A stretch of DNA of 25,721 nt, taken from a virus. A model generated the notes under the pieces. The model was not told the origin of the DNA, made no database searches, and saw nothing but the letters and a program-made list of their open reading frames with translations. Location of the stretch: the IMG/VR virus record IMGVR_UViG_3300021440_000109, positions 1-25,721 of that record. One strand, written 5' to 3'. A program made the translations under genes and the position numbers. Shown here one piece after another: positions 1 through 25,721 of this stretch (position 1 is its first letter; every line of letters starts with the position of its first letter).

Positions 1-478
1 GCTGATAGACCAGTGTAATTGTGGTGGTAGAGTCGTTGGGTATAGGCCAGAGATTCACCTCACCATAAGTTGACTTGGGTTGATAGTAAAGATTGATAGG
101 GGGACCGCTGTTGTTATTCAGAGGAAGTAGGTTGTAATTGTAGTTGGTGTAGATGTTCATAGGAACATTAACACTAGACCCTTGATTACGGTAAGCTTGA
201 ATAACCTTCAAAGGCATGGGGGTATTAATCGTTTGCCCATTACCAATTAGGTATTGAGATGTCCCAGAAGTTACCGTAAAGGTATATTTCTTAATTGCCC
301 ACACTGGCATACCGTCTGCCTGAAAGCCCTTAATCATGGCATTCAATGCTTGGGCTGCGTCAGTGACTTGATACGTTTCTGGGGAACTACCTCCCGACAA
401 TACTACTAGTTTGCGCAAGGCTGCGCTAATTACAGCGTCACGTTGTAGTGACCAAGTGGTTGTTCCGCTCGTACTCAT
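1..478 (-). CDS. P22 gp4-like tail accessory/head-completion protein (partial, C-terminus off window)
   Basis: The first 159 residues are present and the reading frame runs off the left edge. The N-terminus has a helical stretch with RDAVISAALRKL (residues 13-24), then AAQALNAMIKGFQADGMPVW (41-60). This matches the helical opening of the P22 gp4 / podoviral tail accessory factor family, which plugs the portal after DNA packaging. Further on, an LYYQP segment (130-134) and LWPIP (143-147) also fit that family. The ATG at 478-476 overlaps the holin stop codon as TAATG, so translation is probably coupled. The assignment rests on pattern similarity; the C-terminal half is not visible. Confidence 0.7.
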   Translation of the reverse strand, partial: MSTSGTTTWSLQRDAVISAALRKLVVLSGGSSPETYQVTDAAQALNAMIKGFQADGMPVWAIKKYTFTVTSGTSQYLIGNGQTINTPMPLKVIQAYRNQGSSVNVPMNIYTNYNYNLLPLNNNSGPPINLYYQPKSTYGEVNLWPIPNDSTTTITLVYQ

Positions 479-894
479 TAAGCTACCCCAGAAAGTTTTT
501 CTTTTGTTCGCAAAGCACCAAGTCCCAAGAGTCCACCAAGAAGGGTCAATAGGGTTCCCATGTCAAGTTGTACAATTTTAGGTACCCAAGCGACTAGGAT
601 TGGATATACTAGAAATTGATAACCCAAGCCTGTGCCACAAATCCATCCAATATAAGGACGCCAGCCAGACTGCCAGAAATTACCAGATTGAGAATCTGCC
701 AAGTTAACAGCAATTTGTGCCTTAGCTAGATCTGTCTCGTTTGCAAGAAGCTGCAATTCACCTGACTGCTGTGCCTTAAACATCTCAAGTTTGGCAGCGT
801 CCCTAGTAGCGGGATCAGGCCAAAACTTATCAATGAGTTTACCACCAATATCTAGGACAGCTCCTAGAGGAGTTATATCTAAAATTGAAGCCAT
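478..894 (-). CDS. Holin of the 3-TM / gene-transfer-agent type
   Basis: This 138-residue protein has an N-terminal amphipathic helix (about 5-23, GAVLDIGGKLIDKFWPDP), a charged helix (30-66), then a segment rich in W and aromatics (FWQSGWRPYIGW, 73-84) leading into hydrophobic segments at about 80-104 and 112-128. The FW..GWRP signature before the membrane segments is typical of the family named Holin of 3TMs, for gene-transfer release. Such proteins sit in the inner membrane and permit endolysin release or membrane lesion formation. It lies two genes after the endolysin, consistent with a lysis cassette. An AGGAT about 9 bases before the ATG is a weak ribosome site. Confidence 0.8.
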   Translation of the reverse strand: MASILDITPLGAVLDIGGKLIDKFWPDPATRDAAKLEMFKAQQSGELQLLANETDLAKAQIAVNLADSQSGNFWQSGWRPYIGWICGTGLGYQFLVYPILVAWVPKIVQLDMGTLLTLLGGLLGLGALRTKEKLSGVA

Positions 895-895
895 A

Positions 896-1135
896 TTATT
901 TATCCTGTTTTTGATCTATCTTGGTTTCTATTCTATTAAGAACAGCAAATAGGTCAGATTTAAATTCACGAAAGTCGTCCTTACGGACATAGTTATCTGA
1001 CATATTCTCTCTTAATGTGATTAAATCTACTTTCAATGTTTGTACTGCTGCCCATAATTCTCTAGCCAACCAACCAAGAACCAAACAACCAGCAGCAAGA
1101 ACTGCGTTTAATATCTCTAACAATGTCCAAGGCAT
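896..1135 (-). CDS. Small membrane-anchored coiled-coil protein of the lysis cassette
   Basis: The chosen start is the ATG at 1135-1133, because AAAGGAG stands five bases before it; a longer reading from 1192 has no such site and overlaps the endolysin. The 79-residue product starts with a hydrophobic helix (about 4-26, LLEILNAVLAAGCLVLGWLA), followed by a charged helical tail with heptad-like spacing ending ETKIDQKQDK. One N-terminal membrane helix plus a coiled coil is the architecture of inner-membrane spanins and also of some antiholins. It is short for an Rz-type spanin and no outer-membrane partner is evident, so the lysis role is inferred from position between endolysin and holin. Confidence 0.6.
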   Translation of the reverse strand: MPWTLLEILNAVLAAGCLVLGWLARELWAAVQTLKVDLITLRENMSDNYVRKDDFREFKSDLFAVLNRIETKIDQKQDK

Positions 1136-1151
1136 TGTGTCTCCTTTATAA

Positions 1152-1535
1152 TTATGGGTAAGTGTCCCACGGTAATTGAAAATGTGGTCCATCTTTTAAA
1201 GTTTTCCAGTCCCCACCCCACTCAATAGGAGTATTGAGTTGTTTAGCTGCTTCTTTCATAGCTACTGCTAGTTTATCATATAGAGGCCAATCCCATCGGA
1301 TTTCTCCATCTACAATAGCAGCAATGTCTACGGCATGGCCTGTGAGGTGCCTACTACGCATTGTTTGTGAGGCACCAGAGGCCACCAATGCCTTTTGTCT
1401 ATCCAGTGCCCTGAGGCCCTCTAATACTGTGAAGTCTAGTGGGGAGAGTTTCAAAGCAAGTTCTACTACAGCAACTAGTTTAGGATGCACTCCTTGTAAC
1501 TTAGCCCATGATTTATTGGATAATACAAAAGTCAT
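1152..1535 (-). CDS. Endolysin, L-alanyl-D-glutamate peptidase (M15 family)
   Basis: This 127-residue protein is a single-domain zinc peptidase of the VanY / M15C type, like T5 endolysin, which cuts between L-Ala and D-Glu in peptidoglycan stem peptides. The S-x-H-x-x-G-x-A-x-D motif is present as SRHLTGHAVD (61-70), giving zinc ligands H63 and D70. The C-terminal DGPHFQ (115-120) supplies the third ligand H118 and the probable catalytic acid D115. No signal peptide or cell-wall-binding domain is seen, so export depends on the nearby holin. The start overlaps the end of the upstream gene by four bases. Length is close to T5 endolysin (137 residues). Confidence 0.92.
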   Translation of the reverse strand: MTFVLSNKSWAKLQGVHPKLVAVVELALKLSPLDFTVLEGLRALDRQKALVASGASQTMRSRHLTGHAVDIAAIVDGEIRWDWPLYDKLAVAMKEAAKQLNTPIEWGGDWKTLKDGPHFQLPWDTYP

Positions 1536-1807
1536 TCTACATGCCCCGGTTGAAAGTAATTAACATACAAAATTGACCAAGCAGCCAACTTGCCCCTAAT
1601 ACCACCTACTTTAGATAGCTTTCGTAGTCTTCTAGAAATTGTCCACTCACCCCTATCGGGCAATCCGTATACACAAGATACTTCTGTGTAGTTAGCAATT
1701 ATGTCTAACACACCTGTAAAATAATAAAGGTATTTATATTTCCATTTCCATTCCTTTTCATATTGAATGGCTACTGGGTATAAAATAAGGGTGAGTAGGG
1801 TAATCAT
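1532..1807 (-). CDS. Small phage protein upstream of the endolysin, function unknown
   Basis: This protein of 91 residues has a hydrophobic N-terminus (MITLLTLILYPVAIQYEKEW), then an aromatic stretch rich in Y, K and W, and a basic C-terminal half (TISRRLRKLSKVGGIRGKLA) ending in FQPGHVE. The TISRRL ... PGH arrangement resembles small phage proteins that I recall beside lysis genes, but I cannot name a family with certainty. The gene overlaps both neighbours by four bases (endolysin downstream and the 107-residue gene upstream), so it is part of one tightly coupled transcript. A membrane-proximal role is possible; nothing in the sequence proves it. Confidence 0.65.
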   Translation of the reverse strand: MITLLTLILYPVAIQYEKEWKWKYKYLYYFTGVLDIIANYTEVSCVYGLPDRGEWTISRRLRKLSKVGGIRGKLAAWSILYVNYFQPGHVE

Positions 1808-2127
1808 AGTTGTGCTCTTAGGGAGGCGGCTTCTGCTTCTACAGCAGCTACTACTTGTACTCCGGGCAAAACAGAAAGATCTACAGGAGTTCCCTCTTTT
1901 AGTGCCTCTACTGTTAGAAGTATAAACTCACGTAGATTACGCTGTGTGAGGGTATATTGTTTTTCAAGGGCTTCTAACTTGTCTTTTGGTTTTGGTGTGT
2001 TGTAGTCTGTATATAGGCTAACAGCATCTTCAAATGTACCAGAATCTAACTCAACAAAGACACCCTCTGATACTTCATATGTAACCCCTCGCAGAGTTAC
2101 GTTTTCATTATGTATAGCAATAATCAT
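1804..2127 (-). CDS. Hypothetical protein between fibre genes and lysis cassette
   Basis: I do not recognise this 107-residue protein. It starts with a short beta-rich part (MIIAIHNENVTLRGVTYEVS, 1-20), followed by an acidic stretch, a KPKDKLEALEKQYTLTQRNL helix (about 46-65) and an alanine- and glutamate-rich C-terminal helix. The small head plus helical tail resembles tail-fibre assembly chaperones in position and general shape, but there is no diagnostic motif. It overlaps the next gene by four bases and the previous fibre-like gene by four bases, so it is translated with them. Confidence 0.6.
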   Translation of the reverse strand: MIIAIHNENVTLRGVTYEVSEGVFVELDSGTFEDAVSLYTDYNTPKPKDKLEALEKQYTLTQRNLREFILLTVEALKEGTPVDLSVLPGVQVVAAVEAEAASLRAQL

Positions 2128-2684
2128 GTTGAAATCTCCGTCACTCGTAGGCGTGCTGCACTAGCCCCTCCAAATTTACGACCACTAGAATTTCCATTCA
2201 CATAGGCTGTACCTGTATCCGCACCAAAATTTAATTTGAAAGTAGTTGAAGAGGTGGTACCAGCCGCCATCTCATAACTACCAGATAGTGAATAAACCAT
2301 AACATTATCTCCACCCCCACTTCTAACTGCTAATGCATTGGCTGTAGAATCTTGAAATAATGCGATAGAGATATGCCCAGCAGACGTACTTGCGCATCCC
2401 ATAAAATCCCACTCAATTCGTAGGCGGTTTGTTGTACTTGTTGGTGTAATAGTTACAGACAATATTTGCAATCCCTCTGTGTTTTGCGGGATCGTGTCGT
2501 CCCAAGGAAGAGCTGTGACTGTACTAGTGTATGTGATGTATGGGGTAGCTTCAATAGATTGTATTACTCGTTTAGAACCTAGACCAGTAACAATACCACC
2601 AGGCCCAAAGGTAACAACTTGGGAGCCATCATGTAATAGTGCGGAAGAGGTTGCGCCTGTTCCACCATAAATTCCTGTTGCCAT
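2124..2684 (-). CDS. Fibre-like minor structural protein
   Basis: The 186-residue product is rich in S, T, G and A and strongly beta-patterned. A glycine-rich start (GIYGGTGATSSALLHDGSQV) is followed by segments such as NTEGLQILSVTITPTSTTNR (68-87) and ALFQDSTANALAV (about 107-119). These phrases recur in phage tail-fibre and head-fibre tips that form jelly-roll trimers. It is likely a surface-exposed receptor-binding or decorative component. The start codon overlaps the stop of the preceding gene as TAATG, with AAGGG upstream. Exact virion location is inferred from its place downstream of the tail-fibre anchor gene. Confidence 0.7.
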   Translation of the reverse strand: MATGIYGGTGATSSALLHDGSQVVTFGPGGIVTGLGSKRVIQSIEATPYITYTSTVTALPWDDTIPQNTEGLQILSVTITPTSTTNRLRIEWDFMGCASTSAGHISIALFQDSTANALAVRSGGGDNVMVYSLSGSYEMAAGTTSSTTFKLNFGADTGTAYVNGNSSGRKFGGASAARLRVTEIST

Positions 2685-3319
2685 TATGCTACCCTTTGGA
2701 TTGTAAACGTGATTGGAGGAGTTCCAGCGGCACTCCCGTCAGTATGGGCACGTACCAAGGAACCTGCCGCAAAATACTGAGTTGATCCCACATAGGCTCC
2801 CGCATTAGCTGCTGGAGTATATACACAGCCAAGTACATCTGCAACTGTAATTCCCTGAATATTTGTAGTTAATTGAGAAGAATTTAGTGAAAGACCCATA
2901 TTCATAGAGCCAGACGTACAGTTATCTACATAATTTATGGAGTATACTCCAGCTACATTTATAGTAAATAAGGTGCTGTTTGCGGCACTATCTGTTATAG
3001 TAATATCAGTTCCCTGAATAATACAACCATTTACACCATTAGTAATATTTGCAAACCTACGTATTTTTGTATTTGTGCCACCATACCCATTGGCTCCGTT
3101 TACTTTCACCATACTTTGATTGGTATTACCTGATCCAAAACCTTGCGGGAATGCTGCCTTACCGTTAGAATCTATAGTGATGACATCCTGACTAGTCGCT
3201 CCAAAGTTACCCCTAGCCAATTTCATTGTACCATCAGCAGCAGCAGCCGTGAGGGTAAAGTTTTGTGTTGCAGTTGAGGAGTCCCCAAGCTGCACATTTG
3301 TTTTTAATAGTCCTGCCAT
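2684..3319 (-). CDS. Fibre-like minor structural protein, possible C1q/TNF-like C-terminal domain
   Basis: This protein has 211 residues with no charged clusters and many G, T, N and S. Residues 1-70 look like a repetitive fibre stem (LTAAAADGTMKLARGNFGAT, VITIDSNGKAAFPQGFGSGN). The C-terminal part has alternating hydrophobic strands (STLFTINVAGVYSINYVDNC, LRA-type ends and FTIQRVA) like the trimeric jelly-roll domains at phage fibre tips. It is probably an exposed virion protein acting with its neighbours. The ATG overlaps the stop of the preceding gene as TAATG. No enzymatic motif is visible. Confidence 0.65.
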   Translation of the reverse strand: MAGLLKTNVQLGDSSTATQNFTLTAAAADGTMKLARGNFGATSQDVITIDSNGKAAFPQGFGSGNTNQSMVKVNGANGYGGTNTKIRRFANITNGVNGCIIQGTDITITDSAANSTLFTINVAGVYSINYVDNCTSGSMNMGLSLNSSQLTTNIQGITVADVLGCVYTPAANAGAYVGSTQYFAAGSLVRAHTDGSAAGTPPITFTIQRVA

Positions 3320-3777
3320 TATGCCGCCCTTATCTTAAATCTCCAAGCCCAGTTTGCAGAGGTAAGGGCTGTAGAATTATTACCAGTAGTGTGGTTATTT
3401 ACCGCCCAAGGAGCAGATCCCCCTGTCCTAGCTTCAACAACAGTGGATGTTTTCCTAATAGTAAAAGGGGTACAATAACTAGCATTACTTTGAGTATATG
3501 GCGTAACCACGTCTCCAACAGAATAGCCTAACTCAGCAGTCAAACAAACAATTTCAACCTCTGCTGAAAGGGGAGTAATACCAAGACCATGTGTATATGT
3601 TAAAAGCTGAGATGCTGCCGGTAGGGGTGTTGTTTGGTTTGTTGTTATTGTCAAAGCGCTACCAGCACCCCCAGACAAATCTGCCCCAGAGATAGTACCA
3701 TCCACAATCTTTGCACTGGTAATGGTAGAATCTTGTACCAGAGATACTCCGGTTGTTCCATTAACTGTTACGGTCAT
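3319..3777 (-). CDS. Fibre-like minor structural protein
   Basis: I place the start at the ATG at 3777-3775, which overlaps the preceding stop as ATGA; a reading four codons longer is possible but would overlap more. The product has 152 residues. Its N-terminus (TVNGTTGVSLVQDSTITSAK, IVDGTISGADLSGG) is the repetitive stem motif common in phage and prophage tail-fibre and structural proteins. The rest is beta-rich and ends ANWAWRFKIRAA. It probably forms one module of the adsorption apparatus together with the three neighbouring short fibre-like genes. Confidence 0.65.
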   Translation of the reverse strand: MTVTVNGTTGVSLVQDSTITSAKIVDGTISGADLSGGAGSALTITTNQTTPLPAASQLLTYTHGLGITPLSAEVEIVCLTAELGYSVGDVVTPYTQSNASYCTPFTIRKTSTVVEARTGGSAPWAVNNHTTGNNSTALTSANWAWRFKIRAA

Positions 3778-4226
3778 ACAATAGTCCAAGCTGCGCCAGT
3801 AGGCACTGTTACGGTTATACCAGAAGCTACAGTGAGTGGTCCTGCACTAACTGCATTAAAGCCTGTAGTGAGTGTATAGTCCGCTGTTACGTTCTGACTA
3901 GTTTCTACAAAGACCTTATCAGAACCACCACCAGTGGCACCACCGCCTACGGAACCCCATGTAGAGCCATTGTAGCCCTCCCAAGATCCCAAGGTACTAT
4001 TATACCTAAACTTAGTTCCGGTAGGTGCTGCTGGACGTTGAGCTGTTGTGCCAGAAGGAATATCAGCAGCCCCTGTATTAGAATCCTTAGAAACATATGT
4101 TGCTGGGATGGTTGTGTTTACAGAGGTCAATAATGCCGGGACATTGGTGTATGTAACAATGTTGACATCATTAAGCCATGAGGCAATGATGGGTGTAGAG
4201 TTGTCTACAAAAGTAGTTGAAGCCAA
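3774..4226 (-). CDS. Tail fibre protein with podoviral N-terminal anchor
   Basis: The N-terminus MASTTFVDNSTPIIASWLND (1-20) followed by VN matches the opening shared by many podoviral tail fibres (F-V-D-x-T-x-I-x-x-x-W-L-N-D-V-N), which binds the fibre to the tail. Residues 63-95 contain RPAAPTGTKFRYN and EGYNGSTWGSVGGG, the usual linker motif of fibres. The protein then ends at 150 residues after a short beta segment, much shorter than a full fibre. The start is TTG at 4226-4224, supported by AAGGAG eight bases upstream; no ATG fits. Three more short fibre-like genes follow with overlapping starts and stops. Confidence 0.78.
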   Translation of the reverse strand: MASTTFVDNSTPIIASWLNDVNIVTYTNVPALLTSVNTTIPATYVSKDSNTGAADIPSGTTAQRPAAPTGTKFRYNSTLGSWEGYNGSTWGSVGGGATGGGSDKVFVETSQNVTADYTLTTGFNAVSAGPLTVASGITVTVPTGAAWTIV

Positions 4227-4239
4227 GAGGTCTTCTCCT

Positions 4240-4548
4240 TTATGTTAATTGTCCAGTAGCTATACGACCAGCCACAGCACATCCTGAAATAGAAACACCA
4301 GCTAATCCCTGACTGTTTATAATGTTACAGGCATTGATGAAGGTATCTTGTGAGGGGTCTGGCCTTACCCAAGGAACAGAAATACGCTCTCGTTGTACCC
4401 TTAGAAAATCTTGGGGGTGTCTAACTTCGTAATCCTCTTTACAAACCATCACCCCATCCCAACGACGCATCATTGAAGAGGCTTTGAACTTACGTCCACA
4501 GGAATCACATATAGCGTTCCAATTTCCTAGATCAAGATAGTTTTTCAT
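4240..4548 (-). CDS. Small zinc-ribbon-like phage protein
   Basis: This 102-residue protein has C14-x2-C17 (ICDSCGRKF), then MRRWDGVMVC with C36, then a KEDYEVRHPQDFLR stretch (37-50) with H44 and a VPWVRPDP segment (58-65). The arrangement suggests a small metal-binding fold with C14, C17, C36 and possibly H44. I recall phage proteins with the same RWDG.MVC..D.E.RHPQDF signature near structural genes, with no known function. It lies between the tail spike and the fibre anchor gene, two bases after the spike stop, and has no clear ribosome site, so it is probably translationally coupled to the spike gene. Confidence 0.7.
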   Translation of the reverse strand: MKNYLDLGNWNAICDSCGRKFKASSMMRRWDGVMVCKEDYEVRHPQDFLRVQRERISVPWVRPDPSQDTFINACNIINSQGLAGVSISGCAVAGRIATGQLT

Positions 4549-4550
4549 AA

Positions 4551-6818
4551 TTAAGATGATTCATAAGCACCAGCCGCACCTGTACCATCAGTGCGACGAA
4601 GGGTACCGGCAATATCGTATTTCAATGTACTCAACCCAGTAGGAACCCTACTTTTAAGTTGAGTTGCTCCGCTCACTGGTTTGTAGTTTCCTCCTGTGGC
4701 GGGAGAGGCTTGCGGAGCAACTGTATAGTTTGGGAACAAGGCCATGATCTGTGAATCATTCAATCCACCGAAAAGTGATGGATTACTACTCGGCAACCAA
4801 GCCATGCCAAGGAAAGGCGTAGTACCATTGTCATTATGTGGTGCTCCACCAGTACATTGAACGTCACCAAATAACGAAACATTACCATCATTTCCTACGC
4901 TGTATCCATAGGCCCAATTTCCAGTGCCACCTACACCAGCAGTGACGGTGTCACCCTTGTTGTTATAGTCATTCCAGATGTTGTACCGGGATGAACCTAA
5001 CTTAATAACACCATTGGGTACAGTGCGAGTCCCCGCTACATCGTTGTACATGCGAGAGCAACGTGCGCCTATCGCGGTGTTGTGTTGCTCCACGTAGTTT
5101 GTGATTGTTGCCAGATCGCTGTCGGCAAACAAATTCATACAAACCCCAGCCCTGCCTCCATTTTGCTCAAACAAATTCTGTACATTCGCCACACCCAAGC
5201 TGTACGTGAATGCGGATGCATTGGTGAGCACAAACGATGGGTTCCGATTGTTGTGAATAATGAAGCCATCCCTGTTTGCGGATGTGTCCCCACTCAGAGG
5301 CCAATTGGCACCGTAATTGCCGACATAGCAGATTGCACCTACAGTGGAGAAGTCCAAAGCTCCAGCAACACATCCTGCGTACATTGGAACAAGGTTGGCA
5401 GTTGGAGAATTGCCCATCAGCGTGATGTTGTTTGCGCTGGCAGTGGTCAGATTCAACGGGTATACTATGTCGTACCAAGTGAACACCTGTTTGTTGCCGG
5501 TGTTGTCTATCACTACATTGTCAATAACAACCGTGTCGTTGGCGGTGTTGGTGCCTGAGAAATTGAACCCAACACCGGCATTGGTCAACATGGTCAGATT
5601 ACGCCAATAGATGTTGGTTGGGAATGACGCCAAGCTCGCTGTGCAAGTAACGGTAACAACCGCAGCAGATGCGGGGTCTTTTTCGATGTAGCAGTGCGCA
5701 GAAGCTGTGCTTGCTGAAAATCCTGCCGCAATGTTGTGGGTCTGGTTGGCCCCGGAGTTGTCCATCAAGCGTATGAACCCGCCGCCGCAGTCATTGTGCC
5801 CCTTGTTGGCGTTGTTCCAAGTCTTCAATGCCGACAAGGCCGCTGCGATAGTTGGGAATGGATCAGCCTTTGCAGTTGCAGGTGTTGCAGAAACAGTCCC
5901 GCCGCCTGCGCCCACATTCACGTAGGCGTATCCACCACCGTATCCACCTGTGCGGTCACAGATGACACGCAGCGTCTTTTGAGCCTGCACGGATGGGAAC
6001 GATGCACCAGTTGCTGACAAGTCCAAGACCGCAGAAGAATCCCCGATCCACGGGTAGACCTTTGCACGTACATTGCACGCTGCTGCTTGTGTCATGCCAG
6101 AGAAATCAACTGCGCAAGGCCAGACCTCGGGGATATTTCCGCGAGAGAGTCTCGTTGACAGTGAGGTGCTGCTAACCAGTTGGTCTGTGCTATACGCACC
6201 ACCATCAGAGACTGCAAACTTTACACAAGCAACTTGCTGCCCATTTCTGGCATGGCGGTGGAATGCAAGCAATTCCACGTTGTAGGTGGATGAACTACAT
6301 TCACTTGGGGGATTGATCCAAGCAGTAAGCGCCTTTTTATATGATTCGGTAGAGAGATTAATCTTTGTTGGTGCAGAGCTAGCCGTGCATGATGGGTAAA
6401 ACGTACCTCCAATAGACGCGGACACAATTGTGGTTCCTGAATAAACCCAATCATCTAGAGTGATATACAACGTAAGGTCTGTACCATCTGTGCTAATCAT
6501 CTTAGAATTGCCATTTGGATACTGGCGACGAAGATGGGATACCCCAGTAATTGTACGATTGACAGTGGTCACATTACCGCTGGTATCATACCCAGGATCT
6601 GATACAGAAATAGTTAATGCCGTTGGAACGGCTGTACCTACTAATGATGTAAGACCTTTTAGTTTTACAATAGCAACCCAACCACTACCACTTGCACCAA
6701 CACTAGAAACAGGATCAATGGGAGTGGCATCAACAATAGTTAAAGACATAATAGCCCCGTTTGGGACCGCTGCCGACGATTTATTTGGGAAAAGCCCAAT
6801 ACCCATTCCTGTATACAT
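4551..6818 (-). CDS. Tail spike / tail fibre with predicted right-handed beta-helix
   Basis: The 755-residue protein is the largest in the window. Residues about 300-650 are rich in N, G, S, T and regularly spaced short hydrophobic strands (GGGFIRLMDNSGANQTHNI, IYWRNLTMLTNAGVGFNFSG, TVVIDNVVIDNTGNKQVF), the texture of a right-handed parallel beta-helix like those of pectate lyases and tail-spike depolymerases. The C-terminus (YDIAGTLRRTDGTGAAGAYE) resembles the end motif of such proteins. It is therefore a likely receptor-binding protein and perhaps a polysaccharide-degrading one; catalytic residues cannot be picked by eye. The middle of the gene is clearly GC-richer than the flanks (34/60 and 38/60 G+C in two lines), suggesting a recombined module. 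A second ATG four codons in (6806) is an alternative start. Confidence 0.72.
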   Translation of the reverse strand: MYTGMGIGLFPNKSSAAVPNGAIMSLTIVDATPIDPVSSVGASGSGWVAIVKLKGLTSLVGTAVPTALTISVSDPGYDTSGNVTTVNRTITGVSHLRRQYPNGNSKMISTDGTDLTLYITLDDWVYSGTTIVSASIGGTFYPSCTASSAPTKINLSTESYKKALTAWINPPSECSSSTYNVELLAFHRHARNGQQVACVKFAVSDGGAYSTDQLVSSTSLSTRLSRGNIPEVWPCAVDFSGMTQAAACNVRAKVYPWIGDSSAVLDLSATGASFPSVQAQKTLRVICDRTGGYGGGYAYVNVGAGGGTVSATPATAKADPFPTIAAALSALKTWNNANKGHNDCGGGFIRLMDNSGANQTHNIAAGFSASTASAHCYIEKDPASAAVVTVTCTASLASFPTNIYWRNLTMLTNAGVGFNFSGTNTANDTVVIDNVVIDNTGNKQVFTWYDIVYPLNLTTASANNITLMGNSPTANLVPMYAGCVAGALDFSTVGAICYVGNYGANWPLSGDTSANRDGFIIHNNRNPSFVLTNASAFTYSLGVANVQNLFEQNGGRAGVCMNLFADSDLATITNYVEQHNTAIGARCSRMYNDVAGTRTVPNGVIKLGSSRYNIWNDYNNKGDTVTAGVGGTGNWAYGYSVGNDGNVSLFGDVQCTGGAPHNDNGTTPFLGMAWLPSSNPSLFGGLNDSQIMALFPNYTVAPQASPATGGNYKPVSGATQLKSRVPTGLSTLKYDIAGTLRRTDGTGAAGAYESS

Positions 6819-6819
6819 A

Positions 6820-7074
6820 TTAATTCAGTGCAATAATATTAGTTGCGGTAGTTCCAGTAGAAAGTACCTGAATAACTTGAATTGGTAAGACACCAACCGG
6901 AACATTGCTAAACGTAATAGTGTTCTCATCATCGGACATCTTAACTGCTAAATTACCCGTTACTCCGATATAAAGACCCCTAGTTGTAGGTATAATTGTT
7001 GCATCGCTTGGAGTAACTGCTGTGGCACTATGTGCAGCCACAGTTGCGTTTGCTGTATGGTATGAACCAGCCAT
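6820..7074 (-). CDS. Spike-base-like small structural protein (RCAP_rcc01079-like)
   Basis: This 84-residue protein has AVTPSDATIIPTTRGLYIGV (19-38), then a segment centred on TFSNVPVGVLPIQVIQVLST (54-73) and ends GTTATNIIALN. This order, V-T-P-S-D-x-T ... R-G-L-Y-x-G ... T-F-x-x-V-P-x-G-x-x-P-x-x-V-x-x-V-x-x-T-G-T-T-A, is that of the small proteins annotated as spike base protein, RCAP_rcc01079 family, first noted in gene transfer agents and common in prophages. It may help mount the following tail spike, whose start codon lies one base beyond its stop. AAGGA stands upstream of the ATG. Confidence 0.65.
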   Translation of the reverse strand: MAGSYHTANATVAAHSATAVTPSDATIIPTTRGLYIGVTGNLAVKMSDDENTITFSNVPVGVLPIQVIQVLSTGTTATNIIALN

Positions 7075-7105
7075 ATTTTTTCCTTAAGGGAGAATAACTA
7101 ATAAA

Positions 7106-7405
7106 CTATGCACCGAAATGCACGATTCCTTGTGGAGTACCTGTACCAGCCACAACTACAACACACCCAGTGTCACATCTAACAGGAGTTGTAAAATAGG
7201 CCCCGTTGGAACCAGTTGTGACAGATCCGTTAACTTTTGCTAAAACATTGCCAGAAGTGTCTCCAGCAGCGTTGTCGTACACCGTGACTGTTGCCACATT
7301 TGTACCGTCACTGATAGCGTGGACTGCTGATATGATTCCACGACCAGTAAAAATTTGATAAGTTCCAGCAGTTTTTATACCACTAGATTGTGCAGAGCCT
7401 GCCAT
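7106..7405 (-). CDS. Small beta-rich structural protein
   Basis: This protein has 99 residues, is rich in G, T, V and A, and contains the phrases GTYQIFTGRGIISAVHAISD (14-33) and VTVYDNAAGDTSGNVLAKV (40-58). This is the texture of a single beta-sandwich domain, as in phage decoration or spike-base proteins. It follows an intrinsic terminator and has a good ribosome site (GAGGAAG before the ATG). It is followed at short distance by the spike-base-like gene, so the two probably serve the same structure. No family name can be given with confidence. Confidence 0.65.
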   Translation of the reverse strand: MAGSAQSSGIKTAGTYQIFTGRGIISAVHAISDGTNVATVTVYDNAAGDTSGNVLAKVNGSVTTGSNGAYFTTPVRCDTGCVVVVAGTGTPQGIVHFGA

Positions 7406-7417
7406 ATAACTTCCTCA

Positions 7418-7441
7418 ATAAAAAGGGGGAACAAGTCCCCC
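7418..7441 (-). terminator. Intrinsic terminator after the 152-residue structural gene
   Basis: On the minus strand GGGGGA, loop CTTGT, TCCCCC is followed directly by TTTTT. The six-base-pair GC stem and T-run make a standard rho-independent terminator. It sits in the 44-base gap between two structural genes, so it probably attenuates rather than ends late transcription. Confidence 0.8.
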
Positions 7442-7449
7442 TCCATAAA

Positions 7450-7908
7450 TTATCGAACGTACTCAATAAGCAGATACAGTTCTCCCGAAGTGGGATTTCC
7501 AGTAGTTGCTGTTCCATTTACCCAAATCTGAATATCAGTGCCATATGGGATGTTATAGTTTTGAAAAATACCAGAAACAGGTGTTTGTACTGAATAAGCA
7601 CCAGCAGTTCCAAAGGCTGTTAGAGCATTTATAAATTGAGTACCAGCAGAGACAGTACCAACACTATATGTTGCAGCAGAAATAGAACCACCAGCCAATT
7701 GGGTTTTCACCCACAAACGAAACCCAAGAATAGTTGCATCTGCTGGAAGAACAGCTACTTGTGTGTTTGTGCCCCCAGTAGTAAAGTTAGCAGAAGTTAG
7801 TTTTACAGCTTTTACGATTACATCTTTAATATTACTAGTAGCACTGGGACCTGTACCAGCGGCTGGGTCACTGACAGCGACTTGGCCTTGTACGAAATTA
7901 ATTGCCAT
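7450..7908 (-). CDS. Structural protein downstream of the capsid gene
   Basis: The 152-residue product lacks Cys, is beta-patterned, and is rich in G, T, A and V. Segments such as VKAVKLTSANFTTGGTNTQV (32-51), VLPADATILGFRLWVKTQLA and the terminal ELYLLIEYVR suggest a jelly-roll or Ig-like fold, as in capsid-associated decoration or fibre proteins. It is flanked by intrinsic terminators on both sides, one after the major capsid gene and one after itself, which would set its dose separately from the capsid and the spike genes. AAGGAAAAC before the ATG supports the start. I cannot assign a named family. Confidence 0.7.
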   Translation of the reverse strand: MAINFVQGQVAVSDPAAGTGPSATSNIKDVIVKAVKLTSANFTTGGTNTQVAVLPADATILGFRLWVKTQLAGGSISAATYSVGTVSAGTQFINALTAFGTAGAYSVQTPVSGIFQNYNIPYGTDIQIWVNGTATTGNPTSGELYLLIEYVR

Positions 7909-7924
7909 TTGTTTTCCTTATAAG

Positions 7925-7975
7925 AAAAAGGGGTTGCCTCTGTGAATATTCACCTCTTGGGCTTATGTCCCCTTT
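7925..7975 (-). terminator. Intrinsic terminator after the major capsid gene, with a large branched hairpin
   Basis: On the minus strand AAAGGGG (7975-7969) pairs with CCCCTTT (7933-7927) and is followed by more T. The 35-base interior contains a further stem (GCC 7936-7938 with GGC 7960-7962) and the 12-base palindrome GTGAATATTCAC (7942-7953). Its place eleven bases after the capsid stop supports a terminator or processing signal. Confidence 0.65.
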
Positions 7976-7985
7976 AGTCAATTAA

Positions 7986-8894
7986 TTAAGCGCCAGCAGA
8001 ACCGTAGATACCACGGACATCAGTTGCGCCGAAGGAGTAACGAGCGGTTGCCTTGAACTTAGCGTTCTCAGTATCCCAATCATTGTCCATGTCGAACTGA
8101 TCTGCACGACGTTCAAAATACTTCATACCATGAGGCACGTTAGTACGAATGAACCAAGCATCAGTATCAGTCAAGAAGTGGTTGGTAACAACCTTAGGAA
8201 CAGCACCAAGAGTCTTGATGGCATTCAGATCGTTGTTATCAGTACCAACACGGCCATCAGAAGCCAAGATACGTTTTGCTTCAAAGATCAATTGACGTGG
8301 GATGATAAGCGATTCAGGACGAACAGCGATCAGCAAACCAGCATCATTAGTGAAACCGGCAATGTCGATACATGCTTGTTCCAGAGCAGCTTCAGACAAG
8401 TCAGCAGCAGTAGCAATTTGGTTAGACCAAGTACCACCTTTGATGTTAACGTGTGAGGCATTAATCAAAGACAAACCATCACCATAGGTATAGGAAGAGT
8501 TGAAAGCGCGGTTGTACACGTTTGCAGCAATGACTTCCTTGGTCTGACGCATAGAGAAGGCAAGCCCTTGAGCTTTCTTCTGACCTACGATGTCATACTG
8601 GTCATCTTCCATCATTTCGCGTGTGATAATGAAACCCAACGCATAAACGACGTGTTGGTAACGGGTGATGAACGCCTGACGTTCGCTATCATAAGAGATA
8701 GGAGAACCTTCAGTCTTTGCAACAGCCAAACCAAACGAAGAGATACCTACATCTTCTTCAAACGCTTTGTTAGAGGTATACTTATCAAAAAGATCAGTAT
8801 ACTCGGTTTTGTATTCATCATACGCTTTTCCATACCAAGCGTTGACACCGGGCCATAGGGCCTTGGCAAATGAGCCACTATTGATAATAGACAT
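7986..8894 (-). CDS. Major capsid protein (HK97-like fold, Mu gpT-like group)
   Basis: The 302-residue product begins MSIINSGSFAKALWPGVNAW, and has a helical region with YDEYKTEYTDLF (25-36), a YQHVVYALGFIITREMMEDD segment (79-98) and KKAQGLAFSMRQTKEVIAANV that looks like the long spine helix. The AFNSSYTYGDGLSLINASHV part and the later RPESLIIPRQLIFEAKRILA and NVPHGMKYFERR segments match the layout of Mu gpT-like and related HK97-fold capsid proteins, in which GDGLxLxSxxHP-like and a late hydrophobic beta element are typical. It self-assembles into the icosahedral shell around the scaffold encoded upstream. AAAGGAAAT before the ATG is a strong ribosome site and a terminator follows, as expected for the most abundant virion protein. 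Confidence 0.88.
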   Translation of the reverse strand: MSIINSGSFAKALWPGVNAWYGKAYDEYKTEYTDLFDKYTSNKAFEEDVGISSFGLAVAKTEGSPISYDSERQAFITRYQHVVYALGFIITREMMEDDQYDIVGQKKAQGLAFSMRQTKEVIAANVYNRAFNSSYTYGDGLSLINASHVNIKGGTWSNQIATAADLSEAALEQACIDIAGFTNDAGLLIAVRPESLIIPRQLIFEAKRILASDGRVGTDNNDLNAIKTLGAVPKVVTNHFLTDTDAWFIRTNVPHGMKYFERRADQFDMDNDWDTENAKFKATARYSFGATDVRGIYGSAGA

Positions 8895-8915
8895 ATTCTA
8901 TTTCCTTTATAAAAA

Positions 8916-9533
8916 TTAAACGCCGGTTGTACCGAGACTACCCAAGGTGGCTGCGTTCAGCTTGACATAGTAGCTGAAATAAGTATCACCGGGAATGTTG
9001 TCTGGACGATTGGGGAAACCGACAATCTTCAAAGGAAGAGTAGCTGTAGTAGCCAAACCAGCAGAGTCCAATTGCATACCAGAACTACCAGAAGTAGTAG
9101 AACCGGCAGTAGTGGTAAATTGACCGTTCAAGCCCACATTTGCAGTAATCGTAGCAGCAGCTACAGACGTACCAGCATATTGAACCTCATAAATCAACGA
9201 AGGATCGTCTGCAACAAGAACATAACGATTAGTAGATGCGGCACGATATACAGGGGTATTCAGGTTAGAGACAGGGGGGATGTTTGTTACATCACCAACA
9301 CCAGTAAACAAGAAACCTACAACAACCCCAATTGGGATATCAGTTGCAGCACAACGTGCAACGGTTGGAACACCAGTAGCTGCACGAGCATCGCCTGCGA
9401 GTTTTACAGCATCCCCGACCATAACAACATCACTGTTGCCAGCGTCGAGGAAATAAAGATTTGCTTGGCCGGTATAGGGGCCAGTAGCAGTTTTAACAGG
9501 ACGGAACCCGTTAATACGAGAAACACTTGACAT
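8916..9533 (-). CDS. Probable capsid-associated (decoration/head) protein
   Basis: This 205-residue protein opens with SSVSRINGFRPVKTATGPYT and carries beta-rich segments (VVMVGDAVKLAGDARAATGV; IPIGVVVGFLFTGVGDV; YVLVADDPSLIYEVQYAGTS). The D-P-x-x-x-Y-E-V-Q phrase and the AxGDAV opening recur in phage head decoration or capsid-stabilising proteins encoded beside the capsid gene. It lies directly upstream of the capsid gene and is separated from the previous gene by 58 bases. A GGAG eight bases before the ATG supports the start. The exact role is inferred from context. Confidence 0.65.
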   Translation of the reverse strand: MSSVSRINGFRPVKTATGPYTGQANLYFLDAGNSDVVMVGDAVKLAGDARAATGVPTVARCAATDIPIGVVVGFLFTGVGDVTNIPPVSNLNTPVYRAASTNRYVLVADDPSLIYEVQYAGTSVAAATITANVGLNGQFTTTAGSTTSGSSGMQLDSAGLATTATLPLKIVGFPNRPDNIPGDTYFSYYVKLNAATLGSLGTTGV

Positions 9534-9591
9534 TAGTAATACTCCAATTAGTCAATTAGTAAGTACCCCCAATGGTCGCACACAAAGTGTG

Positions 9592-9999
9592 TTAATCGCG
9601 GCTAACTTTGACAGCGCCGTAATCGCTTCCATTAAGAGATGGTTCTTTAATGGCAGATTCCGTTTCAGCAATTTGTCGTTGCTTCGCTCGTTGGTCTTCT
9701 TCGTACCACTCTTTCTTAATTCGCATTACGAAAGCCTTAGTACCTTGACCGACGGAGAGTTGCTTAACAGATCCAATAGAGGACCCACTTGCTGCTCGTT
9801 TATCTCCCACATCTACAGTATCAGACTGCACGATTTCATAACCGGCATCTTGGAACTGCGTGATTCGATCTTCTACATCGTTCACGATACGGTATTCATA
9901 AGCTGGGTCTTTACCCTTAACCGTTAAAATGTTACGACTACCTACGGGGGTACGTGTAACGCGACCTGCTGGGGCCTTAGCAATTGCTTCTTTTGTCAT
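9592..9999 (-). CDS. Head-module protein, function unknown
   Basis: I do not recognise this 135-residue protein. It is highly charged: a basic N-terminus (APAGRVTRTPVGSRNILTVK), a central DVEDRITQFQDAGYEIVQSD (41-60), and a C-terminal helix full of E, K, R and Q (VMRIKKEWYEEDQRAKQRQI, 91-110) ending in SLNGSDYGAVKVSRD. It lies between scaffold and decoration genes, so a minor head role is likely. A short 5-base-pair hairpin (CACAC-AAA-GTGTG, 9579-9591) follows its stop codon, too short and without T-run to be a terminator. AGAAAGG before the ATG supports the start. Confidence 0.65.
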   Translation of the reverse strand: MTKEAIAKAPAGRVTRTPVGSRNILTVKGKDPAYEYRIVNDVEDRITQFQDAGYEIVQSDTVDVGDKRAASGSSIGSVKQLSVGQGTKAFVMRIKKEWYEEDQRAKQRQIAETESAIKEPSLNGSDYGAVKVSRD

Positions 10000-10010
10000 A
10001 TTAACCTTTC

Positions 10011-10784
10011 TTAAAGTACGGACTTCAAGTCCTCTATGTATTGTTTTTCTGTCATTACCTTTTGGCGAACTAGATTATTCATAATCTTACGTTGCTGGTC
10101 AGTAAGAACAAAAGTTTCCTTAGATGTTCCTCTGGCTTGCCCTGACTCGACACTGCCGGGTTTATCTTGGTTGGGGTTCTTAAACCTATTAGGGAACTCT
10201 TTGCGAACCTCTGCTTCAACTTTCTTTAGAACTTCTGAAGGACTATTACCAGCACGAGCTAGTGATTGTCCCAAAGCATCTGCAAAAGCTTTCATGGGAG
10301 CTGAGGTTTTGTACCAATTATTACGAGAGGTCCATTGTGTGAATTCGGGATGTTCCTCGACTTCCTGCACTTGGACGGGTTCAGCTTTAAGCTGGTTAAC
10401 TTGCTCTTTAACAAGGTCAATACGATCTTCTGCCGCTAGTACGGCATCTGCATCACCTTCTTGTAGGGCAACTCGTTTCTGTTCCCTAAGGGCTTCTAGT
10501 GCCCGTTTATACTCCACTTCTCGCACTTGCGAGTGTAGTTTTTTCATTTCATTTAGGGCACTTTTAACGTCTTTAAGCTGTTTAGATTGATCTTCAATCT
10601 TTTTAAAGAGTTCACCACGACGTAGGAATTCTCCTGCATCTACCCATTTATGCTCTACACCTTTGTATTCTTCTTTTGGAACCCAGCCGGATTCCATCGC
10701 CTCAATCTCTGTTTCAGTTCGTTGTGGGGCTTCTTGTTCAACATTCTCAACAGGTTCTGTTGGATTTAGGTTTTCTTCTGACAT
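10011..10784 (-). CDS. Capsid scaffolding protein
   Basis: This 257-residue protein is very rich in E, K, Q, R and A and has long predicted coiled-coil helices, most clearly at about 55-140 (KKIEDQSKQLKDVKSALNEM; EALREQKRVALQEGDADAVL; DRIDLVKEQVNQLKAEPVQV). The N-terminus is acidic with a GWVPKEEYKG element (33-42), a phrase that is frequent near the start of podoviral scaffold proteins, and the C-terminus is basic and helical, as needed to contact the capsid shell. It lies two genes before the capsid gene, the usual place. CAGGAG before the ATG fixes the start. No protease domain is seen in it or nearby. Confidence 0.85.
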   Translation of the reverse strand: MSEENLNPTEPVENVEQEAPQRTETEIEAMESGWVPKEEYKGVEHKWVDAGEFLRRGELFKKIEDQSKQLKDVKSALNEMKKLHSQVREVEYKRALEALREQKRVALQEGDADAVLAAEDRIDLVKEQVNQLKAEPVQVQEVEEHPEFTQWTSRNNWYKTSAPMKAFADALGQSLARAGNSPSEVLKKVEAEVRKEFPNRFKNPNQDKPGSVESGQARGTSKETFVLTDQQRKIMNNLVRQKVMTEKQYIEDLKSVL

Positions 10785-10785
10785 A

Positions 10786-11112
10786 TCAATCTCCTGTAAT
10801 TACTGCTACAACATCTTCATCATTTAATGCGATGTATTCTTGCTCGTCTTTTGGATCTGTAATAGTTTTACCGCTAAAGCGTGCAAAAGCTACTAAATCT
10901 CCAACCTTAATAGGCGGTGCTACTCCAAAGTCTTTATAAGCCGTAGAGCCCATCGAAACAATAGTTCCAACATCTACTCCTGCCTGTGCCCTGAGTTTAT
11001 CTTCATGGTCTGGAATAATTAGTCCAGCAGCAGTGGCTCGTTTATAGTCTTTGTTAGTATCCTCTAGTTTATTTTGTTTAACTAGAATGCGATGCAAAAT
11101 AGGTGTAATCAC
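10786..11112 (-). CDS. GroES-like co-chaperonin
   Basis: This 108-residue protein matches the Cpn10 fold. It opens with ITPILHRILVKQ (2-13), has a mobile-loop-like region with the hydrophobic GLIIP (30-34), equivalent to the tripeptide by which GroES touches GroEL, then VDVGTIVSMGSTAY (46-59), IKVGDLVAFARFSGKTI (68-84) and IALNDEDVVAVI (94-105). These match the GroES strands in order. It probably replaces host GroES on host GroEL to fold the phage capsid protein, as T4 gp31 does. The start is GTG at 11112-11110, backed by AAGGAG seven bases upstream, overlapping the previous stop as GTGA. It sits one base before the scaffold's stop-to-start gap. Confidence 0.9.
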   Translation of the reverse strand: MITPILHRILVKQNKLEDTNKDYKRATAAGLIIPDHEDKLRAQAGVDVGTIVSMGSTAYKDFGVAPPIKVGDLVAFARFSGKTITDPKDEQEYIALNDEDVVAVITGD

Positions 11113-11318
11113 TCTGAATCTCCTTCATCGTGTGTCATTTCCAAGAAGTCTCGGTATGCTTGGATTGCTCCAACTTTCATACCATCTTGCCGTACATCTT
11201 GTCCCGCAGTGTATCCGAGTTCTTCTTGTAGTCCTTGGATGCGGATTCCGATGGTAGCATATACCTGCTTGGTGACAGGATTGGATTTCCAGTCTCGAAA
11301 ATCTGTCTTTGAAATCAT
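11109..11318 (-). CDS. Small portal-linked conserved phage protein
   Basis: This 69-residue protein opens ISKTDFRDWKSNPVTKQVYA and continues with a long helix (GIRIQGLQEELG, 24-35), GQDVRQDGMKVGAIQAYRDF (39-58) and an acidic tail. The pattern F-x-D-W-x-x-x-P-V-T-K ... R-I-x-x-L-x-x-x-L-x-x-x-A-G-x-D-x-x-x-D ... G-x-I-x-A-x-R-x-x-L is one I recall from small proteins encoded just after portal genes in podoviruses; their role is unknown. It starts five bases after the portal stop and overlaps the co-chaperonin gene by four bases. AAAGGGAAAT lies before its ATG, inside the portal's last codons. Confidence 0.7.
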   Translation of the reverse strand: MISKTDFRDWKSNPVTKQVYATIGIRIQGLQEELGYTAGQDVRQDGMKVGAIQAYRDFLEMTHDEGDSE

Positions 11319-11323
11319 CTAAT

Positions 11324-13495
11324 TTATTTCCCTTTGGAATGTGGTTTAGCAGACTGTTGTCTTTTAACAGATGCCATCTGGTTTTGGTGAGTCACATTTT
11401 GACGGTGATCTACCTCTTTATGGATAGTGTCTTGAATAAACTTCTGTTTATCCTGAGCAGTACGCATGTTCTCAGTGTGTGTACTAATGGCTAGTTGTAC
11501 AGCATTGAGCATCTCTTTATGGCGCAATTCTTGATCGGCAGCTTGTGCTTTCATAGCTTGCTGGAACTGTGCATCACGTTGGGCTAGTTCACTCTTGAAC
11601 GCGGCCTCTTGTTGTTTAATTGCAGAAGCTTGCCCCATAGCTTGAATCTTAGCTTGGCTTTCCAACAGTTTAGGATCTGGTGGTTTCTGTGGCAGGGCAC
11701 CTGTCTGAGCAACTTCTTGATTTAGCAAATCCTGATAATTAGGCTGTTCTTGAGCTTCCAACAATCGTAGACCAACCTTAACTGGATCAAGGATACCAAG
11801 AGGTAGCATCTCCATCAAGCCTTGGGCTTTCAAGAGTTTCTCAGTTTGAGATACAGCCGTGGGATCAGCTCCAGGACACACCTTGTAGGTGTCTTGTTTG
11901 AAATCTGCTGGGCCAATTGTGACATTGACAACGGCTGCATATGTTTCTGGGTTCAGGTATGTACCATTAATGGCGAAGAGTTTTTGAAACTCCTCTTCCA
12001 AAGAACGGTAGATACGTTTATAGACAGCAGTAAATACCTTCATACCCTGTTCGATGGTAGCCATTGTGGTCGTGGCAGGGGTATTTTGGCCGGGCATCTT
12101 TCCTACGAAGATTTCCGCTACACTTGCAAGCTCTTTGCCACTCGTGATTAGACTACCCATCAATTGAAATAAAACTGCACTGGGTTCTTTACTAGGCAGA
12201 GGTACAATTTGCTGTTTCAGATCTTGGCCTGTGCTATTAACAGCCTTCCATTCACCCGGTGAGAACCTGGCTTCACCCATACGGATACGAAGACCTTTAC
12301 CCAAGAAACCAGATTGAAGGTTATTTAGTGAACCGGCATCAATCAACTGATTAATCAGAGTATTAACAGACTCATTAACTGGACCAAGTAAAACCCCAAA
12401 ACCCAAATCATAGAAACTACCGTCTGGATTAGGAATGAACCCAAACTTAGTAAAATACTCAATAGGATCAATCTTGATAAGCTCACCCTTATCATTGTAA
12501 TGCATAGTGGTGTCATCAAAACGGGCACTAATACGCAATACCTTACCACTTTCAAGGTGGAAAGTCACAACATAAGGTTCTCTGTAACCATCGTCATCTA
12601 AATCTAGATAAGTATGCTGCTCAATGATTGTATAAGGAGTAGTTTCATCCTGTTTAGGAACCGAACCACCTTTTGTTTCTGGTAATGGGGCACTACCAAG
12701 ATCAGTATCTAGGAAAATACCAGCCATTTGACGTTCTTTTAACAACCGTGGGCTCATTTCAATCACCTGAGACACACGTTCAGCTTCTCGCAGGGTCTTT
12801 GTCCAGTAGTTTACTACTAAATTCTTAGGCAAAATGACATCAGAAGCAGGTTGTTTCTTAATTGAATCCCAATAAGTTTTCTTAAAAACAGTTCCAACCA
12901 CAGGAAGCATAATTAGCAACTTGTCCATACCCTCTTCCCAACCAATCATCTCATGCATCAGTTGATAAGACATGTAAGAAGACACGCGGTCCGCTAAACT
13001 ACTCTTTTCTCCACTAGGATCTTTACCAATTACCTTAGATTTTACAATTTTACCATCAGAAGGCACTAGACTTGGGTAAGCCCGAGCAGCAAATTGCATA
13101 GCTGCGGTAGTCAGTAGTGGGTATTTTACGTTAGAGGCTTTGGGCCAAGGGAAACTCTTATCTTCACGTACCTGTGAAGCAAGTTTAATCCACTCATCTA
13201 GCTGCTTTTCCCAAGTTTCCCTAGACTGTTTGTCGGTGTCATACCCACTCAAAGCTTCTCTACCAATATCCTTAATCTGTTGTTCATCCAAAGTCTCAGC
13301 AATGTTCTTAGACTCTAACAAAGCTCGTAAAGAGGCTTCCTGTGGAGTAACTTCTGCTTCTGACTGGTCTGGATGGTCCCCCAAACCATTAGGAAGGGGT
13401 TGAGGTTGGGACGGTAGTTGGCTAATATCCGGTGATGCTTGATTGCCCATCATAGCCTGCCCCGGATTCCCTGAGTTCGTCTGCGTATTCATCAT
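11324..13495 (-). CDS. Portal protein
   Basis: This 723-residue protein is in the size range of podoviral portals (P22 gp1 has 725). The N-terminal half has the segment WIKLASQVREDKSFPWPKAS (about 88-107) followed by NVKYPLLTTAAMQFAARAYP, a phrase shared by long phage portals, and later GVLLGPVNESVNTLINQLID that resembles the crown/stem region. The C-terminus (about 600-710) is a long Q-, A- and E-rich helix that could form the barrel or a coiled coil. It forms the dodecameric ring through which DNA is packaged, next to the terminase gene. The start is uncertain: two ATGs at 13495 and 13492 overlap the terminase by 74 bases, and ATGs at 13453/13450 follow GGGGCAGG. Confidence 0.88.
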   Translation of the reverse strand: MMNTQTNSGNPGQAMMGNQASPDISQLPSQPQPLPNGLGDHPDQSEAEVTPQEASLRALLESKNIAETLDEQQIKDIGREALSGYDTDKQSRETWEKQLDEWIKLASQVREDKSFPWPKASNVKYPLLTTAAMQFAARAYPSLVPSDGKIVKSKVIGKDPSGEKSSLADRVSSYMSYQLMHEMIGWEEGMDKLLIMLPVVGTVFKKTYWDSIKKQPASDVILPKNLVVNYWTKTLREAERVSQVIEMSPRLLKERQMAGIFLDTDLGSAPLPETKGGSVPKQDETTPYTIIEQHTYLDLDDDGYREPYVVTFHLESGKVLRISARFDDTTMHYNDKGELIKIDPIEYFTKFGFIPNPDGSFYDLGFGVLLGPVNESVNTLINQLIDAGSLNNLQSGFLGKGLRIRMGEARFSPGEWKAVNSTGQDLKQQIVPLPSKEPSAVLFQLMGSLITSGKELASVAEIFVGKMPGQNTPATTTMATIEQGMKVFTAVYKRIYRSLEEEFQKLFAINGTYLNPETYAAVVNVTIGPADFKQDTYKVCPGADPTAVSQTEKLLKAQGLMEMLPLGILDPVKVGLRLLEAQEQPNYQDLLNQEVAQTGALPQKPPDPKLLESQAKIQAMGQASAIKQQEAAFKSELAQRDAQFQQAMKAQAADQELRHKEMLNAVQLAISTHTENMRTAQDKQKFIQDTIHKEVDHRQNVTHQNQMASVKRQQSAKPHSKGK

Positions 13496-14942
13496 CGTCT
13501 ATTTCTTCTTTCGTTGGGGCTTCTATTAATGTATCAAGCATTAAGCCTAAGTAGGCAAAGGCATCTACTTGGTCATCATGCTTGCCACGCGGGAAGGTTA
13601 AACATTCATTTTCAAATATCGGATACCATTCCCCACCTTTATTGAATTTAATACCGTGGGCACACATCCGTGCTTGTATTGACCGTGATCTACTTGTCTT
13701 ATCCTTACCTCCATGTTTCAAGGGTATTAGGCTTAGGTAAGTATTAGTCTTAACCATCTCTTCACGTAAAAAAGGACCGATGGACTTAGAAACTTGCATG
13801 TCTTCTATTCCAACGGCCTCTGGTTCGTATATCCTATGCAAGGAAAGTAGTGTATCTACGATTTCCCTACCATCCATACGCTCCCGTATAATGTCTTTTA
13901 TATGAATAATTTTATTTTCATCTACACCAGCAACTACAAAAACGGAGTAGTCTGCTTTCTCAGATTCAGAAATGGCTAAGTCAGCCGTCACATAGTAATG
14001 CAACTTTAACTTAGTATCCTCTTCCCGAATTGGTAGAAAGTCAGCACGCTTGAAGAAAGTCACACTTTCATCCAAAGGCACGTTTAAATACTCTTGGCTG
14101 TAGATGTCGGTGGTTCCGTCTTTGACGGCTTCATCGTACAACATCTTGAACTCTGTAGCACTCTTTTTGGAAGGCCACAATAGCTCACTAAAATCCTCAT
14201 TATGCGCTCGATACTTAACAGCTTTCCACATACCCTTCATGGTAGTGAAGGTCTTTAACCCAATACGTTGGGTACGTTTATCGCTGTCGTTGGGCATTAG
14301 ACGCTCTAGGAGGCTGTCGTTGTGCAGGATGGTACCAACTATACGGACAATACCGCTATCTGCCCTACAAGGCAGCAAAGCGCCTTTAAACCACCTACGC
14401 ATCTTATCACGACGTTCCTTGTTCATCACAAGCTCATCGTTCTCCATATCATCACACATAATGATGTCAGGACGACTACCATTCCAGATCAATCCACGTA
14501 GCTTTTGTTCCGCTCCCTTGGCAATTATCCGAAATTGGTGGTTGTCCTCACATGCAACTATAATATCAGTTTCAGAGTCCTTGATGAACTTGACCTGACC
14601 AGATTCATTTCGTTTTATACGAAACAAATCTATTAACTCGTTATTATCTTGTAACTCTTGTTTGAATGTTCCAAGGAACAAAGCGGCTTGAGATTCAGTG
14701 TCTGAGACGAGTAACATGAACTTACGTTCACGAAACAGGAGGGTAGCTAAGCCATAACCCAGAGTCACTGCTGTGGATTTAGCGTGTCCTCGTGGGGCAG
14801 CTATCGCCACAAACTTCTCGTTAGAAGTACATAAATCCCAACACTCGTGGTGAAACTCTGGAGAGCTGCTACGCCCATCAAACCTATTACCTAACACAGA
14901 ACCGACAAACCCGGCTATCGTATCACCCGTTAAACGTGCCAT
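13422..14942 (-). CDS. Terminase large subunit
   Basis: The 506-residue protein is the packaging ATPase and headful/end-cutting nuclease. The variant Walker A is APRGHAKST (49-57), the Walker B region is DIIMCDDME (159-167) and a coupling motif lies at GTILHNDSL (203-211). The RNase-H-like nuclease domain follows from about 310, with acidic residues at D321 (VTADLAIS), E380 (VGIEDMQVSK) and D456/D457/D460 (KHDDQVDAF). Length and domain order match full-length terminases. It overlaps the start of the portal gene and the end of the upstream HNH gene, so the three are one translation unit. The ribosome site AAAGG lies nine bases before the ATG. Confidence 0.95.
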   Translation of the reverse strand: MARLTGDTIAGFVGSVLGNRFDGRSSSPEFHHECWDLCTSNEKFVAIAAPRGHAKSTAVTLGYGLATLLFRERKFMLLVSDTESQAALFLGTFKQELQDNNELIDLFRIKRNESGQVKFIKDSETDIIVACEDNHQFRIIAKGAEQKLRGLIWNGSRPDIIMCDDMENDELVMNKERRDKMRRWFKGALLPCRADSGIVRIVGTILHNDSLLERLMPNDSDKRTQRIGLKTFTTMKGMWKAVKYRAHNEDFSELLWPSKKSATEFKMLYDEAVKDGTTDIYSQEYLNVPLDESVTFFKRADFLPIREEDTKLKLHYYVTADLAISESEKADYSVFVVAGVDENKIIHIKDIIRERMDGREIVDTLLSLHRIYEPEAVGIEDMQVSKSIGPFLREEMVKTNTYLSLIPLKHGGKDKTSRSRSIQARMCAHGIKFNKGGEWYPIFENECLTFPRGKHDDQVDAFAYLGLMLDTLIEAPTKEEIDDDEYADELRESGAGYDGQSSITGY

Positions 14943-15456
14943 TTAAATATGCCTTTGCTGATTCTAGTATAGCGACATCGTCCCTGGCATAGCCCAGAAC
15001 TAGATTACAACTATAACAAAGAAGTCCACGAATTTTTCCTGTTTTATGGCAATGATCTACACAGGCACTAGGAAAATGCTCATTAGCATGAACAGACAAT
15101 GGGGTATTACAGATAGCACATCTTCCATCCTGTGCTTCCATCATATTAATATAAGTCGCCCATTCTAAACCATACTTCTTTTTTAGTGAGCGTTTCTTTT
15201 CGCTTAGTTGACGTTTTTCTGGATTTTGCTCTCTCCAGTTATAAGACCGTTCTATGTATTCTGACTTCTTACCATTATAATGAGCTTTTCGTTTGGCTTT
15301 TTCTTTATCTTGATTCTTGAAATAATCAGAAGATATGCAAGTCTTACAAACATACTTATAACCATCAGGGGTACGCTTATTTTTTGAGAACAGTCCTAAT
15401 GATTTAACCTCTTTACAACGAGTACAGGGTTTAACATCAGCGGATAATGTTGTCAT
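14923..15456 (-). CDS. HNH endonuclease, recombination endonuclease VII type
   Basis: This 177-residue protein has two metal-binding parts. N-terminal: C11-x2-C14 and C37-x2-C40 (CTRC ... CKTC), a zinc knuckle common in DNA-binding phage proteins. C-terminal: C113-x2-C116 (CAIC), VDHCHKTGKIRGLLCYSCN (133-151) with D134, H135, H137 and C147-x2-C150, followed by LGYARDD. This is the endonuclease VII / HNH core, which cleaves branched DNA or nicks specific sites. The middle is basic and helical. It overlaps the terminase start by 20 bases and the previous gene by four. Whether it is a packaging or Holliday-junction enzyme or a homing endonuclease cannot be told from the sequence. Confidence 0.9.
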   Translation of the reverse strand: MTTLSADVKPCTRCKEVKSLGLFSKNKRTPDGYKYVCKTCISSDYFKNQDKEKAKRKAHYNGKKSEYIERSYNWREQNPEKRQLSEKKRSLKKKYGLEWATYINMMEAQDGRCAICNTPLSVHANEHFPSACVDHCHKTGKIRGLLCYSCNLVLGYARDDVAILESAKAYLNGTFNG

Positions 15457-15758
15457 TTCTTCTTACGTGCCCTAGCTGCGCCATCGTTCTTTTTCAAGGA
15501 ACCGTCGGAATTACGGGAAAAACTCTTGTTGACCGATTCAGATACCACACGGGTATTTGACATCTTGTTTGCACCTCCCTTGGATAGGGGTTTGATGTGG
15601 TCAAGGTTTTTACCATCTCCCTTGTGGGTAATACCTGCGGCATTAGCCTCACGGCGGAGGGTGGTACGCTCAGAACGAGCTTTGATTTGAGCGGGCTTAC
15701 TGTTGTAGAGTTTGTTCTCTTTCTTGTAGTCGCGCTTCCCGTTGGTCATGTAGGGCAA
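15453..15758 (-). CDS. Small HNH-like nuclease beside the terminase small subunit
   Basis: This 101-residue, strongly basic protein has GKNLDHIKPLSKGGANKMSN (49-68), which fits the D-H-x-x-P-L-S-x-G-G-x-N-x-x-x-N core of HNH nucleases, followed by TRVVSESVNKSFSRN. There is no CxxC pair, so it is a minimal HNH fold. Small HNH proteins next to terminase are needed for packaging cleavage in several phages, notably HK97 gp74. The start is TTG at 15758-15756: TAGGAG is six bases upstream, while the ATG at 15749 would be too far from it. The stop overlaps the endonuclease VII gene start by four bases. Confidence 0.75.
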   Translation of the reverse strand: MPYMTNGKRDYKKENKLYNSKPAQIKARSERTTLRREANAAGITHKGDGKNLDHIKPLSKGGANKMSNTRVVSESVNKSFSRNSDGSLKKNDGAARARKKK

Positions 15759-15767
15759 GTTAGTCTC

Positions 15768-16343
15768 CTAAAGGATATCTGTAACATCCGCATCAACTGT
15801 GCGTCTGTCGTTGTTATTCTGTTCAATCTTCTTGGTTGCCATGTCAGCAAACTTTTCAGCAAGTTTCAGCAACTTATCTTCAACATGCTCCTCCGTCTGG
15901 ACGGCTACCTCAGATTTCTCAAGGATTTCACGACGGTCCTGCATATCCACAGCAACCTTGTGGGCATCCTTCATGTTCACAGGTTTACGGACAACTTGAC
16001 CTGTTTTCTGGTCAAATTGGAAATCCCCATTAATCATCCGATCTTCAACAACCGTCAAGCTGGCATCTACCAACTTCTTGATTCGGGCAGAGAGTTCAAT
16101 CTTCTCGTTGGCCTTAACTTCAGCTACAGCATCTTTCCACCAAGTTGAAGCTTTCCAAACCCGCAAGGTAATTTCGGGGATGTTTAGCAACCGGCCAGTT
16201 AGGGCTAGGTTGCCTAGAAGCAGGTAGCTGTTCACAGCTTCCATCTTTTGTTTGTCCGACCACTGCTTGTTGGTCGGAGCTAGTGTACTCCGAACAGGAG
16301 TGCTAGGTAGTTTCTTTTTGTGTTCAGAATCGGTTAATGACAA
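15768..16343 (-). CDS. Terminase small subunit
   Basis: The 191-residue protein leads the late transcript, the normal place for the small terminase subunit, which binds DNA and regulates the large subunit. Residues about 32-66 (KQKMEAVNSYLLLGNLALTG, then NIPEITLRVWKASTWW) form a helix-turn-helix with the W-rich end typical of terminase small subunits. A long helical, charged oligomerisation region follows (about 70-165) and the C-terminus is acidic and polar. The start is TTG at 16343-16341, with AAGGA six bases upstream; no in-frame ATG fits a ribosome site. A promoter lies about 60-90 bases upstream. Confidence 0.82.
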   Translation of the reverse strand: MSLTDSEHKKKLPSTPVRSTLAPTNKQWSDKQKMEAVNSYLLLGNLALTGRLLNIPEITLRVWKASTWWKDAVAEVKANEKIELSARIKKLVDASLTVVEDRMINGDFQFDQKTGQVVRKPVNMKDAHKVAVDMQDRREILEKSEVAVQTEEHVEDKLLKLAEKFADMATKKIEQNNNDRRTVDADVTDIL

Positions 16344-16371
16344 GATGTTTCCTTAAACAAAGATTTATTTA

Positions 16372-16393
16372 GATATTTCGATAAGAGAATATC
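16372..16393. promoter_or_regulatory. Inverted repeats around the late promoter start point (operator candidate)
   Basis: GATATT (16372-16377) is matched by AATATC (16388-16393). The nine-base TTTCGATAA (16376-16384) also has its exact inverse TTATCGAAA at 16479-16487, on the far side of the minus promoter. Paired half-sites flanking a promoter could bind a regulator. No protein for this is identified. Confidence 0.35.
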
Positions 16394-16403
16394 CTATACC
16401 TAT

Positions 16404-16432
16404 ATTATAACATAATTTAAAACAAAAGTCAA
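16404..16432 (-). promoter_or_regulatory. Late promoter driving the minus-strand module
   Basis: On the minus strand TTGACT (16432-16427) is followed after exactly 17 bases by TATAAT (16409-16404), with TG one base before the -10 box (extended -10, TGTTATAAT). This is close to the ideal sigma-70 promoter. The predicted start near 16397 leaves a leader of about 54 bases to the terminase small subunit. No other minus promoter this good was seen. Confidence 0.8.
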
Positions 16433-16511
16433 CTGTTTTCTTATAAAAACAAGAAATATTTATTATTTAACAAGGTATTTATCGAAACTTAACAATTTCT
16501 CTAAATACTCC

Positions 16512-16539
16512 TTGACAAATAAGAATTATGTGTTATACT
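16512..16539 (+). promoter_or_regulatory. Divergent plus-strand promoter
   Basis: TTGACA (16512-16517), 16-base spacer, TATACT (16534-16539), with TG at 16531-16532 giving an extended -10. It points away from the late promoter and its -35 box lies 79 bases from that promoter's. The first plus-strand gene starts about 660 bases downstream, so the transcript would have a long untranslated leader. Confidence 0.65.
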
Positions 16540-16667
16540 ATATTATAATATATATATATATATATAAGTATATTATATAAGTATTAATATATTAATTAAA
16601 TATAATATATTAATATATAAGTAATATATTATACAAACATCCTTTAGGGATGTTTGTTATATAAGTA
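16540..16667. repeat. AT-only stretch with four TATAAGTA copies, origin or melting region candidate
   Basis: From 16540 to 16632 almost every base is A or T; the only G occurs inside TATAAGTA. TATAAGTA is at 16563-16570, 16576-16583, 16616-16623 and, past a hairpin, 16660-16667. ATATATTAAT-type words also recur. Such a stretch next to divergent promoters may be a DNA unwinding element or replication origin. The hairpin at 16633-16657 (ACAAACATCC, loop TTTAG, GGATGTTTGT) has a perfect 10-base-pair stem but no T-run. Confidence 0.45.
16633..16657. other. Perfect 10-bp hairpin in the control region
   Basis: ACAAACATCC (16633-16642) pairs with GGATGTTTGT (16648-16657) across the loop TTTAG. No T-tract follows on either strand, so it is a weak terminator at best. 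It could be an RNA-processing signal, a protein site or a cruciform at an origin. Confidence 0.5.
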
Positions 16668-16689
16668 TTATTTATTAAATATTTAATGT

Positions 16690-16965
16690 ATTCTGTAAAA
16701 GAACAACATGCGAGGCCCCAGCCGAGCAGGGAATAGTGATTAAACGCGTTTAAAGCCCCCTTCCAGGGGCGATCTCCTGTTGAGGTATACATGGGTAGCC
16801 ACCTATCCTTAAAACCCTTTAAATAAGCTTTAAATAGCTCCCTATAACTTGGAGGTCGTAGACCGACGACCCCTATGCCCAAAAAATTATAAAAATATAG
16901 GAAAGTGCCTTACGTCCAATCTTCCAGCCCCAGATTTTCCCCCCTACCCCCTTTTGTAGGTGATT
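16690..16965. other. GC-richer island with hairpins and no convincing gene
   Basis: Between the AT-only stretch and the early promoter lies about 275 bases of markedly higher GC. It holds the 14-base palindrome TTAAACGCGTTTAA (16740-16753), GCCCC-loop-GGGGC soon after it, an 11-base tandem repeat of CTTTAAATA (16817-16825 and 16828-16836), and a hairpin GGTCGT (16854-16859)/ACGACC (16866-16871). A TTG-initiated 90-codon minus reading frame (16610-16882) has no ribosome site and is not credited. A structured RNA or replication element is possible. Confidence 0.35.
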
Positions 16966-16978
16966 TTATGGTCTAAAT

Positions 16979-16997
16979 GGTAATGAGAATCATTCCT
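16979..16997. promoter_or_regulatory. Fur-box-like palindrome
   Basis: GGTAATGAGAATCATTCCT matches the 19-base Fur consensus (GATAATGATAATCATTATC) at 14 positions, with the core AATGA..TCATT as an inverted repeat. It lies upstream of the early promoter. Chance similarity in an AT-rich region is possible. Confidence 0.3.
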
Positions 16998-17041
16998 ATT
17001 TAAATAGCCTACTTACGCGCTCAAGTATTAAGCTGCCCCAT

Positions 17042-17060
17042 TTCCTAACCTTGTTAGACA
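17042..17060. promoter_or_regulatory. Operator-like repeat, copy 1 (12 of 14 arm bases)
   Basis: TTCCTAA, five bases, TTAGACA. It differs at one base per arm from TTTCTAA-N5-TTAGAAA, found exactly at 17800-17818 and 18928-18946. Two further inverted repeats follow: ATCTA/TAGAT with the same five-base spacing (17069-17083) and AGATTA-GT-TAATCT (17080-17093). This dense block stands upstream of the first early gene. Confidence 0.45.
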
Positions 17061-17117
17061 TTCCCCACATCTAGGGGTTAGATTAGTTAATCTTACATCT
17101 GGAGCAAAGAGAAGATG

Positions 17118-17128
17118 TTGTTACAATT
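17118..17128 (+). repeat. 11-base direct repeat TTGTTACAATT, copy 1
   Basis: The same 11 bases recur at 17608-17618. Each copy lies 69-90 bases upstream of a start codon (17208 and 17677) and just upstream of a promoter. A shared regulator site is possible. Confidence 0.35.
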
Positions 17129-17153
17129 GGTTACCATTTTGCAAACAAAATGC

Positions 17154-17181
17154 TTGCAATAGTCTCAAATATAACGATAAT
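17154..17181 (+). promoter_or_regulatory. Early promoter candidate before the first plus-strand gene
   Basis: TTGCAA (17154-17159), 16-base spacer, GATAAT (17176-17181), predicted start near 17188, 20 bases before the first early gene. An inverted repeat ATTTTG-CAAA-CAAAAT (17136-17151) abuts the -35 box. Strength is moderate. Confidence 0.5.
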
Positions 17182-17207
17182 GTAGGTATAAACAAATGGA
17201 GCATTTA

Positions 17208-17384
17208 ATGCGTAAAACTGACACGGACAACAGACAGGAGACGGTTAGGGCTCCGAGTACCTTGCCTAAGCCCTGCGACCATGACCTGCGCCTAATGCGT
17301 GCTGTGGTGCAAGCCAATACCCCAAAAGATTTAGAGCTAGCCCTTGATGCCTTGCAAAGAAGGGTGATACAATGCGACATCTGA
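17208..17384 (+). CDS. Small early protein, function unknown
   Basis: The 58-residue product starts MRKTDTDNRQETVRAPSTLP and continues with a charged helix (DLRLMRAVVQ, ELALDALQRRV). I chose the ATG at 17208 because GGAG stands six bases upstream; the in-frame ATG at 17196 lacks any ribosome site. It is the first gene of the plus-strand arm. No family is recognised; the C-terminal helix could mediate dimerisation. It overlaps the next gene by 13 bases. Confidence 0.6.
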   Translation: MRKTDTDNRQETVRAPSTLPKPCDHDLRLMRAVVQANTPKDLELALDALQRRVIQCDI

Positions 17385-17584
17385 TGGCCTACATTGGGTT
17401 ATCTGGTACAATGGCCCTAATGGGTTACTTGTACGGGGTTTCTAGTGGTTCAGAACTAGGCTATGATATGGCGCTAGAGCGTATGCAAGCTGAAGTTAAG
17501 GCACAATGCCCGGCATGGTTTACCAAGGTGCAAACCAACCGTAAACCCGTAAGGGCTTGTTATGAATTCACATTTATGAAATAG
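17372..17584 (+). CDS. Small single-pass membrane protein
   Basis: This 70-residue protein has a hydrophobic, glycine-rich helix at about 4-22 (LMAYIGLSGTMALMGYLYGV), followed by a polar domain with LGYDMALERMQAEVKAQCPA and two cysteines (C45 and C63). A single N-terminal helix suggests an inner-membrane anchor with a short soluble tail. It overlaps the previous gene by 13 bases; a second ATG (17384) overlaps its stop as TGATG and could be used instead. Function is unknown; early phage membrane proteins of this size often act on host functions, but nothing here proves it. Confidence 0.6.
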   Translation: MRHLMAYIGLSGTMALMGYLYGVSSGSELGYDMALERMQAEVKAQCPAWFTKVQTNRKPVRACYEFTFMK

Positions 17585-17599
17585 AATAGATAATCTATT
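17585..17599. promoter_or_regulatory. Perfect palindrome before the second early promoter
   Basis: AATAGATAATCTATT is symmetric about its central A. It starts one base after the preceding stop codon, about 24 bases before the TTGTTACAATT repeat, and resembles an operator. Confidence 0.35.
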
Positions 17600-17607
17600 G
17601 AAACAAT

Positions 17608-17618
17608 TTGTTACAATT
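17608..17618 (+). repeat. 11-base direct repeat TTGTTACAATT, copy 2
   Basis: Identical to 17118-17128. It ends four bases before the -35 box of the promoter at 17623-17652. Confidence 0.35.
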
Positions 17619-17622
17619 TAGT

Positions 17623-17652
17623 TTGTTTTGAGTGTTCTTTTCGTGGTATACT
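17623..17652 (+). promoter_or_regulatory. Early promoter with extended -10
   Basis: TTGTTT (17623-17628), 18-base spacer, TATACT (17647-17652) with TG at 17644-17645 (TGGTATACT). Predicted start near 17659, 18 bases before the next start codon. The -10 hexamer is the same as in the plus promoter at 16534. Confidence 0.6.
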
Positions 17653-17676
17653 TTCGTTAAATAAATGGAGAATTAA

Positions 17677-17775
17677 ATGAAACTGTTTAACCGTTATTGC
17701 TACCTTCGCAACAAAGGATTGGGCCTTCGCCTAAGCTGGACTTTGGCCCGAATTGTGACCATTATAAAAGATTAA
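17677..17775 (+). CDS. 32-residue early peptide
   Basis: This short frame starts at an ATG with ATGGAG six bases upstream, the same arrangement as before the gene at 17208. The product MKLFNRYCYLRNKGLGLRLS... is basic and ends in a hydrophobic helix (WTLARIVTIIKD). It follows its own promoter, which supports expression. It could be a leader peptide for the structured leader that follows (17793-17841) or a small membrane-active peptide. No family is recognised. Confidence 0.5.
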   Translation: MKLFNRYCYLRNKGLGLRLSWTLARIVTIIKD

Positions 17776-17792
17776 CTAATCTATCAAGGGTT

Positions 17793-17841
17793 ATAACTTT
17801 TTCTAAGACTATTAGAAATAGTAGTCTTAGGGGATAGTTAT
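17793..17841 (+). promoter_or_regulatory. Structured leader / hairpin with operator-like repeat (copy 2)
   Basis: ATAACT (17793-17798) can pair with AGTTAT (17836-17841), and CTAAGACTA (17803-17811) pairs perfectly with TAGTCTTAG (17822-17830), forming a two-part stem. The exact inverted repeat TTTCTAA-N5-TTAGAAA (17800-17818) overlaps it. As RNA it could control the 268-residue gene 48 bases downstream; as DNA it could be an operator. Confidence 0.45.
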
Positions 17842-17888
17842 GCGTCGGCATATCGTCGAGTGAGCTAATCCATCAATAGGAGTTTATT

Positions 17889-18695
17889 ATGTCTAGCCAA
17901 GTTTCTTACACTGATGACAAAATTGTGTTCATTGACGCCAAGGGCAAGTCCGAAGCGTTTGAGATGTTTGAAGATATGCCCGAAAGTGAGGCAATCCGCG
18001 CCCTTAGCGCTGAATTGAAAGCCTCGCACAGTGCCAGTAAGGGGGCAATCTCATTGCTCGTACACATTCTGGACAACCCACGGCTAGACGCCTATCGTGG
18101 CACTACTCCAGCAAATGAGGCTGTTCCTAATGAGTTAAAAGCTGCTATTCGTGAAATTGAAACCGAATTCCTGAAGCCCTTGTTTTGCCAACCCCACATT
18201 GACAAGGGTGCAAAACCACATACCGTAGAAAAACTGTGGCAAGAATATATGTCCGGCCTCAAGGCTGGGGGCAGTTATGCTGTGGCTAAATCCGAAGCTA
18301 CAAAGTATTTTAGCTATTGCGGTAAAACTCCCAAAGTATCAGACAATGGGCTTTTGTTGTCAGTGGCTGCCATTAAGAAACTGGTAATCAATGCCAAGGA
18401 AGGCTTGCAACCCAAGGAAAAACCGTCCATTGCCGATAAGCTGATTACATTGTCCGGTGAATTGAAAGATCGTACAGAAAATACCATTGTGGGTAGTGCT
18501 GCAAGTGCTATTGCGGCCCTTAAATCAATGATTGCTCTGTATGAGGACATCATGCTAGCAGACATGGAAGCTGCACAAGAAACACACGCCCTCAAAACTA
18601 CCGGGGATGTAGCTAGTGCTGCCAAGGCCATCACGGATAAGGCTTACAAAGAGACACGGTTTCAACGTGCCCCAGCTCCAAAGGTAGCGGCCTAA
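17889..18695 (+). CDS. Early protein of 268 residues, function unknown
   Basis: I do not recognise this protein. It is soluble, acidic at the start (FEDMPESEAIRALSAELKAS), and mostly helical, with a central KPHTVEKLWQEYMSGLKAGG stretch and a long A- and K-rich C-terminal region (SAASAIAALKSMIALYEDIM; DVASAAKAITDKAYKETRFQ). No catalytic motif or cysteine pattern stands out. A strong ribosome site (TAGGAG) precedes the ATG, and it has its own long leader (about 110 bases) with a hairpin and operator-like repeat. These suggest an abundantly and separately regulated early product. A strong terminator follows one small gene later. Confidence 0.75.
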   Translation: MSSQVSYTDDKIVFIDAKGKSEAFEMFEDMPESEAIRALSAELKASHSASKGAISLLVHILDNPRLDAYRGTTPANEAVPNELKAAIREIETEFLKPLFCQPHIDKGAKPHTVEKLWQEYMSGLKAGGSYAVAKSEATKYFSYCGKTPKVSDNGLLLSVAAIKKLVINAKEGLQPKEKPSIADKLITLSGELKDRTENTIVGSAASAIAALKSMIALYEDIMLADMEAAQETHALKTTGDVASAAKAITDKAYKETRFQRAPAPKVAA

Positions 18696-18696
18696 T

Positions 18697-18825
18697 ATGA
18701 ACACCTTAGCCTTTGATTCCATGTTGCGCAGGGCTTGGTATTCTGATTCCAAACTCCCATTGTGTGAGGCACAGCAAGCTCACATGAATATGCATAACCT
18801 ACCTTATCAAGTGCGCCACTGGTGA
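18697..18825 (+). CDS. 42-residue hypothetical protein
   Basis: A short frame begins one base after the stop of the preceding gene and ends 25 bases before a terminator hairpin. The product starts MNTLAFDSMLRRAWYSDSKL and ends NLPYQVRHW. AAGG lies about 14 bases before the ATG, a poor ribosome site, so translation would depend on coupling to the upstream gene. Its tight fit between stop and terminator is the main support. Confidence 0.45.
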   Translation: MNTLAFDSMLRRAWYSDSKLPLCEAQQAHMNMHNLPYQVRHW

Positions 18826-18847
18826 GTGCCGTTAGGTATCACTAACT

Positions 18848-18873
18848 CAAAAGCCCCGTAATGGGGCTTTTTT
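18848..18873 (+). terminator. Intrinsic terminator
   Basis: AAAGCCCC (18850-18857), loop GTAAT, GGGGCTTT (18863-18870), then TTT. It ends the transcript of the 268- and 42-residue genes. Confidence 0.88.
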
Positions 18874-18877
18874 ATGT

Positions 18878-18904
18878 GCGTTTCTTTTTTGAGAAACGCT
18901 TTTA
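18878..18904 (+). terminator. Second, tandem intrinsic terminator
   Basis: GCGTTTC (18878-18884), loop TTTTTTGA, GAAACGC (18893-18899), then TTTTA. It lies four bases past the first terminator, so read-through is blocked twice before the next early unit. Confidence 0.7.
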
Positions 18905-18927
18905 TATAGGTATCGACACAAACCTAT

Positions 18928-18946
18928 TTTCTAATTGTGTTAGAAA
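18928..18946. promoter_or_regulatory. Operator-like repeat, copy 3 (exact)
   Basis: TTTCTAA, TTGTG, TTAGAAA. Both arms and the spacing equal the copy at 17800-17818. It lies 17 bases before the next start codon. A weak promoter (TTGAGA 18889-18894, 16 bases, TATCGA 18911-18916) would start transcription at about its left edge, the position expected of a repressor site. Confidence 0.5.
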
Positions 18947-18963
18947 CTAAATAGAAAGTTTAT

Positions 18964-19125
18964 ATGAATAAGACACGCACCCGTTTGATAGCTCAAGGCT
19001 TGATTAAGCCCCACACATTGACCCATGCTGATCGATTGGCTAGTCAGGCTAAGGCCATAGCTGCCCGTATGGCTGAGATGAAAAGGTCTATCAACGTAGC
19101 CACCCGGCGTCCAGCGCATGTCTGA
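18964..19125 (+). CDS. Basic 53-residue protein
   Basis: The product is strongly basic (MNKTRTRLIAQGLIKPHTLT, ARMAEMKRSINVATRRP) and helical with no recognised domain. It follows a tandem terminator and an operator-like repeat, so it opens a new transcription unit. Only a weak GAAAG is seen before the ATG. Its end overlaps the next gene by eight bases. A nucleic-acid-binding role would fit the charge but is a guess. Confidence 0.55.
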   Translation: MNKTRTRLIAQGLIKPHTLTHADRLASQAKAIAARMAEMKRSINVATRRPAHV

Positions 19126-19288
19126 CATCATCCCGTTTATCAAACCAAAGGAGAAGGAGCAGGTGTGTTCCTTCTGTAAAACCCCCACTAAACAGTGTAA
19201 ATCTGTGGTGGGGGCTATGGCTAGTGAGCATTGTATTTGCGAAAAATGCATCTTACAGTGTAAGAAACGTATTGAGGAATCAAAATGA
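19118..19288 (+). CDS. Free-standing ClpX-type zinc-binding domain protein
   Basis: The 56-residue product has C17-S-F-C20, then a 20-residue loop, C41-x2-C44 (CEKC) and C48 (ILQC), with extra cysteines at C27 and C39. The ClpX N-terminal zinc domain has CSFC, an 18-residue loop and C-D-E-C followed by x-x-L-C. The match in CSFC, the hydrophobic segment (SVVGAM versus KLIAGP) and the C-x-x-C-I-x-x-C end is good, though no AAA+ ATPase part follows. In ClpX this domain binds adaptors and substrates such as lambda O and MuB. A stand-alone copy could act as a decoy or adaptor. The gene overlaps both neighbours; no separate ribosome site is visible. Confidence 0.6.
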   Translation: MSDIIPFIKPKEKEQVCSFCKTPTKQCKSVVGAMASEHCICEKCILQCKKRIEESK

Positions 19289-19536
19289 AATTCTGCAAAG
19301 ATTGTGACCATTATGTTTTACATACATATGGGGTACGAGACTTCACAAGCTGTGGTAGACCTATCGTGGATGTTGTGCAGGGGACAATACCTAAAAACGC
19401 TTCTTGTAGGTTAGAGCGTCTTTCAGAAGTTGATGGTTGTGGACTAACAGCCCGATTCTTTAAGCCTAAAATCATAACACCAAAGCCTAAAAAACTAACA
19501 GTGTTAGAAAAACTTATACGTTGGTGGATAAAATGA
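19285..19536 (+). CDS. Small cysteine-rich protein
   Basis: This 83-residue protein opens MKFCKDCDHYVLHTYG (C4-x2-C7) and has further cysteines at C23, C41 and C52. The opening and the C-x-L-E-R element (41-45) resemble small phage proteins with a MKFCKDCKHF-type start that are probably zinc-bound. The basic C-terminal tail (PKIITPKPKKLTVLEKLIRW) is helical. It overlaps the previous gene as ATGA and the next as ATGA, so it belongs to a run of coupled early genes. Function unknown. Confidence 0.65.
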   Translation: MKFCKDCDHYVLHTYGVRDFTSCGRPIVDVVQGTIPKNASCRLERLSEVDGCGLTARFFKPKIITPKPKKLTVLEKLIRWWIK

Positions 19537-19682
19537 CCCCATACGAGAAAATTGTTTTGTATGTGTTGGTCCAAATGTGGAAAACCCTAATGTATTCCAG
19601 TAAACGTACTCCAACAGAAGAAGAAATAGGTATGTTGAGTAGTATTAATGGTGTTTTACAATCAGGAGTCATTTCAAAATGA
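19533..19682 (+). CDS. 49-residue hypothetical protein
   Basis: The frame begins at an ATG overlapping the preceding stop as ATGA and ends overlapping the next start as ATGA. The product starts MTPYEKIVLYVLVQMWKTLM, then SSKRTPTEEEIGMLSSINGV. The overlap on both sides in one consistent reading direction is the support for it being real. No family recognised. Confidence 0.55.
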   Translation: MTPYEKIVLYVLVQMWKTLMYSSKRTPTEEEIGMLSSINGVLQSGVISK

Positions 19683-20029
19683 AACAAGTTGAACAATTGT
19701 TTAGACTAGCCGCTGAGAAAATTGACGGTAGTGCTAGACGTACACCGTGGTATAGTATATATGGAAACGGATACACCCATCAGGCCGGTTGTGAGGCCAT
19801 ACACTCATCTACTGTTTCTATAGTAGGAGGGGGGTGGCACGTTGCTAATGACAAGCTCTTTAATTGTGCTCACAAGGGCTTTAGTAAAGTCTTTAAACCC
19901 CGTAATTACGATGTATACTGGTTTGGGGAACCTTGCTGTTTTTTGGAGTCTATCAACACCAAACGCAAAAACCATCGTGTCTTTGCCATGCTATTCATGG
20001 CAGAGTTGGCTAAAGATCAAGGAATCTAA
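19679..20029 (+). CDS. Hypothetical early protein, 116 residues
   Basis: The protein has an N-terminal helix (KQVEQLFRLAAEKIDGSARR), then an aromatic- and glycine-rich middle (YSIYGNGYTHQAGCEAIHSS; VGGGWHVANDKLFNCAHKGF) and a basic C-terminal helix (TKRKNHRVFAMLFMAELAKD). Three cysteine and several histidine residues are scattered without a clear zinc motif. It starts by ATGA overlap. I cannot place it in a family. Confidence 0.65.
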   Translation: MKQVEQLFRLAAEKIDGSARRTPWYSIYGNGYTHQAGCEAIHSSTVSIVGGGWHVANDKLFNCAHKGFSKVFKPRNYDVYWFGEPCCFLESINTKRKNHRVFAMLFMAELAKDQGI

Positions 20030-20030
20030 C

Positions 20031-20204
20031 ATGGCAAGTAAAACTAAACAGATATTGAAAACCCGTGAAAGCATAGTTGCTTTAGTAGACTCATATCTAT
20101 ACACGGCCCGTGGTATTGAAGACATCCAAAAAGAGGGTGACTTTAGTGACTTTGAAGATTGTTTGGATGAAATTTTGGAAAAACACCATGAACAAGCAAC
20201 CTGA
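20031..20204 (+). CDS. 57-residue hypothetical protein
   Basis: This short helical protein is basic at the start (MASKTKQILKTRESIVALVD) and acidic at the end (FSDFEDCLDEILEKHHEQAT). The start is one base after the preceding stop and the end overlaps the next gene by 17 bases. AAGGAATC about eight bases before the ATG is a plausible ribosome site. Function unknown. Confidence 0.6.
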   Translation: MASKTKQILKTRESIVALVDSYLYTARGIEDIQKEGDFSDFEDCLDEILEKHHEQAT

Positions 20205-20406
20205 GAAACCAACGGTACATTATGATGCCTCCAAAGGTGCCCACATTTATGAGGGATTTAAGGCATTGGTATATCCTATTGACCATACGTCTGAGTGGGT
20301 GTCAAATACAAAGATGGTTACCACTTCTAAAGTCATTCGCCATGATGTTAAATCTGGTGAGTTTGAGACTATGAACACTATTTACAAACCTATGGAGGAA
20401 GATTAA
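20188..20406 (+). CDS. 72-residue hypothetical protein
   Basis: I set the start at the ATG at 20188, overlapping the previous gene by 17 bases; the frame is open further upstream but that stretch only mirrors the other gene. The product (MNKQPEKPTVHYDASKGAHI ... KVIRHDVKSGEFETMNTIYK) looks like a small beta-rich domain. GGAAAAACACC before the start gives a weak ribosome site. No family recognised. Confidence 0.6.
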   Translation: MNKQPEKPTVHYDASKGAHIYEGFKALVYPIDHTSEWVSNTKMVTTSKVIRHDVKSGEFETMNTIYKPMEED

Positions 20407-20407
20407 T

Positions 20408-20632
20408 ATGTTCTTTGTGATGAAAGATATTATTTTTGGTGGTAGTTGTTTCTCACGACGTATTAAAGCGCCAACAGTTCACATCAAGACAGCCCGAGCT
20501 ATAGCTATTAAATACAAGGGCTACATCTTGAATGAGGATAGGGAGTTGGTTGGGCAGGCTGTTAACTCATCCTTGCCTTTGTATATTGATGACACAATTG
20601 ATATTGGCAGTGGAGAAGATTGTTATGTTTAA
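20408..20632 (+). CDS. 74-residue hypothetical protein
   Basis: The product starts MFFVMKDIIFGGSCFSRRIK, has AARAI-like and YKGYILNEDRELVGQAV segments, and ends in an acidic IDDTIDIGSGEDCYV. GGAGGAAG upstream of the ATG is a strong ribosome site. The end overlaps the next gene by eight bases. Mixed alpha/beta pattern, no motif. Confidence 0.6.
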   Translation: MFFVMKDIIFGGSCFSRRIKAPTVHIKTARAIAIKYKGYILNEDRELVGQAVNSSLPLYIDDTIDIGSGEDCYV

Positions 20633-21008
20633 ACTATCTAGAAAAGATGATGCGGGAAATGATCGGTGTATTTTCTACACCATACACACCGTAGATTGGA
20701 AATACGTCTGCACTATTGAGAACGCTGTATCTCATTGTTGTAAACTATCCACTCTATGTAACTATACGGGTTATGGCTTCTTCAATGATGCTGAAAAGGT
20801 TAAGAGTTTATTCACCTTCTTAGAGGATAATAAGGAGACTTTTGAATGGGACTTAAACATAGTTATGATGGTGTCTGCGCCTGAAAACCGTGAGTACACC
20901 AAAGAGTTATTCAAACATCCAAATGTTATCCCTATGGCCCAAATGGATCGGTTTAGCGGCAGTAGCACTTCCGGTAAACTTGATTTTTACACAGTGAGGT
21001 TCGCATGA
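20625..21008 (+). CDS. Hypothetical early protein, 127 residues
   Basis: The start is the ATG at 20625 because GGAGAAG lies six bases upstream; the longer frame from 20532 only shadows the preceding gene. The product has FKLSRKDDAGNDRCIFYTIH at the start, several cysteines (C15, C29, C38, C39, C44) and an acidic helix (AEKVKSLFTFLEDNKETFEW). It ends with a beta-like FSGSSTSGKLDFYTVRFA and overlaps the next gene as ATGA. Not recognised. Confidence 0.65.
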   Translation: MFKLSRKDDAGNDRCIFYTIHTVDWKYVCTIENAVSHCCKLSTLCNYTGYGFFNDAEKVKSLFTFLEDNKETFEWDLNIVMMVSAPENREYTKELFKHPNVIPMAQMDRFSGSSTSGKLDFYTVRFA

Positions 21009-21412
21009 AAATTCTATTGGTATTTATGTCTGCTGATATGTATTCACATGATATGAGTTTACAAAAAACATTTGTAGCTCGTAATGCCTTTGACGAGGGG
21101 CAAATGGGTGGCTACATTAATCAATACAAAGAGCACTTCGACACTAAACATGTCGCTAAACTAGTCCTAACTGTTGTCCAACTGGACGAGGAAACTGGTG
21201 CAATTACACCGTTTAATAGTGAAGTGATGGTTCACCCAAAGAAAGAGAAAATCATCATCAATAAACAGAAGCCTGTTACAGGGCGTAATAGTAGGCTTTC
21301 TCAACCAAACCCTATTCCCGCTGATATTTTCTTGTCAGGCTATAACTGGAACCCCGTACAAAGCACATTCTCCGTGGGTACCAGCGATCTAGTCGAGGCC
21401 CCAGCAGAATGA
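21005..21412 (+). CDS. Hypothetical early protein, 135 residues
   Basis: This protein opens MKILLVFMSADMYSHDMSLQ, then shows alpha/beta alternation (AKLVLTVVQLDEETGAITPF) and a proline-rich C-terminal part (LSQPNPIPADIFLSGYNWNP). No signal peptide cleavage pattern is clear and no catalytic motif is seen. It overlaps the previous and following genes as ATGA, so it belongs to the same translationally coupled run as the hydrolase at 21803. Confidence 0.65.
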   Translation: MKILLVFMSADMYSHDMSLQKTFVARNAFDEGQMGGYINQYKEHFDTKHVAKLVLTVVQLDEETGAITPFNSEVMVHPKKEKIIINKQKPVTGRNSRLSQPNPIPADIFLSGYNWNPVQSTFSVGTSDLVEAPAE

Positions 21413-21801
21413 TTGATCTATTCTTTAAAAGCAAGAAAGAACCCCCTGTCTACCCACACACTCCGTTATGGAAAACGGAGAATTATGGGGAGCAGTGGCA
21501 CGCTGAGAAAGCGGGTCTATCAATTGAGGAATACCGCTCAAGGGTTAAAATTGTCGCTATGGCTTATGCTCAATGTAAGTGGAAGCAAGGTGACTCTGGT
21601 TACCCTTACTCAGAGGAAGCTATGGAAGAACACGGTCAGTGCCGTGTTGTCGGTGTTGTTGCTCACTACAATCAATATGGTAATGTAGAGTGGAACAATC
21701 CCCCATACATCCTGTCTGTTAGGCCAGCCAAAGCCCCTAACACCACGGTCAATTGTACAGCGGGTTGGTTACAAGCCCATGAACCTACGAAAGCTTGTTA
21801 A
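21409..21801 (+). CDS. Hypothetical early protein, 130 residues
   Basis: The product has YGEQWHAEKAGLSIEEYRSR (26-45), then AYAQCKWKQGDSGYPYSEEA and a beta-rich RVVGVVAHYNQYGNVEWNNP stretch, and ends with a Cys. The order helix, then glycine-rich, then strands suggests a compact globular domain. It ends two bases before the start of the class I amidotransferase-like gene, so co-translation is likely. Function unknown; it may be a partner of the amide-metabolism genes, but that rests on position only. Confidence 0.65.
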   Translation: MIDLFFKSKKEPPVYPHTPLWKTENYGEQWHAEKAGLSIEEYRSRVKIVAMAYAQCKWKQGDSGYPYSEEAMEEHGQCRVVGVVAHYNQYGNVEWNNPPYILSVRPAKAPNTTVNCTAGWLQAHEPTKAC

Positions 21802-21802
21802 T

Positions 21803-22480
21803 ATGAAAAAGTTAGTTTTGGGCTATTGCCCACAAGGTAATGGAACATCCATTGCTCCGTTTGATCGTGTCTTTGGTGCCAAACAAGACATTAGTAAAAG
21901 CATTGAGGGTGTGGATGCTGTTGTCTTTTGGGGTGGTACAGACATCCATCCATCCCTCTACAAAGAGAAGCCACACAAACGCTCTCAATGTCTGTTCTCT
22001 ACGCCATCGTCTAGGGATATATTTGAGTGGAATGCCATGAAGTATTGCCTCACTAACAACATCCCCATGATTGGGGTATGTCGTGGTGCGCAGATGCTTT
22101 GTGCTTTTGCTGGTGGCCGGTTGATTCAGGATTGTGATGGGCACGTTGGGGGTTCAGGTGGAGGCCACCCCATTACAGTATTGAATGGCCCCATTGGCAC
22201 AAAGAACATCTATGCTACATCATGCCACCATCAGATGATGTATCCGTTTGATGTCCCACATGAAATGTTGGGTTGGTCCTCTGTACACCAAAGCTCTAGG
22301 TATGAGAATGCCGAGGGGTTGGTTAATATGGATGGTAAAGTTGAGCCTGAGATTGTCTATTTTCCAGACATCAAAGGCTTTGCTATTCAGGGGCATCCAG
22401 AGTGGGCAGAGAACACACCGTTTGCCGATCATTGCAACAAACTCATCAACGAGTTATTCTTTCAAACTATAGAGGTTTAA
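21803..22480 (+). CDS. Class I glutamine amidotransferase-like / C26 gamma-glutamyl hydrolase
   Basis: The 225-residue protein has the class I amidotransferase fold. AVVFWGGTDIHPSLY (39-53) supplies the oxyanion glycines, IGVCRGAQMLCAFAGG (90-105) holds the nucleophile C93 in the elbow motif, CHHQM (141-145) is the usual post-nucleophile His segment of the C26 subgroup, and IQGHPEW (195-201) gives H198 and E200, completing the triad. The CRG.Q...A..GG and HHQ order is that of PuuD-type gamma-glutamyl hydrolases rather than synthase-linked domains. It probably cleaves a gamma-glutamyl amide or releases ammonia from glutamine. The ATG lies one base after the previous stop with no strong ribosome site. 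Amidoligases follow 0.9 kb downstream. Confidence 0.88.
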   Translation: MKKLVLGYCPQGNGTSIAPFDRVFGAKQDISKSIEGVDAVVFWGGTDIHPSLYKEKPHKRSQCLFSTPSSRDIFEWNAMKYCLTNNIPMIGVCRGAQMLCAFAGGRLIQDCDGHVGGSGGGHPITVLNGPIGTKNIYATSCHHQMMYPFDVPHEMLGWSSVHQSSRYENAEGLVNMDGKVEPEIVYFPDIKGFAIQGHPEWAENTPFADHCNKLINELFFQTIEV

Positions 22481-22481
22481 T

Positions 22482-22781
22482 ATGAAAACACCACACACAC
22501 ATGCTGCTCTAATTAAGGCATGGGCAGATGGAGCAACCATTCAAATTAGTATGGACGGTGGAGGGGGTGTCCCAGTTTGGTACGACCTTATCAGTCCTTG
22601 TTGGTCTGCTGCGGTAGATAGATACCGAATCAAACCAGAGCCAAAGCCAGATATCGTGGTGTATCGAAAGGTACAAATGGATGGTGCACATGTAATCAAC
22701 TCGAACGCAAAACATTACAATGTAGAGTACATTTTTGACGGAACAACTCGTGAACTTAAATCAGTAAGGATGCTACCATGA
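22482..22781 (+). CDS. Small conserved phage protein, function unknown
   Basis: This 99-residue protein opens KTPHTHAALIKAWADGATIQ (2-21) and later has YRIKPEPKPDIVVYRKVQMD. The H-x-x-x-I-K-A-W-A-D-G-x-x-I-Q ... Y-R-I-K-P-E-P-K-P pattern is one I recall from many phage hypothetical proteins, often annotated without function. It begins one base after the amidotransferase stop and overlaps the next gene as ATGA. A role in the surrounding pathway is possible only by context. Confidence 0.7.
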   Translation: MKTPHTHAALIKAWADGATIQISMDGGGGVPVWYDLISPCWSAAVDRYRIKPEPKPDIVVYRKVQMDGAHVINSNAKHYNVEYIFDGTTRELKSVRMLP

Positions 22782-22975
22782 TTAGAACACCCCCACAACA
22801 TAACACAATCAATCCCCCCGGACAAATTATTAACCGTGGTATTGGTATTGATGTTTACCTCATTATGGAAACAACAAAATGCTCACGCTCTGATGCACAA
22901 CGTGTATTGGATTTGATGCATAAAGACAACCTCTCATTGGGAGAAGCTGCTCGTACTATTGGAGTAATCAAATGA
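22778..22975 (+). CDS. 65-residue hypothetical protein
   Basis: The N-terminal half is rich in P, N and I (IRTPPQHNTINPPGQIINRG). The C-terminal half has two helices, SDAQRVLDLMHKDNLSLGEA and ARTIGVIK, which could be a small helix-turn-helix-like unit (SLGEAARTIGV). That reading is tentative. It overlaps both neighbours as ATGA. Confidence 0.55.
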   Translation: MIRTPPQHNTINPPGQIINRGIGIDVYLIMETTKCSRSDAQRVLDLMHKDNLSLGEAARTIGVIK

Positions 22976-23172
22976 AATTTGTATTTGGTATTATTGTTGG
23001 TGTCATTATGTCTGCCACTATGGCAGCTAATGCTGGTTGGCTTAGTAGTGGTATTGGTGGTGCCGTAGGCGCTCACATGGCTACTAGTGGTATCGAAGGT
23101 AAGGTTGATTCCATTAACTTTCGATTGGATGCCTTGACAAAGGCTATTGATGGTGTTAAAGTTTGTAAATAA
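22972..23172 (+). CDS. Small exported protein with signal peptide
   Basis: The 66-residue product has a typical signal peptide: KFVFGIIVGVIMSATMAANA (2-21) with A-N-A as the cleavage site before GW. The mature part is glycine-rich then helical (GKVDSINFRLDALTKAIDGV). It would be a periplasmic peptide of about 45 residues. It overlaps the previous gene as ATGA and GGAG precedes the ATG. An exported small protein beside amidoligases would fit a cell-envelope target, but that is inference. Confidence 0.65.
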   Translation: MKFVFGIIVGVIMSATMAANAGWLSSGIGGAVGAHMATSGIEGKVDSINFRLDALTKAIDGVKVCK

Positions 23173-23181
23173 AGGATACTT

Positions 23182-23382
23182 ATGTTTAAGAAAACTGTTG
23201 CTAAGGTAAATTGCTCTTGTACTACAGGTGACGCCGCTGCCTATCAAGACAAGGTGTATGGAAAAGGAGTGCGTGTGGCAAACCTGTCCACAAAATCTGT
23301 GAAGTCTGGTGTGTCTACTGTAGAGGTAGGATGCACGGTATGTAGTCGTAAACATACAGTTCAAGAATCTCGTTTGTCATAA
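23182..23382 (+). CDS. Small cysteine-pair protein, possible zinc ribbon
   Basis: This 66-residue protein has C11-x-C13 near the start and C51-x2-C54 (GCTVCSRKHT) near the end, with a basic middle (GKGVRVANLSTKSVKSGVST). Four cysteines in two pairs suggest a zinc-bound or disulfide-linked fold. AAAGGA before the ATG supports the start. It precedes the first amidoligase by nine bases. Function unknown. Confidence 0.6.
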   Translation: MFKKTVAKVNCSCTTGDAAAYQDKVYGKGVRVANLSTKSVKSGVSTVEVGCTVCSRKHTVQESRLS

Positions 23383-23391
23383 GGAGTTTAT

Positions 23392-24141
23392 ATGCGTTTA
23401 GGTTGCGACCCCGAAGTATTCCTCCTTAACAAGGAAGGAAAGCCAATCAGTTCTATTGGCTACATCAAGGCCGACAAGTATCATCCTTTGCAAATCCCAG
23501 ACATGCCGTCTGGATTTACACTACAAGAGGACAATGTTTCTCTTGAATATGGTATTCCCCCTGCTGCCAGTGCCGCAGAATTTATTGGGTCTATCAACGC
23601 CGTGATGAAGAAGTCTTTGGACTACTTGCCAGAACTGAGCTTTAGTAAGATGTCTTGTTTGATCTTTCCAGAAGATCAAATGCAACATCCACTAGCCCAC
23701 ATCTTCGGATGCGAACCTGACTATAACGCATGGACAGGTAAAGAGAACATCAAACCACTACCTCCACACGAGTATATGCGCTCTGCTGGTGGGCACGTAC
23801 ACGTTGAGACAACCCATGACCCCATTACCACAGTCCGCAGCATGGATCTTTATCTTGGTGTACCTAGTGTACTTATGGATACTGGTGAGGAGCGCCGGAA
23901 AATGTACGGAGGACCGGGAGCCCACCGAGTAAAACCATATGGTGTTGAATATCGAACACTCAGCAACTTCTGGATTTTTGAGGATCGTTTGATTCAGTGG
24001 GTGTGGGATAATACAGCCCGTGCTTTGGATAGTAATATTGATGTGGCTGCCTATTCCAACGAGATTATTAGCGCCATCTCAAACAACGACAAGAAACTAG
24101 CTCGTGAGTTGGTGGATTGTTTCCAACTGGAGGTTGTATGA
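23392..24141 (+). CDS. Amidoligase of the phage COOH-NH2 ligase type
   Basis: The 249-residue protein fits the glutamine-synthetase-like COOH-NH2 ligase superfamily, first seen in phage phiEco32-type genomes. LGCDPEVFLL (3-12) gives the conserved D-P-E, QEDNVSLEYGIPPA (45-58) holds E46, D47 and E52, the central AGGHVHVE (132-139) carries H135 and H137, and the MYGGPGAHRVKPYGVEYRTL segment (171-190) with E186 and R188, then SNFW, completes the active-site set. Such enzymes activate a carboxylate with ATP and form an amide with an amine. The length is near full for the family. AAGGAG before the ATG is a strong ribosome site; the end overlaps the next gene as ATGA. Confidence 0.88.
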   Translation: MRLGCDPEVFLLNKEGKPISSIGYIKADKYHPLQIPDMPSGFTLQEDNVSLEYGIPPAASAAEFIGSINAVMKKSLDYLPELSFSKMSCLIFPEDQMQHPLAHIFGCEPDYNAWTGKENIKPLPPHEYMRSAGGHVHVETTHDPITTVRSMDLYLGVPSVLMDTGEERRKMYGGPGAHRVKPYGVEYRTLSNFWIFEDRLIQWVWDNTARALDSNIDVAAYSNEIISAISNNDKKLARELVDCFQLEVV

Positions 24142-24734
24142 TTGCTGTACCGTCAACATGGCGGGATGTTAGTAAGTATTACGAGGGGACTTACATCAAG
24201 CTCCCAGAGTATGGGGACATGCTTTTCTTTGTACAACGTGTACGAGAGAGTATGATTACGGGTATCAATGAAGATGATACTGTCTTTGAGATTCATTTGA
24301 ATGAGAAGGCCCCCTTCCACCTAGACTACATCCTTCCACACAGGGCCGTGTTCCAGTTTGGACAAGATGCTGTTAGCCTACGACGTGTACCCGCACGGCA
24401 ATATCGCAGAGGACTGCATTCTGATAACACTAAGATTGTGTCTGTAACAAACGGTGAGGGATACCCCCTAAGTTTCGACCTTCTAAAAGCTTTTGTAAAT
24501 AAACAGAAGTATGTCCTGTTATCAGAGGCCCTTGAAGATCGTGGGACATTCCGTTCTGTAGCGTTGACATCGCGTATGTCATATGTTAGAGCGGGGCGTG
24601 AGTTGCGCATTGACAACACTACTGTAGCTGTAATTTCTAAGGCAGAGCGTATTATTAAAATGACACGCCCCATCTTCTCAAAAGAAATTAAGCAATACCT
24701 ACAGGACAATTCTCTGACCTATGGAGTTATCTAA
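24138..24734 (+). CDS. Unrecognised protein between the two amidoligases
   Basis: I chose the ATG at 24138, which overlaps the ligase stop as ATGA and has GGAGG six bases upstream; the frame is open upstream only inside the ligase gene. The 198-residue product is soluble with beta-rich parts (KLPEYGDMLFFVQRVRESMI; VFEIHLNEKAPFHLDYILPH) and a basic middle (LRRVPARQYRRGLHS). The second half (KIVSVTNGEGYPLSFDLLKA; RELRIDNTTVAVISKAERII) is alpha/beta. No known catalytic motif is visible. Its position, coupled between two ligases, implies a partner, carrier or substrate-binding role. Confidence 0.75.
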   Translation: MIAVPSTWRDVSKYYEGTYIKLPEYGDMLFFVQRVRESMITGINEDDTVFEIHLNEKAPFHLDYILPHRAVFQFGQDAVSLRRVPARQYRRGLHSDNTKIVSVTNGEGYPLSFDLLKAFVNKQKYVLLSEALEDRGTFRSVALTSRMSYVRAGRELRIDNTTVAVISKAERIIKMTRPIFSKEIKQYLQDNSLTYGVI

Positions 24735-25492
24735 TGATTTATAGTGACTTTAACCTGCTCCAGCCCCCTCACTTGGTGTCTGGGTCCACCCCTTTGTTTA
24801 TTGGGTGTGAGTTTGAGATTGAAGATATTGTTGATGCAACATCGATTACAGACCTTGTATCTACAACAACAGATGGTTCATTGCGCAATAATGGGTTGGA
24901 GTTCATTACACCACCCCTGACAGTGCCCTCTGCTATAGAGACTTTTAATGCTTTACATAAGAATTTAAAGTATGGCAAAGCACCCTTTACTGAGCGTACA
25001 TCAATCCATGTCCATGCAAATTGTTGTAACTTAACTCAACAAGAGGTAAAAAACATTATCTTGTTGTATGCTCTATATGAAGAGGCTTTCTTTATGATGA
25101 TTGATCCCTCACGCCGAGACAACATCCACTGTGTTGCCTTGACCGAGACACATCTTCCATCACTATACAGGGCACCAGTAGCAACATTAATTTCAAAGTG
25201 GCATAAGTATACTGCTCTGAACATCAAACCCCTATCTCAATTGGGTACTATTGAGTTCCGACATATGCACGGTCACAATGATCTTAAACTTTTCTCTGAG
25301 TGGGTAACCCTCATCGAGAATCTATTTAAGTTGGGTAGAAACTTTCATATCTCTGAAAAGGTTTTTGAGGAGGAAGCTTTAAAAACCATGTTCATGGATC
25401 TGTTCGGAGGAACGGGTCTATCAAAACATTGGCCAACTGTACGCGGTTTGATGGATAACCAAATCATTGATGTTAAGTTTTCAACTCTCTAG
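24734..25492 (+). CDS. Second amidoligase (Amidoligase_2 type)
   Basis: The 252-residue protein has IGCEFEIEDI (23-32) with E26, E28 and E30, DGSLRNNGLEFITPP (47-61) with D48 and E56, TSIHVHANC (89-97) with H92 and H94, and KYTALNIKPL ... TIEFRHMHG (158-180) with N163, E174 and R176. This order (E-F-E ... D-G-S-x-x-x-x-G-x-E-x-x-x-P ... H-V-H ... N ... I-E-F-R) is the signature of the putative amidoligase enzyme family. It shares the HVH and E..E logic with the upstream ligase but is a different subfamily, so the two are not tandem duplicates. GGAG lies seven bases before the ATG, which overlaps the previous stop by one base. Confidence 0.9.
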   Translation: MIYSDFNLLQPPHLVSGSTPLFIGCEFEIEDIVDATSITDLVSTTTDGSLRNNGLEFITPPLTVPSAIETFNALHKNLKYGKAPFTERTSIHVHANCCNLTQQEVKNIILLYALYEEAFFMMIDPSRRDNIHCVALTETHLPSLYRAPVATLISKWHKYTALNIKPLSQLGTIEFRHMHGHNDLKLFSEWVTLIENLFKLGRNFHISEKVFEEEALKTMFMDLFGGTGLSKHWPTVRGLMDNQIIDVKFSTL

Positions 25493-25500
25493 GAATTAAT

Positions 25501-25721
25501 ATGTGTGGTATTGTTGGTGCTATTATGAAGCCGGAAAACGGATTCTCTATTCAAGCAGAGAACTGTTTTTATCAAATGCTGGAAGCGGATACGTTTCGTG
25601 GGGATGACTCTACGGGGGTTATCTTTGTAAATAACGATACGTCTTTTGGCATTATGAAGGATGTATTTCCTGCTACGTATATTACGGATACGATTAAGTC
25701 CTCTGAGCAGGGTCGTCGTGC
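25501..25721 (+). CDS. Class II glutamine amidotransferase (N-terminus only)
   Basis: The first 73 residues are present and the gene runs off the right edge. It starts MCGIVGAIMK, so the initiator methionine would be removed to expose C2, the N-terminal nucleophile of class II (Ntn) amidotransferases like GlmS, PurF and AsnB. The TFRGDDSTGV segment (30-39) gives the conserved R-G-x-x-S-x-G that binds glutamine. Such domains hydrolyse glutamine and channel ammonia to a partner. Whether a synthetase domain follows in the same protein is not visible. AGGAAT before the ATG supports the start, nine bases after the ligase stop. Confidence 0.88.
   Translation, partial: MCGIVGAIMKPENGFSIQAENCFYQMLEADTFRGDDSTGVIFVNNDTSFGIMKDVFPATYITDTIKSSEQGRR

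Follow-up and report, generated by a model that had tools for sequence, protein, structure and literature searches.

A diverged member of a published phage amidoligase cassette, probably serving an amide or gamma-glutamyl pathway

The right end of the window, by which we mean the whole 25,721-base stretch analysed here (the entire IMG/VR record IMGVR_UViG_3300021440_000109), carries a further, diverged member of a published and widely shared phage cassette, of which only the left part is present. Gene content, gene order, intact catalytic residues and common ancestry connect it with the published cassettes, and its set is almost certainly that of PaP3/LUZ24, tf, phiEco32, 7-11, PA11, RIO-1 and CW02. 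The cassette probably serves an amide or gamma-glutamyl pathway. An amide/gamma-glutamyl cassette acting on a host-envelope peptide is the best explanation overall, held with confidence just short of even. An earlier, initial annotation had implied that the cluster was new, which the literature contradicts (PMC5498523, PMC11945000, PMC3890496). What is new here is the membership of a C26 gene in the cassette, the family and fold model of the middle protein, the type of the glutamine amidotransferase (GATase) and a count of restriction sites.

The cassette genes sit among plus-strand genes, to the right of a minus-strand structural block (major head/protease-type protein, portal, terminase large subunit and endonuclease VII, about 8 to 15.5 kb), and the record ends at 25721 within the GATase gene:

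21779..22480, plus strand: C26, class I glutamine-amidotransferase-like (Peptidase C26, PuuD-like), a predicted gamma-glutamyl hydrolase; 233 aa; PF07722, phrog_7218
22482..23382, plus strand: four small ORFs (99, 65, 66 and 66 aa) in the interval from C26 to ligase 1, from the ORF list
23392..24141, plus strand: ligase 1, phiEco32-like COOH-NH2 ligase type 2; 249 aa; PF14395, phrog_3815
24138..24734, plus strand: middle protein, putative cassette-specific family (PaP3 orf47 / phrog_4877 group); 198 aa from ATG
24734..25492, plus strand: ligase 2, Amidoligase_2; 252 aa; PF12224, phrog_7469
25501..25721, plus strand: class II GATase, N-terminal 73 aa with the Cys2 nucleophile; phrog_4736; truncated by the record end

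The ORFs and their junctions confirm that four co-directional genes overlap or nearly touch at 23392-25721. Ligase 1 and the middle gene share a 4-base ATGA overlap (24138-24141), the middle gene and ligase 2 a 1-base TAATG overlap at 24734, so that the ligase 2 start uses the last base of the stop codon, and a gap of 8 bases (25493-25500) separates ligase 2 from the GATase gene. Each of the four starts is preceded by a purine-rich Shine-Dalgarno-like stretch, ATG 24138 being the best start of the middle ORF, and the minus-strand ORFs that overlap the cassette look like shadows of the plus-strand genes. The initial annotation was thus right that these genes are real, but its four-gene set was incomplete: it missed the C26 gene, and the usual size is five to seven genes. 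The four small ORFs are missing between C26 and ligase 1 in the nearest relatives and lie outside the conserved set.

For both ligases, profile matches above the cut-offs bear out the proposal of two distinct amidoligases. Ligase 1 matched PF14395 (E 1.9e-12, 47.4 bits, cut-off 25) and phrog_3815 (E 2.9e-66), and ligase 2 matched PF12224 (E 3.8e-11, 43.8 bits, cut-off 22) and phrog_7469 (E 3.1e-31). In alignments of relatives, E52, H135, E186 and R188 of ligase 1 are kept in 83/83 sequences, H137 in 81/83 and E46 in 75/83, while E26, E28, D47, E56, H92, H94, E174 and R176 of ligase 2 are kept in all 82. The catalytic residues had been described as intact in all three enzymes; this holds for both ligases and for Cys2 of the GATase, which is near-invariant across relatives, but the residue given as D48 of ligase 2 is D47, position 48 being Gly. 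The nearest relatives of ligase 1, in loci L002, L004 and L005, are 69-75% identical. A search of phage records found relatives in 315 of them, every one less than 60% identical, and at the DNA level no phage record proved to be a near relative of the window. Searches for related solved structures came back empty for both ligases and for the middle protein.

The GATase is represented in the window by a 73-residue fragment, which matched phrog_4736 (E 2.9e-9) and is 53-58% identical to the full-length GATases of the three nearest loci. These matches, with that of a full-length relative to PF13522 (E 2.4e-12) and the presence of Cys2, bear out the assignment of a class II GATase adjoining ligase 2. 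Cys2 is kept in 84/84 aligned relatives, R33 in 81/84 and G34 in 80/84, and full-length relatives retain Cys2, RG, GHxR, NG and the glutamine-binding Asp. In the model of a relative's GATase, a linker of low confidence joins a glutaminase domain of the GlmS/PurF type to a small beta domain at the C-terminus; in the L004 protein (388 aa), glmS models cover residues 1-234 only, with the C-terminal beta domain beyond. A domain and fold search of the relative's GATase gave no match to a SIS, PRTase or AsnB domain. The cassette GATase is thus predicted to be a GlmS/PurF-type glutaminase lacking a synthase domain, and such an enzyme would have to hand the ammonia it releases to a partner, unless it works, like EgtC, as a gamma-glutamyl hydrolase.

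The middle protein belongs to a family present in 65 of the 87 ligase 1 loci. Profile comparison linked it (probability 95%, E 1.8e-8) to the protein of the PaP3 type, and its profile finds the Bas93 protein (phrog_4877, E 2.9e-4) and the protein of the ZRK32 phage (E 1.9e-5); the PaP3 and Bas93 versions are homologous to that of the window. Its AlphaFold2 model is confident (pLDDT 94.8). Foldseek gave no match below E 0.1 when the model was compared with the PDB, and PDB sequences gave none; against viral models, the clear named matches include proteins of CW02, Vp_R1 and RIO-1. The middle gene thus appears to encode a cassette-specific family of unmatched fold, and the label "coupling protein" in the initial annotation remains a guess, with no PDB fold match and no assignable function. 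We also considered fusion of the middle protein into a larger GATase or amidoligase in loci that lack the middle gene; this was rejected by hhalign.

The C26 protein matched PF07722 (E 3.8e-18) and phrog_7218 (E 4.7e-27), with a C101, H206, E208 triad and a GVCRG elbow; H206 and E208 are kept in 68/68 aligned relatives and C101 in 64/68. Its best NCBIfam match was gamma-glutamyl-CDP-amidate hydrolase (E 3.8e-11, 43.5 bits vs a cut-off of 250), whereas the gamma-glutamyl-GABA hydrolase model scored 15.6 bits vs a cut-off of 266. Among its PDB matches are 7d4r-type entries named "probable glutamine amidotransferase", which we take to be SpuA. The C26 gene lies directly before ligase 1 in the three nearest loci and, by this conserved position, appears to belong to the cassette. 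A profile for gamma-glutamyl cyclotransferase (GGCT) gave no match in the window, which, like most relatives, has C26. Among 43 well-flanked loci, 24 had C26 only, 9 GGCT only, 10 both and none neither. When whole records were searched, one C26-only record (G044) gained GGCT, the other match (W02) already having both; no GGCT-only record gained C26, the sole match being L048, whose C26 lies outside its flank. A Fisher test of C26 against GGCT gave p 0.0002, a statistic that ignores descent. On the phage tree the trait changes only about 3-5 times, and an independent-pairs test gives no support. Since the distribution follows descent and is not statistically independent evidence, the complementarity is to be read as suggestive. 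It hints that every cassette requires one enzyme to remove gamma-glutamyl groups, C26 or GGCT.

Across relatives, the order ligase 1, middle gene, ligase 2, class II GATase, ATP-grasp occurs in 61 of 87 loci, which were picked by ligase 1 similarity, so that the counts describe ligase 1 neighbourhoods only. A rarer second arrangement places the GATase ahead of ligase 2, with no recognisable middle gene. Ligase 1, ligase 2, GATase and ATP-grasp are all present in 47/47 loci with ample flanks (at least 5 kb either side). The ATP-grasp gene is present in L012 and L088 as well as in the three nearest loci, and it directly follows the GATase gene in the nearest relatives. These observations support the expectation that an ATP-grasp gene lies to the right of the window. 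For each cassette gene, dN/dS was mostly well below 1 in close pairs of relatives, and since the order is also kept in most loci, the cassette is not a chance assembly. The same gene order was found in PaP3 (orf48-42), Alcaligenes phage QDWS535, Manatee Spring phage, E. coli phage Bas93, tf and HTN1. To look for a bacterial origin, genomes of 84,980 species were scanned with close sequence patterns that would miss distant relatives. This yielded 4 loci, all of them on MAG contigs (4-26 kb), and thus no chromosomal operon from which a function could be borrowed.

In the literature the cassette or module carries the name "peptidoglycan modification", for which two papers cite Hardies et al. 2013 (PMC5498523, PMC11945000). 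Cell-wall modification and superinfection exclusion have been proposed with reference to Iyer et al. 2009 (PMC10580990). Kinship with the phage neighbourhoods of that 2009 study, as proposed at the outset, is supported. In the open literature we found no experimental test of the cassette enzymes and no measured substrate or product.

How might these enzymes work together? The two amidoligases and the ATP-grasp enzyme expected downstream would each use ATP to activate a carboxylate, which they would then couple to an amine. The class II GATase would split glutamine and supply one of these three with ammonia or with a gamma-glutamyl unit. C26 here, or GGCT in other phages, would then remove or recycle the gamma-glutamyl group. 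The product would most likely be a host-envelope peptide with an amide or gamma-glutamyl alteration, and this peptide is probably a peptidoglycan precursor in the cytosol; the altered wall may bring about superinfection exclusion or lysis control during infection. No strongly hydrophobic stretch was seen in the cassette enzymes, which are predicted to be soluble and cytosolic. Peptidoglycan or another envelope component as the target is a tentative proposal, somewhat more doubtful than not. It agrees with the published cell-wall interpretation and with the hosts, all Gram-negative bacteria where named among the ligase 1 matches listed. The best NCBIfam matches of the ATP-grasp enzyme, glutamate and D-Ala-D-Ala ligases, also fit. 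Against it, the sequences contain nothing specific to muramyl peptides, and MptN/RimK comes as close to the ATP-grasp enzyme as D-Ala-D-Ala ligase does. A bolder version has an essentially phage-only line working through a gamma-glutamyl intermediate, in which the new-fold middle protein serves to carry or recognise the substrate, the gamma-glutamyl group is taken off by either C26 or GGCT, and the product is a new envelope modification or small molecule; we regard this version as rather unlikely.

The same chemistry could instead yield a soluble small metabolite or a modified amino acid or polyamine, such as a gamma-glutamylated signal, protectant or defence inhibitor, with gamma-Glu as a temporary protecting or nitrogen-carrying group by analogy with butirosin, polyamine (PuuA/PuuD) and phosphoramidate biosynthesis. 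The closeness of C26 to gamma-glutamyl-CDP-amidate hydrolase, its weak gamma-glutamyl-GABA hydrolase match and SpuA-type structures, the BtrG-like annotation of the phage tf GGCT, the lack of hydrophobic segments and the fact that no well-flanked locus is without a gene for handling gamma-glutamyl groups all fit this reading. However, every NCBIfam match falls far under its model cut-off, and the flanks hold no recurrent carrier protein, kinase or transferase, the conserved neighbours tested being primase, helicase and unnamed proteins; we consider a small molecule unlikely. The ATP-grasp partner raises a different prospect, peptide tagging of the RimK/CDC123 kind, in which amino acids would be attached to proteins of the host or the phage in a takeover of host machinery. 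This partner passes Pfam RimK and is placed in the PHROG named "ribosomal protein S6 glutaminyl transferase", and the middle protein could conceivably be a substrate-recognition subunit. The RimK-type matches are far under the NCBIfam cut-offs, and tagging would not account for the glutaminase, the gamma-glutamyl hydrolases or a pair of GS/GCS-type ligases, making it quite improbable. Auxiliary metabolic genes for host nitrogen or amino-acid metabolism, as claimed for Phage-ZRK32, which carries a homologous cassette, are highly improbable: growth promotion was reported and a nitrogen role proposed, but the available text of PMC10945688 offers correlation and speculation, with no enzyme or deletion test; moreover, lytic phages gain little from host growth, and two dedicated ligases in conserved order suggest a defined product. 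Finally, PADLOC profiles were searched for a known anti-phage defence system, and none matched the six cassette proteins at E 0.01.

Phage archaeosine pathways include class II GATases, which would fit an amide-linked hypermodification of phage DNA bases against restriction. This possibility was considered because the cassette-bearing E. coli Gordonclarkvirinae are reported to be remarkably resistant to restriction-modification, no pathway for it being known (PMC11990801). The same study, however, points to a dCTP deaminase/nucleotidyltransferase instead, and no QueC domain was matched in the relative's GATase. DNA of the Pseudomonas cassette phage HTN1/U17 was reported sensitive to 11/16 enzymes (PMC11945000), and by our count exactly 11 of the 16 have any site in the HTN1 genome, the identity of the 11 that cut being inferred from the number. 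DNA of tf is cut by RsaI, HpaI, EcoRV, SmaI and HaeIII (PMC3517423). Because the HTN1 enzyme and site counts agree and tf DNA is cut, a restriction-blocking base modification is unlikely in these two phages, and a DNA role for the cassette is the least probable of the readings weighed here.

Identifying the product would explain why lytic phages spend five to seven genes on amide chemistry. More than 300 sequenced phage records contain ligase 1, among them phages that have been studied for therapy, and Iyer et al. reportedly described the amidoligase family in 2009. The present comparison leaves little room for a role in DNA modification and sharpens the predictions to a glutaminase that stands alone, a gamma-glutamyl remover that may be interchangeable and a conserved middle protein of unmatched fold, making the question of the product testable in cultured E. 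coli and Pseudomonas phages.

Compared with known enzymes, the C26 of the window shares the Cys-His-Glu triad and GxCRG elbow with PuuD/SpuA and gamma-glutamyl-CDP-amidate hydrolase, but scores far under the equivalog cut-offs, so that their substrates are not transferable. The cassette GATase has the glutaminase domain of GlmS/PurF, with the N-terminal Cys nucleophile and the R-G, GHxR, NG and D residues, but a C-terminal beta domain of about 100 residues where these enzymes carry a SIS or PRTase domain. In archaeosine-type gat-queC systems the GATase is fused to QueC and the DNA resists restriction, neither of which was seen, as to QueC in a relative's GATase and as to resistance in HTN1 DNA. 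Among cassettes, the PaP3 type (PaP3 orf48-42; HTN1 ABKQ52_47-53) has ligase 1, middle gene, Amidoligase_2 and GATase in the order and orientation of the window, followed by ATP-grasp and GGCT near primase/helicase; unlike the window, it has GGCT and no C26, and identity to the window is about 39% for ligase 1 and about 21% for the middle protein. The RIO-1/PSA-HP1 cassette (PMC5498523; Hardies 2013) shares a gamma-glutamyl amidoligase, a second amidoligase and an amidotransferase with the window and also has ATP-grasp; it includes GGCT, whereas the window has C26 and stops before the ATP-grasp position. In the phiEco32-like E. coli phages (Bas93_0064-0073), C26 is missing, two genes of unnamed families lie upstream of ligase 1 and the GATase is larger (676 aa), but their COOH.NH2 ligase, middle gene, amidoligase and class II GATase, with ATP-grasp and GGCT after them, follow the shared order.

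The catalytic Cys of a class II glutamine amidotransferase (GATase) has to be the second codon. In the following relatives (L0xx, ligase 1 loci), the codon ahead of it is none of ATG, GTG and TTG:

L012:3678-, L030:10625-, L051:2620-, L029:7839-, L054:10581-, GATase with ATT before Cys
L080:8793-, L086:9099-, L057:7187-, GATase with AAT, TAT or GGT before Cys

In the first five, ATT stands in place of ATG, GTG or TTG, and a Shine-Dalgarno-like stretch lies 5' of it in most of them (e.g. GAGGAGA...AAAATTTGTGG). Together, these sequence features suggest that the rare ATT start codon is used repeatedly by the GATase genes of these relatives. An additional class II GATase gene was also seen downstream of ligase 2 in L053, L057, L059 and L078.

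Other reading frames lie near the cassette or the window's C26 gene, a predicted gamma-glutamyl hydrolase:

L004:11730-12638 and related, family of 237 aa (median), after or overlapping the ATP-grasp gene
window 21409-21798, 130-aa ORF directly ahead of the C26 gene
window 22972-23172, 66-aa ORF with the C26 gene on one side and ligase 1 on the other

The 237-aa family, which lies 3' of the ATP-grasp gene or overlaps it in 28 loci, may be an additional cassette member; Pfam and PHROG gave no match. Relatives of the 130-aa ORF, for which neither Pfam nor PHROG gave a family, occur in 16 loci, mostly ~1.1 kb upstream of ligase 1. The start of the 66-aa ORF is hydrophobic and resembles a signal peptide.

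Finally, because AAT, TAT or GGT precedes the catalytic Cys in L080, L086 and L057, these GATases may carry an N-terminal propeptide that is removed ahead of Cys, as in some PurF enzymes, in which an N-terminal propeptide is cleaved off before this residue.
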